Of a stretch of DNA of 64,000 bases, positions 1 to 64,000 are shown piece by piece. Position numbers and translations under genes: made by a program. The notes beneath the pieces are model-generated. The model was not told the DNA's origin. It was given only the letters and a program-made list of their open reading frames with translations, and made no database searches. Source of the stretch: an uncultured Opitutales bacterium (lineage in GTDB: Bacteria; Verrucomicrobiota; Verrucomicrobiia; Opitutales; Intestinicryptomonadaceae); the NCBI GenBank assembly GCA_944389195.1, contig CALXLM010000026.1, positions 62,001-126,000 on the forward strand, in the 5' to 3' direction. How positions within the stretch are numbered: position 1 is the first letter of the stretch; each line of letters begins with the position of its first letter.

Positions 1-474
1 ACCGTCGGGCCAAACGTAAAACTGGAACATTGCGTGGCACGGCGGCAGGGCCATTTTGCCCAGCTCTCCGGGATTCCAAGCGCATACGACATGCCTCCGC
101 CCGAAAGGATCGCGCCTGATTCCGTCCACGAGATTTTTTATCTGATCGACGCTGCCGCCGTCGGGAGAGCGCCAATCCCTCCATTGGGCGCCGTATATCC
201 TTCCGAGGTTGCCTTCGGAATCCGCCCATTCGTCCCATATCGTGACACGGTTGTCGTTAAGATATTTTATGTTCGTATCGCCCTTTAAAAACCAGAGAAG
301 TTCGTAAATTATGGAGCGCGTATGAAGCTTTTTTGTTGTTAAAAGCGGAAACGACGAGCGCAAATCGAAACGCGCCTGGGCGCCGAAAAGGCCCACCGTG
401 CCGACACCGGTTCTGTCGGATCTCTCCTCACCGTTTTCAAGAACAAGTTTTAAAAGGTCCAAATATTCTTTCAT
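1..474 (-). CDS. thyA: Thymidylate synthase, N-terminal part (3' end beyond the left edge)
   Basis: Cytosolic thymidylate synthase makes dTMP from dUMP with 5,10-methylenetetrahydrofolate. The minus strand gives 158 uninterrupted codons starting [10 protein letters not shown] and reaching base 1. Visible are the phosphate-binding Arg21 (SDRTGVGT), the WDEW segment near residues 80-83, [10 protein letters not shown] (92-101), the [10 protein letters not shown] block and the catalytic Cys146 in [12 protein letters not shown], the same residue number as in the E. coli enzyme. The C-terminal third lies outside the window. There is no clear Shine-Dalgarno sequence before the ATG. The gene lies downstream of rpsU on the same strand but is separated from it by an intrinsic terminator and about 390 bases. 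Assignment is very secure. Confidence 0.97.
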
Positions 475-862
475 TTGTTGTCCCGTTATGATGGCGGCAA
501 GGAGCACGGCTTGCAAATAAAAAACTCGCGCACGCCCAATTTGTAAAAAGCAAAAAAACAAATATCCCCTGTAAAAACCCGCATGTTCCTGCAACATTCT
601 ACGCCGCATGGATTTCCAATCAAAAAGGAAAGCCGCCGGCAAAACGCGCGCTTCGCATGCTGCGCGCAAGCAGAATGCCGTGGAAGCGCGTCCGGAATGG
701 CGTGCGCCGTTAAACAGATGCGCTCAAAGCGAAGTGCATGCGCCGGGCCGAATATATGTCGGGACTGTGCGCCAAACCGGCGCGCCGGGCACCTAAACGC
801 CCCGCGCGACGTCCTGCAAAGGAAGGCAAAATGCCGAAAATAATTCGGCATCGCCGCGCGGC
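475..862. other. Intergenic spacer without a recognisable gene
   Basis: About 390 bases between thyA and the rpsU terminator. Short open frames exist on both strands, but their composition (runs of Arg, Cys and Ala, no known motif, no start signal) does not look like protein. An 8-bp perfect hairpin (arms ATGCCGAA and TTCGGCAT) lies at about 830-851, just beyond the terminator. I could not match the stretch to RNase P RNA, SRP RNA or tmRNA. Confidence 0.5.
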
Positions 863-898
863 AAAATAATAAAAAAGCTTCGGGGAAATCCCCGAAGC
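863..898 (-). terminator. Intrinsic terminator of the tRNA-Lys/rpsU unit
   Basis: On the minus strand a perfect 9-bp stem (GCTTCGGGG / CCCCGAAGC, loop of 4) is followed by TTTTTTATTATTTT. It lies about 55 bases past the rpsU stop codon. Confidence 0.85.
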
Positions 899-951
899 CC
901 GAAAATCGTAATATTCCCGCAACCAGCGGTTTTATTTTACAATTCCCGCCG

Positions 952-1152
952 TTAGCGGTTTTCGTAGCGCTGGCGCAACATGTTATTGAAAGCCGCCACC
1001 TTGTTCTTGCGACGCTTGATTTCGCAAGGTTTTTCATAATAGCGCTTCTGCCGGATATCGCGGATAATCCCTTCGCGATCCAACTTTTTCTTGAGACGGC
1101 GCAACGCTTTTTCCATCGCCTCTCCTTTGCGCAATTTTACTTCTACCGGCAT
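952..1152 (-). CDS. rpsU: 30S ribosomal protein S21
   Basis: Small basic protein of the 30S subunit, 66 residues, starting MPVEVKLRKGEAMEKALRRL and continuing through the S21 hallmark LDREGIIRDIRQKRYYEKP with a basic tail. Two in-frame ATGs exist (1158 and 1152). I choose 1152 because a perfect AGGAGG lies 9 nt upstream of it but only 3 nt from the first, and because S21 proteins usually begin MP-V. This is one of very few genes here with a strong Shine-Dalgarno sequence. The start lies 34 bases after the 3' end of tRNA-Lys on the same strand, so the two are probably cotranscribed; a strong terminator follows. Confidence 0.96.
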   Translation of the reverse strand: MPVEVKLRKGEAMEKALRRLKKKLDREGIIRDIRQKRYYEKPCEIKRRKNKVAAFNNMLRQRYENR

Positions 1153-1186
1153 TACCATTCACCTCCTTGCAAAAAAAACGATTCGC

Positions 1187-1259
<73 letters not shown>

Positions 1260-1277
1260 AAAAATCAATAAGCGTTG

Positions 1278-1306
1278 CATAGTGGATATTCATACAGCGA
1301 GTGCAA
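1278..1306 (-). promoter_or_regulatory. Possible promoter of tRNA-Lys/rpsU
   Basis: On the minus strand TTGCAC (-35) is followed after 16 nt by CACTAT (-10), about 20 bases before the tRNA 5' end. The -10 match is poor, so this is tentative. Confidence 0.3.
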
Positions 1307-1395
1307 GAAAAAAAATTATTTTTTTTGGCATGAATGCCGTTATACTCCCCGTCCCGCCCGACGCGCGGCAAAATGCCGGTACGGTTTATTATTTG

Positions 1396-1425
1396 TTGAC
1401 GACCCGAAACATTTATATTCATAAT
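1396..1425 (+). promoter_or_regulatory. Promoter of the secreted esterase
   Basis: TTGACG (1396-1401), 18-nt spacer, CATAAT (1420-1425); both hexamers match the sigma-70 consensus at 5 of 6 positions. The -10 ends only 6 nt before the ATG at 1432, so transcription would start at or next to the start codon (leaderless mRNA). Confidence 0.55.
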
Positions 1426-1431
1426 AAAGCC

Positions 1432-2358
1432 ATGATGTCCGTATTATATAAAAATTTAATCTTAATCGGAATAATTGCGTTTGCGGCAACAAGCTCTGTT
1501 TTTGCCGGATCGGTCAAACCGAATACGCTTCTCGTCTGGCCGGACGGCAAAATGCCGGGTACCGCCGCAGAAAGCGACAAATGGAGGGGAACGTCGGTAT
1601 CGGCGGTAAAAAATCCGACGCTGGAGCTCTATAAGATAAACTCCGATGCCCCCACCCCCCTTGTAATCATATGTCCCGGAGGCGGATATAGCGGCCTCGC
1701 ATACGACCACGAGGGTAAACAGGTGGCGGAATGGATAAACAAGTTGGGAATGTCGGCGGCCATACTGAAATACCGCGTGCCGCGCAACCCGGAAGGCGCC
1801 CTTATGGACATACAAAGAGCCATAAGGCTTGCGCGGGCAAACGCTAAGCAATGGAACGCAAAGCCCGATAAAATTGCGGTTATAGGTTTTTCAGCCGGCG
1901 CTAACCTTTGCGCGCGGGCCTCCACAAACTTTTTAAAATCCTCTTATGAAAACGTCGACGAAGCCGATTCGCAATCGGCGCGCCCCAACCTCACCTGCCT
2001 CATATATCCGGCATACTGCGACGACCAGGGAAACAATACGCGCTGGAACGGAACTAAGACGAACTTTGACGCCGACTTGAACACGCTTTACAAGTTGGCG
2101 AAAAATCTCGACGTCTCAAAAGATTCGCCTCCGGTGTTTATAGCGCAATCGCTCGACGATAAAAACTACATAAATTCCGGATTGGCGTATTTTCTGGCCG
2201 CAAAAAAAGCCGGAATAAGCGCGAATCTGCACGTTTTTGAAAACGGAGGCCACGGATACGGCCTGGCCAACGCGCCCAAACACGCCGGGAAAATGTACGC
2301 CTCGTGGCCCGAACTTGCGGAAAACTGGTTTAAAAGCCGCGGATTTATCGGGAAATAG
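1432..2358 (+). CDS. Secreted alpha/beta-hydrolase, acetylxylan-esterase-like
   Basis: Predicted exported esterase of 308 residues. The ATG at 1432 gives a good signal peptide (MMSVLYKNLILIGIIAFAA, cleavage likely after SSVFA); the reading frame is open further upstream, but that part is not signal-like and overlaps the promoter. The fold shows the oxyanion block ICPGGGYSGLAYDHEG, the nucleophile elbow GFSAGANL, an acid in SLDDKNYI and the histidine in GGHGYG, as in the BD-FAE/acetylxylan esterase branch of alpha/beta hydrolases. This family usually removes acetyl groups from plant or host glycans; the exact substrate cannot be read. It stands alone, transcribed away from tRNA-Lys, with a hairpin terminator behind it. 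Confidence 0.85.
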   Translation: MMSVLYKNLILIGIIAFAATSSVFAGSVKPNTLLVWPDGKMPGTAAESDKWRGTSVSAVKNPTLELYKINSDAPTPLVIICPGGGYSGLAYDHEGKQVAEWINKLGMSAAILKYRVPRNPEGALMDIQRAIRLARANAKQWNAKPDKIAVIGFSAGANLCARASTNFLKSSYENVDEADSQSARPNLTCLIYPAYCDDQGNNTRWNGTKTNFDADLNTLYKLAKNLDVSKDSPPVFIAQSLDDKNYINSGLAYFLAAKKAGISANLHVFENGGHGYGLANAPKHAGKMYASWPELAENWFKSRGFIGK

Positions 2359-2417
2359 CGGAGTTTTAAGCGCCGCAAGAAGCATTGCGCCAAAAAAAAT
2401 ATCCGCTTTCTTTTCGC

Positions 2418-2448
2418 CGCGCGACCGCAATGCCGGCGCGCGTTTTTT
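2418..2448 (+). terminator. Probable intrinsic terminator after the esterase
   Basis: CGCGCG arms (2418-2423 and 2437-2442) around a 13-nt loop, followed immediately by TTTTTT. It lies 60 bases after the stop codon. Confidence 0.6.
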
Positions 2449-2528
2449 CAAATACGGACAAAACAGTCGCGGCCTCGTTTGCGCGGCGCGAGTTTAAAAA
2501 ATCCGCTTGAATAAAAACAACATCAGAC

Positions 2529-3170
2529 ATGAAAATAAACACATACGAACTCGGGCAGATAGGCACTAACAGCTACCTGCTTTATCCGGACGGCACCGAC
2601 GAAGCAATACTGATAGACGCCCCTCTGGACTCCGCAGAGGAAATACCCGCGCGCCTAAAGGCCGACAACAAGAAGCTTTCCTCCATTTTTCTCACGCACG
2701 GGCATTGGGACCACCTGTGGGACGCGGGGAAGCTGCAAAAATCGACCGGGGCAACGCTGTATGCCGGCGTCAAGGGTAAAGAACTTGTGGAAAGCCCGGA
2801 ATTTCAAAAAAGGAACCTTTTTGCCGATTCAGATTTCGACGCGGCAAAAATAGGAGTCGCAGTGTCAGACGGGGACGTTATAAGCCTTCCGGGGCTGAAA
2901 GCGGAATGCTTTGAAGCTGAGGGGCACTGCCCGGGCAGCATTCTGTATCTAATCTCCGACGGCGACAGGAAATACCTATTTGCCGGAGACGTGATATTTT
3001 CGGGAAGCGTCGGGCGGACCGACCTTTGGGGGGGGGATTTTAACGAGCTCAAGCGTTCAATCAGAAACAAGATCTATACCCTTCCGGACAACACTGTCAT
3101 CTTTCCGGGACACGGCGAACCCACCACCGTGGAAATAGAAAAACAATCAAATCCGTTCGTACGCCCGTAG
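2529..3170 (+). CDS. Metallo-beta-lactamase-fold hydrolase (glyoxalase II-like)
   Basis: Cytosolic hydrolase of 213 residues in the small glyoxalase II-like group of the metallo-beta-lactamase superfamily. Metal ligands are all visible: THGHWDH (His57, His59, Asp61, His62), EGHCPGS, FAGDVIFSGSVGRTD and FPGHGEPT. Proteins of this size and motif set are often thioesterases acting on glutathione or related thiol adducts, but the substrate is not encoded in the motifs. It is the first gene of a compact plus-strand run; ribD starts 3 nt after its stop. There is no Shine-Dalgarno sequence in front of the ATG. Confidence 0.88.
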   Translation: MKINTYELGQIGTNSYLLYPDGTDEAILIDAPLDSAEEIPARLKADNKKLSSIFLTHGHWDHLWDAGKLQKSTGATLYAGVKGKELVESPEFQKRNLFADSDFDAAKIGVAVSDGDVISLPGLKAECFEAEGHCPGSILYLISDGDRKYLFAGDVIFSGSVGRTDLWGGDFNELKRSIRNKIYTLPDNTVIFPGHGEPTTVEIEKQSNPFVRP

Positions 3171-3173
3171 AAA

Positions 3174-4283
3174 ATGCCAAACAACGCCGACGAGCTTTAT
3201 ATGCGTCGCGCGCTTGAGCTTGCGCGGCGCGGCTGGGGGGCGACCTCGCCCAATCCAATGGTCGGCGCCGTGCTTGTAAAAAACGGCGCCGTAATCGGCG
3301 AAGGCTGGCACAAACGCGACGGCATGCCGCATGCGGAAATAGAATGCCTCAAAAACGCCTCCGAGACGCCAAAGGGAGCCGCCATTTACGTCACGCTCGA
3401 GCCGTGCTCCACGCGGGGCCGCACGGGCGCCTGCACCGAAGCACTGGTTTCCGCCGGGGTATCGGCGGTAAAAATAGGCGCTCTCGACCCGAATCCAGCG
3501 CATTCCGGACGGGCGGTGGAAATCTTCCGCAAAGCCGGCATCAAATGTGAAACAGGAATTCTTGAAAGGGAATGTTCCGAGCTAAATTTCATATTCAATT
3601 TTTCAATTGTCAAAAAATCCCCCCTTGTGGCGCTCAAATACGCCATGTCGTCCGACGGGAAACTTACGTCAGAGCGCGGCAAGCGGACGCGCATAACCGG
3701 AAGCAAAGCTGCCGCCGACACAATGAAATGGCGCAGGCTGTTTTCGTCAATAGGCGTAGGGCGCGGAACTCTCGAAATCGACGACCCATCCCTTACATCT
3801 CGCATGGAGGGCGAGGAAGAATCGTGCGCCCCCCGCCTCGTTTTCGACGCGCGGCTGGGCGTAGCCGGACTTGAAAACTTTCAAAAGTTCAAGGTTTTTT
3901 CAGACAAATTCCGAAGCCTTACGCGGGTCGTATGCCAAAAGGACGCCCCTTCGGAAAGGGAAAAATCCCTCAAATCCGCCGGAATAACGGTTATGAAAAT
4001 CGGCGCGGCTGCCGGCTCGGCCGAATTCTGGAGGGAACTTAAAGAAAGGCTCTATTCTGAGCGCATAACATCGCTATATATCGAGGGGGGCGCCGGGCTG
4101 ATGAAGTCGGTTTGCGATGCGCGAGCGGCGGACTTCGCGTTTGAATACCGCTCCCCCTCCGCGGCGGGCCCGCGCGGCCTCGACGCGTTCGAAAGCGGGA
4201 AGCGCCCGTTTGAAATCGACGGGCGTACGGTAAAACTCGGCGCCGATTCCCTCGAATTCGGAACTGTGAAATGGACCCGCTGA
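3174..4283 (+). CDS. ribD: Riboflavin biosynthesis deaminase/reductase RibD
   Basis: Bifunctional cytosolic enzyme for the second and third steps of riboflavin synthesis: deamination of the pyrimidine intermediate, then NADPH reduction of its ribosyl side chain. Residues 1-145 are the cytidine-deaminase-like domain with zinc ligands in PHAEIEC and TLEPCSTRGRTGAC; the residue after PCS is Thr where most RibD proteins have His. Residues 150-369 are the reductase domain (ALKYAMSSDGKL, TRITG, YIEGGAGLMKS). Length 369 is normal. No other rib gene is in the window and I saw no FMN riboswitch upstream. The 3' end overlaps the next gene by 13 nt. Confidence 0.95.
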   Translation: MPNNADELYMRRALELARRGWGATSPNPMVGAVLVKNGAVIGEGWHKRDGMPHAEIECLKNASETPKGAAIYVTLEPCSTRGRTGACTEALVSAGVSAVKIGALDPNPAHSGRAVEIFRKAGIKCETGILERECSELNFIFNFSIVKKSPLVALKYAMSSDGKLTSERGKRTRITGSKAAADTMKWRRLFSSIGVGRGTLEIDDPSLTSRMEGEEESCAPRLVFDARLGVAGLENFQKFKVFSDKFRSLTRVVCQKDAPSEREKSLKSAGITVMKIGAAAGSAEFWRELKERLYSERITSLYIEGGAGLMKSVCDARAADFAFEYRSPSAAGPRGLDAFESGKRPFEIDGRTVKLGADSLEFGTVKWTR

Positions 4284-5017
4284 CGGTAAAATCCCATTTC
4301 GAACTCCCCGGCGTGGTCGAAGACTACTCAAAAGCCGTGGACGAAGTAGGCCTGTGGAAATCGGAGGAGATTGTTATTTTTGGCAGAATCGAAAAATCGG
4401 CCGATGTCGTCGAATTCGGCTGCGGCGCGGGAAGAATCGGCATAAACCTCGCAAGGCGCGGATATGAAAACGTTCTGATGACGGACTTCTCCGAAAGCAT
4501 GGTGCGCGCGGCAAATGCAATAATCAAAAGGGACGGGCTAAAAGCCCGGGCCGAATTATGCGACGCAACCGCCGTGCCGTATCCCGACGAAAGCTTCGAC
4601 GCTGCCATATTCGGCTTTAACGGCCTCATGCAGATTCCAAAAAGCGAAAACAGGCTGGCGGCCATGCGCGAAATATGCAGGGTTTTGAAGCCCGGCGGAA
4701 TATTCGTGTTCACAACGCACGACCGCGGCGCCCCGGCAAACCGGGCATACTGGTCGAACGAAGAAAAGCAGTGGAAACACGGCGCGCAGGACCCCCGCCT
4801 CGACGAATTCGGAGACATATACTACGCAAGCCAACGCGGGAACATTTTCATTCACTCGCCGTCTAAAGACGAAATAACCGATTATATTTCCAAAACGGGA
4901 TTTATCTTGTCATTTTCAGAGCGCCGCTCCGAAATAACCGAAGAATCGGCTTCAGTTTTAGACTTTTCGGACGACTGCATATTTTGGGTGCTTGTAAAAG
5001 ACCGCGTGGAAAAATAA
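4271..5017 (+). CDS. Class I SAM-dependent methyltransferase
   Basis: Soluble methyltransferase of 248 residues. Motif I is VVEFGCGAGRIGINLARRG (about residues 46-64), followed by the acidic VLMTDFS loop, an ELCDATAVPYPDESFDAAIF motif and REICRVLKPGGIFVFTTHD, the usual Methyltransf_11/25 order. The substrate is unknown; the C-terminal half has no added domain. It overlaps the end of ribD by 13 nt and precedes the M16 peptidase by 13 nt, so it is very probably in the same operon and translationally coupled to ribD. Confidence 0.88.
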   Translation: MDPLTVKSHFELPGVVEDYSKAVDEVGLWKSEEIVIFGRIEKSADVVEFGCGAGRIGINLARRGYENVLMTDFSESMVRAANAIIKRDGLKARAELCDATAVPYPDESFDAAIFGFNGLMQIPKSENRLAAMREICRVLKPGGIFVFTTHDRGAPANRAYWSNEEKQWKHGAQDPRLDEFGDIYYASQRGNIFIHSPSKDEITDYISKTGFILSFSERRSEITEESASVLDFSDDCIFWVLVKDRVEK

Positions 5018-5030
5018 AACCGCCTTATTT

Positions 5031-7856
5031 ATGAAACTGAAAACTTTTTTGATATTGGCAATGACACTTACAAACTTGGCCTTCGCCGAACCTCTGCTCG
5101 AACGGGACGGCAAACTTGCGGTATCGACGCTTCCCAACGGAATGACGATAGCCGTGTTCAAAAATTCGGAACCCCCGAACAGGGTGTCCATGCGGCTGCT
5201 CGTCAAGCGCGGGTCGGCATTCGAAACGGAAGACGAGAGGGGGATTGCGCATTTCATAGAGCACATGGCATTCAACGGGACCAAACATTTCCCGTCCGGA
5301 GACATGGTTGAATATTTCCAGCGGCTCGGAATGGCTTTCGGGGCAGACACCAACGCCCATACCGGATTTTCTGAAACCGTCTATAAAATCGACATGCCTG
5401 AGGTCTCGAAAAAACTCGTCGACGACGGCCTAATGCTGCTGAGGGATTACTGCGACTCCATAATATTCGCCCCCGACGCGATAGAGAGGGAAAGGGGCGT
5501 TATCATAGCCGAAAAAAATTCTCGCGACACCCAGGACTACCGCAAGGCCGTCAAGGAGATAGCCCACACATTCAAAGGTTCGCTGTTCTCTGAAAGAATG
5601 CCGATAGGCGAGGAAGATGTTGTCAGAAAGGTCAAACGCCCCGACTTCCAAAAGTTCTACGCCGAAAATTACAGGCCTGAAAACACCGTGCTTGTTGTGG
5701 TCGGAGACGTGGACCCGGACGGCATAATCGCCGACGCAAAAAAAATATTTTCCGATTTCACGGCTGCAAAAGGGGTTCCCGCGCGCAAGGCCAATCTCGG
5801 GACTCTCGAAGTCTCTGACAAAAAATTCTCGTTCGGCGACGGCCCGCTCGACATCGACACCGTGTACGATTCGACGCCGAATGCGCCCCGCTCATACGCG
5901 TCCATAGCCGTGGCCAGACAGCCCAAGTCGCGAGCCGACTCGCTTGAAAGGCGCATCGACTTCGTGCAAAAGCGCGCGCTCGCAGCCGCCATCACCGCGC
6001 GCTTCCTGCGCGTGTCCGACCGACCGGATTCAAAAATATCGCAGGGTTCGGCGGGTAATTTCGACTTCGACAAATATTGCGACGTTTTCATCATCAATGC
6101 CGAAGCGCCAGTAGGCGGCGGATTCGACGCCCTCGAGGAGGGTCTGCGCCAATTATTCAGCCTCGGCAATCTGAAAGACTCCGAAATAGACAACGCAAAG
6201 CGCAAAATCTTAGAATCGCTTGAAAGCGACATAAAGTCCGCGCCCACCCGGAAGAACAACCGCCTCGCCGACGAAATAACCTCGGCCTTTTCCGACGAAA
6301 CCGTGTTTACGTCGCCCGAAAAAGATTTGGAAATAGCAAAGTTCGCGCTTAAAGATTTCGACGCAAAAAAAGCCGTGGCCCTCTTGAAAAAGATATTCGA
6401 CAACGCAAAAATCAAGGTGTTTGTATCCGACGCAAAGGCCGAAATTCCGTTAGAAAAGCTCCGGGCGGCAGTAAAAAAATCTTTTGGCGCAGCATCGTCA
6501 ACGCGCTACGGAGCGGAGGAATTCGCCTCTGAGATCCTTAAGTTTTCGGATTTCGGCAAGTCAGGGAAGATAGCCGAGCGCAGGGAAATTGCCGAACTTG
6601 GAATATCGCAAATCAGGTTCGAAAACGGCGTGCGCCTCAACGTCAAAAAAACCGACTTTGCAAAAGACGAAGTATTGATGAAAATCTCGTTCGGGAAGGG
6701 CATTCTCGATATTCCCGCCGACAAGCCGGAATACTTCGCGGCAATCTACGCGCTCGTATCTGGAGGCACAAAGTTCCAAACTGTGGGTGAGATAAACGCC
6801 GCAAAATATCCGCTGAAGATGAATCTGGGAATAAGCGTAGAGGGAAACGCATTTGCTCTGAACGTAAATTCGTCGTCGAAAGACTTTTCCGAAGCGTTAA
6901 AATTGGCGGCTACAATGTTCGCCGATCCGGGATTTAGAAACGACGGAATGGAAGCCCTGTTAAAATACGCCGAAGCGTTCTACCTCGACTATCTCACAGA
7001 CCCGATGTCGAAACTGCGCTTTCTGCCGATTGAAATGATAAAGTCGCCAATTGCGCGCGTCCCCGGCACGTTCGAAAATTTCAAGAAGATAGACATGCGC
7101 GAAATCGAAAAATGGTTTTCCCCTATCCTCGCGAAATCGTACATGGAAATATCGATAGTGGGAGATGTCGATGTCGAAAAGGCTATAGGCCTTGTGAGCG
7201 CCACTTTCGGAGCCGCTCCGGACAGAGAATCCGAAAACAAAGAACCATACGCTGTTTTAAAACTTGCCGCCCCTGGCGAAAAAATAGAACTCTTTTACGA
7301 AACGACGGACGAACCGCGTTCCGTGGCGGTGAAAATGTGGCCGAGCGCCGGAAGGACCGAAATGGAGAAAATGCGCGCCGACAACGTGCTCGGTGCGGTT
7401 CTCGATGACGTGCTGCGTAAGGACGTGCGCGAAGCGCAGGGAAAAGTGTACAGCCCGTTTGCGTACAACAATTCGAGCACATGGATAAGCGACGCCGGCT
7501 TTTTAACCGCCGCAACGTTCGTAGTGCCGGAATTCAACGCCGAGCTTTTGGAAACGCTCGAAAAATGCGGGGAAAAAACCGCCGAAAAGATAACGCCCGA
7601 CGAATTTGAACGCGCAAAAATACCCCTTATAAAGGGGGTGGAAGCAAATAAGCGCCGGAACTCCTACTGGCTTGAGGCGGTTCTAAACCAGTCGCAATGC
7701 AAGCCCGTAAATATAGAGCTGGCCAAAACAATCGACACGGGCTATGCGGAGGTTTCGCTCGAGCAAGTCAGGGAACGCGCACGCGAAATTTTCAAAAGCA
7801 AGCCCTACACGGCGAGCGTAATGCCGTCTAAGATCAAAAAAGAGTTGAAAAATTAA
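5031..7856 (+). CDS. Secreted M16 zinc peptidase (insulinase/PqqL-like)
   Basis: Exported metallopeptidase of 941 residues. A signal peptide ([19 protein letters not shown]) precedes the N-terminal catalytic M16 domain, which has the inverted zinc motif H74-F-I-E77-H78 and the distal glutamate region [13 protein letters not shown] (about 151-163). A second pair of M16-type domains follows (residues about 500-930), without a zinc motif, as is normal for the long two-half members that form a clam-shell around peptides. Such proteins sit in the periplasm or the outer envelope of Gram-negatives. It ends 29 nt before pyrH. Confidence 0.92.
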
Positions 7857-7885
7857 CGGGTTTTACAGATATTCGGGATTTTAGA

Positions 7886-8599
7886 ATGAATCCCAAATAT
7901 AAAAGAATAGTGCTTAAGCTTAGCGGCGAAGCCCTAAAAGACGCCGTAAACGGAGACGCACTCAACCCGTCGATACTTAAAAGCCTCGCGCTCGAGCTGA
8001 AGGAAGTGCACGACATGGGCGTGCAAATATGCGTAGTTGTGGGCGGCGGCAACATATTCCGGGGCCTTAACGGCGCAAAATCCGGAGTTGACCGCACCAC
8101 GGGCGACTATATGGGAATGTTGGCCACGGTTATAAACGGGCTCGCCCTCATGAACGCACTCGAAGGCGAAGGCGTTCCGGTGCGAGTCCAAACGGCCATA
8201 CCTATGGAGAAAATCGCAGAGCCGTTTATTTTGAGAAGGGCCGTGCGGCATCTGGAAAAAAAACGCATCGTAATTTTTGTCGCCGGAACCGGAAACCCGT
8301 ACTTCTCCACGGACACAACCGCGGCTCTGCGCGCAAGCGAGATAGGTGCAGACTGCATACTCAAAGCGACAAAGGTAGACGGCATTTACAACAAGGATCC
8401 GAACAAGTTTCCCGACGCCGTAAAATACGAAACCATAGACTATCTGGAGGCCATAGAAAAACGTCTGGCAGTCATGGACTCAACTGCATTCTCGCTTTGC
8501 ATGGACAACAAAATCCCGATTATAGTGTTTAACATGAACGAGTCCGGGAACGTAAAAAAAGCGGTGGAGGGGCATGCAATAGGCACTCTCGTAAAATAA
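7886..8599 (+). CDS. pyrH: UMP kinase
   Basis: Converts UMP to UDP with ATP in the cytosol; bacterial UMP kinase belongs to the amino-acid kinase family and is feedback-regulated by UTP and GTP. The protein starts [17 protein letters not shown] and shows GGGNIFRGL, the [17 protein letters not shown] helix, [19 protein letters not shown] and the [14 protein letters not shown] nucleotide loop. Length 237 is normal. It is followed 23 nt later by frr, the conserved order; the usual upstream partners rpsB and tsf are not here. Confidence 0.97.
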
Positions 8600-8622
8600 T
8601 TTAACATCACCGAAAGGGCAAT

Positions 8623-9183
8623 ATGGACATATCAGCTGAACTTAAAAAAGCCTCCGACGCCATGGCGAAAGCGCTGGAGCGCGTGGAACACGAGTTTGAA
8701 ACGGTTCATACGGGAAAAGCCAATCCCGGAATGGTTGAAAACGTAATGGTAGAGGCTTACGGCACTACATCTCGCTTGCGCGACATCGCGGCTATAACCA
8801 CTCCCGACTCATCGACAATACGCGTTCAGCCGTGGGACAAGAGCATTCTTAAGGACGTTGAAAAGGCGATTTTGGCCGCGAACATCGGCTTCACTCCGGC
8901 TGTAATGGGCGACGCCGTGCGCTGCCCTATTCCTGCGCTTTCGGGTGAACGCCGCGCGGAACTGGCAAAAATATGCCACGAAATGGCCGAAACCGGACGC
9001 GTTAGAATACGCACAATCCGTAGGGAAACGCTCGATGCGGCGAAAAAAATGAAATCGGCTGGGGGAGCCACCGAAGACGACCTTAAAAAGCTCGAAAAAG
9101 AAGTTCAAAACCTGACCGACAAATTTATCTCGATGATAAACAAAAGCCTTGAGATAAAGGAAGCCGACCTGAAAAAAGTATAG
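8623..9183 (+). CDS. frr: Ribosome recycling factor
   Basis: Splits the post-termination ribosome together with EF-G. The protein has 186 residues (family norm about 185) and shows VHTGKANPGMVENVMVEAYG, the middle domain with RVQPWDKS, and the long C-terminal helix containing RVRIRTIRRETLDAAKK. A GAAAGGG element lies about 6 nt before the ATG, a modest Shine-Dalgarno sequence. It lies directly after pyrH and 18 nt before proB. Confidence 0.97.
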   Translation: MDISAELKKASDAMAKALERVEHEFETVHTGKANPGMVENVMVEAYGTTSRLRDIAAITTPDSSTIRVQPWDKSILKDVEKAILAANIGFTPAVMGDAVRCPIPALSGERRAELAKICHEMAETGRVRIRTIRRETLDAAKKMKSAGGATEDDLKKLEKEVQNLTDKFISMINKSLEIKEADLKKV

Positions 9184-9201
9184 CAGGGTCGCCTTAAACT
9201 T

Positions 9202-10299
9202 ATGCCAGCTCAAAACGCAAAGCGCGTTGTCGTAAAACTCGGCACGGGGGTGCTCACTTATGGCGTCGGGCAGCTCGACACCGGCAGAATGCGCTCCATC
9301 TGCAAACAGATTGCGGAGGTTAAAAAGCGGGGGACACAAGTCGTCCTCGTCAGTTCCGGCGCCGTCGGATTGGGCATGGGAAAACTCGGCCTAAAGGCGC
9401 GGCCTAAACGCATAGGGGCCGTTCAGGAGTGCGCGGCGGTCGGACAGGGCATGCTGATACAAACATGGGCAGAACTTTTCGAGCCGTTCGGCACGACCGT
9501 CGCGCAAATACTTGTCACGCGCGACGACGTTGACGTGCTGGCGCGCCACAAGGCGATGCGCGATCTGATAGACAGGCTCCTCTCTGACGGCATAGTCCCG
9601 ATAATAAACGAAAACGACTGCATAAGCGCGGCGGAACTTAACATAAAGTTCGGAGACAACGATGTTCTCAGCGCTCTTGTGGCGACGCTGTCAAAGGCCG
9701 ACAAGCTGATGATACTGTCCACGGCGAAGGGGCTTGTGGATATAAACGGCACCGGACGCATAATAGACACCGTAGAAAAAGTCACTCCAGAAATCCGCGC
9801 AATGGCGCGCGGAACGACGAGTGCAACCGCCGTAGGCGGAATGATCACAAAAATTAAGGCTGCCGAAATTGCGACAAGCTCCGGATGCGAAGTGCACATC
9901 GCTAACGGCAGCGAGGACGGCGTAATACCGCGCATTCTCGAAGGCGAAAAAATAGGAACGCTTTTTCTTGCACTTCCAAAATCCGTAAGCTCAAAGAAAA
10001 GGTGGTTGGCGCATTTCGGAAGAACAATAGGAAAAATTTACGTTGACGGCGGAGCCGCAAAGGCGATGCGCAATACCGGCAGTTCCCTGCTTCCGGCAGG
10101 CGTCAAGGAGGTTTCGGGAAACTTTAAAAAGGGAGACCTTGTCGAAATAATAGACGCCGAAAACAACTATGTGACAGCCCGGGGCCTTGCGGAAAAAAAT
10201 TCCGATGAAATAAAATCTTTCTTGGGCGCGAAGCGCGGCGGAAAGAAATGCGGGCACAAAGACGTTGTCGTGCACCGCGATAATCTTGCGATAGTATAA
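9202..10299 (+). CDS. proB: Glutamate 5-kinase with PUA domain
   Basis: First step of proline synthesis: ATP-dependent phosphorylation of glutamate. Residues 1-255 are the amino-acid kinase domain (VVVKLGTGVLTYG, SSGAVGLGMGKLGL, INENDC, KFGDNDVLSALVA, GGMITKIKAAEIA). Residues about 275-360 form a PUA domain, present in most bacterial ProB proteins. Length 365 is normal. The usual partner proA is not adjacent, and the gene instead rides in the pyrH-frr transcription unit. sufT starts 3 nt after the stop. Confidence 0.96.
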   Translation: MPAQNAKRVVVKLGTGVLTYGVGQLDTGRMRSICKQIAEVKKRGTQVVLVSSGAVGLGMGKLGLKARPKRIGAVQECAAVGQGMLIQTWAELFEPFGTTVAQILVTRDDVDVLARHKAMRDLIDRLLSDGIVPIINENDCISAAELNIKFGDNDVLSALVATLSKADKLMILSTAKGLVDINGTGRIIDTVEKVTPEIRAMARGTTSATAVGGMITKIKAAEIATSSGCEVHIANGSEDGVIPRILEGEKIGTLFLALPKSVSSKKRWLAHFGRTIGKIYVDGGAAKAMRNTGSSLLPAGVKEVSGNFKKGDLVEIIDAENNYVTARGLAEKNSDEIKSFLGAKRGGKKCGHKDVVVHRDNLAIV

Positions 10300-10302
10300 A
10301 AT

Positions 10303-10905
10303 ATGGAAAAAAACGTCAAAATATCGCGCGACTGTCCGGCGATGCTGATACCTTCGGGGGCGAAAGTGCTTCTTTCAAAAGGCTGCGTTGTCGATATTAC
10401 CCACAAACTCGGCGGAAACTTTACCGTAAGGGGAATCTTCGGAATGGCGCGCATAGACGGCGAAAACGCCGATGCTATCGGACAGACGAAGCCTGAAACG
10501 CAACCGGACGTAAAAGAGGCGTCGTGCTCCACGGTCGCCCAGCTGGTAAGCCAGCGACAATCAAAACCCGGCATGGCCAATGAAGGCGGCAGCCTAAGCG
10601 AAAGCGATGTATGGGAGGTTGCAAAAACCGTCTTCGATCCGGAAATACCCGTCAACATTGTCGATTTGGGGCTTGTATATAGGCTCGAAATTTTCGGCGC
10701 CGAAGACGGGAAAAAGCGCGTCGAGGCCGATATGACGCTCACCGCTCCGGGATGCGCCATGGGCCCAATGATAGCAGAAGACCTCAAAATGAGATTGGAA
10801 TCCCTGCCGGCCGTGGCAGAGGCGAATGTCAACATCGTATGGGATCCACCGTGGAATAAGGATATGATGAGCGAAGAGGCACGCATGATTTTAGGCTTGG
10901 CATAA
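10303..10905 (+). CDS. sufT: SufT-type iron-sulfur cluster assembly protein (MIP18/DUF59)
   Basis: Probable auxiliary factor for maturation of Fe-S proteins. The N-terminal half (1-95) is the conserved SufT extension with a DCPAMLIPSGAKVLLSKG segment and a variable linker. The C-terminal half is the DUF59/MIP18 domain with VFDPEIPVNIVDLGLVY, the reactive-cysteine motif TLTAPGCAMG and VWDPPWNKDMMSEEARMILG. Length 200 fits the SufT family. Other suf genes are absent from the window. It closes the operon begun by the hydrolase at 2529. Confidence 0.88.
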   Translation: MEKNVKISRDCPAMLIPSGAKVLLSKGCVVDITHKLGGNFTVRGIFGMARIDGENADAIGQTKPETQPDVKEASCSTVAQLVSQRQSKPGMANEGGSLSESDVWEVAKTVFDPEIPVNIVDLGLVYRLEIFGAEDGKKRVEADMTLTAPGCAMGPMIAEDLKMRLESLPAVAEANVNIVWDPPWNKDMMSEEARMILGLA

Positions 10906-10956
10906 CGTACGGGCTCGCTATCATATTCAGATTATAAATCCACCCTCTTAGTGAAA

Positions 10957-11844
10957 ATGAAAATCATCACAAATATTATTTGCATATTTCTGCTATCCGC
11001 AGCGGCCTCTTCAGCCGCCGAAAAGATAACGCTTACCGGAAGCGACCTTCTCAAGTCCATAATAGCAAACGAAATTGAGTCGATAGCCAAGAAAAACAAT
11101 ATCGGTGTTGCCATCAATATGAACGGCACATACGCGGCATTCGACGATATCAAATCGGGAAAATCGGAAATCGCAATAGTAGCTCTGCCGCGCGGGCATA
11201 AAATGCCAGAAGGTCTTACGGCATTCCCGTTCGCCTATCAAGCGGCGATAGTTATCGTAAACAACGTAAACCCGCTTGAGGAAATAACTACAAAACAACT
11301 ATCTTCTATTTACTCGATAGCCGCAAAGCCCCGCGTAGAGACTTGGCAGCAACTCGGCGTAAAAAATATCGGCCTTCGAAACATAGTTCCCATCACGACA
11401 AGCCTGTCGGACAATGTCGTCGTGGAGCTTTTTAAATACACGGCAATGAACGGGACGAACATAGGGCAATGGGTACACGTCGCCGAAAACAAACCCTCAA
11501 TCTACAATATGATTAAAGGCAACAATTCTGCCATCGGCGTGATTGGAAAATTAGATCCCGGGAACAACAATCTCATCAAAATCGTATCGGTTGCAAAGCC
11601 GAATGAAGAGACTAATAAATCATACGCGTTCAAACCCGACAGGGAAAATATTTTTAACGGGGACTATCCCCTTACCCTGCCCTTCTATTTGGTGTTTAAA
11701 AAAGAAAACATCGATAAGATAAGGCCCATCGCCAAAATCCTTCTCGGAGACGCTATCGCGGATAAAATAGATAAATCCGATTTCTTTAGCGCGCCGTCAA
11801 GCTCCAGAAAAAAATCTATTTTTAACCTTGACATACCCCAATAA
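10957..11844 (+). CDS. PstS-like periplasmic substrate-binding protein (orphan)
   Basis: Secreted protein of 295 residues. The start is ATG 10957 (a GTG six bases earlier is also possible); it gives the signal peptide MKIITNIICIFLLSAAASSA. The body has the PBP-like order of phosphate-binding proteins: LTGSDLL near the N-terminus, SEIAIVALPRG, ITTKQLSSIYSI and a serine-rich IVPITTSLSDNVVVELFK stretch. It is more divergent than true PstS, and no pst permease, ATPase or phoU lies nearby. The ligand could be phosphate or another oxyanion, or the protein may serve as an envelope sensor. tRNA-Gly begins 33 bases after the stop. Confidence 0.7.
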   Translation: MKIITNIICIFLLSAAASSAAEKITLTGSDLLKSIIANEIESIAKKNNIGVAINMNGTYAAFDDIKSGKSEIAIVALPRGHKMPEGLTAFPFAYQAAIVIVNNVNPLEEITTKQLSSIYSIAAKPRVETWQQLGVKNIGLRNIVPITTSLSDNVVVELFKYTAMNGTNIGQWVHVAENKPSIYNMIKGNNSAIGVIGKLDPGNNNLIKIVSVAKPNEETNKSYAFKPDRENIFNGDYPLTLPFYLVFKKENIDKIRPIAKILLGDAIADKIDKSDFFSAPSSSRKKSIFNLDIPQ

Positions 11845-11877
11845 AAATCCACCTTTTACGGGAACAATAAACTTTAC

Positions 11878-11953
11878 GCGGGCATAGCTCAATTGGCAGA
11901 GCGCGACCTTGCCAAGGTTGAGGTTGTGAGTTCGAACCTCATTGCCCGCTCCA
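11878..11953 (+). tRNA. tRNA-Gly (anticodon GCC)
   Basis: Full cloverleaf: acceptor stem GCGGGCA/TGCCCGC, D arm TAGCTCAATTGGCAGAGC, anticodon stem-loop ACCTTGCCAAGGT with anticodon GCC, T loop TTCGAAC, discriminator T and an encoded CCA. It reads GGC and GGT codons. An intrinsic terminator follows after 8 bases. Confidence 0.97.
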
Positions 11954-11961
11954 ATTTTTAA

Positions 11962-11996
11962 GGCTGCAATTCCAAGGGAATTGCGGCCTTTTTATT
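11962..11996 (+). terminator. Intrinsic terminator after tRNA-Gly
   Basis: A 12-bp stem (GGCTGCAATTCC / GGAATTGCGGCC, one G-T pair) with a 3-nt loop followed by TTTTTATTTT. Confidence 0.9.
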
Positions 11997-13258
11997 TTCT
12001 GTTTGCATTCAGCAGGCACAGTGCATTTTACATTATGCTTATTTCAAAAGAAGCCTTAACTAAAATGGGCAAAAAAACTGCATAACAGGCTTTATTTCGG
12101 CAATCGATTTTACAGGTTCACTCCGCATTTCGCGGCTGCCCACAATCCGCAGTTGTCATGGCGCCGATGTCCGTACCTAATTCTTCCCAAGCTTTGAATC
12201 CTTAAGGCGTCCTACTCCCTTAGCGTTCCGACTCAAAACAAAGCCCACGCATATCCTGCACCAACCTCTTTTTTCGGCGCCGACAATTTTATACCGCAGA
12301 TTCGGTATCCGGCATCTATGCGCACCACAATCTATCATTGGAAACGCCAATTGGGGCGGCGCAAATATTGGCCCTTTTAACGCAACCTATTTTCATGCTG
12401 CTTTTGACACATTTTAACTTTAGATATTTCCTACGCATTGCAAACCCTACCCATTTATGCGGCAACCCCGCACACATAAAAACCTGCACACAGGCATTAA
12501 CTGTAAGAGATGCTCCACATTTTCGCTTTTGCATTCCACAATACTTTGCACAAATTACCTTGACGAACAAAAATTCTAATTTTCACATTTACAATGCGGA
12601 TTCATCGCCTTTTTCGGCTACCTTTGATTTTGAGGCAATAGTGTATTATTCACTATCTCGAAAAAACTCCCGCGCAATATTAAAAATAAGATATCCTGCC
12701 GAATTGCCCGTTACCGTTTTCCAGCTCGTTTTGTCTGCATGCAAAAATACTTGCATGTGCCTCGCCTTTTCGATACCGGCCCGCCGTTAACGTTTTAATA
12801 TTCCTGTTCTCCCCATCTTTCTAATACTTTAATTCCACAAAGCTTCACTTGAACGCTGCAAGCAAAAAACACGCCCGATTTATACGTCACGACAATGTTT
12901 CCGTATACTCCTGTCGGCCTCCGAAATTTTTAACGTCTTAGACAATCAATATTGCATTCCAAATCCATTGAAACTTAGACTCATTTTGATATTGCCACAC
13001 TTCCGCCACAATAGAAACGCCGCAAACGCTCGACAACACAGCCATGTCGCCACGCCTCAAATGGCAGGTAAGCGCAAGCGGCGACGGATAACGGCCTTCT
13101 AAAAACAATGCCCCATATTGCAAAAGGCAAACGGATTTCGCGCGCGAAACGGAGCTTCTCCCACAACATCGGGAAGGAAATTCACTCAAAGACAGACTTA
13201 ATCGAAATCGACTTATATTCTTGACCGAATGCCAAAGTGAATCAAAACTTAAAGGAAA
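11997..13258. other. Long spacer without a convincing gene
   Basis: About 1.26 kb. The plus strand is markedly pyrimidine-rich and poorer in G than neighbouring genes. Open frames up to 150 codons (for example 12338-12790 plus) are rich in Cys, His and Phe, lack start signals and show no family motif, so I do not call them. It may be non-coding or the remains of a decayed gene. Confidence 0.5.
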
Positions 13259-13684
13259 ATGATTACGCGCAATAAAAACATTTTATACATATTGTACCCC
13301 GCCACCTATATCCCCCTTGCGCTGGCCGGATCGGCTTATGCCAAGGCCGATTTCTCAAACGCCCTTTACATTCTTTACGCGCTTCTACCGTTCGCCGCGT
13401 CTTCTGTCATATCTATAGCCGGAGCTCTATCTGGCAAAAACAGTTTCTCAAAAAGATTCGTGGACAAATGTAGTCTGTCGCGTTTTTCAGTGCTTGCATT
13501 TTGCACTTATGTCGCATGTCTGTTTGCCGCAAGTGTTCTGGCTCTTGCAATTCGCGGAAGGGAAAACCTGCCTTTTGTTATGGGCGCGTGGATGATACTG
13601 CTTACAATATTCAGCGTTTACCTGTTTTTCTGGCTGTACGCGGTTTACCGCATATTATACAAGGACAACCCGGATTTTGCATAA
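13259..13684 (+). CDS. Small membrane protein of unknown function, four TM segments
   Basis: I do not recognise the family. The 141-residue product has about four hydrophobic segments (near residues 8-26, 37-57, 79-98 and 107-130) and short charged loops, with a C-terminal YRILYKDNPDFA tail probably in the cytosol. AAAGGA lies close before the ATG. Normal composition and the clean membrane topology argue that it is real. It follows the long 11997-13258 spacer and converges with the esterase at 13785, with an inverted repeat between the two genes. Confidence 0.7.
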   Translation: MITRNKNILYILYPATYIPLALAGSAYAKADFSNALYILYALLPFAASSVISIAGALSGKNSFSKRFVDKCSLSRFSVLAFCTYVACLFAASVLALAIRGRENLPFVMGAWMILLTIFSVYLFFWLYAVYRILYKDNPDFA

Positions 13685-13694
13685 CGCGAAACTG

Positions 13695-13735
13695 ATGCGC
13701 GCAATCACCCCTTCTTAAGTGCTGAATGCGCGCAT
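13695..13735. repeat. 9-bp inverted repeat between convergent genes
   Basis: ATGCGCGCA (13695-13703) and TGCGCGCAT (13727-13735), loop 23 nt. There is no T-run directly after either arm, so it is a weak terminator candidate at best. Confidence 0.45.
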
Positions 13736-13784
13736 GTTTCAATTTGCCCCACCGGGCACGAACTAAATGTCATGTGTACATGTT

Positions 13785-14915
13785 TTAATCTGTACCTAAA
13801 GCCTCTTTTAAAGTTGGAAGGGAATTTTTAAACATAAGGAAAAATCCCAAATCGTTCGGGTGGCAGTTGTCCACGGTAAGATAGGAATAATCCGCGCCTT
13901 CGAACAATTTTTTTCCCTCGACAAGCCACACTTTTTTGTCGCCGTTTTTAACGGCGTTTTCGTAAGTTGCCCGAACTATGCCGTCCCGCTCGGAGGTATG
14001 CCCTGAAATCTTGCCAAATATTATTATCGGAAGGTCGGGACGCGCCTTTCTGACAATCTTAAAAAACTGTTCGTGGGTTTTCTTCAGGTGTTCTGCGGTG
14101 GGTGCATTATAATCGTAGTCGTAAACAAAAGCGGCAAGATCGAGAGATGCTATAAGTTCGGCCATTTTTATTTCTCCCTTGGCGTTTCCGGAAAAACCGA
14201 GGTTTATCATCGGGGCGTCGAGGGCGCGGCAGAGCATTGCGGCATAGGCGTTGGATGTTCTTGTGGCGCAAGCGCCCTGGGTTATGGAAGACCCGTAAAA
14301 CAATATGGGTTTTTTGATTTTATGCGGCGTAGGAGCCTCGATTTTCGCGTCGGGGGCAAGCCCTATCTCAAGCGAATTTACGCCGTTATAGAGCGGAAGG
14401 TAGAGCGTGCAGTCGCGCATTTTACGGGGCAGGTTTTTCGCCAGAGGCATTACCAGCGGCGTCGGGACCTCCAGCATATAATGGCTCGGATTTACGGTTT
14501 TTATGTATCTGTTCGTATCAAAAAACAGGTCGAATCCCGATGACCCAGTACTCGGCATGTGGCCCATGCACGGCTTTGTGTTCAAAAGCGATGCCCGCAA
14601 AACGATATACGGAGAATCGGTGCGGAAGCGCACTACCCCGCCGGCGGTATGCGACGCCAACGAATAAACCCCTCCGCTTATGTCGTCGGGCTTTGTCGAA
14701 TGCGGCAGCCGGAACAGTTTTCGCCCCTTTTCATGCCACGGAAACCCCTCCAAAACAAACGGCTCGGAAAGAGCGTCGCGGTATGCGACATCGATGTTTC
14801 CAAGCTTCTCTACAGCGAAGTTTTTGTCGAGCTTCGATATGTCTTCCTGCGCAACAACTACAGCGCCCAAATTTACGGCAACAAAGGCCAATAACAACAA
14901 AACCGTTTTTTTCAT
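13785..14915 (-). CDS. Secreted SGNH-family esterase with N-terminal jelly-roll domain
   Basis: Exported esterase of 376 residues. The ATG at 14915 gives the signal peptide MKKTVLLLLAFVAVNLGAVVVA; the frame upstream is open but not signal-like. Residues about 60-190 form the N-terminal beta domain typical of this group (SGGVYSLASHTAGGVVRFRTDS). The SGNH core follows: ILFYGSSITQGACATRTSNAY with the nucleophile Ser, NLGFSGNAKGE, and the His block TVDNCHPNDLGF. This matches the two-domain SGNH_hydro_N plus Lipase_GDSL_3 architecture seen in saccharolytic bacteria. It probably deacylates a glycan; it lies downstream of the glycosidase at 15256 on the same strand, 340 bases away. Confidence 0.85.
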   Translation of the reverse strand: MKKTVLLLLAFVAVNLGAVVVAQEDISKLDKNFAVEKLGNIDVAYRDALSEPFVLEGFPWHEKGRKLFRLPHSTKPDDISGGVYSLASHTAGGVVRFRTDSPYIVLRASLLNTKPCMGHMPSTGSSGFDLFFDTNRYIKTVNPSHYMLEVPTPLVMPLAKNLPRKMRDCTLYLPLYNGVNSLEIGLAPDAKIEAPTPHKIKKPILFYGSSITQGACATRTSNAYAAMLCRALDAPMINLGFSGNAKGEIKMAELIASLDLAAFVYDYDYNAPTAEHLKKTHEQFFKIVRKARPDLPIIIFGKISGHTSERDGIVRATYENAVKNGDKKVWLVEGKKLFEGADYSYLTVDNCHPNDLGFFLMFKNSLPTLKEALGTD

Positions 14916-15255
14916 GTCCCAACATGCTATTCCCGCACCGCGCCTTTTCAAGCAAATAAGCCGAAAAGTCGAAAACGCTTTTTCTTTACCGGCAAGCGCG
15001 CTATACCGTTCCGCGCGTTTCCGCGTTTTTTTAGCCGCAAAATACATTTGCGTACGAACCACCGGTAAAACAGTTCCGAACAAATCGATAAAACTGATAT
15101 AAGAATCCGCCAATTACTCCTTATGCGCCACAAAATGCACCGACCCGCGCCCGGTTTGGCATCCTGCGCATTAAGCCATGAAAGCGTCCTGCTAAGCCGA
15201 TAAAAGCGCATGCGGGAAAAGCAATACCACAGGCCATGCGTGCCCGAACCACAAG
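14916..15255. other. Spacer between the glycosidase and the SGNH esterase
   Basis: 340 bases between two minus-strand genes. No known motif, clear promoter or terminator was seen; open frames here have no recognisable content. Confidence 0.4.
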
Positions 15256-17037
15256 CTATGGTCTGTAAAGCCTGTAAGACTTGGAAGCAACCTCCTGGCC
15301 TTTGTATTTGAACGGCATATCGGTATAGTTCGAGACTATCTCGCTCCCGTCCGAATAGCGCGACACAAAGACATTATCGGCAATTTCGTCGTGGAAATCC
15401 ATATATTCAAGCTGCAAATACGAAAGTTTTTTATATTCGTCGTACGCCTCCTTGATTTTCGATACCCCAAACGACATATTTTCGTCGGTATCGCAAACGA
15501 TGTCGTCCCTGCCCATCCAGTTGTTGTTTGTATCGAGGAATTTCGAATGGAAATAGAACGACGGCCTGCCCCCGAATTCTATAAATTTTAGGCGAGTATC
15601 GGCATTTTTAATGGTATAGTTTACCGTGTAAGGTCCCGGGTTGTACAAAACAATGCCGTGATATACGAGAGGCCATATCGGAATTTGCCTGTCCATGAGT
15701 TTTCCGTTTCCGCGGCCGAGAAGAAACGACACGTACAAAATGGAATCGACCTGCGAGAAGCAGTGGTCGTATCCCCCCTCGGACATGGCCCCCCCGAACG
15801 TCTTGTTGCAATATTCGAATATTTTGTTCATGTAGCGCGCCGCCTCGTCCGGATTCGTAGGATGGCGCGGATCAAAGCAGTCGCGCGCCGCCACGCAGGA
15901 AACCACGTCGATATAGTGCATTCCCTTAAAGCCCAAATCGGCGACCTTCGCCAGATCGCGCTCGCCGAAACGCTCGTAGGCGCGCTTCCAGCAAACGTTG
16001 TACATGGCCCCGCCGCTCCACTGCATCGACTGCATTTGAAGGGACCCGTCCGGATTTTTTATTATAAACTCCTCGTCCCAAACGTCGGCAATCTCATACG
16101 CGTCCGTGCTGTTTGTATGGCATGTCATCAGATATCCGTCCGCGAGGGTGTTTTTTACGAGAGAGCGCAGCTTAGCCTCGCCCCCGAGAGCAGGCTCTAC
16201 GGGAAACATTTGGGGATAGCGCCCGTCGTGCCCGCGAATGTTCCATCCTACAAGGCATAGTTCCGCCCTGTCGACGCCCTGCCGCTTAAGCTCCCCGACA
16301 AGCTCTCCGACCCTGTCGAAAGTGACGGCAACCCTCATTTTCGGTTCATTTTCGAGAGTCTGGTGGGGGACCTTGGAAGGCGCCGGCTTCCAACCGAGCC
16401 TGATTCTTATTTCGGGCGCCTCCAGACAATATTTCAAAGCCGGCTTATCCTTTATTTTCTCCCTAAGCGGCTTTACCTCGCCCAAGCCGAGTTTGTACTT
16501 TCTGTATTCGCGCGCCATTCCCGAATAGTTGGCGTCGGCCCCGTCAAGCCGAACATAATCTATAATAATGTCGTCGTACGCCTTGCGTTTAGCGAAATCG
16601 TAATAGACGGTCTGAAAATAGTTTTCGCCTTTTTTTACGGTCTTTGCGGAAAACGAATACGGCATTCCCTTTATTATGCCGACATATGTCCCAGCAGGGG
16701 TTTTCGTGCCCACAAACGCCATCTGCGCCCTCTGGATACCCGTCTGCCCGTCGGGACGCTTTAAAAACTTTGTCAGCACGCCGTTCGGCAAAACCATATA
16801 TCCGTCGTCCCCCTCTTTTGCCTTTGCGAAATCGGGAGTTATCTCTACGGCGACAATCTCGCCGGGTATGGATTTTTTCGGAATTACAAGCCTAAACACG
16901 TTCGAGGCGCGCTTTTCCAAAGCAACGCTTTTTTTCTCCGACTTTCCGCCGGCATATTTAAAGGTCACGTCGGCGTTCTCCGCCGGCGACGTCAGGCACG
17001 CAAAAAATACGGCCGCAAAAATAATCGCTCTCATCAT
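15256..17037 (-). CDS. Secreted DUF5696-like glycoside hydrolase candidate
   Basis: Exported protein of 593 residues. The start at 17037 (ATG ATG) gives the signal peptide MMRAIIFAAVFFACLTSPA. A beta-rich N-terminal region (about 20-190) is followed by a TIM-barrel-like part: VDRAELCLVGWNIRGHDGRY, LMTCHTNSTDAY, GMHYIDVVSC and the acidic AMSEGGYDH. This arrangement recalls DUF5696-type proteins annotated as glycosidase-like in Verrucomicrobiota and Firmicutes; I cannot name the substrate. Acids such as the Asp in YIDVV and the Glu in MSEGG are plausible catalytic residues (inference). The promoter holds a perfect palindrome, suggesting induction control. Confidence 0.65.
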   Translation of the reverse strand: MMRAIIFAAVFFACLTSPAENADVTFKYAGGKSEKKSVALEKRASNVFRLVIPKKSIPGEIVAVEITPDFAKAKEGDDGYMVLPNGVLTKFLKRPDGQTGIQRAQMAFVGTKTPAGTYVGIIKGMPYSFSAKTVKKGENYFQTVYYDFAKRKAYDDIIIDYVRLDGADANYSGMAREYRKYKLGLGEVKPLREKIKDKPALKYCLEAPEIRIRLGWKPAPSKVPHQTLENEPKMRVAVTFDRVGELVGELKRQGVDRAELCLVGWNIRGHDGRYPQMFPVEPALGGEAKLRSLVKNTLADGYLMTCHTNSTDAYEIADVWDEEFIIKNPDGSLQMQSMQWSGGAMYNVCWKRAYERFGERDLAKVADLGFKGMHYIDVVSCVAARDCFDPRHPTNPDEAARYMNKIFEYCNKTFGGAMSEGGYDHCFSQVDSILYVSFLLGRGNGKLMDRQIPIWPLVYHGIVLYNPGPYTVNYTIKNADTRLKFIEFGGRPSFYFHSKFLDTNNNWMGRDDIVCDTDENMSFGVSKIKEAYDEYKKLSYLQLEYMDFHDEIADNVFVSRYSDGSEIVSNYTDMPFKYKGQEVASKSYRLYRP

Positions 17038-17047
17038 AATAGGGAAC

Positions 17048-17076
17048 ACGATAATTTGCTCTAACGTTAGAGTCAA
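17048..17076 (-). promoter_or_regulatory. Promoter of the DUF5696-like gene with embedded palindrome
   Basis: On the minus strand TTGACT (17076-17071), 17-nt spacer, TATCGT (17053-17048), then 10 nt to the ATG at 17037. The perfect 14-nt palindrome CTCTAACGTTAGAG (17072-17059) overlaps the -35 and fills most of the spacer. A central CG in a TAACGTTA core is typical of LacI/GalR-family operators, so repression at this site is a reasonable guess. Confidence 0.55.
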
Positions 17077-17142
17077 GACTTTTTCGGCCTCTTATGCGAA
17101 AAAAATTGAAAAAAAACGCCTGCGCGAAACAATTCCGGCATT

Positions 17143-17889
17143 ATGACATTTTCCAGAACATACGGAGTCAGAAGTTCAGAAATAACGCCGAACTATACGC
17201 TGAAAGAATACTATGTAGGAATGTATTTTCAGGAATGTTTCGCCGAATATGCTGCATCGAGGGGCGTTGCCGCCTACGATGTTTCGAAAGATGGGCTAAC
17301 TTGGATCACCTCGGACGTGCGGATAGACTTCTCCGGAGACGCTCCTTTTTGGCGCGAAAAAATCGATATGGAAGTATGGGTTTGGAAAACAACAACGGCT
17401 CGCATTTACGTCGATTTTTTTGCAAGGCGCGGAGGCGCGGAAATAGCGAGAGGATCGTCCATACAGCTTATCGCCGACGCAAAAACCCACCGCCCCGTCA
17501 GAGCCGACAAATATGCGGAAAAATTCGACCTTCGGGAATTTTCCGTTTTCGGCGGCGGAAATCTTGAAAAAATCGGGGTTTCCGGAACTCTTACGGAAAA
17601 TTCCGAAACATTTGAAACGGCGCAGGCCGTAAGGTTCGATGACCTCGACTTCAACCTCCATTTAAACAATGTCAAATATGTGCCGCGCGCCCTCGAGTCC
17701 ATGCCTGCCGAATACAGGCTTTCCCACAAGCTTGTCTCGTACCGCATAAAATTTCTGCACGAGGCGTTTTTCAACGACACCGTAGTATCGACAGTGTCGA
17801 TAAGCGGATTGGAATGCCTGCATACGCTTGCCAGAAAAAGCGACGGCGTGCAGCTTTGCCTGATGAAAAGCCTATGGAAAGACTTGTAG
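17143..17889 (+). CDS. Acyl-ACP thioesterase
   Basis: Cytosolic thioesterase releasing fatty acids from acyl carrier protein, 248 residues, double hot-dog fold of the PF01643 type. The N-terminal half reads SEITPNYTLKEYYVGMYFQE and continues with WREKIDMEVWVWK. The C-terminal half carries DLDFNLHLNNVKYVPRALES, matching the conserved DxNxHxNN catalytic signature of the family. It is divergent from the glycosidase at 15256 across 105 bases that hold a palindromic operator candidate. The neighbouring zinc-ribbon gene follows after 81 bases. Confidence 0.85.
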   Translation: MTFSRTYGVRSSEITPNYTLKEYYVGMYFQECFAEYAASRGVAAYDVSKDGLTWITSDVRIDFSGDAPFWREKIDMEVWVWKTTTARIYVDFFARRGGAEIARGSSIQLIADAKTHRPVRADKYAEKFDLREFSVFGGGNLEKIGVSGTLTENSETFETAQAVRFDDLDFNLHLNNVKYVPRALESMPAEYRLSHKLVSYRIKFLHEAFFNDTVVSTVSISGLECLHTLARKSDGVQLCLMKSLWKDL

Positions 17890-17970
17890 CGCGGGCGCAA
17901 AAAACCCGGCTTGGGCGCATTTTTCCTTGCAAAAATATTGAACGTATGTTCGTTTTACCTGCGTGGAACA

Positions 17971-18339
17971 ATGAAACATACCGAGGATATTATAATCAAG
18001 CTGTTGCAAATCCGCCAAGCCCGCAAGCTTGCGGAGTCCAATGTTATGTCCGACGAAGACATTCAAAAACTGCGCGATTTAATCACCTCAAACAGGAGGC
18101 AGATTCCCACGTTTGCCTTGTCCCATTTCGACAGGCTTGAAGCTTCCGGTAAAAGCGGCCTTGCGGAGGCGAAATACGGGAAATGTTCGGCGTGCGGCGC
18201 GGAGATAGACGCCGACGAGATCGAATATCTTAAAAAAAATAGAAATATCGGCGTATGCGACAACTGCTTCGCGTTTATATACATACCCGACGACAAATTC
18301 GATGTCTCGGCGTTTTTTAAGGAACTTCTAGCAAAATAA
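17971..18339 (+). CDS. Zinc-ribbon protein, unknown function
   Basis: Protein of 122 residues starting MKHTEDIIIKLLQIRQARKL; the first 65 residues are predicted helical and the middle has KCSACGAEID...VCDNCFAFIY, a four-cysteine zinc ribbon, followed by IPDDKFDVSAFFKELLAK. The layout (helical hairpin plus C4 zinc finger) recalls DksA/TraR-like regulators, but the diagnostic DksA acidic tip is not obvious. The upstream frame is open, yet the ATG at 17971 gives the natural N-terminus. Confidence 0.65.
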   Translation: MKHTEDIIIKLLQIRQARKLAESNVMSDEDIQKLRDLITSNRRQIPTFALSHFDRLEASGKSGLAEAKYGKCSACGAEIDADEIEYLKKNRNIGVCDNCFAFIYIPDDKFDVSAFFKELLAK

Positions 18340-18561
18340 TAAGCGCGCACGCTTTCGCCGCATGCCCCGGCGGGCGATTTTCAGGCAGCGGCTATTTGAA
18401 GCGCTTTCGATTCGGGTGGCTGTGATATCGCAAAAAGCGCGGGCCCAATAAAAATCGGCCAAAGCTGTTTTGCCGCTGCGCTGATGCCCGCCCGCATGCC
18501 TCCGCATGCCCGCCTTTAAAAGGCTTCGGGGAATCGGCCGATTTCAAAAAAAAATTAAGTG

Positions 18562-18589
18562 TTGAAAACGCCGAAGCGACTTTAATAAT
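18562..18589 (+). promoter_or_regulatory. Promoter of serS
   Basis: TTGAAA (18562-18567), 16-nt spacer, AATAAT (18584-18589), with 8 nt to the ATG at 18598. The transcript leader would be only 1-2 nt. No T-box motif is present in the 258 bases before serS. Confidence 0.55.
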
Positions 18590-18597
18590 TAGCCGCC

Positions 18598-19860
18598 ATG
18601 ATAGACGTAAAACTGTTGAGGGAACGCCCCGACTTTGTAAAAGAAAAAATTGCGCTCAAAAAATTTGACTGCGATATAGACGCAATTCTGGCTTTCGATA
18701 TCGAAAGGCGCAGGGCTCTTGCGGCCTTTGAAGAGGCGCGCAGCGCGCAAAATGCGGCGAGCAAATCGCTGTCGGAACTTCCCAAAGGTTCTTCCGAATT
18801 TAAGGAAAAAGTCGCCGAGATGAAGGCGGTTTCGGCAAAAGTAAAGGAGTTGGAAGCGGTATCGGCGGAATGCGAAAAAAAGTGGAAATCGATGCTGCTT
18901 ACAATTCCCAATATTCCTGACGATTCCGTTCCAGTGGGCAAAAGCGAAAAAGACAACGTCACCGTCAGGGTATGGGGCGACATCGAAGGCATAAAAAACG
19001 CCGTGCCGCATTGGGATCTCCCGTTTTTCGGAGAGCTCCTCGACTTTCAAAGGGGCGTCAAGGTGACCGGCGCCGGATTCCCGTTTTATGCCGGAGACAT
19101 GGCAAGGCTTGTCCGCGCTCTCGTTTCGCTGTTTCTCGACGAAGCACGCAAAAATGGATACCGCGAACTTATGTGCCCGATAATGGTAAACGCCGCAAGC
19201 GCCACGGCCACCGGGCAGCTTCCAGACAAGGAGGGGCAAATGTACCGCGACGCGCAGGACGACTATTACATGATTCCCACCGCAGAAGTGCCGATAACAA
19301 ACTTCCACCGCGACGAAATTTTCGACGAATCGCAGCTTCCGGTTTATGCGTGCGGATACACGCCGTGTTTCCGCCGCGAAGCGGGCAGTTGGGGCAAGGA
19401 CGTGCGCGGCCTCAACAGGCTGCACCAATTCGACAAGGTGGAGCTTGTAAAATGGGTCCACCCCGACAGCAGCATGGACGAGCTTGAAAAGCTGCGCGGC
19501 GACGCCGAAAGGATACTCCAAAAACTCGGACTTCCCTACCGGGTGCTGTCTATTTGCACGGGCGACATAGGCTTTCCCCACGCGAAGCAGTTCGACCTTG
19601 AGGTATGGGCGGCGGGCCAGCAAAAGTGGCTTGAAGTTTCAAGCTGCTCGTGTTTCACCGACTTTCAAGCCCGGCGCGCAAACATACGCTTCCGCCCTTC
19701 CGACGGCGGCAAACCGCGGAACGTGCACACGCTTAACGGTTCGGGGCTCGCCGTTCCTCGCGTATTGGCTGCAATACTCGAGAACAACGTGCGCAACGAC
19801 GGCAAAGTCGCCGTTCCGGAGGTGTTGAGGCGGTGGTACGGTGAAGAAACCATCGGATAA
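18598..19860 (+). CDS. serS: Seryl-tRNA synthetase
   Basis: Charges tRNA-Ser in the cytosol; class II synthetase of 420 residues. The N-terminal long coiled-coil arm that holds the tRNA variable arm spans about 25-110 (alternating Glu/Lys/Ala helix). Class II motif 2 is visible in CFRREAGSWGKDVRGLNRLHQFDKVELV, and motif 3 in LNGSGLAVPRVLAAILEN; the serine-binding TAEVPITN is present. The start is supported by the promoter just upstream and by MIDVKLLRERPDFVKEK, the usual SerS opening. ffh follows after 19 nt. Confidence 0.97.
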   Translation: MIDVKLLRERPDFVKEKIALKKFDCDIDAILAFDIERRRALAAFEEARSAQNAASKSLSELPKGSSEFKEKVAEMKAVSAKVKELEAVSAECEKKWKSMLLTIPNIPDDSVPVGKSEKDNVTVRVWGDIEGIKNAVPHWDLPFFGELLDFQRGVKVTGAGFPFYAGDMARLVRALVSLFLDEARKNGYRELMCPIMVNAASATATGQLPDKEGQMYRDAQDDYYMIPTAEVPITNFHRDEIFDESQLPVYACGYTPCFRREAGSWGKDVRGLNRLHQFDKVELVKWVHPDSSMDELEKLRGDAERILQKLGLPYRVLSICTGDIGFPHAKQFDLEVWAAGQQKWLEVSSCSCFTDFQARRANIRFRPSDGGKPRNVHTLNGSGLAVPRVLAAILENNVRNDGKVAVPEVLRRWYGEETIG

Positions 19861-19879
19861 CTAAAAAAACGCCGCACAA

Positions 19880-21214
19880 ATGTTTGAAGGACTAACTGAA
19901 AACCTGTCGAAAGCCCTCCGCAATTTGCGCGGCATGGGGAAGCTGACCGACGAAAATATGGCCGGCGCGCTTGAAGACGTGCGCAAAGCGCTGCTGTCCG
20001 CCGATGTGCATTTTAAGGTTGCCCGCGAATTCACCGAAAGGGTTAGGGAGCAATGCGCTGGGCTTGAGGTTATAAAGTCGGTCACACCCGGGCAGCTGGT
20101 CGTAAAAATCATAAACGACGAACTCGAAAAACTTCTCGGCGGAGGCTCCCAAGAACTCTCGCAGGAACGCCCGCTGAAAATCATGATGGTCGGCCTCCAC
20201 GGAGCGGGTAAAACAACCACCTCGGCAAAATTGGCGGGGCTGCTAAAAAAGCGCGGCATGGTTCCCGCTCTCATCGCCTGCGACGTGTACCGCCCGGCAG
20301 CCATCGACCAGCTTGAGGCTCTCGGCGCGCAAATAGGAGTCAAGGTATATTCCGACAGGAATTCAAAAGACGTCCCCGCCCTCGCGTCGGCGCTTAAAAG
20401 CCGCGCCATTGACGATGGCGCAAACGCCGTCATATTCGACACCGCCGGACGCCTTCAAATCGACGCGGAGATGATAGGCGAAATTTCCAGATTAAAAGCG
20501 GCCGAAAATCCGCAGGAGGTGCTGCTTGTCGCCGACGCCGCGCTCGGTCAGGAAGCCGTAAGCGTCGCGAAGGCCTTTAACGACGCCGTGCAAATAACGG
20601 GAGTGGCGCTTACGAAGCTCGACGGCGACGCGCGCGGAGGGGCGGCGCTATCCATAAAAACGGTTTCAGGCGCGCCGATAAAATTCGCATGCACGGGGGA
20701 AAAACCCGGAGACATTGAAATATTCCACGCCGACAGAATGGCCCAGCGCATACTTGGAATGGGCGACGTCGTAAGCCTTGTCGAGCGCGCGCAGGAGTCG
20801 ATAGACGCTGAAGAGGCCGAAAAAATGGCCGAAAAACTCCGCAAGGCCGAATTTGACCTTGAAGACTTTCTCGCCCAAATGCGCCAAATAAAAAAGCTCG
20901 GCTCGATGGGCAGCATAATAAAAATGATCCCCGGCATGGGCGGCGTAAGCGTCGGAGAGCGCGAGGAGAAAAAAATGCGCCAAACGGAGGCCATAATTCT
21001 TTCCATGACGCCGCTCGAACGCCAGAATCCAAACGTAATAAACGCCCGCAGGCGGCTCCGCATAGCGTCGGGCTCGGGCACGCAGGTGCGCGACGTTAAT
21101 CTGCTGCTCAAACAGTTCGACGGCATGAAAAAAATGATGAAGATGATGCGCGGCCCCCAGGGCAAGCGCAGAATGGCCGGAATGATGAACGCCATGCGAA
21201 AACGCGGATTATAA
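19880..21214 (+). CDS. ffh: Signal recognition particle GTPase
   Basis: Binds signal sequences of nascent inner-membrane proteins together with SRP RNA. N domain 1-85; G domain with P-loop [10 protein letters not shown] (105-114), [16 protein letters not shown] and [10 protein letters not shown]; methionine-rich M domain from about 300 with GMGGVSVGE and a C-terminal [10 protein letters not shown] stretch. The more common P-loop is GLQGSGKTT; the His and Ala here are conservative variants. Length 444 is normal. It follows serS closely, so both are likely cotranscribed. The 4.5S RNA gene was not seen in the window. Confidence 0.97.
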
Positions 21215-21362
21215 CGCCTTTCTCACACATTCTTCAAACGCGCCGGCGGTATTTCGGTTTTGAAAAGACCGCATGCGCCGCCGCACGCGCGCCTCACGCG
21301 GAAATCCGAAAATTGGAAGCCCAACGCTGCTTTAATTTCCATCAAACAAAGACCATATGCAT

Positions 21363-22952
21363 ATGTTAAAAACAATCATGTTATCCTTAGCAATAGCCGC
21401 GGCGGCGATTTTTGCGAAAGCCGAACAAATCATACCCCGAGAGTATGGCGAGGAAAGATTCTCCTACCTTATCGACAGGTTCAATTCGGAGGACGACGAA
21501 ATATATGTGAATACGATTCCGAATTCCGAAGCGAAAAAATTCCTTGCATCAAACATTCCATTGTTCGACTGCCCGGACGACACTATCGCGGAAGTGTACT
21601 ATTTTAGATGGTGGACATTCAGAAAGCACATATTGAAAACTCCGAACGGGTATGTAATTACGGAATTTTCCCCTAAAGTTTTCTGGTCTGGCCAGTACAA
21701 CACCATATCCTGCGCCGCCCCGCACCATATACGGGAAGGCAGATGGCTCCGCGACGAAAAAATAATATCCGACTACATAAGGTTTTGGAGCACCGCAAAG
21801 CATATCCGAAATTTTTCGTTCTGGTACGCCGATTCCGCACTGCAATTCCACCTTGTGAAGCCCGATCTAAAGCTTTTGAAAGACATGTATCCGAGCTTTA
21901 AGTCAAACTACGGAGCCTGGGAAAAATCAAACCGCGATCCGGAAAACAACCTATTTTGGATCCGGGATCAGGCCGACGGCATGGAGCTGTCGATATCAGG
22001 CTCCCTAAACGCGAGATGGGAGGGGTACAGGCCCACCATCAACAGCTACATGTTTGCCGAATGCCGGGCAATATCTAAAATTGCCGCCCTTCTTGGTGAA
22101 GACGCCGACGTCAAGCCGTACGCCGATAAAGCCGCGGAGTTAAAGAATCTAATAAATGAAAAGCTTTGGGATCCCGAAGACAAATTTTTCAAGGTAATGC
22201 CAAAAAACGGCTATTGCGGAAAATTGTCCGACGTTCGCGAGCAGCTCGGATATACCCCGTGGTATTTCAACATTCCGCCCGAAGAGTATGCCGAAGCGTG
22301 GAAACAAATTCTCGACGAGCGCGGATTCAAGTCGAAATACGGCCTTACGACGGCAGAACGAAGGGACGGGCGTTTTAGCATAAACTATATCGGGCACGAA
22401 TGCCAATGGAACGGCCCCGTATGGCCGTATAGCACGTCCGTCACTCTGACAGCCCTCGCAAACCTTCTAAACTCTTATTCCAACAAGCCCGTTTCAAAAA
22501 ACGACTATTTTGAAGCGCTGAAAACTTACGCGTCGTCCCACTTTCTCGTAAATGAAAACGGCAAAAAAGTATTTTGGATAGACGAGTGCCAAAATCCGGA
22601 CAACGGCGATTGGATAACGCGCGCCATTTTAATAAGAGAAGGCAAAAAATTTAGAGCGTATTACAAGGAGCGCGGCAAAGACTACAACCATTCCACTTTC
22701 AACGATCTGGTAATCACCGGGCTTGTTGGGCTGCGCCCGAACGCCGGAAACTCGCTTACAGTCAATCCGCTTGTTCCCGACGATTGGAAATTTTTCTGCC
22801 TTGAAAATGTCAGATGCAAAGGCTCTGACATAAGCATATTTTGGGATGCCGACGGCTCGCGCTACAAAAAAGGTGCCGGACTCTTCGTCTTTATAAACGG
22901 CAAGTGCGCCGCGCATTCCAAAAAATTAGAAAAGCTCGACATAAATTTATAA
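21363..22952 (+). CDS. Secreted (alpha/alpha)6-barrel glycoside hydrolase, MGH1/GH63-like
   Basis: Exported protein of 529 residues; the ATG at 21363 gives the signal peptide MLKTIMLSLAIAAAAIFAKA (a second in-frame ATG lies six bases earlier). The body is the trehalase/mannosylglycerate-hydrolase-like helical barrel: YRPTINSYMFAECRAISKIA, NLINEKLWDPEDKFFKV, the acidic HECQWNGPVWPYSTSVTLTA and the C-terminal HSTFNDLVITGLVGLRP. Proteins with this architecture cleave alpha-linked sugars by inversion; likely acids are in WIRDQADGME and HECQWNGP (inference). It lies behind ffh with 148 bases between and probably has its own promoter. Confidence 0.78.
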   Translation: MLKTIMLSLAIAAAAIFAKAEQIIPREYGEERFSYLIDRFNSEDDEIYVNTIPNSEAKKFLASNIPLFDCPDDTIAEVYYFRWWTFRKHILKTPNGYVITEFSPKVFWSGQYNTISCAAPHHIREGRWLRDEKIISDYIRFWSTAKHIRNFSFWYADSALQFHLVKPDLKLLKDMYPSFKSNYGAWEKSNRDPENNLFWIRDQADGMELSISGSLNARWEGYRPTINSYMFAECRAISKIAALLGEDADVKPYADKAAELKNLINEKLWDPEDKFFKVMPKNGYCGKLSDVREQLGYTPWYFNIPPEEYAEAWKQILDERGFKSKYGLTTAERRDGRFSINYIGHECQWNGPVWPYSTSVTLTALANLLNSYSNKPVSKNDYFEALKTYASSHFLVNENGKKVFWIDECQNPDNGDWITRAILIREGKKFRAYYKERGKDYNHSTFNDLVITGLVGLRPNAGNSLTVNPLVPDDWKFFCLENVRCKGSDISIFWDADGSRYKKGAGLFVFINGKCAAHSKKLEKLDINL

Positions 22953-23665
22953 TAAAATTTTTCACTTTTCCCCAAAAAGCGTCGCCGGTTCCGTAAAGCG
23001 CCGGCAAAATCGGGCAAAGCCATAAAACAGAAAAAACGTTCAGGCATGCACAGCGCGTTTGAACACTGGTTTCACGGCTTATAAAAAACGCATTGAAGGC
23101 GCATTCTTTTGCATGCGCCTAAAAACTCCGATTAAATTGCGACTTTTTGAGCCGAAACGCGCTCCCGAAAAACAGTCCGCCCAAAAACGCCTTAAAAAAT
23201 TCGGGGAGGCGCCAAATGTTTCCGAATGGGAATTTTTAGAGATTAAGGCTTTTTCATAGTTTAACCCGCCATTTTGCAAGTACTCCAAGCTCCAAAATCT
23301 CCGCCCACGCACACCCTTGTGGGATTAGCTTCGCCTTCCTACGAGCGCCGCCTTTATTCCGTCTTTTTTTCGATATCCAAATCTTCGGCGCATATCGCCT
23401 GCTTACGCCTTCGCCAATATTAACTACCTTTTATATTTATGCCGATTTATCCGTAGGCGGCACAAACTTTATTCCGCCCGCATTTTACCGTATTTATCAT
23501 CGTCTTTTAACACTTGCCCCACTTCGTTTCGTTTTACAACCCATGGTAAAGAACGGAAAATTCGCCAAAATACTTCTTGCCATTTAATCTGCCATTGTCC
23601 ATTGATATATTCGAGCTAACAGACAAATCTTTAATTAAACAAGGGCATTACAACTAAATACCGCT
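22953..23665. other. Long spacer without a recognisable gene
   Basis: 713 bases. A hairpin with arms GGCGCAT/ATGCGCC lies near 23098-23119. From about 23280 on, the plus strand becomes strongly pyrimidine-rich, as in the 11997-13258 spacer. Short open frames have no known motifs. Confidence 0.45.
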
Positions 23666-25318
23666 ATGAAAATAGATATAAAAACAATACCGCTATCCGT
23701 ATTGGTCGCTGCGGCCGCAATGTGTCCGGCAACGGCTGAACAAAAACTGCCATCGCCGTCGTCTCCCAACCCGGGGTTAAAATACTATTATCCAGTTCCT
23801 AAAGCGGAAACTCCGGTAGAAGGCGAATACGATATCGTGGTTTACGGAGGAACTCCCGGTGGCGTTGGCGCAGCCATTCAGGCAAAAAGAATGGGCAAGA
23901 CCGCGGCGTTATACGTTTTCAGGCGGCACGTCGGAGGCCTGACATCAGCAGGACTTACAGAAACCGACATAGGCAAAAAAAGCGCAATCGGTGGCATGGC
24001 CGTAGAATTTTACGAAAAGCTCGGCAAATGGAGGCATTTCCGCCCGAGCGAAGCCGAAAAAGCCTTCCTTGAAATGCTCACCGACGCCGGAGTACCCGTA
24101 TTTTTTGAACACCGTCTCGACAAAGTCGAAAAAAAGGACGGCAAAATAGAAAAAATCATATTTGAAAACGGCAACTCCGCAAAGGGTAAAATGTTTATCG
24201 ACGCCACTTATGAGGGCGACCTGCTTGCGGCTGCGGGAGTTTCGTATATGGTCGGGCGCGAAGACAACTCGCGTTTCAACGAAACCTATAACGGAACCTA
24301 TTTTTCAAAACACAGCCACCTTCCCAGACACGCGGTGGATCCGTACAAAATTCCCGGAGACCCCTCGAGCGGGCTTCTTGAAGGCGTCACCGACACCAAA
24401 GTCACCGAACTCGGGAAAGGCGACAAAAAACTGCAGTCCTACTGTTTCAGGATGTGGGCAATGAAGGACGGCAAGCATGTGCCGTGGCCGAAGCCCGACA
24501 ACTACCGCCCAGAACGCTACGAGCTTCTCAAACGCTACGTCAACGGGGCTCCTCCGGAATTTTGGGATTTGAGGTACAAACACGGCCCGCTAAAGTTGAA
24601 CGAGGGAGACTGCAACAACGCGGGCCCCATTTCGCTCGACCATGTCGGGGCTAACTTCGGATGGGCCGAAGGCACCTATGCCGAACGCGAAAAGATATTT
24701 CAAGACCATGTCAACTACCAGAAGGGCTTTATGTACTTTTTGGCGAACGATCCGTCCATACCCCAACAGTTGAGGGAACGCGTTGCGGCGTTTGGACTCG
24801 ACGCATACGAGTTCCCGGAAACCGGAAACTGGCCGCACGAATTATACGTCCGCGAGGCCCGCCGCCTTCTGTCCGATTACGTAATGACGCAAGCCCACTG
24901 CCAAGGCGCCAAAATAGCCGAAGATTCAGTTGGCCTCGGAAGCTACCAAATGGATTCGCACCATGTTGAACGCGTGGTTAAAGACGGAAAGCTCGCGATG
25001 GAAGGCGGATTTGAAAAGCGCGTGCGCAAATCTTATCCTGTAAGCTACAAGAGCATTGTTCCCAAAAAATCCGAATGCGCTAACCTTCTGGTTCCTGTCG
25101 CACTATCGGCGTCGCATGTGGCTTTTGGGTCGATAAGAATGGAGCCCGTATTCATGATTCTCGGTCAAAGCGCGGCAACGGCTGCGGCCATAGCAATAGA
25201 CGACAGCGTCGCCGTTCAGGACGTAAACTATCCCAAGCTTAGGCAGCGCCTTTTGAAAGACCGCCAGATACTCGAAGCGCCTGCTGAACCTGCAAAAAAG
25301 AAAAGGGCAAAAAGATAA
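23666..25318 (+). CDS. Secreted FAD-dependent oxidoreductase (FAD_oxidored family)
   Basis: Exported flavoprotein of 550 residues with a signal peptide (IPLSVLVAAAAMCPATAEQ). The dinucleotide site is YDIVVYGGTPGGVGAAIQAKR at about residues 55-75, followed by VGGLTSAGLTETD, typical of the PF12831 group. A C-terminal FAD-contact segment lies at about 490-515 (SASHVAFGSIRMEPVFMILG). These proteins are common in saccharolytic Verrucomicrobiota and Planctomycetota next to glycosidases and are sometimes annotated xanthan-lyase-like; the true reaction is unknown. The tail AEPAKKKRAKR is basic. A weak -10-like TAAATA ends 5 nt before the ATG. A bidirectional terminator follows. Confidence 0.82.
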   Translation: MKIDIKTIPLSVLVAAAAMCPATAEQKLPSPSSPNPGLKYYYPVPKAETPVEGEYDIVVYGGTPGGVGAAIQAKRMGKTAALYVFRRHVGGLTSAGLTETDIGKKSAIGGMAVEFYEKLGKWRHFRPSEAEKAFLEMLTDAGVPVFFEHRLDKVEKKDGKIEKIIFENGNSAKGKMFIDATYEGDLLAAAGVSYMVGREDNSRFNETYNGTYFSKHSHLPRHAVDPYKIPGDPSSGLLEGVTDTKVTELGKGDKKLQSYCFRMWAMKDGKHVPWPKPDNYRPERYELLKRYVNGAPPEFWDLRYKHGPLKLNEGDCNNAGPISLDHVGANFGWAEGTYAEREKIFQDHVNYQKGFMYFLANDPSIPQQLRERVAAFGLDAYEFPETGNWPHELYVREARRLLSDYVMTQAHCQGAKIAEDSVGLGSYQMDSHHVERVVKDGKLAMEGGFEKRVRKSYPVSYKSIVPKKSECANLLVPVALSASHVAFGSIRMEPVFMILGQSAATAAAIAIDDSVAVQDVNYPKLRQRLLKDRQILEAPAEPAKKKRAKR

Positions 25319-25332
25319 TCCCCTTTCGCAAA

Positions 25333-25374
25333 GCAAAAAAACGCGCCAGGTTTTAAACCGGCGCGTTTTTTTGC
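25333..25374. terminator. Bidirectional intrinsic terminator
   Basis: Perfect 15-bp stem with arms GCAAAAAAACGCGCC (25333-25347) and GGCGCGTTTTTTTGC (25360-25374), placed between two convergent genes; the A/T runs serve both directions. Confidence 0.93.
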
Positions 25375-25389
25375 TCTTAGAACAGAGGG

Positions 25390-26043
25390 CTATTTGCGTA
25401 TCTTCTTTGCGACAGTTTCGGCTATAACCCTGGCTCCGTCCGCGTTTGGATGTATCTTGTCGGGAAACATATCGGAATGGCTGGAAAGCGGAGCGAACAA
25501 GTCTATTATTTCAACGGCTTTGCTTTCGGCGGCGACCTTTTTCAAAAGGGGGATAATCTCTCCTATTATCCTGTCTCCGTTTATGGAAAGCGGAGCTTTG
25601 CCGTTCGAATATGCGGGAACCGGCAAACACAAAAAAACTTTAGGCTTGGAAGACAGGTTTTCAAAAGATGAAATAAGCGTTTTAACGTCCGACACGAAAT
25701 TGTCGATATGAGCCATGTTTGCCGCCTTGGAATCGTTTGTTCCGAGCTTAATTACGACTATATCGGGCTGAAAATTTAACGCCTCCTGATACCTTCTTGT
25801 GGCCATGTACGGAGAATTTCCCAAATGGAGGGCCGTGGTTCCGCTTACTCCGAAATTTTCCACCTCATACCCTTCGCCCAAAATGCGCCCGAGCTGTTTG
25901 GGATAGGTCATATTTCTGTCGCTTATGCCGTGTCCGTAAGTGATGCTGTCGCCGACGCACGCAACCTTTATTTTTCCGAAAGAAACCGACGCTGCAAGCA
26001 CGGCTGCAAGCGCAACAACGATTGTTTTTACAAACTTCACCAT
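25390..26043 (-). CDS. Secreted SGNH/GDSL esterase
   Basis: Exported hydrolase of 217 residues; signal peptide MVKFVKTIVVALAAVLAASV, cleavage probably after SFG. All four SGNH blocks are present: CVGDSITYG with Ser33, the Gly in VENFGVSGTT, Asn in KLGTNDS and the Asp-x-x-His dyad in DKIHPNADG. The short single-domain form fits rhamnogalacturonan- or sialate-acetylesterase-like enzymes that deacetylate glycans. It is divergent from the metal ATPase at 26176, with two inverted repeats in the 132-base region between them. Confidence 0.9.
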   Translation of the reverse strand: MVKFVKTIVVALAAVLAASVSFGKIKVACVGDSITYGHGISDRNMTYPKQLGRILGEGYEVENFGVSGTTALHLGNSPYMATRRYQEALNFQPDIVVIKLGTNDSKAANMAHIDNFVSDVKTLISSFENLSSKPKVFLCLPVPAYSNGKAPLSINGDRIIGEIIPLLKKVAAESKAVEIIDLFAPLSSHSDMFPDKIHPNADGARVIAETVAKKIRK

Positions 26044-26063
26044 AATATTTTCACCATTTCTAC

Positions 26064-26107
26064 GTTTTTACGCTAATAAAACGCATAAATTGGGCAAGCG
26101 TAAAAAC
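26064..26107. repeat. 11-bp inverted repeat upstream of the SGNH esterase
   Basis: GTTTTTACGCT (26064-26074) and AGCGTAAAAAC (26097-26107), perfect, separated by 22 nt. It lies 20-64 bases upstream of the minus-strand start, where a regulator or the promoter should be. It could be a pair of operator half-sites or a transcript hairpin. Confidence 0.5.
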
Positions 26108-26133
26108 TCGAATAAAAAGTTTTGCAAAATAAA

Positions 26134-26169
26134 TTAGATTAATCTAACTTTTGTGGAATCATTTATAAA
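26134..26169 (+). promoter_or_regulatory. Palindromic operator candidate and -10 of the metal ATPase
   Basis: The perfect palindrome TTAGATTAATCTAA (26134-26147) sits where the -35 of a TATAAA box (26164-26169) would be; no good -35 hexamer is present. TTAG/CTAA ends recall the half-sites of DtxR/MntR-type metal regulators, but this is only a resemblance. The TATAAA ends 6 nt before the ATG. Confidence 0.5.
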
Positions 26170-26175
26170 ACAGCC

Positions 26176-28428
26176 ATGGAAAACGATAAATCCAAATCTT
26201 GCAAAAGCGCAAAAAAGGCCGTCGCGAAAGACCTTTTGCCAGAAAACGGCGAATGCTGTAGTTCCGCAGAGCGTTGCGGAACTGCAGGCACGCAAATGCG
26301 GAAAGTCCGGCAAGCTTCCCAATCCGGTGAAAAAAAAGGCGCAGCTTGCAAAGCGTCCTCCCGCCATTGCCACCACTCCGAAAGCAATTCCGCCCACCCG
26401 TGCTGTTCCAAGCACAGCTCCGCGCATTCCTGCCATCGGGGAGGCGGCCACGAGCATTCGTGCTGTTCAAAAGACGGATCGCCGCATTCATGCTGTTCGG
26501 GAAACGGGAAACGAACCCTTATTTCAACACCCGCAAAACTTTGGATTTCCGCCATATCGCTCATAACGGGATTTTTTCTGTCCAAAGCAATTTCTAATTT
26601 CCAACCTCTGGCCGACCCGTCGTGGATAGCCGTGATTCTGTGCGGACTTCCGATTTTTTGCGCGGCCCGCGAAGCCCTTTGCGCCGGGAAAATCGGGGCT
26701 CCGGCCCTCGTTTCCCTGGCGATGATAGCGACAATATCGCTTCAGTTTGCGGCGTTTTTCGGCGTCGGAACGGCGGAAGGCGCGCACAGCAATTTTATTT
26801 TCGCCGCCGGGGAAATCGCATTTTTGATGGCTTGCGGGGCGGCTCTTGAAGAGCGAACGTTAAGAAAAGCGGCCTCTGACGTAAAAAGACTTTCAGAACT
26901 CACGCCGCGCGTGGCTTTCGTAAAACTGCCGGACGGGAAAATACGCGAAACGCCTTCGGACGAATTAAAACCCGGGGATATCGTCGTGTTAAAACCCCAT
27001 TCCATGATTCCAGCCGATGGAACCATAACGCGCGGCGCCACTGAAGTGGACCAGTCAAATTTAACCGGAGAATCGTTACCTGTGGAAAAGAAAGTAGGCG
27101 ACGAGCTTTTTGCCGCCACGACAAACCTTTCAGGCGTTGTCGAAATGTCGGTGACAAAATCGGGGATAGATTCCGCAGCCGGAAGGCTTTCAAAACTCGT
27201 CGAGGAGGCTGCGGGAACGCGGGCCCCCATTTCGCGAATAGCAAATAAATGGGCGGCGCGCCTAGTTCTGGCGGCCTTTGCGGCTTCCGTAGCGATATTT
27301 TTCATAGTCAAATTCGGATTCGGACTTTCCTCAATGACCGCCCTTATAAGGTCGGCCACCGCGCTTACAGTTTTCTGCCCGTGCGCGTTCGTTTTGGCGA
27401 CGCCCACAGCCATATCCGCCGCAATAGGAAATTTATCCAGGCGCGGAATCGTCGTCAAAAGCGGATCGGCATTGGAGGAGTTTTCAAAAGTGGACGCCGT
27501 CATTTTCGACAAAACCGGCACTTTGACGAGAGGGAAAATATCAGTTTCTGCCGCTATGCCTCTCGACGGAGATACCGTAAGATTGGCGGGCATGGCGGCG
27601 ACTGCGGAGCGATTTTCGGAACACCCCATCGCCAAGGCCGTCGCAAGTTTTGCAAAATCACTCGGAGCCAGTCCGGCAGACGCCGAATCTACGTTGTCGC
27701 ATCCGGGAGTCGGCGTTTCGTGCAATTCCAAGTTCGGTAAAATACAAGTTGCAAAGGCTTCTGAATTCGAATCGGAAATAAATTCCGACAAAAAGCTGGA
27801 AAAATTCGCGGCGCAATACTGCGGAAAGACAATCGTCGCAGTCTCGCTCGACGGCAGGCTGGCAGGGCTTATGGCGCTTGGAGATAAACTGCGCGAAAAC
27901 TCCGCAAAAACCGTATCTGAACTAAAATCTCTCGGTTGTGAAGTGGCAATGGTCACAGGAGACAGCGAAAAAAGCGCCTCGGTTACGGCAAAACTGCTGG
28001 GCATAGAAAACGTCGTTGCCGCGGCTATGCCCGAAACTAAATTCGCCGAAGTTTTAAAATTAAAAAACAAAAAAAAGTCTGTTTGCATGGTAGGCGACGG
28101 TGTAAACGACGCTCCGGCTCTCGCCGCCTCCGATGTATCCGTAGCCGTTGGAAAAGTCGGGAACGACATAGCCGTTGAAAACGCCGACATCACGCTGCTT
28201 TCAGACGACATATACGACGTGTGTCGGATTCTCAAATTCTCAAGAAGCGTGCTCGCAACCATAAGGGCGAACATGGCGCTATCGCTTGCCGTAAGCGCGA
28301 CAGCCATCTGCGCTTCGGCCTTCGGCATTTTAAATCCAGTGACCGGCGCCCTGCTCCACAACATATCGTCTATCACGGTTGTCGGAAATTCCGCGCGGCT
28401 TCTGAGATCTAAAAAAGGCTTCTCATAA
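26176..28428 (+). CDS. P1B-type heavy-metal ATPase with Cys/His-rich N-terminus
   Basis: Inner-membrane pump of 750 residues exporting a transition metal with ATP. The first 112 residues hold 13 Cys and 10 His, including four imperfect repeats of about ten residues around H-[PS]-C-[CH] (residues 74-107), in place of the usual ferredoxin-like HMA domains. Then come the membrane segments, the actuator loop TGES, the CPC metal site in VFCPCAFVLATP, the phosphorylated Asp in FDKTGTLT, the HP motif in SEHPIAKA and GDGVNDAPAL. The last membrane helix carries HNISSITVVGNSARLL rather than the Cu-type MxxSS or Zn-type DxG; HNxSS also occurs in mycobacterial CtpC-like pumps. The metal is therefore uncertain. 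Confidence 0.93.
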   Translation: MENDKSKSCKSAKKAVAKDLLPENGECCSSAERCGTAGTQMRKVRQASQSGEKKGAACKASSRHCHHSESNSAHPCCSKHSSAHSCHRGGGHEHSCCSKDGSPHSCCSGNGKRTLISTPAKLWISAISLITGFFLSKAISNFQPLADPSWIAVILCGLPIFCAAREALCAGKIGAPALVSLAMIATISLQFAAFFGVGTAEGAHSNFIFAAGEIAFLMACGAALEERTLRKAASDVKRLSELTPRVAFVKLPDGKIRETPSDELKPGDIVVLKPHSMIPADGTITRGATEVDQSNLTGESLPVEKKVGDELFAATTNLSGVVEMSVTKSGIDSAAGRLSKLVEEAAGTRAPISRIANKWAARLVLAAFAASVAIFFIVKFGFGLSSMTALIRSATALTVFCPCAFVLATPTAISAAIGNLSRRGIVVKSGSALEEFSKVDAVIFDKTGTLTRGKISVSAAMPLDGDTVRLAGMAATAERFSEHPIAKAVASFAKSLGASPADAESTLSHPGVGVSCNSKFGKIQVAKASEFESEINSDKKLEKFAAQYCGKTIVAVSLDGRLAGLMALGDKLRENSAKTVSELKSLGCEVAMVTGDSEKSASVTAKLLGIENVVAAAMPETKFAEVLKLKNKKKSVCMVGDGVNDAPALAASDVSVAVGKVGNDIAVENADITLLSDDIYDVCRILKFSRSVLATIRANMALSLAVSATAICASAFGILNPVTGALLHNISSITVVGNSARLLRSKKGFS

Positions 28429-28478
28429 CCCCGATGCCGTACGACGCGGCGGGCAAACAGCTATAAAACAGCTCCTGC

Positions 28479-30806
28479 CTATTGCCTCCATTCGGACAGA
28501 GTGAGCGAAAAATCCCTTTCGGCCTTTTTCAGGTTCTCGTCGATGCCCATTATTAGGACGGTGTCTCCCGGCATAAATATTTCGGAAGCTGACGGACGGA
28601 TATGCGCGTTGCCGCCTTCGCGAAGGATTCCGAGGACCTTTACCCCGCGCGTGTTTGTGAGGTCGGCTTCCGCCAATGTTTTCCCTATAAGCAGCGACGC
28701 GTGCGAAACAACCGCGCAATCGACGCCTATCGAAGCCTGCCCTGCAAATGCGCCTATCGAATCGATGTCGCGCTCCTCGTCCGAAAGTATTTTTCTGGCG
28801 GCCTCCGTTTCCGAGCGCGTTCCGCTCAGCACAACAACGTCGTCGGGGAAAATGCGCGACGACGGCATTATGTTGTATATTACAAACCTTCCCCGCCGCA
28901 CAGCCGCAATGTCCGCCCCGGTACGCCTTCTGATGGAAAGTTCTGCCACGCTTTTTCCGGCGGACTTGGAAAACTCGGATATCTCCACTTCGGAAATATC
29001 TATCGCCCATTTATAATTCCTTCTGATATTTTCCATCATTACGGAACGGCGGTGTTCCCCGGCGTTTTCTATATGGCGCTTGAAAACCGAAGTAAACTCC
29101 GATTCAAGCTCCTCGCCCATGTTCCCGAAATATTTTCTGATAACAAACGGGAAAACAGCGCACGCCAAAACAAACAGAACGAATGTGTTTGTTTTTGGCA
29201 CATGATACCATACGAACATAAAATACACCGCCGAAAAAAACAGCGCCAGCAGCGTGAAAAACACGCTGTGAAAAAGCCTGTAGGCCCTGCTCCGCGCGGA
29301 TTTCGCCACCGACCTTCCGAAAGGCGACGCCGATACGATAATTCTGGCGCATATCTTCAGGTTGTGCGAAATCCCCCACACAGCAGGCACCGCAAAGACC
29401 GCCGCCGCAATCCAAACCGCAACGCTGATGGCGTTGTCGGCGCCGCGGCCCGAATATGCCGACAAAAGAAACTCCTGGACGATCTCGGCGACAATCATGA
29501 GCGCGTTAAACAAAAGCGTGTACACTAAGACGCGCGCCAGCGGGGCGGAAATGCTCGCAAAAAAACCCTTCTTTGCGGCCTCCGACAGCGAAGCCGTAAA
29601 TTTATGGTAAACCTCAAAACCGAGCTTCAACGACTTCGGAATGCGAATCGAAACAAAATCCATAATCGCCCTCGATTTTGCGGAAACATACGGATTAACG
29701 GCAACGGTCAGCAGCGAAACCCCGGTCGCGACGGCCATTATAGACTTGTCCATCACGCCGAGCTTTATGCCAAGGCTCGCCACGACAAAGCTGAACTCCC
29801 CTATCTGCGCCTTGCTCATGGCGGAAAGAAATGCGTCGGACGCGCGCACGCCCCCCGCAACTATGCCAAAAAAACACGCCGCCGTGCGCACAAAGAGCAC
29901 CGCCGCCGAGATGAACAGAATCGACTTCCAAGACGCCGCAATCTGAAAAGGGTCTATCATCGTGCCAACGTACACGAAAAAGAGGGCCACAAAAAGATTT
30001 CGGAAAGGGTCGGTAAGGCGGCGCACGCGCTCCGAAACTATCGTCCCCGAAAAAATAGAACCCGCAAGAAATGCGCCGAGAGCGAGCGACAAATCCGCCA
30101 GATTGGCGAGAAACCCAACCCCCATGATTACGCAAAATGTGAACATCACAAGCTCCTGCTGGTTGTCGGTCACAAAAAAACGGCGCACAACCGCAGGCAC
30201 GCTTAATTTTCCGACGACAAACACCGTTATCACAAACGTCAGCATTGTCACGACCGTCTCGACAAGCGCCGGTATGTCGGCGCGGCCGGAGGCGAGCGAA
30301 GAAAGCATAACGAGGAGAAAAACCGCAAACAAATCCTCCGCAATCAATATCCCTACAGTTATCTGCGCATAGCGCTCGTTAAGCTCGCGGCGGCGGCTGA
30401 ACAGCTCTATTATGACTATCGTCGAACTCATAGACAGCAGCGCGCCGAGAAAAAAACCGTTTAGCGACGACATGCCCATGACGTCCGCGGCGAACAACCC
30501 GAACAAAACCATGCTCGCCGCTTGGAATAAAAGTCCGAAAATCGAGGGCACAAAAACTTTTCTTATACGCTCGAGGTTGAATTCGAGCCCGACAAAAAAC
30601 ATCATGAACATCACGCCCAAATCCCCGCTTGCGGCTATTCCGGAGGTGTCCTTTATTATCCCGAAAACAGGGGAAAGCAAAATTCCCACAAGTATGAATC
30701 CGAGCAAAAGCGGAAGCTTTAAAAACGAAAAAACCTTTATTGCAACAGTCGCCGAAACGACAATCACCGTCAAATCGCGCAATATTTCAAATTGGAGATG
30801 GTCCAT
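28479..30806 (-). CDS. CPA2-family cation/proton antiporter with extra membrane domain and tandem TrkA_C domains
   Basis: Inner-membrane transporter of 775 residues. Residues 1-390 are the 12-13-helix KefB/CPA2 antiporter (LLLGFILVGILLSP, MFFVGLEFNLERI, LSLALGAFLAGSIFSG). About 410-545 add four further hydrophobic segments. The cytosolic tail holds two RCK_C/TrkA_C domains (about 590-665 and 690-765, each ending in a DDVVVLSG or GDTVLIMG strand). No Rossmann-type TrkA_N domain lies between core and tail, unlike classical KefB/KefC. It probably exchanges K+ or Na+ for H+ under ligand control by the RCK_C domains. No Shine-Dalgarno sequence. It converges with the metal ATPase, 50 bases apart. 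Confidence 0.85.
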   Translation of the reverse strand: MDHLQFEILRDLTVIVVSATVAIKVFSFLKLPLLLGFILVGILLSPVFGIIKDTSGIAASGDLGVMFMMFFVGLEFNLERIRKVFVPSIFGLLFQAASMVLFGLFAADVMGMSSLNGFFLGALLSMSSTIVIIELFSRRRELNERYAQITVGILIAEDLFAVFLLVMLSSLASGRADIPALVETVVTMLTFVITVFVVGKLSVPAVVRRFFVTDNQQELVMFTFCVIMGVGFLANLADLSLALGAFLAGSIFSGTIVSERVRRLTDPFRNLFVALFFVYVGTMIDPFQIAASWKSILFISAAVLFVRTAACFFGIVAGGVRASDAFLSAMSKAQIGEFSFVVASLGIKLGVMDKSIMAVATGVSLLTVAVNPYVSAKSRAIMDFVSIRIPKSLKLGFEVYHKFTASLSEAAKKGFFASISAPLARVLVYTLLFNALMIVAEIVQEFLLSAYSGRGADNAISVAVWIAAAVFAVPAVWGISHNLKICARIIVSASPFGRSVAKSARSRAYRLFHSVFFTLLALFFSAVYFMFVWYHVPKTNTFVLFVLACAVFPFVIRKYFGNMGEELESEFTSVFKRHIENAGEHRRSVMMENIRRNYKWAIDISEVEISEFSKSAGKSVAELSIRRRTGADIAAVRRGRFVIYNIMPSSRIFPDDVVVLSGTRSETEAARKILSDEERDIDSIGAFAGQASIGVDCAVVSHASLLIGKTLAEADLTNTRGVKVLGILREGGNAHIRPSASEIFMPGDTVLIMGIDENLKKAERDFSLTLSEWRQ

Positions 30807-30975
30807 CGGGCTAATAAGTGCCGCTTAGGAAACTAAGCCCAGACCCGATAAGTCCGCAAGCTAATAAAACAATAAAAAAACCGCAGATTTTTTCCTTGCC
30901 AAAAATTTCGGCCCGCACCCCAATGCCGGCGCCGGGAAGCCCCGGCTCGCGGCGCCGCAAGAACCGGCGGAAGCA

Positions 30976-31977
30976 TCAAAACTTCACAAGGGTTGCACCC
31001 CATGTCAATCCGGCGCCGAAAGCCACAAAAAGAACATAGTCGCCCTTTTTTATTTTGCCGGCGCGCGCAGCCTCGTCGAGCGCAATCGGAATGGACGCCG
31101 ACGACGTATTCGCATAATTTTCAATATTTACGTAAACCTTTTCCGACGGAATATTCAAACGCTTGGCCACGCTGTGGATTATGCGCGTATTTGCCTGGTG
31201 CGGTATCAACAGAGAGACCTTGTCGGCGGAAACTCCGCAATGGTCGAGAACCTCAAGGGCTTTTTCCTGCATGATCTTGACCGCATGCTTGAAAACCTCC
31301 CTGCCGTCCATCTGCACAAAATGAAGCTTTTTGGCGACAGTTTCGGCCGATGTGGGCATCAGCGATCCCCCTGCGGGCATGCGGAGCATTGCCGTGTCGG
31401 AGCCGTCCGCCCCCAAAACCGTCCCTATAATTCCCGTATCCGCCTCGTCGGACGCGCTTAAAACCACGGCCCCCGCGCCGTCGCCGAAAAGAACGCACGT
31501 TGAACGATCCTCCCAATCGACGATACTGCTCATCTTTTCAGAGCTTACAACGAGCGCGTTCTTATAGAGGCCGCTTTGCATCATGCGCGTTGCGACCTCA
31601 ACCCCGTACACGAATCCGGAGCACGCCGCGCTTAAATCGAAACAAGGTATGTTGTTGCGAATGCCAAGCTTGGCCTGAAGCAGGCATGCCGTTGACGGAA
31701 ACATCATATCCGGATTCACCGTGGTGACAACGACCAAATCAACGTCGGACGCGCCAATGCCAGCTCTTTCAAGCGCCTTCTTCGACGCCTCCAATGCCAT
31801 GTCGGAAGTCGCCTCGCCGTCGGCCGCTATATGGCGCCTGCGGATTCCGGAACGCTCGAAGATCCATTCGTCAGAAGTGTCGAGAAATTTTGCAAGGTCG
31901 TCGTTTGTAAGCGATTTTTCGGGAACATAACTGCCGGTTCCCGATATAACGATTGAATTTGGCTTTTTTAAATCCAT
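30976..31977 (-). CDS. fabH: Beta-ketoacyl-ACP synthase III
   Basis: Initiates fatty-acid elongation by condensing acetyl-CoA with malonyl-ACP. The catalytic triad is visible: Cys119 in FDLSAACSGFVYG, His in LIPHQANTRI and Asn in ENYANTSSASIP. Length 333 is normal; SDEWIFERSGIRRRHIA is the conserved CoA-binding N-terminal region. It follows plsX by about 110 bases on the same strand, the classical rpmF-plsX-fabH order. No Shine-Dalgarno sequence precedes the ATG. Confidence 0.97.
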   Translation of the reverse strand: MDLKKPNSIVISGTGSYVPEKSLTNDDLAKFLDTSDEWIFERSGIRRRHIAADGEATSDMALEASKKALERAGIGASDVDLVVVTTVNPDMMFPSTACLLQAKLGIRNNIPCFDLSAACSGFVYGVEVATRMMQSGLYKNALVVSSEKMSSIVDWEDRSTCVLFGDGAGAVVLSASDEADTGIIGTVLGADGSDTAMLRMPAGGSLMPTSAETVAKKLHFVQMDGREVFKHAVKIMQEKALEVLDHCGVSADKVSLLIPHQANTRIIHSVAKRLNIPSEKVYVNIENYANTSSASIPIALDEAARAGKIKKGDYVLFVAFGAGLTWGATLVKF

Positions 31978-32086
31978 AAGCTTCAGATAAAAATTTTGTT
32001 CTGATTTTGCCGGCTTTCAAGGACGGCCGGCTTAAAAAACGGAACGGCTTAAAACATCTATAGACACCCCGCGCTTTTCATTAATC

Positions 32087-33187
32087 CTAATTGTGCGCCT
32101 CGACAGACTTCCTTTCCCTCTCAAGAGCCAAAGCCTTGTTTTGGGCCACAATCTCCTTCAGGCGCGCAACGTCGTCCCTTATTCTTTGCTGCATGCGCTT
32201 TCGCAGGCAGCGCAAAGTTATTTCTATCGCCCCCGCAATCTGCCTGCGGTTGCTTGACCCGTGCGCCTTCACCACCAATCCGTTCAGGCCCAACAGCGGC
32301 GCGCCGGAAAATTTTTCTATCGGAAGGCGCTTTTTTACGTTTCTAAAAGCGCCGCGCGCAATGAGAATGCCAAGCTTGTAAAGCCACGAGCGCATGATCT
32401 CCTCGCGGATTATCTCCCTAAACATTCTGACAGAGCTTTCGAGTGACTTTAAAACCACGTTTCCCGTAAAGCCGTCGCACACCACGACGTCATACTCCCC
32501 GTCGAAAAGGCCGAAGCCCTCCACAAGCCCGCCGTAATTTATCACGCCCTCCTGCGCCTTAAAGAGCCGATGCGCCGTCTGGACAAGGCTGTTTCCCTTG
32601 CAATCCTCCGTGCCGTTGCTGAGAAGCCCCACTCGCGGATTCTTAACCCCCAACGCCACTCGCGCGTAGTTAGCGCCAAGTATGGCGTTGTCCACCAGGC
32701 TTTCGGGCTTTGGATCGGGCGCCGCCCCGACGTCTATCATGACAAAACTTTTAAGCTTTCCCGGAATGACAGTGCCCAGCGCCGGGCGCTCCACACCGTC
32801 CATCGTCCTTAGCCTTATCGTTCCGCCCGCCATCATTGCGCCGGTGTTTCCGCAGCTTAAAACGGCGTCGGCCGTGCCGAGCTTGACGAGATCTATGGCG
32901 CGCATCATTGACGAATCGCGCTTTGTCTTCATCGCTTGAATCGGCTTTTCGTCCATTTCTATGACCTCGGAGGCGTTATATATCTTCACGCGGCTGTCTT
33001 TCATGACATCGTGCCGCACAAGCATCGGAGATATGACTTTGTCGTTTCCTACAACGATAATGCGGTAATCGCTTTTGTCCGACGCCAAAACCTGACGTAT
33101 GCCGATGATAAGCTCTTCCGGCCCCAGATCGGATCCCATGACATCTACGGCTATCGTCGGTATCGTGTTGGTCATCGAATTTGGCAT
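32087..33187 (-). CDS. plsX: Phosphate acyltransferase PlsX
   Basis: Makes acyl-phosphate from acyl-ACP for membrane phospholipid synthesis; peripheral membrane enzyme. Family blocks visible are TIAVDVMGSDLGPEEL, SCGNTGAMMAGGTIRLR, MIDVGAAPDPKPESL, GLLSNGTEDCKGN and VCDGFTGNVVLKSLE. Starts are possible at GTG 33199, ATG 33187 and ATG 33175; I use 33187, while 33175 gives the N-terminus closest to other PlsX proteins. A C-terminal Arg/Lys-rich helix of about 30 residues extends past the usual end. It lies between rpmF and fabH, and a terminator-like hairpin separates it from rpmF. Confidence 0.95.
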   Translation of the reverse strand: MPNSMTNTIPTIAVDVMGSDLGPEELIIGIRQVLASDKSDYRIIVVGNDKVISPMLVRHDVMKDSRVKIYNASEVIEMDEKPIQAMKTKRDSSMMRAIDLVKLGTADAVLSCGNTGAMMAGGTIRLRTMDGVERPALGTVIPGKLKSFVMIDVGAAPDPKPESLVDNAILGANYARVALGVKNPRVGLLSNGTEDCKGNSLVQTAHRLFKAQEGVINYGGLVEGFGLFDGEYDVVVCDGFTGNVVLKSLESSVRMFREIIREEIMRSWLYKLGILIARGAFRNVKKRLPIEKFSGAPLLGLNGLVVKAHGSSNRRQIAGAIEITLRCLRKRMQQRIRDDVARLKEIVAQNKALALERERKSVEAHN

Positions 33188-33249
33188 TTCGGTTTTCACG
33201 GCGCGCAGACATTTTTGCAGCGGCGAACCCGCTTTGTCATCTGCGCTTA

Positions 33250-33286
33250 AAGAAAAACGCGGGAGTTATTGCAAAAATAATCCCGC
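33250..33286 (-). terminator. Terminator or attenuator between rpmF and plsX
   Basis: On the minus strand GCGGGATTATT and AATAACTCCCGC pair over 11 bp with one bulged base around a 5-nt loop, followed by GTTTTTCTTT. It lies 40 bases past the rpmF stop and about 60 before plsX, so it could cap rpmF transcripts or set the ratio of the two products. Confidence 0.75.
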
Positions 33287-33325
33287 ATTACAATCAAAAA
33301 GAAAGCCTGTCGACTTTCGATCGAA

Positions 33326-33505
33326 CTAAACCTTAACGCTGACAACCTGCCTGCCGCGGTACATGCCGTTGGACGGATTAACCCTGTGGGAAATACAGAT
33401 TGAACCGTCCGTCGGATCCTTCGAAAACTTGGGAAGCTCGTAATGATTGGCGGCGCGGCGGATGCGCGTGCGCTGTTTAGACTGTTTGCGTTTTGGTTGT
33501 CCCAT
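33326..33505 (-). CDS. rpmF: 50S ribosomal protein L32
   Basis: Short gene of 59 codons. The protein starts MGQPKRKQSKQRTRIRRAAN and continues NHYELPKFSKDPTDG, SICISHRVNPSNGMYRGRQV, ending VVSVKV. The N-terminal PKRK(Q/T)SK(Q/S)R basic motif is the L32 hallmark. A Shine-Dalgarno AGAGG lies 9 nt upstream of the ATG, stronger than for most genes here. The two zinc-ribbon cysteine pairs present in some L32 proteins are missing (only one Cys), so this is the Cys-poor type. It leads into plsX and fabH. Confidence 0.95.
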   Translation of the reverse strand: MGQPKRKQSKQRTRIRRAANHYELPKFSKDPTDGSICISHRVNPSNGMYRGRQVVSVKV

Positions 33506-33612
33506 GGTAAATTACCTCTTTCAAATTTATTAAAGCGGGAAAGCCTAACTTACGCCGTATTTTTGTCAAGAAGCTTTTTTGGCGGCTTTCCCCAATGGCC
33601 TAAAGCGCGGCG

Positions 33613-34278
33613 CTACGGCTTTCCCGAGGCAATTTCGTTAAACGACTTTCCGTTTACGGCGAAATCTACGGGAATAACCCTGCCGCCCTTTATGCGGGCG
33701 ACAACATAGCCTTTGCGCTTTTTTATGTCTATGCCCTTCAAATATTTCTTTATGCGTTCCAATGCCGTTCTCGAATATGTCAGCTCCATGCGCGGCACGC
33801 CTAATCTCAATACCGCATGTTCGAGCGGTATTTTCTTGCCTCCGTCATATCTTACAAAATTGCACCACCAAACAGGCAATTTTACGTCCGCCCTTCCCGC
33901 CCCTGCCGGATTATCCGAATACGAAACCGCCTTTGCAAAGCCTTCGGCGTCGCGCCCAAGCTTTACGCCCAACTTTATATTGCAGTTGCCTACATATACA
34001 TTGGACGGAAATCCCTTTTTCTTTTTCGCCTTCGAAATTTCGGCTTCGACAGGCGGGATTTTCTCGCCGTATTCCACGGCAAGCTCCGCCATCTGCGGCA
34101 CCACTTTCGAATTTCTCATATTCCAATTGGAAATATTCCCCACATTTTCGCAGCGGAACATAAACTCCTCCCCGTTCTCCACGACATCTACTGCTTCGAA
34201 AGCCCGGAACAAAACGACTCCTGCTTCCGCGGCCAACACGAAAGCGAACAATAATGCGGCAAGCCTGCCGTTTTTCAT
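33613..34278 (-). CDS. Divergent GDYXXLXY-like membrane-anchored protein
   Basis: Protein of 221 residues with one N-terminal hydrophobic segment (MKNGRLAALLFAFVLAAEAGVVLF) that anchors or exports it. The body is beta-rich; the end (about 170-221) KKRKGYVVARIKGGRVIPVDFAVNGKSF resembles the closing part of the GDYXXLXY domain (PF14345), but the namesake motif is not preserved (NGEEFMFRCE in its place). Support comes from context: it overlaps by 4 nt a DUF2157-like polytopic protein, the usual partner. The function of the pair is unknown. Confidence 0.6.
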   Translation of the reverse strand: MKNGRLAALLFAFVLAAEAGVVLFRAFEAVDVVENGEEFMFRCENVGNISNWNMRNSKVVPQMAELAVEYGEKIPPVEAEISKAKKKKGFPSNVYVGNCNIKLGVKLGRDAEGFAKAVSYSDNPAGAGRADVKLPVWWCNFVRYDGGKKIPLEHAVLRLGVPRMELTYSRTALERIKKYLKGIDIKKRKGYVVARIKGGRVIPVDFAVNGKSFNEIASGKP

Positions 34279-35642
34279 TTGGACACCCCCTTTCTAACGC
34301 TGAGGAGCCAGTTGAAAAGCATCAGAATAATTCCGCATACCCCGAAAAACACCGCCCTGAAAACAACCTCAATGTCAGAATTCATCACGCGTACCATTCC
34401 CTGGAATACGAGCATCACAACCCCGACGTTCAATAGAAAAAAGTTGCGCCTGCCTATTCCGGAAAATGCAAAAACCGACGCCGAAATAAAAAATATAATG
34501 TTGGAAGCGGCTGCAAACACCAAATAACGGTCTCCCGACGTAAATACGGCTGCAAGCCAAAGCGGAAACATAAGGCTAAGAACCGATATCCCCCAGTCGC
34601 CGTGCTTCCGCAACAAAAGCGAAGCTGTAAACATCGCCGCCCACCCGGCAAAAACCGCAAACAGTATCAATGTAAGCACCGCGCCAGAAAGCGGCTCAAT
34701 CTCCCAAATCTTCAAGTAGCAGTCCAACGATTTCGATAATGCGTTCTCAAACAAACGGCTCGTGTTAAGCTGCACCAACAATATCGCCGAAAGTATCAAA
34801 CCGACAAAAAAATACGGCATCCTGAAAACCGGCAAAGAGTGGAAACGGCCGCGTCCCGCCGCCAAAAGCATAATTGAACCCAACCCGGCGGGAGCGCAGA
34901 AATGGAATACCCACGGAAACAATTCGTAATACCGCGATCCGTCTTCAAGCGAGCATTTCAATATTATTTCCGCGCACCCGTTGACCGTAAATGGCGCGCA
35001 CGCGCACACAATATATCCGAGAATGGTCCTCAACACCTCGGCTTTGCTCCAGCCACGCGCGGCAAATATAAAAACAGCCAAAAAGAACGCCAGCGCGAAA
35101 AGCGCGTCATATACCCCCCACGAATATCCGTTGTGGAAACTGTTTGAAAAAATCGCGCACCATACCACCGTTGTCGCCGCCGCAAAATTCGAATTGAACA
35201 AAAACGTCAAAGCCAAGCTGAAACACATCATCTCGACCGAAAACGAATGGAAGTTCCCCGAAATGTTCAGAGCCCCGTTCGAAGCGCAGATCAGTACGCC
35301 CACCGAGATAATGTTAACCACCGCCGCCGACTCACGGAAAAGTCCGCCGAAATTCTTTAGCAGGACAAACATTCCGTAAACCGCGGATATTATCAGCGGA
35401 ACAAACGCCAGAGCAAGCCTGCCCGCCCGCGGAAGTCCGTCCCAAATATTCACTGCGAAAAAGCATGCCGATACCTCCAGCAAAATAATCCCGGCAAAAT
35501 ATATCGAACCCGAAAACAGGGGCCTCCATCCGGCAAGCGATTCGTTCAAATGCTTCGACAACCTTTCGGCTGACTGCGCATCGATAATTCCGTTTGATTT
35601 GTATTCCGGAATACGCCTCAACAACTCATACTCAAAAAGCAT
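34275..35642 (-). CDS. DUF2157-like polytopic membrane protein
   Basis: Inner-membrane protein of 455 residues. The soluble N-terminus has the DUF2157 opening (ELLRRIPEYKSNGIIDAQSAERLSKHL), followed by about 12 hydrophobic segments from residue 42 to 447. The N-terminal pattern, the number of helices and the overlap with a GDYXXLXY-like gene fit the DUF2157/DUF4401 group, whose function is not known. It lies 39 bases downstream of the LptF/G permease gene and ends 4 nt inside the next gene, so translation is probably coupled. Confidence 0.7.
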   Translation of the reverse strand: MLFEYELLRRIPEYKSNGIIDAQSAERLSKHLNESLAGWRPLFSGSIYFAGIILLEVSACFFAVNIWDGLPRAGRLALAFVPLIISAVYGMFVLLKNFGGLFRESAAVVNIISVGVLICASNGALNISGNFHSFSVEMMCFSLALTFLFNSNFAAATTVVWCAIFSNSFHNGYSWGVYDALFALAFFLAVFIFAARGWSKAEVLRTILGYIVCACAPFTVNGCAEIILKCSLEDGSRYYELFPWVFHFCAPAGLGSIMLLAAGRGRFHSLPVFRMPYFFVGLILSAILLVQLNTSRLFENALSKSLDCYLKIWEIEPLSGAVLTLILFAVFAGWAAMFTASLLLRKHGDWGISVLSLMFPLWLAAVFTSGDRYLVFAAASNIIFFISASVFAFSGIGRRNFFLLNVGVVMLVFQGMVRVMNSDIEVVFRAVFFGVCGIILMLFNWLLSVRKGVSK

Positions 35643-35681
35643 AGGAATATTCTAAAAAAAAGCGGCCCGGACGGTCAACAA

Positions 35682-36827
35682 CTAATTCTTAGACGACCGC
35701 CATATCAGAACCGTTCCGACAAACTGAAATATTATATTTGGAATCCATATGAGGATATCGGGACGAAGGCCGGGATATTTCTCAAGCCAGGAAATCAGGA
35801 CGGTCATCATGTAGTACGACATTGCGAGCGCGAGGGCTATCGCCAAATTCGCGAATGTTTCGCTGCGGCTGGCCTTTATGCCGAGCGGCACGGCAAGCAC
35901 CACCATCGAAAATATCGAAAAAGCCATGGCGAAGTTTTTTTGTATTTGCAGCTGCACCTCTATCTTGTCACGAAAGGCGAGTTCCGGAGTGGTCTTTTCG
36001 ACGGGGCGCGGATGCCATGTGAGGCGGGCGTCCATCAATTCCCCGAACGTCATCATCTTTAGGCGCTTATTGCCCCTGTCCATGCTTCCGATAATATCGT
36101 TGAGAGGAAGCTTTACCACAAGTTCGTCAAAGCGCGCAGAAGGCAGGGGCTTGCGGAGATCCTCGGGGTCGTCGGAGCGCGAACGTTCGGCGCTGCCGTT
36201 TTTCAGCGTCAAAAGTATCTCGTCTTTTGCGTCGTCGTAGGAAAGTTCCCCGCGCTCTGACTGTATGGATATTTTGGCTCTGCCGTTTTTGTCGAGCTCC
36301 CAAATGCGAAAGCTTATAAGGTCTTTGCCGTCGGAGGAGTTCGCGTATATCACGTATCCCGGAAAATCCCTGATAAACGAACCGGGCTGTATGAACTGAA
36401 GCGGATTTGAGCGTATCAGATTTTTCAGCGCGCTCTTATATGCGTAGTCGGCGGCAGGGGCATAGTAGAAATTTATGGCAACGGAAAAAACCGAGGCGCA
36501 AATGGCTATAAAAAACACCGGGGCCGCCATGCTGTATATCGAACGCCCGCAGGCTTTCATCGCGACTATCTCGCTCTGCGCCGACATGCGGCCAAACACG
36601 AGAAGAATGCCCGTAAGCATTCCCATTGGAAGAGCGTACGGAATCACACCGGGAATTATGAGCGCCACTATATATAAAAAGAACGAAATGCTCAGCCTGC
36701 CCGCCGCAAGCTCTCCCATTACCTCCTTTATCACGTTCCCGAGCACGAGAACAAACACAAAAAGCGCCACCGTCATCAGCGAAGCCGCCGCGACCTGCCA
36801 GAATATGTATTTGTTCGCAGTACCCAT
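35682..36827 (-). CDS. LPS export permease, LptF/LptG (YjgP/YjgQ) family
   Basis: Inner-membrane permease of 381 residues in the ABC machine that extracts lipopolysaccharide and sends it to the Lpt bridge. Three N-terminal membrane helices (12-120, including VIPYALPMGMLTGILLVFGRMSAQSEIVAMKACG, the coupling-helix region), a periplasmic beta-jellyroll (about 125-270) and three C-terminal helices (290-378) are visible. Only one such gene is present here; a partner permease and LptB must lie elsewhere. LptE of the same pathway is encoded at 44071. It follows lgt by 69 bases. Confidence 0.9.
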   Translation of the reverse strand: MGTANKYIFWQVAAASLMTVALFVFVLVLGNVIKEVMGELAAGRLSISFFLYIVALIIPGVIPYALPMGMLTGILLVFGRMSAQSEIVAMKACGRSIYSMAAPVFFIAICASVFSVAINFYYAPAADYAYKSALKNLIRSNPLQFIQPGSFIRDFPGYVIYANSSDGKDLISFRIWELDKNGRAKISIQSERGELSYDDAKDEILLTLKNGSAERSRSDDPEDLRKPLPSARFDELVVKLPLNDIIGSMDRGNKRLKMMTFGELMDARLTWHPRPVEKTTPELAFRDKIEVQLQIQKNFAMAFSIFSMVVLAVPLGIKASRSETFANLAIALALAMSYYMMTVLISWLEKYPGLRPDILIWIPNIIFQFVGTVLIWRSSKN

Positions 36828-36896
36828 AATCCAAACGCCGCCTAATATGTTTCATAGACGGCGGGGAAAGCAACCATAAAAAGCTCCAAGCCCCGC

Positions 36897-37748
36897 CTAA
36901 TTTTCACCGGCTCCCGAAGCGGGCCGTTTCCTTTTGGTGTAAAATATAATCGCAATTCCCGCCGCAAGCGTCAACAGCGAATAAAAAGTTCCCCGGCTTA
37001 AGCCGAATATGAGGGCGACGCCGGCGTCGGGTTCACGGAACACTTCGCAAAGTATTCTGACAAGCGCATATACCGCAAGGAATTCCCCGGCAAGCTGCCC
37101 CTTAGGGAGTTTCCCCCTCCAAAACCTCCACTGCAGATATGCGAAAATGAAAACGCCTTCCGCCGCAGCCTCGTACAGCTGCGACGGATGCCGCGCGGCT
37201 ATGTTTTCTATCGCCGTTCCGGCGGGAGCCGAACGGGGGAATATCATCGCCCACGGAACGCCGGAGATTTTTCCCCAAAGCTCCCCGTTTATAAAATTCG
37301 CCATTCTGCCGAGAAACAATCCCGGGGCGCATGCCGTCGAAACTATGTCGGAAATAGTCCAAAAGGACACTTTTTTTGCCCGGCTGAAGGCGAGCATCGC
37401 AACGACAACCCCTATGAAACCCCCGTGGCTCGCCATGCCGCCCTTCCATATTTGAAAAACCGCCAGCGGATTTTCCACAAGCGTCCCAAAATCGTAAAAG
37501 AGCATGTACCCGAGCCTCCCGCCGATTATGACTCCGAAAAGCAAATAGGTAATCAGCGACGAATTGTCGTCAGAAGAAAGGGGGCTTTTGCCTTTTTTTG
37601 AATACAAATTAAACAGAAGTAGCGCTATCACGAACCCTGCGATATACGAAAGCCCGTACCATCTTATGCCCTCAAGCCCCCACCCTTCCGGGAACCTCAG
37701 CGCGAACGGATCAAAATCAACTACATAGTGCGCAAAAAAATTTTCCAT
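36897..37748 (-). CDS. lgt: Prolipoprotein diacylglyceryl transferase
   Basis: Inner-membrane enzyme that transfers diacylglycerol from phosphatidylglycerol to the lipobox cysteine of prolipoproteins. The conserved GGRLGYMLFYDF, GGMASHGGFIGVV, RMANFINGELWGK and HPSQLYEAAAEG motifs are all present over about seven membrane segments. Length 283 is normal. It starts the long minus-strand gene series and is divergent from the aminotransferase at 37811, with 62 bases between. A lipoprotein substrate, LptE, is encoded in this window. Confidence 0.96.
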   Translation of the reverse strand: MENFFAHYVVDFDPFALRFPEGWGLEGIRWYGLSYIAGFVIALLLFNLYSKKGKSPLSSDDNSSLITYLLFGVIIGGRLGYMLFYDFGTLVENPLAVFQIWKGGMASHGGFIGVVVAMLAFSRAKKVSFWTISDIVSTACAPGLFLGRMANFINGELWGKISGVPWAMIFPRSAPAGTAIENIAARHPSQLYEAAAEGVFIFAYLQWRFWRGKLPKGQLAGEFLAVYALVRILCEVFREPDAGVALIFGLSRGTFYSLLTLAAGIAIIFYTKRKRPASGAGEN

Positions 37749-37810
37749 CGAAATAATGTTTGAAGTATTTTATACGCGGCGTAAAGTTAAGGAGAAAAAA
37801 TTTTTTATCA

Positions 37811-39205
37811 ATGAAAGAATTCGACATAAAAGAACTCATCGAATCTCGTTTCGGGGAAAACTACGACCTCCATGAAAAATATATGAACCGCACCCTCGCA
37901 ACGGTTCTAAAAACGATAGGGTTCGACAAGCACTATAAAAGCGCAAAGGGCGCGTACATATACGACGCCGACGGAACGCCCTACCTCGACTTCCTGACCG
38001 GATACGGTGTTTTCGGCATGGGGCGAAACCACCCGGTGATAGCAAAAGCGGTTAAAGACGCCATAGACATGGACCTGCCGAATATGGTGCAGCTCGACTG
38101 CGCGCTTTTGAGCGGACTTCTCGCCGAAAGGATAGTCAAACTTCTCGACAATCGCTGCACCGCGGTGTTTTTCTGCAACTCCGGAACGGAGGCCAACGAG
38201 GGCGCCATAAAGTTTGCCAGGGCCCACACTAAAAGAAACAGGATACTTTCAATGTCGAGCGGATACCACGGCCTCACATACGGGTCGCTGTCGATTACAA
38301 AGTCCCCCCACTTTCAGGACGGATACGGCCAAATGCTTCCAGGAGCCGGGAACGTGCCGCATTACGACATCGGCGCTCTCGAAGCCGAGCTTAAAAAAGG
38401 CGACGTGGCCGGGTTCATATTCGAGCCCGTGCAGGGCAAGGGCGTAAACTATCCCCTCGACGACTATTTCCCAAAAGCGCAGGAATTGTGCCGCAAATAC
38501 GGTACCCTTTTCATAGCCGACGAGGTTCAAACCGGATTCGGGCGCACCGGCAAATGGTTCGGATACCAGCACTGGAATCTCGACCCCGACATCGTCACCA
38601 TGGCGAAAGCCCTAAGCGGTGGATACGTGCCGTGCGCGGCGTTTGTGACAACCCGCGAAATACACCAGAGCTCGTTTTCGTCGCTCGACAGGTGCGTGGT
38701 ACACTCAACCACTTTCGGCCGCAACAATCTGGCCATGGTGTGCGGGCTTGCCACGATATCCGTGCTCGAAAACGAAAACATGGTGGAAAAATCCGCAACG
38801 ATGGGAAAGCTTCTGCTGGACAAGCTTGACGCCCTTAAGGAAAAGCACTCCTTCATCAAGGAGGTGAGGGGCAAAGGCATGGTGTTGGCCATCGAATTTC
38901 AGGAGCCTAAAGGCATCGGACAAAAGCTCGCATGGAAATCGCTCAAGCTGGCAAACGACGCCCTATTCACGCAAATGGTGGTCACGTCGATGATCGACAA
39001 GCACCACATTCTTACGCAAGTGGCAAGCCACGGCCTCGACGCCGTAAAGATTCTGCCTCCATTCATCGTCACGGAGGCCGAGATAGACAAGTTTGTAAAC
39101 GCCCTCGACGACGTTCTTGAAAACGCCGCAAACGTCACCGGCCCGCTGTGGAAATTCGGCACGAGGCTTTTGAAAGCCTCCATGAACAACAAACAAAACC
39201 GTTAA
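37811..39205 (+). CDS. Class-III PLP aminotransferase
   Basis: Cytosolic transaminase of 464 residues related to ornithine/acetylornithine and putrescine aminotransferases. Visible are FFCNSGTEANEGAIKFARAH, SGYHGLTYGSLSITK, FEPVQGKGV, the PLP-ring Asp in LFIADEVQTGFGRTGKWF and the Schiff-base Lys in MAKALSGGYVPC. I use the ATG at 37811; an in-frame ATG at 37760 would add 17 unlikely residues, and an AAGGAG element lies 16 nt upstream of 37811, which is too far to be convincing. The amino donor cannot be determined. The PLP-homeostasis gene yggS starts 17 nt after its stop. Confidence 0.88.
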   Translation: MKEFDIKELIESRFGENYDLHEKYMNRTLATVLKTIGFDKHYKSAKGAYIYDADGTPYLDFLTGYGVFGMGRNHPVIAKAVKDAIDMDLPNMVQLDCALLSGLLAERIVKLLDNRCTAVFFCNSGTEANEGAIKFARAHTKRNRILSMSSGYHGLTYGSLSITKSPHFQDGYGQMLPGAGNVPHYDIGALEAELKKGDVAGFIFEPVQGKGVNYPLDDYFPKAQELCRKYGTLFIADEVQTGFGRTGKWFGYQHWNLDPDIVTMAKALSGGYVPCAAFVTTREIHQSSFSSLDRCVVHSTTFGRNNLAMVCGLATISVLENENMVEKSATMGKLLLDKLDALKEKHSFIKEVRGKGMVLAIEFQEPKGIGQKLAWKSLKLANDALFTQMVVTSMIDKHHILTQVASHGLDAVKILPPFIVTEAEIDKFVNALDDVLENAANVTGPLWKFGTRLLKASMNNKQNR

Positions 39206-39222
39206 TACCACGGCATGCTACA

Positions 39223-39933
39223 ATGATCGGATACGAACAGTTTTGCGACAACTGCAGGCGCCTTGAGGAGCGCGTGGCCCAGGCGTGTTCGGCATGCGGA
39301 CGCTCCGTTTCCGAAGTCAAAATACTTCCCGTCACGAAAACGCACCCGATAGACGCCGCCGAATACGCGCACCGCTACGGATTCGAATCGGTGGGGGAAA
39401 ACCGCGTGCAGGAAATAGCGGAAAAGCGCGCGTCGGAGCGCGGAGGAGCGCTGAATATAAAATGGGAGCTTATAGGCCACCTGCAAACCAACAAGGTAAG
39501 GCGCGCAGTCGGACTTGTAAGCAGGATACAAAGCGCCGATTCTGAAAAGCTGCTTCGAAAAATAGACTCGGAATGTGGAAAATCCGGCCTGACCATGGGT
39601 GTGCTTCTCCAAATAAACGCCGGCAACGATCCGGCGAAATTCGGAGCCGACACAGCCGAAGCACCGTCACTGCTCGAACATGCGCTTTCGCTAAAAAACA
39701 TAAAAGTGGAAGGCCTGATGGCGATAGCTCCGCTCGACTCCGACCTTTCGGTCGCAGCGCGCTGTTTTGAAAATCTCCGCAATTTGCGCGACTCGCTCGA
39801 AGCGCAATTTGCCGTCAAACTTCCCGAACTTTCGATGGGAATGAGCGCAGACCTCGAACGTGCTGTGGAGTTCGGCTCCACTGTAATACGGGTAGGCACG
39901 TTTCTTTTCGGAGAGCGCGACTACTCCCTGTAA
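39223..39933 (+). CDS. yggS: PLP homeostasis protein (YggS/PROSC family)
   Basis: Cytosolic PLP-binding protein of 236 residues without known catalytic activity; it buffers pyridoxal phosphate. The PLP Lys39 lies in VKILPVTKTHP; other family marks are SVGENRVQE, WELIGHLQTNK, LLQINAGNDPAKFG and LSMGMSADLERAVEFGSTVIRVGTFLFGER. The ATG at 39223 gives the natural start although the frame is open upstream into the aminotransferase gene. It lies between a PLP aminotransferase and aroE, probably in one operon. Confidence 0.95.
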   Translation: MIGYEQFCDNCRRLEERVAQACSACGRSVSEVKILPVTKTHPIDAAEYAHRYGFESVGENRVQEIAEKRASERGGALNIKWELIGHLQTNKVRRAVGLVSRIQSADSEKLLRKIDSECGKSGLTMGVLLQINAGNDPAKFGADTAEAPSLLEHALSLKNIKVEGLMAIAPLDSDLSVAARCFENLRNLRDSLEAQFAVKLPELSMGMSADLERAVEFGSTVIRVGTFLFGERDYSL

Positions 39934-39938
39934 AAGAC

Positions 39939-40865
39939 ATGTCAGAATTCAAAAAACCGGATATTTTCCGAGACGCGGAAGAATTCCGCCGCGCTGAAAG
40001 CCGGCGCGGAAAACTTTTCGCCGTGCTTGGGAAGCCGATAGGCCATTCGCTGAGCCCCGTCATGCAGAACGGAGCGCTGGCGGAATACGCCAAAAGCGAC
40101 CCTTCGTTTTTCGGGGCAGAGTATTTTTCATTCGAAGTCGGGCCTGGAGAATTGATCGAAGCCCTCGACTTTTTGTGGGAAAGAAGTTTTTGCGGACTAA
40201 ACCTGACGATTCCCCTAAAGGAAGCCGCAATGGACGCGGTTTCGGAGCTCGACCCAACCGCCGAAAAGGCGCATGCATGCAACACTCTCTTGCGCACAAG
40301 CGGCGGCTGGAAAGCTTTCAACACGGACGGGTTCGGGGTAAAGGCGGCGGTTGAACAGTCTTTTGGGAGAGGTTTTGCCGGTTCGGACGTAGTTATTCTC
40401 GGCGCCGGGGGCGCGGCCCGCGGAGCGGCGGAAGCCGTATTGGAAAGCGGATGCAAAAGCCTTATTGTGGCAAACAGAGACCCCGGACGCCTAAGAAAAT
40501 TCGCGGACGATTTTAAAATGTCGGGCGGGAAGGCGTCCGCTGAACCCCTCGCTGGAATAGAGAAAAAAATTCCGCAAAAAGCCATAATTATAAACGCCAC
40601 GTCTGTGGGGTTGGATAAATCGGATCCGCCAATATTGGATTTTTCAAAAGTCCCCGGAAACTGCGTTTTTCTCGATATGCCATACCGACGGGACGGCGAA
40701 ACTTCGTCCGTTTTAGCCGCGAGAAAAAACTCCATACCGGCCGAAAACGGCCTTGCAATGCTCGCATGGCAGGGAGCAAAATCGCTTTCGCTGTGGACCG
40801 GAAAGCCGCTGCTTGGTTCGCTCATGCTCGAAATACTCAAAAAACACCTTTATGGACATAGCTGA
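39939..40865 (+). CDS. aroE: Shikimate dehydrogenase
   Basis: Reduces 3-dehydroshikimate to shikimate with NADPH in aromatic amino-acid synthesis. Substrate site GKPIGHSLSPVM and the catalytic Lys in LTIPLKEAAMDAV are in the N-terminal domain; NTDGFGV and the NADP-binding GAGGAARGAAEAV lie in the middle; NATSVGL and ENGLAMLAWQGAKSLSLWTG close the fold. An N-terminal extension of about 28 residues precedes the usual start; a shorter start is possible but no better signal exists. The last 14 bases overlap the prepilin peptidase gene. Confidence 0.95.
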   Translation: MSEFKKPDIFRDAEEFRRAESRRGKLFAVLGKPIGHSLSPVMQNGALAEYAKSDPSFFGAEYFSFEVGPGELIEALDFLWERSFCGLNLTIPLKEAAMDAVSELDPTAEKAHACNTLLRTSGGWKAFNTDGFGVKAAVEQSFGRGFAGSDVVILGAGGAARGAAEAVLESGCKSLIVANRDPGRLRKFADDFKMSGGKASAEPLAGIEKKIPQKAIIINATSVGLDKSDPPILDFSKVPGNCVFLDMPYRRDGETSSVLAARKNSIPAENGLAMLAWQGAKSLSLWTGKPLLGSLMLEILKKHLYGHS

Positions 40866-41757
40866 AATAAACTCCCAGTTTCCCGCAATTTTCGACGTGT
40901 TCTTCTTTTGCGTCGGGGCGTGCGTGGGAAGTTTTCTTAACGTGTGCATATACAGGATTCCCAAAGGCGAATCCATAATGAGACCGCCGTCGCACTGCGC
41001 GTGCGGCAAGCCGATAAAATGGTTCGACAACATACCGATAGCCGGCTGGTTTCTGCTTGGGGGAAAGGCGCGATGCTGCGGGCGCAGGATATCGTTTCGA
41101 TATCCGTTTGTGGAGCTTCTGACGGCGTTGGTGTTTCTTGCGCTTTGGGCCATGAACACGCCGTATGTGGCGTTTGCGGGAATGATGTTCTCTTTCATAA
41201 TGATTTTCTGCACGTTTGTGGACATAGACAACATGATGCTTCCCGACTTCGCCACGATAGGCGGTACCGTCGCGGGCTTTCTCATATCGCTCATGATGCC
41301 GCAAATTCACGGCGCAGTAATACCCGACGCCCCATTTGCGGCGTCGGTAATCGCCTCCGGCATAAAGTCGGCGCTCGGAATTGTCGTGGGCACGGGAATC
41401 CTATATTGGATAAGGATTCTTGGGGAATGCGTATTCAAAAAGGAAGCCATGGGCGAAGGCGACGTACTGTTAATAGGATGCATCGGGGCGTTTTGCGGTT
41501 GGCAAGGGGCGATGTTCGCCATTTTCGGAGGTTCGATAATCGGGGCCCTCACAATGATTCCGATTGTGGCGACAAAGAGACTTGTGCTAAAAAAACGCGG
41601 CAAAAAAGCACGGGCCGACCTTGACCCCGAAAACGACCCCCTTGCAATACCGTTCGGGCCGTGGCTGGCGTTCGGAGGAATGTTCTACTTTATGTTCGTA
41701 AAAGATTTGATAGACATGTACTTTGCAGGCGTGTCAAACGCGTTTTTCGGCATATAA
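40852..41757 (+). CDS. Prepilin peptidase / N-methyltransferase (PilD/GspO family)
   Basis: Inner-membrane aspartic peptidase that cleaves and methylates type IV pilin or type II pseudopilin leaders; 301 residues, about eight membrane segments. The methyltransferase part has GACVGSFLNVCIYRIP and a cysteine cluster (HCACGKPI and ARCCGRRISFRYPFVE) of the zinc-binding type. The catalytic aspartates are in TFVDIDNMMLPD and MGEGDVLL. The ATG at 40852 overlaps aroE by 14 nt; the stop overlaps the next ATG as TAATG. No pilin or assembly genes lie in the window. Confidence 0.92.
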   Translation: MDIAEINSQFPAIFDVFFFCVGACVGSFLNVCIYRIPKGESIMRPPSHCACGKPIKWFDNIPIAGWFLLGGKARCCGRRISFRYPFVELLTALVFLALWAMNTPYVAFAGMMFSFIMIFCTFVDIDNMMLPDFATIGGTVAGFLISLMMPQIHGAVIPDAPFAASVIASGIKSALGIVVGTGILYWIRILGECVFKKEAMGEGDVLLIGCIGAFCGWQGAMFAIFGGSIIGALTMIPIVATKRLVLKKRGKKARADLDPENDPLAIPFGPWLAFGGMFYFMFVKDLIDMYFAGVSNAFFGI

Positions 41758-42686
41758 TGGATACATTAAAACGAGCGCATCCGGAACTTGATGAATTCGC
41801 CTTCATGCTCGAAAGCCAACGGCGCTATTCTAAACATACGGTAAAAAGCTACAGGAAGGCGGTATCTGATTGGCTCGACTGGATAGCTTCGTCGGGAGCG
41901 GCGGGCGGCGACTTCCTAAAGGCCGACAAAAAAACAGCCCGCATGTACGTGGCCGAACTCTCCTTAAATTGCTCCCATTCGACAATTCACAACCGCGTTT
42001 CGGCGATACGCTCGTTTTACAGATACCTAATTGCGTCGGAATCGGCCGATTCCGACCCATTTTCCCTTGTAAGGCTTCCCAAAAAGGAAAAAAGCCTACC
42101 CGTATTTCTTTCCGAAAGCGCAATGCCCACGCTTTTGGAAGCTCCGCGCGAAGCCGCCTCGGAAGGTGAAGATGACGCTAAGACTTCGGCCGTGCGCGAC
42201 GCTCTGTGCATAGAGCTTTTGTACGGGGCCGGACTGCGCGTAAGCGAGTTGTGTTCCTTAAAATGGAAGGACATAGACTTCGGCTCAAATTCTGCAAGAA
42301 TAACGGGAAAAGGCTCCAAGGTAAGGTTTTGCCCATTCGGCGAAGAGGCTGGAAAGGTGCTGAGGCTTTGGCGCGACAAATTTGCCACGGCAACGGAATA
42401 CGGCGATTTTATCCTCACCTTAAAAAACGGCAAGCCAATCTATCCGCGCTACGTGCAGCGCATGATAAAAAAATACGCCGTCAAAACCGGGCTTCCCACA
42501 AACATAACTCCGCATAAACTTCGCCATTCTTTCGCGACCCACCTTGTAAACGGAGGCATAGACCTAAGGTCGCTCCAAGAAATGCTCGGCCACGCCAGCC
42601 TGTCAACCACCCAGATTTACACGCATCTGAACACTCGCAAGCTTGTCGAGGAGCACCGCTTAAACCACCCGCGGGCCATGATGTAG
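41757..42686 (+). CDS. Tyrosine recombinase XerC/XerD
   Basis: Site-specific recombinase of 309 residues, probably resolving chromosome dimers at dif. The N-terminal SAM-like core-binding domain spans about 10-100. The catalytic set is complete: Arg in GAGLRVSELCSL, Lys in TGKGSKVR, H-x-x-R in HKLRHSFATHL, His in GHASLSTTQIY and the nucleophilic Tyr in the same motif. Length and the absence of nearby phage genes favour housekeeping Xer over an integrase; C or D cannot be told without alignment. It starts within the stop codon of the prepilin peptidase gene. Confidence 0.93.
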   Translation: MDTLKRAHPELDEFAFMLESQRRYSKHTVKSYRKAVSDWLDWIASSGAAGGDFLKADKKTARMYVAELSLNCSHSTIHNRVSAIRSFYRYLIASESADSDPFSLVRLPKKEKSLPVFLSESAMPTLLEAPREAASEGEDDAKTSAVRDALCIELLYGAGLRVSELCSLKWKDIDFGSNSARITGKGSKVRFCPFGEEAGKVLRLWRDKFATATEYGDFILTLKNGKPIYPRYVQRMIKKYAVKTGLPTNITPHKLRHSFATHLVNGGIDLRSLQEMLGHASLSTTQIYTHLNTRKLVEEHRLNHPRAMM

Positions 42687-42704
42687 AATTATTTTGGGGA
42701 AAAC

Positions 42705-42720
42705 GGCGCATATATGCGCC
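42705..42720. repeat. Perfect 16-nt palindrome after xerC/D
   Basis: GGCGCATATATGCGCC, 18 bases past the xer stop codon and followed by AAAAAA. As RNA it would form an 8-bp hairpin with essentially no loop, or a shorter stem with a small loop. Confidence 0.5.
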
Positions 42721-42728
42721 AAAAAACG

Positions 42729-42757
42729 GTCCTATTTTATAGGGACGTTTTCTGTTG
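42729..42757 (+). terminator. Probable intrinsic terminator after xerC/D
   Basis: GTCCTAT and ATAGGGAC pair over 7 bp with one bulge and a TTT loop, followed by GTTTTCTGTT. Confidence 0.5.
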
Positions 42758-42793
42758 CCATTTTTACGATAATAATTTTGTATCGTGGGAAAA

Positions 42794-44068
42794 ATGAGAA
42801 CGGACAACATCATCAAATCGGCGCTTTCTGCGGCGGCGCTTTTGGCGTGTGCGGCGGCGCACGCCGATCTTGTATGGACGGCCGACAAGGGGTGGCAGGT
42901 TCAGGGAGGCGTGATTGCGAACGTTTTGGGCGAAGCAAAAAACGTCACCAACGCACTTCAGGCAATGAACGAAGCCAAACGGGCCCAGGACGACGGCGAC
43001 AACTGGCTCGCCCTAAGCTATTACAAAACCGTCGTGACGGAATATCCCGACTCGATCTTTGCGCCGGAAGCCTACTACCAGATGGCCGTTGTCTATACGA
43101 AGCGCGGGCAGTTCATGGACGCCTACAACTCTTTGCAGGAAATCGTAAAGCGCTATCCAGACTACCCTAAATTCAACCAGATAATAGGTGAAGAGTACAA
43201 CGTCGCCTCTGTGATACAGGGCGGAGCCACGCCGTATTTATGGGGGTGGTTCCCGTGGTTCACCAACTACAACGACGCCATAAAAATCTATGAATCCGTA
43301 ATTAAAAACGCGCCGTACAGCGACTATGCCCCCATTGCGCTGATGAATATTTCACTCATAGCCGAACAGGAGGACAATCCGGAAGTCGCTTTCGACGCCC
43401 TCGACAGGCTCATAAACAACTACCCCAAAAGCATGTTTGCCCCCGACGCCTACATGCAAATGGCAAAGGTGTACCGAAGCATGGTAGAAGGGCCGGAATA
43501 CGACCAGTCTCCCACGCGCAGCGCGATAAGTTTTTACCAGGATTACCTAATACTTTTCCCCAAAGAAGCGGAGGCGGCAAAGGCCGAAGAGGGCCTCGAC
43601 GCCATGCGCGACACATACGCCCGAAGCCGGCTTATTATAGGCGATTTTTATTATTATTATAGAAACAACAATATCGCCGCCTCGATTTTTTACAACGAGA
43701 CAATAACCCTTGCCCCGGACAGTCCGGCAGCAAACGAAGCGCGCGCCCAGCTGAAAAAAATAAAGGACGGCATTCTGCCTCCCATGACCCCCTACGACTG
43801 GTTCTGGGGAAGGTACGAAAAGCCGACGATAGACCAGTTTAACGACGAAACACAGGTGGAAAACCTCAACAACGAAATGTTTGACATAATGTCGGTGGAC
43901 GCCTTTCTGTCCACGCCCGGGGCTTCGGTGTTTGAAACCGTCGGGCCTGACGGAAGCGTAAAAACCTACGAGGGTCTGGCGCCGGTTTACGGCGCTCCGC
44001 TCGACGACTACCTGTTCGACGACGGATTCTACCAGTGGACTTCCGACGAAATAGAAAAGGCCGAATAA
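42794..44068 (+). CDS. BamD-like tetratricopeptide outer-membrane assembly protein
   Basis: Exported protein of 424 residues. The start is ATG 42794; a GTG nine bases earlier is in frame. The leader MRTDNIIKSALSAAALLAC could be a lipoprotein signal (LLAC, imperfect lipobox) or an ordinary signal peptide cleaved after AHA. Repeats of TPR type dominate (ALSYYKTVVTEYPDS, AYNSLQEIVKRYPDY, AFDALDRLINNYPKS, SRLIIGDFYYYYRNNN), as in BamD/YfiO. The protein is much longer than BamD (about 245 residues), with an acidic tail of about 90 residues lacking repeats. Directly followed by lptE, which supports an envelope-assembly role. Confidence 0.8.
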   Translation: MRTDNIIKSALSAAALLACAAAHADLVWTADKGWQVQGGVIANVLGEAKNVTNALQAMNEAKRAQDDGDNWLALSYYKTVVTEYPDSIFAPEAYYQMAVVYTKRGQFMDAYNSLQEIVKRYPDYPKFNQIIGEEYNVASVIQGGATPYLWGWFPWFTNYNDAIKIYESVIKNAPYSDYAPIALMNISLIAEQEDNPEVAFDALDRLINNYPKSMFAPDAYMQMAKVYRSMVEGPEYDQSPTRSAISFYQDYLILFPKEAEAAKAEEGLDAMRDTYARSRLIIGDFYYYYRNNNIAASIFYNETITLAPDSPAANEARAQLKKIKDGILPPMTPYDWFWGRYEKPTIDQFNDETQVENLNNEMFDIMSVDAFLSTPGASVFETVGPDGSVKTYEGLAPVYGAPLDDYLFDDGFYQWTSDEIEKAE

Positions 44069-44070
44069 AG

Positions 44071-44598
44071 ATGAAAAACTTTAAAATATCGACGGTAGCT
44101 GCGGCAGCCGCGCTTGCGTTGTCTATTTTTGCGGGCGCATGCTCGAATTACAGGCTTGCGGGAACGCCCACCGACCTGCCCTTCAAGTCGGTGTATGTCA
44201 AACCGGTCAGAAACGACTCGTACGCCCCGCAGTCTTCGGCCCTGCTGACCAATGAAATTTCAAACGCCATAAACCGTACCCCCAATTTGAAAACGGCGCT
44301 CGAATCAAACGCCCAGGCCACCCTTTCGGTTTCCATTGTGTCGTACGAGCGCAAACCAATCGCCACAAGGGCGGACGATACGGCGCTCGCGGCATCATAC
44401 GCAATGGAGGCAGTCGCCGAATGCACTCTTGTAAGATCCAACGGTGACGTCGTGTTTAAAAACCGCAAAGTGCGCGCGCGCGCCATGCTCTATCCGGGCG
44501 CAGCCAACGACGTGATAGGCAACGAATATCAAAACATGCCGGTTCTGATGCGTGAACTCGGCGAAAAAATCAAGGACGCCGTAATAGGAATATGGTAA
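44071..44598 (+). CDS. lptE: LPS-assembly lipoprotein LptE
   Basis: Outer-membrane lipoprotein of 175 residues that plugs LptD and helps insert LPS. The signal peptide ends in the lipobox FAGAC with Cys24; the mature part begins SNYRLAGTPTDLPFKSVYVK and continues ALLTNEISNAINRTPNLK, the usual LptE order. The ATG at 44071 is 2 nt after the BamD-like stop codon. The 3' end overlaps rpe by 7 nt. LptD is not in the window. Confidence 0.88.
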   Translation: MKNFKISTVAAAAALALSIFAGACSNYRLAGTPTDLPFKSVYVKPVRNDSYAPQSSALLTNEISNAINRTPNLKTALESNAQATLSVSIVSYERKPIATRADDTALAASYAMEAVAECTLVRSNGDVVFKNRKVRARAMLYPGAANDVIGNEYQNMPVLMRELGEKIKDAVIGIW

Positions 44599-45248
44599 AT
44601 CCCGTCGAAATAGCCCCGTCGATACTCGGCGGAGACCACGCCGATCTTGCCGCATCTGTGGAAAAAATCAAAAACGCCGGGCTTACATGGGTTCATGTGG
44701 ACGTTATGGACGGCCATTTCGTGCCAAATCTGTCTTTCGGGCCGGGAGTGGTCAAGGCTCTAAAGAAGAGATTTCCCGACATGTTTTACGACGTCCACCT
44801 TATGCTCGACAACCCGCATTTGTACATAGGCGCATTTGCGGAGGCTGGAGCTGATCTTATTTCCATACATGTGGAACCCGACTATCCGATAGCCGCCACT
44901 CTCGACAATATTCATTCGGCCGGCAAGAAGCTCGGGGTGGTCTTCAATCCCAAAACGCCGATAGGCGACGTGATACCTTATCTTCCGAGAGTTGATATGG
45001 TTTTGGCAATGAGCGTGCAACCCGGTTTCGGCGGACAGACTTTCGACAAGGACGTGCTCGAAAAGATATCCCGCCTCAACGAACTTCGAACCGAGCTCGG
45101 ATTGTCTTACCGCATTGAAATCGACGGCGGGATTACGGCTCAAAACGTCGGAGAATGTATCGGACGCGGATGCGACACTATCGTTGCGGGAACCGAATTT
45201 TTTAAGAACGGACCGGCTTTAATCGAGGCCGCAAAAGCGGCGCCGTAA
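44592..45248 (+). CDS. rpe: Ribulose-phosphate 3-epimerase
   Basis: Interconverts ribulose-5-phosphate and xylulose-5-phosphate in the pentose phosphate pathway. TIM barrel of 218 residues with APSILGGDHADLA, HVDVMDGHFVPNLSFGP (metal/catalytic His and Asp), DVHLMLDNP, MSVQPGFGGQTF and EIDGGITAQNV. It overlaps lptE by 7 nt, so translation is likely coupled. Confidence 0.97.
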   Translation: MVNPVEIAPSILGGDHADLAASVEKIKNAGLTWVHVDVMDGHFVPNLSFGPGVVKALKKRFPDMFYDVHLMLDNPHLYIGAFAEAGADLISIHVEPDYPIAATLDNIHSAGKKLGVVFNPKTPIGDVIPYLPRVDMVLAMSVQPGFGGQTFDKDVLEKISRLNELRTELGLSYRIEIDGGITAQNVGECIGRGCDTIVAGTEFFKNGPALIEAAKAAP

Positions 45249-45271
45249 TCCCCCAAAAAAACGCGCTCGAA

Positions 45272-46324
45272 ATGGAGGAAAACGAAAAAAAGGCAAAAAC
45301 TGATTCCGATACTGCGGGCGGCAATCCTACACGAGGGGAATTTCCGTTGCCGAGCGTGTCCGGCCAACCCAACGCCCGCAAAGCCGCCGATATATCTCCA
45401 GAAAGCCAGCGCTTACGCAAAAATCCGAAAGAAGATGCGGGCGCTCCCGAAGGCGATGCGAACGTCCAAAAGGGAAACGCCGAAACTTCTGAACCCGGAA
45501 TTTGCGGAGAGGAAAATACCGAATCTGCAGGCACTTTCGACGGCGCGGAAGCGTTAAGGTACAAATCCAAAAATCTGCGCATAGCGTGTTCATGCATATG
45601 TTTTGTTGTTTTGGCGGCGGCGGTGTCGCTGTCGTTTATGTTTTATAGAGGCTGTTCGAGCGTCGACAAGACCGTCGACAAGGCCACAAACGCATTGGGC
45701 GGTGCGATATCGACTGCGGCGGACGCGCTCACGGCCTATTTAAAACAAAACCCTAAATCCGACGTATCGTACGGAGCCGAATATGTAGGCGCAAAATCGG
45801 AAAACAAATATGTCGTAGCCTGCGTCGACGAAAAAGTAAGCGTAAGGGGAGAATTTTCTAAATTCAAAATCATGAGCGGTTCCGTAAAGCTGGAAGCCAC
45901 GGCGCATTACCAATATTATATTCCGCTGCGCGGCATTAAGTTTCGCGTAAAAAAATCCCCGAACGACGGCAAGCTGTACTTCTCGTTCTATTTCGATTCG
46001 CTAAAATGCGACCTTCCAGTAAAATACTCGGAAATAACCCGGGACATACGGCAAAGCGCAGTATCCAACGACGTAAACAGGGAAATAGAGGAATACCAGA
46101 AAAAATTCTTTCCCGAATATCTCGCCGACCGCGCGGAAAGCGCGCAAAACATGCTAAGCGCCAGAATAGAAGCCGAGTTGGCAATGAAAAAATATTTGCT
46201 CGAAAACATATTCCCCTTCTCCGGCATATCTCTCGAAAGCGTGGGAGGCATCGAAACGATATTTGATACCAGCAAATTTGACGCTTTTAAAACCGGCATA
46301 CTTCAAAATTCCGAAATCGACTAA
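45272..46324 (+). CDS. Single-pass membrane protein with a long charged N-terminus, function unknown
   Basis: Protein of 350 residues I do not recognise with confidence. Residues 1-98 are polar and probably disordered in the cytosol; one membrane helix lies at about 103-123 (IACSCICFVVLAAAVSLSFM). The extracytoplasmic part (125-350) has a helix, a beta-rich section (KYVVACVDEKVSVRGEFSKF) and a long charged helix near 255-310. This layout recalls DUF4230 proteins, but I see no decisive motif. It follows rpe by 23 bases and precedes another small membrane protein by 6, so it likely belongs to the same operon. Confidence 0.6.
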   Translation: MEENEKKAKTDSDTAGGNPTRGEFPLPSVSGQPNARKAADISPESQRLRKNPKEDAGAPEGDANVQKGNAETSEPGICGEENTESAGTFDGAEALRYKSKNLRIACSCICFVVLAAAVSLSFMFYRGCSSVDKTVDKATNALGGAISTAADALTAYLKQNPKSDVSYGAEYVGAKSENKYVVACVDEKVSVRGEFSKFKIMSGSVKLEATAHYQYYIPLRGIKFRVKKSPNDGKLYFSFYFDSLKCDLPVKYSEITRDIRQSAVSNDVNREIEEYQKKFFPEYLADRAESAQNMLSARIEAELAMKKYLLENIFPFSGISLESVGGIETIFDTSKFDAFKTGILQNSEID

Positions 46325-46330
46325 CTGCCG

Positions 46331-46621
46331 ATGAAAAATAAGAACAGGTCGTGCCTTGGAACGCTTGCGGCAACCGCCGGCGCGGCGGTGTCGCTGCTGT
46401 GGATATTAAACCTTCAAATGGGAATGATTTTTGAAATCCCCGACAATATTCCATTAATCGGCAATCTCGACGAAGCCTTTTTCACCGCACTTTTCATCGC
46501 CTGCCTTTCCTATTTGGGCATAGAACTTCCGTTTATTGCAAGACGCGGTTCCGCAGGGACAATGCATAAAGCCGACAAAACCGGAAACGGGAAAAACATG
46601 CATGAGCAAAACCTCCGCTAA
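46331..46621 (+). CDS. Small membrane protein, DUF1232/YkvA-like
   Basis: 96 residues. The motif FEIPDNIPLIGNLDEAFFTALFIACLSY (written here in two parts: FEIPDNIPLIGNLDEA and FFTALFIACLSY) resembles the IPDxIPxxGxxDD core of DUF1232. Two hydrophobic stretches (12-32 and 47-68) and a hydrophilic tail follow. Function unknown. It starts 6 nt after the preceding stop and ends the operon. Confidence 0.6.
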   Translation: MKNKNRSCLGTLAATAGAAVSLLWILNLQMGMIFEIPDNIPLIGNLDEAFFTALFIACLSYLGIELPFIARRGSAGTMHKADKTGNGKNMHEQNLR

Positions 46622-46790
46622 CGACGCGACCCCACATATCCGCCGCGCCATCGTATGCCTATCCGTATCCGCCGCCATCTAAATATCCGCCCCGTGTTGC
46701 CCGCATATCCCCGCGCCGTCCGCAAAACCCGTTATATATACTTTACATACGCGTTTCAAACAGATAGTGTGTTTTTTAATAGGCGACAAT

Positions 46791-48254
46791 ATGGCGAATT
46801 TTACACAAATTTTGGGCGTGTCTATCGTCATTTCGACAATTTCGGCGCATTTTTTAAATGCTGAAGCATTGGGTGCTGAACGAACCCCCGAAGCACAGCG
46901 CACTTCCGTATATGTATCCTCCTCGGTTGGGAACGACGACAACGACGGCTCACGCGAAAAACCTCTCCGCACATTTGCCAAAATACCCCGCAAAAACGCC
47001 AACATATTCCTAATGTCCGGAGATGTGTTTTTCGGACCTTTATCGGGACTGGACAACTGCATTGTCGATTCCTACGGTGAAGGCGCAAAGCCAAAAATAA
47101 GCGGATTTAAGCGCTTGCGCAACGCCGACGCATGGGAGAAAGCCGGAGACGGCGTTTGGAAAATAGACATGCACGCCGTTCAAAATTTCGACGGCTATGT
47201 ATCGAGGCCGAACTATGCGATGCTTTTCAATAACGTCGGGGCAATATACGATGCACAAAACGACACCGTGCACGGCAGGCTCGTCCGCTATAGGAACAAT
47301 ATGTCCCGCGACTGGGATTTCCATACCGCGGACACGTACTCGCGCGACGATCTCACAAAAGAAACTTTCAGATGGCTTTATGTAAAACATACCGACAATC
47401 CGTCAAAAAATGCCAACCTGCATTTTTCAACATACGGATGCGGAATGGACAATCTGCGCAACTGCACGGTGCGCAATATTTCCATAACCGGATTCGGAAG
47501 GCACGGAATTGCCGGATGCGTCAGAAATTGCGTATTCGACAACGTCACAATCGATATTATAGGCGGCAGCATACAATACGGATATCCCCACAACTGGGTG
47601 CGGCTCGGAAACGGAATCGAGTTTTGGATAGCCGACGGCGGGTCTTCGAGCGACATTCTCGTCAAAAACTGCACTGTCAGCCGCACGTACGACTGCGGCG
47701 CGACGATACAGGGCATAGGCCGCAAGCTTCAAAATCCGAAAAACATAAAGTTTATAGGAAACAATTTCGTCCATTGCAGACAGGCTTTCGAGCACTTTCT
47801 TTCGTCAAAAGAAGGCCAGCCCGACTACGAAAACTGCGAATTTTCCGAAAACAAATGTTTTGAAATGGGATATAACGAGTTCGACTCCCCCGAGCCGAGG
47901 GACGCCCTCTTCCTAAGCTATGAAAAAAGCGGCAAGAGCATAAAGCTCCACCGGAATATCTCGTACGGATCGAGCGTCTATGCGGGAAATGCGTGGTCGT
48001 CCGACATGAAAGACAACATTTTCTACGTGTTTAAAAACAAGCAATACCTAAGTTGGGCGTCAAAAAGCTCCCCAGCCACGATTCCCGCCGCAACCGAGCG
48101 GGACATCGACGAATACAGAAAGCGCGTCGGAGACGAAAGCAGCAAAATATATTTAATAGACCCCGGGGACGACGGCCTGCGCGAAAAGCTTATAAACGGC
48201 CATTTTGAATTTGTAAAACACAGGAAAACGGCGGGGCAAAAGCGCCAAAATTAA
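46791..48254 (+). CDS. Secreted right-handed parallel beta-helix protein
   Basis: Exported protein of 487 residues. The ATG at 46791 starts MANFTQILGVSIVISTISAH, a signal peptide ending near AEA; a longer frame exists but is less signal-like. SVYVSSSVGNDDNDGSREKP is the conserved entry strand of pectate-lyase-like beta-helices, and repeats of the type NCTVRNISITGFG, NCVFDNVTIDIIGG, NCTVSRTYDCGATIQG form the coils from about 205 to 370. It may be a polysaccharide lyase or hydrolase. KDPG aldolase follows 52 bases later, which makes uronate-containing polymers plausible. Confidence 0.8.
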   Translation: MANFTQILGVSIVISTISAHFLNAEALGAERTPEAQRTSVYVSSSVGNDDNDGSREKPLRTFAKIPRKNANIFLMSGDVFFGPLSGLDNCIVDSYGEGAKPKISGFKRLRNADAWEKAGDGVWKIDMHAVQNFDGYVSRPNYAMLFNNVGAIYDAQNDTVHGRLVRYRNNMSRDWDFHTADTYSRDDLTKETFRWLYVKHTDNPSKNANLHFSTYGCGMDNLRNCTVRNISITGFGRHGIAGCVRNCVFDNVTIDIIGGSIQYGYPHNWVRLGNGIEFWIADGGSSSDILVKNCTVSRTYDCGATIQGIGRKLQNPKNIKFIGNNFVHCRQAFEHFLSSKEGQPDYENCEFSENKCFEMGYNEFDSPEPRDALFLSYEKSGKSIKLHRNISYGSSVYAGNAWSSDMKDNIFYVFKNKQYLSWASKSSPATIPAATERDIDEYRKRVGDESSKIYLIDPGDDGLREKLINGHFEFVKHRKTAGQKRQN

Positions 48255-48306
48255 TTTTATTGCAATTTAAATAGGCAACCGCATACTCTGCCACAACTTA
48301 ATTCAC

Positions 48307-48942
48307 ATGAAAACTCTCGCGGAAAAGATAAAAGCGGCGCGCATAGTTGCCGTATTGAGCGTCAACGACAAAAGCGCCGCCGTCGATTTGGTAAAAGCCC
48401 TCTCCGACGGCGGGATAAAGGCGATTGAATTAACTCTTCGAACGCCCAACGCCTTTGAATGCGCCTCGGCGATAGCCGAAAACGCTGACGGAATATTGCT
48501 CGGGATAGGAACCGTTCTGACACCCGAACAAGCCGTCGAAGCCAAAAAACGCGGAGCCGATTTCGCGGTAAGCCCGGGTTGCAATCCGCGCGTAATCGAT
48601 GCCGCACAAAACGCCGGCCTGCCGTTCGCCCCCGGTATAATGACCCCGAGCGAGATTGAACAGGCTCTCGAACACGGTTGCAGACTTATGAAATACTTTC
48701 CTGCCGGGACTTCGGGCGGCATGAAGCATCTCGAAAGCATGTCCGCTCCGTACAAACATCTCGGCATAAGCTTTATCCCGCTCGGCGGGCTGAAGCTTGC
48801 AAATATGGGAGAGTATCTGTCGTCTCCGCTTGTGGCGGCCATCGGCGGATCTTGGATTGCCCCATCAAAACTTATCGAAGCGCGCGATTGGGTCTCCATA
48901 AGGAAAAACGCCGAAGACGCCGTGGCAAATATCGGCTCTTAG
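48307..48942 (+). CDS. eda: 2-dehydro-3-deoxyphosphogluconate (KDPG) aldolase
   Basis: Splits KDPG into pyruvate and glyceraldehyde-3-phosphate, the last step of the Entner-Doudoroff and uronate pathways. TIM barrel of 211 residues with the Glu in IKAIELTLRTPNAFE, GIGTVLTPEQ, FAVSPGCNP, the Schiff-base Lys in RLMKYFPAGTSGG and GGLKLANMGEYLSS. The related KHG/KDPGal activities cannot be excluded. No KDG kinase or dehydratase is adjacent. A strong terminator follows. Confidence 0.93.
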   Translation: MKTLAEKIKAARIVAVLSVNDKSAAVDLVKALSDGGIKAIELTLRTPNAFECASAIAENADGILLGIGTVLTPEQAVEAKKRGADFAVSPGCNPRVIDAAQNAGLPFAPGIMTPSEIEQALEHGCRLMKYFPAGTSGGMKHLESMSAPYKHLGISFIPLGGLKLANMGEYLSSPLVAAIGGSWIAPSKLIEARDWVSIRKNAEDAVANIGS

Positions 48943-48996
48943 CGCGGGATAATTTACAAATAACCGGCACGCCGGCTCGGCGGGTCAAAACGCTTT

Positions 48997-49043
48997 AAAA
49001 AAGCGCCGCATTTCGACACTGAAATTTGCGGCGCTTTTTTTAT
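48997..49043 (+). terminator. Intrinsic terminator after eda
   Basis: AAAAAAGCGCCGCA (48997-49010) pairs with TGCGGCGCTTTTTT, with an additional TTTC/GAAA inner stem; a T-run ends the structure. The A-run on the left also makes it functional in the reverse direction. Confidence 0.9.
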
Positions 49044-49191
49044 ATGCTGAAATAGGTTCCATATTACCATTCTCCATGCCTGTGCGCCCGAATTCTAATT
49101 TGAAAAAATCCGATAGGCAATTGCGGACGCAAAAGCTGGAGCGCGCCCGCATGATGCGGACGCCCCGCTCCGACCTGTGAAAAGCGCGCGC

Positions 49192-49219
49192 AAAAAAAAC
49201 GCCCGTATTTCTACGGGCG
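49192..49219 (-). terminator. Intrinsic terminator of the outer-membrane barrel gene
   Basis: On the minus strand CGCCCGTA-GAAA-TACGGGCG is followed by TTTTTTTTG; it lies 29 bases past the stop codon. Confidence 0.9.
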
Positions 49220-49247
49220 CAACTCTAAACTAAAAACGGGATTCAAA

Positions 49248-50132
49248 TCAGAAGCCGAAATCGACTTTCCCTCCGAACCAGAGATTGTTTTCCCTGCCCT
49301 GAAGGGGATAGTGGTCTACGGCTTCGCCCTCGTTGCCGCCTTCGCGCATCGAATAGCGTATGCCGGCGCTGATAGTGCAATAATCGGTAATCGAGAATGC
49401 GATATCGCCGCTGACGCCCCAGTAGAAATAATTTACCCCCTGGTCCCTCTCTCCGTTGTCTCCGTTCTTCCTGCCGGAAGTCAGATAGCCGCCGTAAATA
49501 TTGACCGGAAGCGTAAACCTGCCGTCGTCGAGAAGATATTCTCCAACCGGTATGCTGTATCCGATTGAAATCTCAACAACCTGCTGCTTCAATATCCAGT
49601 TGTAGAAATAATACGCCGAAGGATTGAGATTTACGCCCCAAAGATATGCGGAAGTGTCGAACGCCCCGCCGACATAGACTTCCATATCGCGCGAAAGTTT
49701 GTTTTGTGTCTGATCGGAATCCGGATAATAATAAAGTATGTACCCTACATCGAGGCGCAGCGACTTGTAATAGTAGTTTACCCCGCCATATAAATCAATT
49801 TCAGTAAGGCCGCCTTTTGTCCCCTGGACGGGAGTGTTCGCCCAAGCCCCGACGTAAATGTCGAATCCGTACACCGGATACGCAAATTCCACTTTCGGCT
49901 GAATAGAATGCCCGGCAAACTTTTCCGCCCTGAAGACATACTGAGACTCGTATCCGACCGCCGCAGAAACGCTCAACAGCGAAAGCGAAAGCTCGGGGGC
50001 TATTTCCTGAACGGCAGAAGCTCCGCCGGCGAGCGTCGAGGTAATCGACGTCATTGAACTATCCACCGAAGGCTGTCCGAACAGCGTGGCAAACGGAGCG
50101 CAAAGCAAAGTAAGGAATGCAATTTTTTTCAT
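49248..50132 (-). CDS. Outer-membrane beta-barrel protein
   Basis: Exported protein of 294 residues; start ATG 50132 with signal peptide MKKIAFLTLLCAPFATLFG. From residue 50 on, alternating hydrophobic/aromatic strands dominate (VSAAVGYESQYVFRAEKF, YKSLRLDVGYILYYYPDSD, VVEISIGYSIPVGEYLL, GVSGDIAFSITDYCTISAG) and the chain ends in ...WFGGKVDFGF with the C-terminal Phe expected of barrel proteins. This suggests a 10-12-strand barrel of the MipA/TorF-like kind; ligand unknown. It has its own strong promoter although it follows three co-directional genes. Confidence 0.78.
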   Translation of the reverse strand: MKKIAFLTLLCAPFATLFGQPSVDSSMTSITSTLAGGASAVQEIAPELSLSLLSVSAAVGYESQYVFRAEKFAGHSIQPKVEFAYPVYGFDIYVGAWANTPVQGTKGGLTEIDLYGGVNYYYKSLRLDVGYILYYYPDSDQTQNKLSRDMEVYVGGAFDTSAYLWGVNLNPSAYYFYNWILKQQVVEISIGYSIPVGEYLLDDGRFTLPVNIYGGYLTSGRKNGDNGERDQGVNYFYWGVSGDIAFSITDYCTISAGIRYSMREGGNEGEAVDHYPLQGRENNLWFGGKVDFGF

Positions 50133-50142
50133 AGACAAACAA

Positions 50143-50172
50143 ATTATAATTATGCCAGAGTAAACGTGTCAG
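50143..50172 (-). promoter_or_regulatory. Strong promoter of the outer-membrane barrel gene
   Basis: On the minus strand CTGACA (50172-50167), 18-nt spacer, TATAAT (50148-50143, perfect). Ten bases separate the -10 from the ATG at 50132, giving a leader of about 3-4 nt. Confidence 0.7.
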
Positions 50173-50209
50173 ATATTTTTGCAAGTTTTAATTTATCCAC
50201 AGTCGGAAA

Positions 50210-50237
50210 CAATAAAAACGCCGTTTTAAGGCGGGTA
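50210..50237 (-). terminator. Weak terminator candidate after the binding-protein gene
   Basis: On the minus strand CGCC-TTAAAAC-GGCG (4-bp stem) followed by TTTTTATTGTTT. The stem is short. Confidence 0.35.
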
Positions 50238-50304
50238 AATTCCGCTGCGGGGGAAGGAATCCGCCGCACAACACGAAGCCCTCAGCCTTTCACGGAAGCG
50301 CGCG

Positions 50305-51291
50305 CTATTTCATCCATTTCCTCCAGTCGGCAGAAAACGAATGGACAGTTTCAGGCGTAGCAACGATAGGTTTTAACAGGCGCACCAAAACGGCGGGTTT
50401 TGCACCGTCCAAAGATTTTTCAGCAAGCGCGCGCGCCGCAAAATACCCCCACCCGTAATAGTCGCCGTAAACGCAAGCCGACAAGGAACCGTCCGACAAA
50501 TACCTTTCCAGCTGTGGAACCGCCCCCAAGCATATTGAAAAAATCCTGTCGGGATCGCGCTTTACGGGCTGCATGTCGGCAAAAAGGTAAGGGCTAAAAA
50601 ACAGTTCGCCGTAGTCGTCCCGCCTCATTATCTCCACTGAAAACATGCTCGCGTAAACAGAATAGTAATCGACGGCCACAATTTTTACCCTATGCGGCTT
50701 TACAATGTTTGCAAATTGCTGATAAGACAATCCGAAACCGAGCAGCGGCTTGATTTTAGATGCGTCCCCAACGTCGATGTCGACCATGCCGGCGTCGTTT
50801 TTCAGATAGCAAAACATTTCGAAAATTTTTCCTTTCGACAGTTTCGCAATCAATCCCGAAACAGCTTTTTCAAATTCCTGAGAATCGTCTCCCACGAAGC
50901 AAAGGCGGCCTGATTTGGGAATATCGACGCCGACAAGGGCGGTAGGAAAGCCCTTCCCTGAAAGTTCCGAAATTTTAGACCCGAGTTCGGCGGAATCAGA
51001 CACGGGGAAAACGACAGCCCCCTGAAAATTGCCTATATACGCGCCCCCCAACTGCCTTGTCTGCGTCTGCTGCGACCTACCTGCGCTGACATACTCTATT
51101 TCAAATTTGCGGCCGTAGCGCGCTTGGAACTCCTTGAACGCGTCCCGAATGCCGTTATAGACGGCGGAGTTTATCGGGGTCAATCCGTCAGGCGCAAGAA
51201 AGGCGAATTTGACGGGCGCATCTCCGGTCGCATGCAGGGCGGACGCGCAAACAAGCGATAAAAGCGATAATATAGACAACAGCGTTTTCAT
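50305..51291 (-). CDS. Periplasmic sugar-binding-like protein (PBP1 fold), orphan
   Basis: Exported protein of 328 residues, signal peptide MKTLLSILSLLSLVCASALHA. The body follows the type-I periplasmic binding fold: FAFLAPDGLTPINSAVYNGIRDAF, a domain-1 YIGNFQGAVVFPVSDSAEL strand-turn, ALVGVDIPKSGRLCFVGDD, and domain-2 VYGDYYGWGYFAARALAEKS. These features match sugar-ABC or TorT/LuxP-like ligand-binding proteins. No permease or ATPase gene is near. It lies between a degenerate beta-lactamase-fold gene (11-nt gap) and an outer-membrane barrel gene, so a sensory or outer-membrane uptake role is possible (inference). Confidence 0.72.
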   Translation of the reverse strand: MKTLLSILSLLSLVCASALHATGDAPVKFAFLAPDGLTPINSAVYNGIRDAFKEFQARYGRKFEIEYVSAGRSQQTQTRQLGGAYIGNFQGAVVFPVSDSAELGSKISELSGKGFPTALVGVDIPKSGRLCFVGDDSQEFEKAVSGLIAKLSKGKIFEMFCYLKNDAGMVDIDVGDASKIKPLLGFGLSYQQFANIVKPHRVKIVAVDYYSVYASMFSVEIMRRDDYGELFFSPYLFADMQPVKRDPDRIFSICLGAVPQLERYLSDGSLSACVYGDYYGWGYFAARALAEKSLDGAKPAVLVRLLKPIVATPETVHSFSADWRKWMK

Positions 51292-51302
51292 TTTATTTTA
51301 CG

Positions 51303-52316
51303 TTATTTTGGGTTGGCAAGCATGTCAAAAAATCCGGACAAGGCGTCGGCGCAAAGTTTTGAAGCCTTTTTAGGGTCGCGAGAGCAAACGAAAAACGCGG
51401 CGGCAACGTTTTCTGAAGGCGACACCGCCACAACGTTCGCGCAGCCCTCCCAGTAATCGGCCGTCACAAAAAAACCTATTCCCTTCTCGCGAGAGGACAT
51501 CCAACCGCCCGCAAATTTTCCGGAACCGACCGGGACCCGGCGCGCGGCAATTTCCGAAGCCGAAGATACCGGCGGATTGCGCGACGTTTCACATTCAAGC
51601 CATTTGGAACAGTCAGCTATCGACAAGGCAAACGCCGTCGCGGGAAACATCGCCTTGTCGAACGATGAAAAGCGCGGTTCGGAAAAGCCGAGAGGGTCAA
51701 ACAGATATTTTTTTGCGCATGCTGCAAACGACTTCTTCATGTTTTTGCGTTTTTTATCGAAGACGTAGCCCATCGCGTATCCCGCAATAGACGCGCTAAG
51801 GCGCGAGCGCGGAAAATTGCCAGGCTGAGGCGCCGAAGGTGTTAACTGGCCTGCTATTTCAAACAGCTCCAACGAGGAGGCGTCGCCCGGGACGAGAGAA
51901 TCGCAATGTGGGTCGAAACCCGCACGCATTGAGAGCAAATCAGCGAAAGTGGCCCCCCCAGAACCAAACCTGAAATAAGAGCAGTGCCTGGCGACCTTCC
52001 AATCCGGAGCGAGCAGATTGTCGGACTGCATCGACAAAAGCATGAGGGACAAAAGCGCTTGGGACGTGTTTCCAAGCGGAAAATTTTTAACGGCGCGCCC
52101 CTGCCCCTGTACCGAAAGCGCAAAATCCCTTCCGAAAACCGTTTTGCCGCCGGATACCACGCACAAAGCGCCGCGCGACGCCCCCGCTTCGGCAAGCTTG
52201 CGCCCAAAAGAATTCGATAAAAACGACAAACGGGCCTCAGTCAATCCCGACGGATTTCCAGCAGCAGCCGCAACCGCCGCCCCAAAAGCAAGAAACGCCG
52301 AAAAAAACATTTTCAT
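51303..52316 (-). CDS. Secreted beta-lactamase-fold protein lacking the catalytic SxxK
   Basis: Exported protein of 337 residues; signal peptide MKMFFSAFLAFGAAVAAAA. The alignment with serine beta-lactamase/class C-like proteins is recognisable (FPLGNTSQALLSLMLLSMQS, then FADLLSMRAGFDPH in place of the usual HLLTHTSGLP, and FDPLGFSEPRF). At the active site N83-T-S-Q86 replaces the catalytic S-x-x-K, and the Y-x-N motif is also missing (RLSASIAGYAMGYV). It should therefore be inactive as an acyl-enzyme hydrolase and may bind a ligand or peptidoglycan. The reading frame is intact, so it is not a plain pseudogene. One base separates it from the RmlD-like gene. Confidence 0.78.
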   Translation of the reverse strand: MKMFFSAFLAFGAAVAAAAGNPSGLTEARLSFLSNSFGRKLAEAGASRGALCVVSGGKTVFGRDFALSVQGQGRAVKNFPLGNTSQALLSLMLLSMQSDNLLAPDWKVARHCSYFRFGSGGATFADLLSMRAGFDPHCDSLVPGDASSLELFEIAGQLTPSAPQPGNFPRSRLSASIAGYAMGYVFDKKRKNMKKSFAACAKKYLFDPLGFSEPRFSSFDKAMFPATAFALSIADCSKWLECETSRNPPVSSASEIAARRVPVGSGKFAGGWMSSREKGIGFFVTADYWEGCANVVAVSPSENVAAAFFVCSRDPKKASKLCADALSGFFDMLANPK

Positions 52317-52317
52317 G

Positions 52318-53253
52318 CTAACGCAATTTAAACCTCTTAACCGGGGGCTTTCCCCCCGCGGATTTCAGCCACGGTTCTACGTCCGGCGGAACAGCCATTT
52401 CGCCAAGAAGTTCGCCGAACATGCACGAACGAGTTTTGACGCGCGCGGCCAGGCACGACATATCCATAGTCAAATCTATCTTACGGTCGCCTTTTACCGG
52501 TTTTACAAACTTGTCCGGATTGAGCCCGAAATGGCGCGCTATGCCCGCGGCCATAGCAAATCTGCTCATCGGTTCCAAGCCCGCGTAATGGTATATCCCG
52601 CTAATGTTGGGGCGTTCGCACAGCTCGCACAAAAGGTCCGCGAGCCTCGAAGCCGAAAGCGGGCACTTGATTTCGTCCTCCCTCGCCTCGACCACCTCTC
52701 CCGCAGCCCACGACCGCAAAAGCTTTTCGTGCAGGGAGCGCCTTGTCGTAAGGCTGTTGCCGCTCACATGGCTGAGGCGCAGCACGACGCTCGAAGGCGC
52801 GCATATCTTCAAAACTTTTTTTTCCGCCATGAGCTTCATCGTGCCGTACAGGGTATAGGGCATGGGAATGTCGGTGTTTTTATACGGAGGGCAAGAGCCG
52901 TCGAAAACCATGTCGGTCGAAAGATGTATAAGGCGCGCCCCCACATGGTGCGCCAACAGCGCAAGCCTCTCGGGAAGAAGAACGTTCATCTTCTCGGCCG
53001 TGCCGGGGTTATTGTCCACGTCGGTCGGGCTCGACATTGCGGCGCAGTTTACTATTACATCGGGGAAAATATCGAGGATTTTCCTTTGAAGGGCGCCCTC
53101 GTCGGAAAGATCCATCTTTATTTGCAACACGTTTTTTATGTCCGGCAGGCAATGCGAATTAGACACGGCGGCAACGCTGAAGCCGGCTTCAGCCGCCGCC
53201 CTTACAAAGTTGTACCCCACAAGCCCCGTGGCGCCGGTGCAAAAAATGTTCAT
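52318..53253 (-). CDS. RmlD-like NAD(P)-dependent sugar-nucleotide reductase/epimerase
   Basis: Cytosolic short-chain dehydrogenase of 311 residues. The ATG at 53253 gives MNIFCTGATGLVGYNFVRAA with the Rossmann GxxGxxG; the frame continues upstream but overlaps hisC. NCAAMSSPTDVDNNPG and LIHLSTDMVFDGSCPPY match dTDP-4-dehydrorhamnose reductase; YGTMK is the catalytic Y-x-x-x-K. No rmlA, B or C lies nearby, so the substrate may be another nucleotide sugar. It is divergent from hisC and heads the minus-strand set with the dead beta-lactamase and the binding protein. Confidence 0.85.
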   Translation of the reverse strand: MNIFCTGATGLVGYNFVRAAAEAGFSVAAVSNSHCLPDIKNVLQIKMDLSDEGALQRKILDIFPDVIVNCAAMSSPTDVDNNPGTAEKMNVLLPERLALLAHHVGARLIHLSTDMVFDGSCPPYKNTDIPMPYTLYGTMKLMAEKKVLKICAPSSVVLRLSHVSGNSLTTRRSLHEKLLRSWAAGEVVEAREDEIKCPLSASRLADLLCELCERPNISGIYHYAGLEPMSRFAMAAGIARHFGLNPDKFVKPVKGDRKIDLTMDMSCLAARVKTRSCMFGELLGEMAVPPDVEPWLKSAGGKPPVKRFKLR

Positions 53254-53341
53254 ATATCTATATTGTTTGAAAAGTTTATCTTCGCTTGCAAATATTGAGT
53301 TTTTGGCAATAATCGCAGTTCGTTTATTTAATATCCATAGT

Positions 53342-54433
53342 ATGAAGCTTGAAAATTTAGTAAAGAAACAAATAAAAAATCTGCCCGTATATGAAACGGG
53401 AAAGCCGATAGAATATGTGGCTCGCGAATTTGGCCTCGATCCGGACGGCATTCTGAAAATGGCCTCCAACGAAAATCCTCTCGGCCCCTCGCCAAAGGCA
53501 CTCGAGGCCGTATCCAAACGCCTCAAAGACCTGAATTTCTATCCGGACGGGGGCTGCTACGAATTGCGCTGCAAGCTGGCAAAAAAATGGAATCTTTCGC
53601 CGGCGCAATTCGCCTTCGGGAACGGGTCCAACGAAATTCTCGAATTTGTCGCACAATGCTTTGTGGGAGAAGGCGACGAAACCGTGTTCGGCGCGCAGTC
53701 GTTCATCGTATATAAGCTGGCGACGATTTTCATGGGTGGGAAATGCGTAAGCGTCCCCATGCCCGGAATGAAGTACGACCTCGACGCCATGCGCGACGCT
53801 GTCACCGAAAAGACGAAAATCGTATTCATGACAAACCCGAACAACCCCACGGGCTGCGTTTTAAAGCAGTCGGAAGTGGAAAACTTTGTAAGGTCTCTTC
53901 CCGAAAGCGTCGTTTTCTGCTACGACGAAGCCTACACCGAATACCAGGACGAACAGGTGGACCTGCGACCGCTCATCGCGGAGGGGCGCAACGTAATATG
54001 CCTGAGGACATTCTCAAAAATATACGGGCTGGCAGGGCTCCGAATAGGATACTCATACTCATCGGAAGAGTTCGCCGGATACATAAACAGGGCGCGCGAA
54101 CCATTCAATGTAAACTCGCTCGCGCAAGCCGGCGCAATCGCCGCTCTCGACGACGATGAATTTGTTGCCGAAAGCAAAAGAATCAACTCCGAAGGCAGAA
54201 AACAATTCGTCGAGGCATTCGAAAAGCTCGGCTTGGAATATTTCTCCGACGGAGCGAATTTCGTGATGGTGAAAGTTCACGACGCCCCGAACGCGTTTGT
54301 TCAAATGCAGAAAAACGGCGTTATCGTGCGTCCGAACGTCGGATACGGACTGCCCGATTGGCTTAGAATAACCATCGGAAAACCCGAGCAAAACGACCGC
54401 TGCATAGGTGAGCTTTCAAAGATAGCAAAATAG
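53342..54433 (+). CDS. hisC: Histidinol-phosphate aminotransferase family
   Basis: PLP enzyme of fold type I, 363 residues, transaminating imidazole-acetol phosphate and often aromatic amino acids. Visible are MASNENPLGPSPKALEAV, YPDGGCYELRCKLAKKW, NGSNEILEFVAQCF, TNPNNPTGCVL, the PLP-anchoring FCYDEAYTEY, the Schiff-base Lys in RTFSKIYGLAGLRIGY and RITIGKPEQN. Standing without other his genes, it may serve aromatic synthesis as well (compare aroE at 39939). CNNM follows after 9 nt. Confidence 0.93.
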   Translation: MKLENLVKKQIKNLPVYETGKPIEYVAREFGLDPDGILKMASNENPLGPSPKALEAVSKRLKDLNFYPDGGCYELRCKLAKKWNLSPAQFAFGNGSNEILEFVAQCFVGEGDETVFGAQSFIVYKLATIFMGGKCVSVPMPGMKYDLDAMRDAVTEKTKIVFMTNPNNPTGCVLKQSEVENFVRSLPESVVFCYDEAYTEYQDEQVDLRPLIAEGRNVICLRTFSKIYGLAGLRIGYSYSSEEFAGYINRAREPFNVNSLAQAGAIAALDDDEFVAESKRINSEGRKQFVEAFEKLGLEYFSDGANFVMVKVHDAPNAFVQMQKNGVIVRPNVGYGLPDWLRITIGKPEQNDRCIGELSKIAK

Positions 54434-54442
54434 AAAGCCGTA

Positions 54443-55759
54443 ATGTCTCCGCTCTGGCAAACAACCGCATGCGCACTTTGCGCGCTCGCCGCGGCAACGG
54501 CCGGTTCAATGCTGGCCGCGGCGTCGTTTGCGATAGCGACGCTCAGGTTCCTCAACCTAAAAAACGGCGGCGGCGAAAAGCCTAAGCTTGGCGGGGCGGC
54601 AAAATTCTGCGTTTACAACTCGGAAAAAATGGCGGCCGTCATATCCCTCGGCAGGCGCTTTTTCTTTGCTGTAGGGGCTATCATGACGTATTTTGCAATC
54701 GACGCCCTCGACTCGTTTTTTGGCGTAGAACCAGGCGCGTTTGCGGAAATAGCGACGGCGCTAGCCGCGGCTGCCGCGGTCCTGCTTGTCCAGTACGCCC
54801 TCTTCGACATTCCCGCCGCGCGCATCGGCAGGAACTACCCCGTCCAAACCGTTTCAAAGCTCGGAACATTGATGTACGCGGCGTTTGTGGTATTCGCCCC
54901 GCTCGAATTTGCCGCGCGCTGCATCGGGCAGAAATTCCTGCCTAAAAACATGCGCAAACTTGAATCGGGCTTCGACTACATAGACGTCGAAATGATGCTT
55001 AGAGCCGACGAAAACGACGCCGATTCCATAACGCCGTACACCGGAAAAATCGTCAAAAACGCATTCAAGCTGCAGGAGCTCGACGTAAGCGACGTCATGC
55101 TGCCAAGGAGCGGCGTGGTGTATTTCGACACCGAATGCCCGAACTCGGAAAATATAAAGCGCGCCCTCGACTCGAACCACACGAGATACCCGCTCTGCAG
55201 GGAGGGATTGGACAACTGCTTCGGCATAGTGCATATCAAGGACATATTCCTAAACGGCGGTGTTGAAAATCCAGATTCGATAGACCTGATGAAGCTGCGG
55301 CGCGAAACCTTCCGGGTAAGGGAGAGCGACAAGCTTGAAAGCGCGCTGGCAAAACTCTTAAAATACAGGCTCCACATGGCGCTTGTCGAGGACGAATTCG
55401 GCGGCGTGATAGGCGTGCTTACCCTCGACGCGGCGCTCGGGGAGCTTGTCGGGCAGATACGCGACGAATTCGACGTCGCCAGGAAGCGCGACATAAAGGT
55501 ACTGGGAAGGAAAAAGTACAAGGTGAGCGGCCGCGCCACGCTAAGGCGCGTGGAGGATTTTCTCGACGTGGATTTCGACACCGACGAAGTGTCTACTTTC
55601 GGCGGATTGGTCACTTTTTTGCTTGGCAGATTCCCCGAAAAAGGAGAACGTCTATATCTTAAGAAACAGCGAATAAGAATCGTCGTCGACAACGTCGAGG
55701 ACAGGTTGGTCGGCGAATGCACCGTCGAGCTGGAAAGTTCCGACAAGAATTCTAAATGA
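54443..55759 (+). CDS. CNNM/CorC-family membrane protein with CBS pair
   Basis: Inner-membrane protein of 438 residues related to Mg2+/Co2+ exporters (HlyC/CorC/CNNM). About four membrane segments (10-32, 71-91, 105-125, 145-165) form the CNNM domain. The cytosolic CBS pair covers about 215-335 (LDVSDVMLPRSGVVYFD and ESALAKLLKYRLHMALVEDEFGGVIGVLTLD), and a C-terminal CorC_HlyC domain about 350-430 (SGRATLRRVEDFLDVDF, TFGGLVTFLLGRFPEKGER). It sits between hisC and acnA with gaps of 9 nt each, an unusual but tight operon. Confidence 0.9.
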   Translation: MSPLWQTTACALCALAAATAGSMLAAASFAIATLRFLNLKNGGGEKPKLGGAAKFCVYNSEKMAAVISLGRRFFFAVGAIMTYFAIDALDSFFGVEPGAFAEIATALAAAAAVLLVQYALFDIPAARIGRNYPVQTVSKLGTLMYAAFVVFAPLEFAARCIGQKFLPKNMRKLESGFDYIDVEMMLRADENDADSITPYTGKIVKNAFKLQELDVSDVMLPRSGVVYFDTECPNSENIKRALDSNHTRYPLCREGLDNCFGIVHIKDIFLNGGVENPDSIDLMKLRRETFRVRESDKLESALAKLLKYRLHMALVEDEFGGVIGVLTLDAALGELVGQIRDEFDVARKRDIKVLGRKKYKVSGRATLRRVEDFLDVDFDTDEVSTFGGLVTFLLGRFPEKGERLYLKKQRIRIVVDNVEDRLVGECTVELESSDKNSK

Positions 55760-55768
55760 CGGCAATTT

Positions 55769-58429
55769 ATGATTATGAACAACCCACTTGGCACACTAAA
55801 AAAATTCGAATCTAAAGACGGCGGGGCCAGCGGCCTGATATACAGCCTGAAGGCTCTTGAAAAATCGGGCTTCAACGTGTCCCGCCTTCCCGTGAGCATA
55901 AGGATAGTGCTTGAAAGCGTGCTCAGAAACTGCGACGGCGTGCGCGCAACGGAAGGCGACGTAAAAAGGCTCGCATCTTGGAATGCGGCCGCTCCCGGAA
56001 ACTACGAAGTGCCGTTTGTGGTTTCGCGCATCATTTTGCAGGACTTTACCGGCGTGCCGCTTCTCGTTGATTTAGCGGCAATGCGCGACGCCGCCGCCGC
56101 GCAGGGCAAAGATCCGTCCGCGGTTGAACCTCTCGTGCCTGTGGACCTTGTTGTGGACCACTCTGTGCAAATGGACTACGCTGGAACCCCTTCGGCTTTC
56201 GAAAAAAATCTCGAAACGGAGTTCGGGCGCAACCGCGAAAGATACGAATTTCTAAAATGGGGGCAGCAGGCGTTTAAGACGTTTTCAGTGGTTCCTCCGT
56301 CCACCGGAATCATACACCAGGTAAACATGGAATATCTTGCGCGCCTCGTGTTCGAGGCAGAATGCGGCGGCGGCAAGGTTTTCTATCCCGACACTCTCGT
56401 GGGCACAGATTCGCACACGACGATGATAAACGGAATGGGCGTTGTCGGCTGGGGCGTCGGAGGAATTGAGGCCGAAGCCGGCATGCTCGGGCAGCCCGTA
56501 TGTTTCAAAGTTCCGGAAGTCGTAGGGGTACATATGACTGGCAGGCTCTCGGAAGGCGCGACGTCAACCGATTTGGCCCTGTTTGTCACGCAAATGCTGC
56601 GCCGCGAAAAAGTGGTGGGGAAATTCGTGGAATTTTTCGGGGAAGGAGCGCGGGATTTATCCCTTGCAGACAGAACGACAGTCGCAAACATGGCTCCTGA
56701 ATACGGGGCTACGATGGGCTATTTCCCGGTTGACGAAACCACTCTCGACTACCTGCGCCTAAGCGGAAGAAGCGAAAGGCTCATAGCGCTTGCTCGCGAC
56801 TATTTCACTGAACAAGGCATATTCGGCATTCCCGCGGCCGGGCAGTGCGACTATACGAAAGTGCTCGAGCTCGACCTTTCGTCGGTGCGCCCGTCGATAG
56901 CCGGCCCGAAGCGCCCGCAGGACAGAATAGAGCTTCCGGACGTAAAGGCGTCATTCGAAGAACTGCTCTCTGGCAGCGGCAAAAGCGTGAAGTCGTCCGC
57001 CGAAACAAAAAAGGGCGCCGTTTCAGACGGAAGCATACTGATTGCGGCGATAACAAGCTGCACAAACACGTCCAATCCGTCCGTGATGGTCGCGGCGGGT
57101 CTTGTGGCAAAAAAGGCCGCTCTGCTAGGCATCAGGCCCCCCGAATATGTAAAGACAACCATAGCGCCCGGATCGCGCGTGGTAAGCGACTATCTCGAAT
57201 CCGCAGGGCTGCAAAAATACCTCGATAAAATCGGGTTCAACCTTGCCGGATACGGCTGCGCGACGTGCATAGGAAATTCTGGCCCTTTGGATGCCGAAAT
57301 AGCCGAAGCCGTAAAATCAAAAGACCTCCTGTGCGCAAGCGTGCTGTCCGGGAACAGGAATTTTGAAGCGCGCGTCCACCCGCTGCTGAAGGCCAACTAC
57401 CTAATGAGCCCGCCGCTCGTTGTCGTTTACGCTCTCGCGGGAAGGATAGACATCGATCTGCTCAAAGAGCCTGTCGCAAAAGCCCCCGACGGAACCGACG
57501 TATATCTAAAGGATATATGGCCCACCTCCGCAGAGGTATCCGAAACGGTGGCCTCCAACGTCAAAAGCGAAATGTTTAGAAACCGCTACGCCGACATGGG
57601 TGGGCCCGAACAGTGGAGAAGCATAGAGAGTTCGTCAGGCAGCCTGTATAAATGGAATCCCGAAAGCACCTACATACAGAACCCTCCGTTTTTTGATGGA
57701 TTCTCAATGGACACCCCCAAAACCGCTCCGCTCGAAAATCTGCGGCCCCTCGCGATATTGGGAGACTCCGTGACAACGGACCACATATCGCCAGCGGGTT
57801 CGATACTCCCGAACGGCCCGGCAGGGAAATACCTCATAAGCCGCGGTGTCGGGCAGAAAGACTTCAACTCCTACGGTTCGAGGCGCGGCAACGACAGGGT
57901 TATGACCCGCGGAACGTTCGCAAACGTAAGGATAAAAAATAAAATGGCAGCGGGGGCCGAAGGGGGATACACAAAAATAGACGGCTCCGGAGAAAATGTA
58001 TTTATTTTCGACGCAGCCGAAGAATACAAAAAACGAGGAGAGGGGCTGATAGTATTCGGCGGATCCGACTACGGCATGGGAAGCTCGCGCGACTGGGCCG
58101 CCAAGGGAACAAAATTGCTCGGAGTGCGCGCAGTGGTTGCGAAGTCATTTGAAAGGATACACCGCAGCAACCTCGTAGGCATGGGCGTTCTCCCATACGA
58201 ATTCTCTGAAGGCGAAGACGCCGAATCGCTCGGAATAGACGGAACCGAAACATTTTCCATAGAGGGCGATATCGCACCGAACGGCAAAGCGGTAATGACG
58301 ATTAAAAGGAGGGACGGAACCGAAAAAAAGGCCTCCCTTCTGCTCCGCATAGACACTCCCGCCGAGGTCGAATATTACCGGGAGTCGGGAATATTGCCGT
58401 ATGTGCTAAAAAAGATTTTAAACAAATAA
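55769..58429 (+). CDS. acnA: Aconitate hydratase AcnA
   Basis: TCA-cycle enzyme interconverting citrate and isocitrate, 886 residues. The three [4Fe-4S] ligand cysteines are in [13 protein letters not shown] and [36 protein letters not shown] and [18 protein letters not shown] with ARS/SRDW arginines are also present. Organisation is the IRP1/AcnA type with the swivel domain at the C-terminus (residues about 640-880). ATG at 55769 and 55775 are both possible starts. No Shine-Dalgarno sequence. The next gene, a STAS protein, follows after 22 nt. Confidence 0.97.
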
Positions 58430-58451
58430 TCCGCACCACACGCTGAAAATC

Positions 58452-58925
58452 ATGCGGGAAGAAACAAAATATCTCGTAAAAATATGCGGCGACACCGCAA
58501 TACTCGCAGTCGTCGGAAAGGCAGGATACCTTAATTGCAGAAGCGCCGGAGAATTCTTCTCCGCCGCCGTGGAAAAGGGATGCACAAAAATGCTCGTGCA
58601 GCTGAAGGACTGCACGGGCATGGACAGCACGTTCCTCGGCATGATTGCGGGCGTGGCGCTCAAGCTGAAAAAAGTCGGGGGGGAACTCGTCATTTTAAAC
58701 CCGGGGGAGAGGAACCTCGAACTTGTCGAAAATTTGGGCATCACAAAACTGATAAAAATCTCGAACGAGGCAAAAGAGGGAACCCCGGAGGATTCCCTGC
58801 CGACGTCGTCCGCGCCGGTATCGGCCATCTTGGACGCGCACGAAAACCTCGTAGAGGCCGACTCGTCCAACCTCGTAAAATTTGAAGACGTAATAAGCTT
58901 TTTAAAAAAAGAGAAGGACGCATAA
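58452..58925 (+). CDS. STAS-domain protein, anti-sigma-factor antagonist-like
   Basis: Cytosolic protein of 157 residues. Residues 5-105 are a STAS domain with AILAVVGKAGYLNC and the phosphoacceptor region KDCTGMDSTFLGMIAGVAL, where Ser59 corresponds to the regulated Ser of SpoIIAA/RsbV. A C-terminal extension of about 45 residues is polar and ends in LVKFEDVISFLKKEK. Together with the SpoIIE-type phosphatase 7 nt downstream it makes half of a partner-switching module; the HATPase kinase and the sigma factor or other output are not in the window. Confidence 0.88.
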   Translation: MREETKYLVKICGDTAILAVVGKAGYLNCRSAGEFFSAAVEKGCTKMLVQLKDCTGMDSTFLGMIAGVALKLKKVGGELVILNPGERNLELVENLGITKLIKISNEAKEGTPEDSLPTSSAPVSAILDAHENLVEADSSNLVKFEDVISFLKKEKDA

Positions 58926-58932
58926 ACTCAGT

Positions 58933-60366
58933 ATGATTTATACGATATTGACAGTTATATGCACCGCCCTCCTTGCGACGGCATTTTTGCTCTGTATCCG
59001 CGGCAGGCGCGAATATCTGGCTGCGCGGGAAGAAATAGACAGAACCCGCGAGGAAAAATACATAATCATAGAATTTCTGCACAAAACAGCCGAGGACATA
59101 GGCGCCTCCGACAGGCGCAAACTTTACAAGCGCATAGTTCGCGCAACCGCCCTATCATGCGGGGCCATGAGCGCTTGCGTTTACGAAAAAGACTCCGATG
59201 GCAGACTCCGCGCAAGGGCCATTGAAGGTCTGTTTCCGCCGCAATCGAGAAAAGTGCGACGACAAAATCACGAAGAACCGCGTTCAAAATTCCTTGAAAA
59301 CGCCGTTTCTGAAGAAGTTCTCGAATGCAACGAGGGCGTCGTGGGGGCAGTGGCCACCGACGCAAAAGGCGTTCTCATAAAAAATGCCGAAAAAGACCCT
59401 CGCATAATAAAACACGACGACGACTCACTGAAAGTAAGAAGCCTTATGGCGGTTCCGGTCGTTTTTTCAGGGCGCCTTTACGGCGTACTTGTCGCTGTCA
59501 ACCCGATATCCGGAAAATCGTTTACTGAAACTGATTTTTCGCTGGCATCGTCGCTGGGGGAACAAGCCGGCCTGGCGTTGCACAATATTGAATCGGTGTC
59601 AGACCTCATATTGAAAAACAAGATGGAATTCGACCTGCGCCTGGCAAGCAGCGTTCAGCAGTATCTGTTGCCATCGAAACTTACCAACACAGAAAATCTC
59701 GAATTCGCGGTAAAATATTTTCCGCAACAGCTCATTGGAGGCGACTTTTACGATTTTTTTAAATTGAACGACGGCAAATTCGGTATAGTCGTCGGCGACG
59801 TATCAGGCAAGGGTGTTTCGGCGGCGATAATCATGGCGATATGCCAAACAAAACTGCGCTATATAGCGCAGGAAAACGCATCTCCCTCGGAAACGCTGAA
59901 AAGACTCAACGCCGAAATGGTCGTATCTATGAGGACCGACATGTTTATAACCTTAATATACGCAGTAATCGACGCGGACGCTTCAAAAATAACACTGGCC
60001 CGGGCCGGACATGAACCCGCGCTACTGTATCGCCAAAACAAGAAAACGCTTCCGGCCGAAAAGATTAAAAGCGGGGGAATGGCACTCGGAATGGTCTCCC
60101 CAGACATATTCGACGAAACGATAGTAGATACGTCTTTTGATTTTAACAAAGGAGACATCTTAATCCTGTACACCGACGGCATTACCGAGGCGACGAATCC
60201 TGACGGTGATGAATATTCTGCCTCAAGGCTCGCCTCCGCCATAGCGGCCCTATCTTCAAGAAACGCCTCCGACCTCAACGACGAACTTATCCGGGGACTC
60301 GAAAATTTTACAAAAAACTCAACCTATCAGGACGATCTTACTCTCGTCACAATAAAGCACGTTTAA
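58933..60366 (+). CDS. Membrane-anchored GAF-SpoIIE (PP2C) phosphatase
   Basis: RsbU-like serine phosphatase of 477 residues that would dephosphorylate a STAS protein. One membrane helix at 3-23 (YTILTVICTALLATAFLLCI), a short coiled linker, a GAF domain at about 55-215 (GVLIKNAEKDPRIIKHDDDS, SLMAVPVVFSGRLYGVLVAVN), and the PP2C_SIG domain at 240-475 with metal-binding GGDFYDFFKL, GDVSGKGVSAA, and YTDGITEATNPDG. The natural substrate is probably the STAS protein encoded 7 nt upstream. The signal sensed by GAF cannot be read. Confidence 0.92.
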   Translation: MIYTILTVICTALLATAFLLCIRGRREYLAAREEIDRTREEKYIIIEFLHKTAEDIGASDRRKLYKRIVRATALSCGAMSACVYEKDSDGRLRARAIEGLFPPQSRKVRRQNHEEPRSKFLENAVSEEVLECNEGVVGAVATDAKGVLIKNAEKDPRIIKHDDDSLKVRSLMAVPVVFSGRLYGVLVAVNPISGKSFTETDFSLASSLGEQAGLALHNIESVSDLILKNKMEFDLRLASSVQQYLLPSKLTNTENLEFAVKYFPQQLIGGDFYDFFKLNDGKFGIVVGDVSGKGVSAAIIMAICQTKLRYIAQENASPSETLKRLNAEMVVSMRTDMFITLIYAVIDADASKITLARAGHEPALLYRQNKKTLPAEKIKSGGMALGMVSPDIFDETIVDTSFDFNKGDILILYTDGITEATNPDGDEYSASRLASAIAALSSRNASDLNDELIRGLENFTKNSTYQDDLTLVTIKHV

Positions 60367-60400
60367 CATAAACACCACATACAATAAAGAGGAAAACGAT

Positions 60401-60703
60401 ATGCCAGGAGTCGGTAAACTGCTCAAACAAGCACAAAAAATGCAAAAGGCGATGGAAGCCGCGCAAAGCGAGCTCGAAACTTTGGAAATCGAAGGTTCAG
60501 CCGCAGGCGGAGCCGTAAAGGCCGTAGTTAACGGCCAAGGCGCGCTCAAATCCATAAAAATCGACCCGGAATTTCTAAAGGAAAACGTTTCGGACGTCGA
60601 AACATCGATTGTGGCGGCCGTACAGGACGCCGCGGCGAAGGCAAAACAGACCAGTGAAGAAAAAATGTCGTCGATAACCGGCGGATTCTCGCTTCCCTTC
60701 TGA
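60401..60703 (+). CDS. ybaB: Nucleoid-associated protein YbaB/EbfC
   Basis: Small DNA-binding protein of 100 residues starting MPGVGKLLKQAQKMQKAMEA, followed by GGAVKAVVNGQGALKSIKID and a C-terminal helix ending in GGFSLPF. These match the YbaB/EbfC family. AGAGG lies 8 nt upstream of the ATG, one of the better Shine-Dalgarno sequences in the window. The usual neighbours dnaX and recR are missing; the gene lies 34 bases behind the SpoIIE phosphatase. Confidence 0.95.
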   Translation: MPGVGKLLKQAQKMQKAMEAAQSELETLEIEGSAAGGAVKAVVNGQGALKSIKIDPEFLKENVSDVETSIVAAVQDAAAKAKQTSEEKMSSITGGFSLPF

Positions 60704-61526
60704 CAATTACTCAGCCCAAGCAAGATGCCTAATAGAGGGTCTGCCGTCTTTAGGCTTTCCCAAATACCGTTATGCGGTTGCATTTTTAAATTTTTAACGG
60801 CGCAATTCGCTTTATAATGCGTTTTAGGCGCGCTTTGGCGATTCGCAGAAATTAGCGTATGGTTTTCGGCACACCCTAAACTGCCGCTGTGCTTTTAAAA
60901 TATGGGGCGGCATCAAAGGTGCGGAATAAGCTGCTTGCAGTTTGAGGTTTTCATAGTTTGTCAACGCGCTGCATATGCTTCCCACATACTGCCGTTAAAC
61001 ATTCCCGTTCGCACGCACGCCCCGTTTTAATTTTATTTTTCCATAGAAGCCCTCCGCTGTCACGCCGTTTTGCGGGGCTTAACTTTCGCAGCAAAAAACC
61101 TTAGTCTGTTCAATCCTCAAGATTCTTCGTTTATTAAATTTTCTAAACTGCGCATTAAATATCGCGATCCTTTTGCCTTTTTAGCCTCCATCTTTTTTAT
61201 CAATTCCGTAACCATGGCGGAAAACGTAAAATTTTTTCGCTGTTTTCCCGAAACGATCACCTGCCCCTATCTTAAAATTCCCTCTTGCTTTTTTAGCCAT
61301 TCGGCTGTTTATTTCATGCGGCGCGAAGCGCGAATATGCGATATGGATGTTCCCGCACCGCGGTGCGGTAGAAAATCCAGAACGAACATATATTCAAGCC
61401 GCAAAACAGGACTGAACAAAGCGTTAAAAAACTAAGCCTCTGCTTCGATGTAAAATTTTAGCGAAAAAAACATATTCACGCTTTCGCGAACGGATCGCCG
61501 CCTCCGCAGAGTTAACAGTTCCGTCC
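60704..61526. other. Spacer between convergent genes, no recognisable gene
   Basis: 823 bases. A possible 6-bp hairpin GCCTAA/TTAGGC lies near 60727-60757, followed by a short T-run, and could end the ybaB transcript. Open frames here (for example 61070-61435 plus) show skewed composition without family motifs. As in the other long spacers the plus strand is pyrimidine-rich in the middle. Confidence 0.45.
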
Positions 61527-61859
61527 TTAATATGCAAAATGCCAACGAATAAGTTCCGGATTCAGTCTCAATGCAAAAATCACGCTATAAACTGCGGCGC
61601 TTATAAGGAAAACCGCACATATAAAAACGTTCCCCCAGAATTTTCTAAATTTTATATATTCACCCACATTTTCCCCATCGGCTCCGCCAAACTCCTTATA
61701 TCTAAATTCTTCGTATTCGTCCGAACTAAAGTTTAATTTAAAGAAGATATACAGCAAATATATTGAAAATACGACGAAAGATACCGATATGAGAAAATCT
61801 ATGGAAAATATTATTTCAAAAAATTCCAATCCATCGGAAATGTTTTCTATCTCTTCCAT
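61527..61859 (-). CDS. Small membrane protein with two TM segments, function unknown
   Basis: 110 residues. Two hydrophobic segments (about 17-41 and 77-97) flank an acidic central loop (SSDEYEEFRYKEFGGADGENVGEY). I do not recognise the family. Starts on MEEIENISDGLEFFEIIFSI. It lies 42 bases behind a PEP-CTERM gene on the same strand. Confidence 0.6.
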   Translation of the reverse strand: MEEIENISDGLEFFEIIFSIDFLISVSFVVFSIYLLYIFFKLNFSSDEYEEFRYKEFGGADGENVGEYIKFRKFWGNVFICAVFLISAAVYSVIFALRLNPELIRWHFAY

Positions 61860-61901
61860 TATGCGCCTGGCTTAGCAAAAGATATTTCCGATATTATAAA
61901 A

Positions 61902-63347
61902 TTATCTTTTCCGGCGGCGAACTGCAAAGACTACAGCAAGCACACATAAAGTCAAAGCACAGAACGATGGTTCCGGAACAGACGCCCCCGCAACGACAAA
62001 ATCGGACACAGTCTCTGGATTCCAATCGACGCCATTGCCGTTAGAATCGTGAAACAGCCCGACAAACGCAGCACGCGCGTCTTTGTCGCTATCATATCCT
62101 GACATAACGACAGTTGTTCCCTCTCCGAGAACCAAAATATCGTTCACGCCTTCGGCCGCGCCTGCGTCAAATACGAAGTTTACTCTGTCACTGAGCGTCA
62201 GAGTGACGTTGTCGGCTATTTCAAATATACCGCCGTCTTTTATATCAATTGTCCCGCCGGTCAAAATGGAATCCACTGTCAATTTGGCAGAGATTTCATG
62301 CGCCAATACTGTAAAAATTTCGCCCTCAGACAAGACAAGTCCGCGATTTGAATTGCTGTCTCCGTTGTTAAAAGAGTAAATGACCCCGTCTCCCACCATG
62401 GAATTTTCAACGTTTCTAAACGAAACGTCGTCGATTGTAATCGTTTTTACATCGGAGGTGCCGAAATACGCCACGGTAGAACCTCTGAGATCTATGGATT
62501 TTAATGTTTGGGTATCCGAATTTGCCCTCTGTCCCATGGCTTTGGCAAACATCTCGGCGTTAACGTTTATAAACTTAACGTCGTGGGCAATCAGCGTATC
62601 TACCGACGTTTTCGCGTTTATGTCTATGCCGCTCCATGAATTTACTGTGGAACCGCTTATGTTTATATTTTTTACAGTATTTCCCTTTAAGCAAAGTGCC
62701 GAAGCCATCGTCGCTCCGTCGAACTCGTATCCGGCCATCGAATCGATACATCCCTTAAAGGTAGAATTTGAAAAATCGATATTTTCTACATTGCCAGACA
62801 GCGTGACATTGCCGTCGATGGCTCCGAAGGAAACAAACGTACTGCCCGAAAAGTTTACATTTTTCAAAAAGCCGTTTGATACAACTGCGGAACTTCTTAC
62901 CGCGCTTGACGTGGCGCTGAAACTGCTTCCCGAAAAATCGACATTTTCAAGGCTTGAATCTTCCGAAATATAAAAACCGTATAAATCATAGTTGGAGGTT
63001 CCCGATATCTTCAGATTGCGAAAATCGGAATCGATAATCGAGCTTTTTTCAATTGAAAGAACGCTTGGAGCATAAGCCGTCAAACCCAACTCGGATTTCA
63101 TTATCGGGAACCTGTCGGCATGGACGGTATTTACCGATACGCTTTCCATTCCGGAATAGTTTGCACCGTCCAAATTCAAGCTGCTAAATGCGGAGAAGCC
63201 CCTGCTATCCGTATAGACGCCGTTTGCGTCGTAGGAATACCCCTCACCGTCCGCTGTTGCATACTGCCATTCTTGAGCCGCCAAAATTCCCGGGAAAAAA
63301 GCCGCCATGAAAGCTGTTAAAAATATTTTTATGATAATTCTCATCAT
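61902..63347 (-). CDS. PEP-CTERM secreted beta-solenoid protein
   Basis: Exported protein of 481 residues; start ATG ATG at 63347/63344, signal peptide about residues 1-24 (KIFLTAFMAAFFPGILAAQ). The centre (about 85-310) is built of repeated NxxFSxSxF-type coils (NVDFSGSSFSA, NVNFSGSTFVS, NIDFSNSTFKG, NINISGSTVNS), a right-handed beta-solenoid. Autotransporter-like EGVNDILVLGEGTTVVMSG follows. The C-terminus is a PEP-CTERM tag: VPEPSFCALTLCVLAVVFAV and RRRKR, the sorting signal cut by exosortase. Function is probably surface display or biofilm matrix. Confidence 0.85.
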   Translation of the reverse strand: MMRIIIKIFLTAFMAAFFPGILAAQEWQYATADGEGYSYDANGVYTDSRGFSAFSSLNLDGANYSGMESVSVNTVHADRFPIMKSELGLTAYAPSVLSIEKSSIIDSDFRNLKISGTSNYDLYGFYISEDSSLENVDFSGSSFSATSSAVRSSAVVSNGFLKNVNFSGSTFVSFGAIDGNVTLSGNVENIDFSNSTFKGCIDSMAGYEFDGATMASALCLKGNTVKNINISGSTVNSWSGIDINAKTSVDTLIAHDVKFINVNAEMFAKAMGQRANSDTQTLKSIDLRGSTVAYFGTSDVKTITIDDVSFRNVENSMVGDGVIYSFNNGDSNSNRGLVLSEGEIFTVLAHEISAKLTVDSILTGGTIDIKDGGIFEIADNVTLTLSDRVNFVFDAGAAEGVNDILVLGEGTTVVMSGYDSDKDARAAFVGLFHDSNGNGVDWNPETVSDFVVAGASVPEPSFCALTLCVLAVVFAVRRRKR

Positions 63348-63446
63348 ATACTATTCTTTATAAATAAAAATCATGAAGCTATTTTTCCCGAAAAATTTTC
63401 TATTTGCCAGTCCGCCTATCCGCTTGCGAACCGGTAGATACCGGAT

Positions 63447-64000
63447 TTACTTGCGCCTTCTGCATGCGGCAAATGCAAGCGAAATTGCGCCGAGCAGAGC
63501 CGCATAAACGGACGGCTCAGGAATCGCCAACGCGAAATTGCCGACTTCCCCAGTAATTGTATTCAGCGACCCGTCCTCAAGCCACGAGTCAAGCTTCGAC
63601 CATACGCCGGTTTCCCCCATATAATATAGGTTCACTCCGGACATATCCGCGTCCAAGGAGAAGCTCAGCACGACGGTTTCCTCGCTTTCATAGTTGACAT
63701 TCCACGCCGCAAGCAGATTTGCGCCGAATACGTCGGCCGCCACAGAATCGTTCCTCACGTTCTCGCCAAAAGCGGTATCGCCTTGGGTCACTACCGTGAT
63801 TGAAGATGTGTCATCGCTGAATTTCATTGTCCCTGCGCCGGACGTCGTCGCCATGCCCATGTCGCCATAATTTGTTTCGGTGACGTATCCGTTTGTGAAC
63901 ATGCCGCTTGAGGCGTCAAAAGTACCGCCGTACGCCTTCACATTCCCGAAATCCAATCCCGAAGCCGCGGCAATCTTACCCGACGAAGAATTTTTCGCTA
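63447..64000 (-). CDS. PEP-CTERM protein, C-terminal part (5' end beyond the right edge)
   Basis: The frame is open from the stop at 63447 to the last base of the window, so the true start lies outside; the TTG at 63956 is not a credible start. The visible 184 residues begin AKNSSSGKIAAASGLDFG and contain serine- and glycine-rich beta strands (GGTFDASSGMFTNGYVTETN, VVLSFSLDADMSGVNLYYMG) typical of autotransporter-like repeats. The end AIPEPSVYAALLGAISLAFA with CRRRK is a second PEP-CTERM tag. It lies upstream of and co-directional with the first PEP-CTERM gene. Confidence 0.85.
   Translation of the reverse strand, partial: AKNSSSGKIAAASGLDFGNVKAYGGTFDASSGMFTNGYVTETNYGDMGMATTSGAGTMKFSDDTSSITVVTQGDTAFGENVRNDSVAADVFGANLLAAWNVNYESEETVVLSFSLDADMSGVNLYYMGETGVWSKLDSWLEDGSLNTITGEVGNFALAIPEPSVYAALLGAISLAFAACRRRK

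Follow-up and report, generated by a model that had tools for sequence, protein, structure and literature searches.

The window, the whole 64,000-nucleotide stretch analysed here, contains a complete gene for a P1B-type metal-transporting ATPase, with a perfect palindrome shortly before its start codon. The features of the locus are as follows.

26134-26147, no strand: perfect palindrome TTAGATTAATCTAA, a candidate operator of the DtxR-family type, 28 nt before the ATG of the pump gene
26176-28428, plus strand: P1B-type metal-transporting ATPase of 750 aa, CPC + HNISS type (TIGR01525; Pfam E1-E2_ATPase and Hydrolase; CopA and ZntA are the best solved relatives)
26176-26523, plus strand: Cys/His-rich N-terminal head, residues 1-116, predicted to be disordered (Cys/His count; pLDDT)
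26392-26511, plus strand: four tandem 10-residue units, AHPCCSKHSS / AHSCHRGGGH / EHSCCSKDGS / PHSCCSGNGK, residues 73-112 (periodicity, shuffles, codon resampling, DNA repeats)
27376-27384, plus strand: CPC metal-site motif, residues 401-403, aligned with C392/C394 of E. coli ZntA and with CopA; invariant in A1
27508-27522, plus strand: DKTGT phosphorylation motif, residues 445-449
28294-28296, plus strand: S707, aligned with K693 of ZntA; Asn in most relatives, Ser in L001, L002, L011 and L012
28357-28371, plus strand: HNISS, residues 728-732; H728 is aligned with D714 of ZntA and with Met in CopA

Here L001 is the window's pump and L002 its nearest relative (61-62% identical), found in genome G008. 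The genes flanking the pump are divergent and convergent, so the pump gene probably stands alone. A GDSL-esterase gene is the upstream neighbour both in the window, where it was recognised by Pfam, and in G008, where it was recognised by eye. At the far end of the window, a secreted protein (61902-63347, minus strand) terminates in a tail (VPEPS...RRRKR) that we take to be PEP-CTERM-like.

The pump passes the TIGR01525 heavy-metal ATPase profile (493 bits against a cut-off of 346.25), and in a Pfam search at E-values up to 1 the E1-E2 ATPase and hydrolase domains were its sole matches. The HMA domain found no match at this threshold and a motif search found no GMTCxxC, in agreement with the preliminary description, which had noted a head devoid of such a domain. 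Of the solved folds, CopA (7r0g) matches best, and among zinc pumps ZntA (4umw). The P1B-3 pumps are characterised by CPH in TM6, and the P1B-4 pumps by SPC with HEG[GS]T; SPC with HEGST is the family motif of the PfeT/FrvA/PmtA type and is seen in three of the rows compared (L022, L025 and L098). The window's pump carries CPC, which sets it apart from P1B-3, and CPC with HNISS, which sets it apart from P1B-4, and it falls outside both clades. P1B-1 (Cu+) pumps have YN in TM7 and MxxSS in TM8, and P1B-2 (Zn2+/Cd2+/Pb2+) pumps Lys in TM7 and DxG in TM8 (PMC4932525, excerpt). At the P1B-1 positions our pump has V706-S707 and HNISS, and it scores 360.9 bits with TIGR01511, below the cut-off of 397; at the P1B-2 positions, K693 and D714 of ZntA, it has S707 and H728. 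With TIGR01512 it scores 391.4 bits, above the cut-off of 313.5; the tree nevertheless places it opposite the P1B-2 side. Membership in P1B-1, -2, -3 or -4 is thus ruled out by the membrane-site residues together with the tree.

In the alignment with E. coli ZntA and CopA, the last helix reads H728-N729-I730-S731-S732, the HNxSS of the preliminary description, and the SS of MxxSS is kept in TM8. As judged from these residues, the membrane signature is not a textbook signature for Cu, Zn or Co, yet it is already known: CtpC of Mycobacterium tuberculosis, which combines CPC with an HN conserved in its last core helix, has been called 'P1B6-like' (PMC9374683, excerpt), and the CPC and H728-N729 of the present pump correspond to that usage. 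The earlier view of HNxSS as non-standard therefore holds in so far as the alignment and trees set the pump apart from the usual subgroups for Cu, Zn and Co, but the signature itself had been described, and HNxSS cannot be regarded as unprecedented. The combination of CPC and HN was found in 35 of the 114 other classified pumps, a share that is no census, the pumps having been fetched by similarity and one (L007, HNATS) having been missed by the pattern.

Among the first 112 residues of the pump are 13 Cys and 10 His, an excess with a binomial tail of 2.9e-14 given how frequent C+H are in the rest of the protein; our recount agrees with the earlier figures. Residues 1-72 contain scattered Cys without a clear repeat; clear repeats start at residue 73 (26392). 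What had been described as four repeats of about ten residues turned out to be sharper, with four abutting units of exactly 10 residues each, built around H-[PS]-C-[CH]. Within residues 63-112, self-identity amounts to 16 matches at an offset of 10, 13 at 20 and 7 at 30, and the best 18-residue self-match of the head was equalled in 1 of 2000 shuffles. DNA repeats in the head are spaced by 30 and 60 nt, and two 18-codon copies have a DNA identity above the level forced by their amino acids (33 of 5000 codon-resampled pairs were as high). Because the DNA copies are more alike than the amino acids require and are regularly spaced, the sequence points to tandem duplication as the origin of the repeats. 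The AlphaFold model, based on an alignment of nine sequences, has a pLDDT below 50 over residues 1-116 and a normal P1B core, mostly at 70-90. The GC3 of the head (0.56) matches that of the rest of the gene (0.55); an artefact of frame or start was rejected in view of this match, the open frame and the retention of Cys described below.

Relatives were searched for in 54 genomes, 41 of which gave a match, and a scan of named genomes yielded 80 loci. A quick tree of 60 rows and a careful tree of 39 of those rows agree. In both, the window's pump belongs to a clade (A) with its counterparts from the same bacterial family and one pump of an uncultured Clostridia bacterium (L047), and its sister clade (B) includes another pump from the window's genome (C12:38148-39932) and pumps of Clostridia and Victivallis. 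Support in the careful tree is 100/100 for A, 100/99 for B and 100/100 for A+B; L064, assigned to B for the quick tree, fell outside B and was placed with 'other HN' pumps in the careful tree. Clades A and B lie outside the rows of P1B-1, P1B-2, P1B-3 and P1B-4, on the P1B-1/P1B-3 side and away from P1B-2/P1B-4, in a tree whose root is unknown. The actinobacterial HN rows L084 and L107, which stand in for CtpC, and L125 group outside A+B at 87/83. L125, a gammaproteobacterial HN pump (HNFST), has an N-terminal part of 213 residues with 27 His, whose start resembles, by eye, a membrane domain of the DUF697 type joined to the ATPase.

A head enriched in Cys and His exists in all 14 clade-A rows with a 5' end (L027, whose contig begins inside the gene, was left out), with lengths of 19-133 residues and 14-40% C+H, whereas C+H make up 2-4% of the remainder of each protein. 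The shortest are those of L008 (19 residues; 3 C, 2 H) and L003 (36 residues; 3 C, 3 H). In contrast, none of the 17 clade-B rows has such a head; only 9-33 residues precede the first helix, with no Cys and at most one His. These HN[AG][GS]S pumps share with clade A the CPC, the HN and a CsoR-type neighbour (13 of 17), and differ in the missing head. The Cys/His head is therefore real and conserved within clade A, and the pump is neither a member of an ordinary Cu or Zn subgroup nor alone among its close relatives in having a head. Between L004 and L006, the identity is 89% in the core and 39% in the head, where Cys is kept at 15 of 22 positions and other residues at 37 of 110 (p 0.003). By these comparisons the head drifts fast while preferentially retaining Cys, and because of this retention it looks translated and selected. 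In the L047 pump (927-3080), the head is dominated by His (9 Cys, 23 His) and built from repeats of the CSCGHEH type, which makes it a second grammar for such a head. Directly 3' of three Clostridia clade-B pumps are genes for membrane proteins of 57-63 residues, probably with two helices, which are possible partners (L049:5800-5973, L056:5794-5985 and L057:5740-5919).

A CsoR-family repressor gene is located directly upstream of the pump in 12 of the 14 clade-A rows, the exceptions being the window's own pump and that of G008. Among the clade-B rows that lack the usual CsoR-type neighbour, L049 carries such a gene on the opposite strand, and in L052, L059 and L060 no gene of this type could be recognised. 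The repressors beside the relatives' pumps have a C-H-C triad, which we take to be a copper-type ligand set, and RicR was the best NCBIfam model for the two tested, below its cut-off. In Clostridium sp. Marseille-P2415, two identical CsoR-type proteins (L053:601-876 and 3534-3809) are encoded within about 3 kb upstream of the clade-B pump. Inspection of the neighbour listings by eye gave no candidate for a PacL (DUF1490) or DUF6110 partner gene.

The exact 14-mer of the palindrome is present at only two sites in the 2.37-Mb genome, before the pump gene and before a dps-like gene, where about 0.007 would be expected by composition. It agrees with the DtxR consensus TTAGGTTAG(G/C)CTAACCTAA at 11 of the 14 first bases (PMC1382209, excerpt), and a related site, TTAGACAACCCTAA, lies upstream of the G008 pump. 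A looser pattern was found at six places in the window's genome, namely at the pump, dps and feoB, twice in the porin/hemY intergenic region and once inside a dxs-like coding sequence (named by eye). This number is not above composition (6 seen, 3.9 expected; backward control 0), so the argument for an operator rests on the exact 14-mer and the neighbouring genes. The matrix score of 25.4 for the site, against 8.2 for the next-best site in the window, is partly circular, the matrix having been built partly from the window's site. In relatives, the motif precedes feoA (G001, G003), feoB (G006), a DtxR-family gene (G006) and OprB-like porin genes (G003, G004, G006), all named by eye except the DtxR-family gene; 10 of the 19 site loci in relatives have no recognisable metal gene beside the site. 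By its likeness in sequence and the iron genes that share it, the site would belong to a DtxR-family regulon. The window's genome has a single DtxR-family gene, fused to a FeoA domain and situated directly before feoB, for which the best NCBIfam models are those of MntR, under the cut-off. In G008, neither the Dps gene nor the DtxR-family gene has such a site nearby, and none turned up at the Dps genes of the other relatives looked at or at the pump loci of the 12 relatives that have csoR beside the pump. A general role for Fur at the palindrome was rejected because G008 has a related site and no match to the FUR family, in a genome that is 94% complete. In the window's lineage, a CsoR-type switch thus appears to have been exchanged for one of DtxR type.

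Two further features of these loci were recorded. Tandem DtxR-type sites (L034:1441-1456 and 1500-1515, in G000:C48) lie between the genes of an OprB-like porin and a protoporphyrinogen oxidase, and with the sites at the porins of G003, G004 and G006 this hints at an iron-regulated outer-membrane porin. The DtxR-family regulator L186:5356-6030 (G000:C48) has a Cys-rich insert (MCCGCPNKNNKLACGNCPHS) between its dimerisation domain and C-terminal FeoA domain.

Our leading reading, with a probability of about 0.42, is a soft-metal exporter, most likely for Zn or Cd, which carries a tethered buffer tail and moved into an iron/manganese regulon. The pump, of the CPC + HN ('P1B6-like') kind, would export a soft or borderline transition metal, most likely Zn2+/Cd2+. 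The head, standing where HMA domains would be expected, most likely serves as a tethered and disordered buffer for metal, with the di-Cys tail of plant HMA4 as its functional analogue, and the earlier suggestion of a metal-buffering head born of tandem duplication is probable from the composition, repeats and DNA copies. The disordered Cys pairs and His of the cytosolic N-terminus would capture metal near the membrane and either pass it to a membrane site formed by CPC, H728, N729 and S732 or hold it while the pump works. The length of the string may change by tandem duplication of the 10-residue unit, and its capacity would then be easily retuned. With the CsoR-type switch gone and a putative DtxR-family operator in the promoter region, production of the pump in this lineage would be coupled to that of Dps and of Feo-type iron uptake, and the pump could expel other divalent metals entering when iron uptake is on.

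The clues to the metal disagree: Zn/Cd is suggested by the head and by CtpC, Cu(I) by the CsoR-type genes next to the relatives' pumps, and Fe/Mn by the DtxR-type operator. We rank Zn/Cd as most likely because the ligand chemistry and the single characterised HN/CPC pump, CtpC, which is needed for zinc resistance (PMC9374683, excerpt), concern transport itself, and regulators are exchangeable, as appears to be the case here. Several facts count against it. An iron/manganese-type operator is unusual for a zinc exporter; the HN clades side with P1B-1/P1B-3, away from ZntA, and the actinobacterial HN rows do not join A+B; the relatives' repressors come closest to the copper model RicR, although below its cut-off; and two of the heads are short.

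The strongest alternative, though a doubtful one, is a new kind of Fe(II)/Mn(II) efflux pump, in which a DtxR-family protein, either with its metal bound or through loss under oxidation, would govern dps together with the pump and thereby bring down free iron or manganese; in Bacillus, PerR and Fur act in this way on the P1B-4 iron exporter PfeT and on a Dps protein. The exact palindrome common to dps and the pump, the further sites at feoB and in the porin/hemY region, and the MntR-like regulator with its FeoA domain all suit this alternative. DtxR can activate dps and ftn, as for dps in Corynebacterium (PMC1382209, excerpt), and Mn export was once proposed for CtpC (PMC9374683, excerpt). However, the Cys-rich head fits softer metals, the known iron-exporting P-type ATPases are P1B4 (PMC7762939, excerpt, which also lists Nia there), and the csoR-neighboured relatives show no DtxR-type site. 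Much depends on the sign of control: a repressor shared with feoB would turn an iron exporter off at high iron, and the pump, made at low iron, would suit the clearing of metals from broad uptake, whereas an activating site would make an iron or manganese exporter likelier. A sigma-70 scan found no promoter near the pump gene on its strand, so repression and activation could not be distinguished.

It is also unlikely that the pump is a Cu(I)/Ag(I) exporter, a P1B-1 relative in which the Met of TM8 became His and a copper sponge replaced the HMA domains. The C-H-C repressors, which stand beside 12 of the 14 relatives with a head and 13 of the 17 without one and have RicR as top model, would fit copper, as would the P1B-1 side of the tree, the fold match to CopA and the retained SS; against this, the YN and MxxSS ligands are not retained, zinc is the metal linked to CtpC, which shares the CPC + HN signature, and the window's pump has no csoR neighbour. 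A head without a role in transport, either because it is a neutral extension of low complexity that drifts or because the true start is downstream (e.g. at M41), is improbable: the range of lengths, the low head identity of L004 and L006 and the failure to recognise a ribosome-binding site upstream by eye speak for it, but Cys is preferentially kept, all 14 clade members are enriched, and a start at M41 would still retain all four repeats.

The pump resembles several known systems in part. CtpC shares the CPC and the HN of the last core helix, and is likewise helped by a disordered metal-binding polypeptide, the separate protein PacL1; it differs in having an N-terminal metal-binding domain beside this partner, where the window's pump has a fused, Cys-rich disordered part, and its actinobacterial stand-ins lie apart from A+B. 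Plant HMA4 (P1B-2) also bears a cytosolic chain with many Cys pairs and His on a P1B pump, and the di-Cys tail of AtHMA4 binds about 11 Zn with a KD below 10 nM, or about 4 once the Cys pairs are removed (PMC6255694, excerpt). This tail, however, is C-terminal and richer (42-44 Cys), on a P1B-2 pump with an N-terminal metal-binding motif, and common descent is not implied. The P1B-4 iron exporters PfeT, FrvA and PmtA are P1B pumps under iron- or peroxide-responsive control (PMC7762939, excerpt), but are of the SPC + HEGST type, in another clade, and under Fur/PerR rather than a DtxR-type site. In the literature searched, as far as excerpts cover it, a bacterial P1B pump with a Cys/His head was not found named.

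For HN-type (P1B-6, P1B6-like) pumps, knowledge of the substrates is poor, and the role of N-terminal metal-binding parts in P1B pumps is unsettled (PMC9374683, excerpt). On a bolder interpretation, to which we would give little credence, a P1B6-like lineage replaced its folded metal-binding domains by an evolvable disordered sponge built of repeats, and one sub-lineage swapped its copper-type CsoR switch for the DtxR/MntR-type iron/manganese switch of the cell. The pump would then be a candidate for an exporter that responds to Fe(II)/Mn(II), lies outside P1B-4 and shares its control with Dps and Feo. Of most interest is the step that this lineage seems to have made from a CsoR-type switch to one of DtxR type, which lies outside the segment covered by the preliminary description. 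Natural pairs are on offer in this family: headed and headless sister pumps in one genome, heads of 19-133 residues, the window's copy having 10-residue units that can be counted, and orthologues under CsoR-type or DtxR-type switches. Such pairs would allow tests of whether a tethered disordered buffer sets the capacity, affinity or specificity of a pump, and, through the orthologues with differing switches, of whether a change of regulator leaves the metal of a pump the same.
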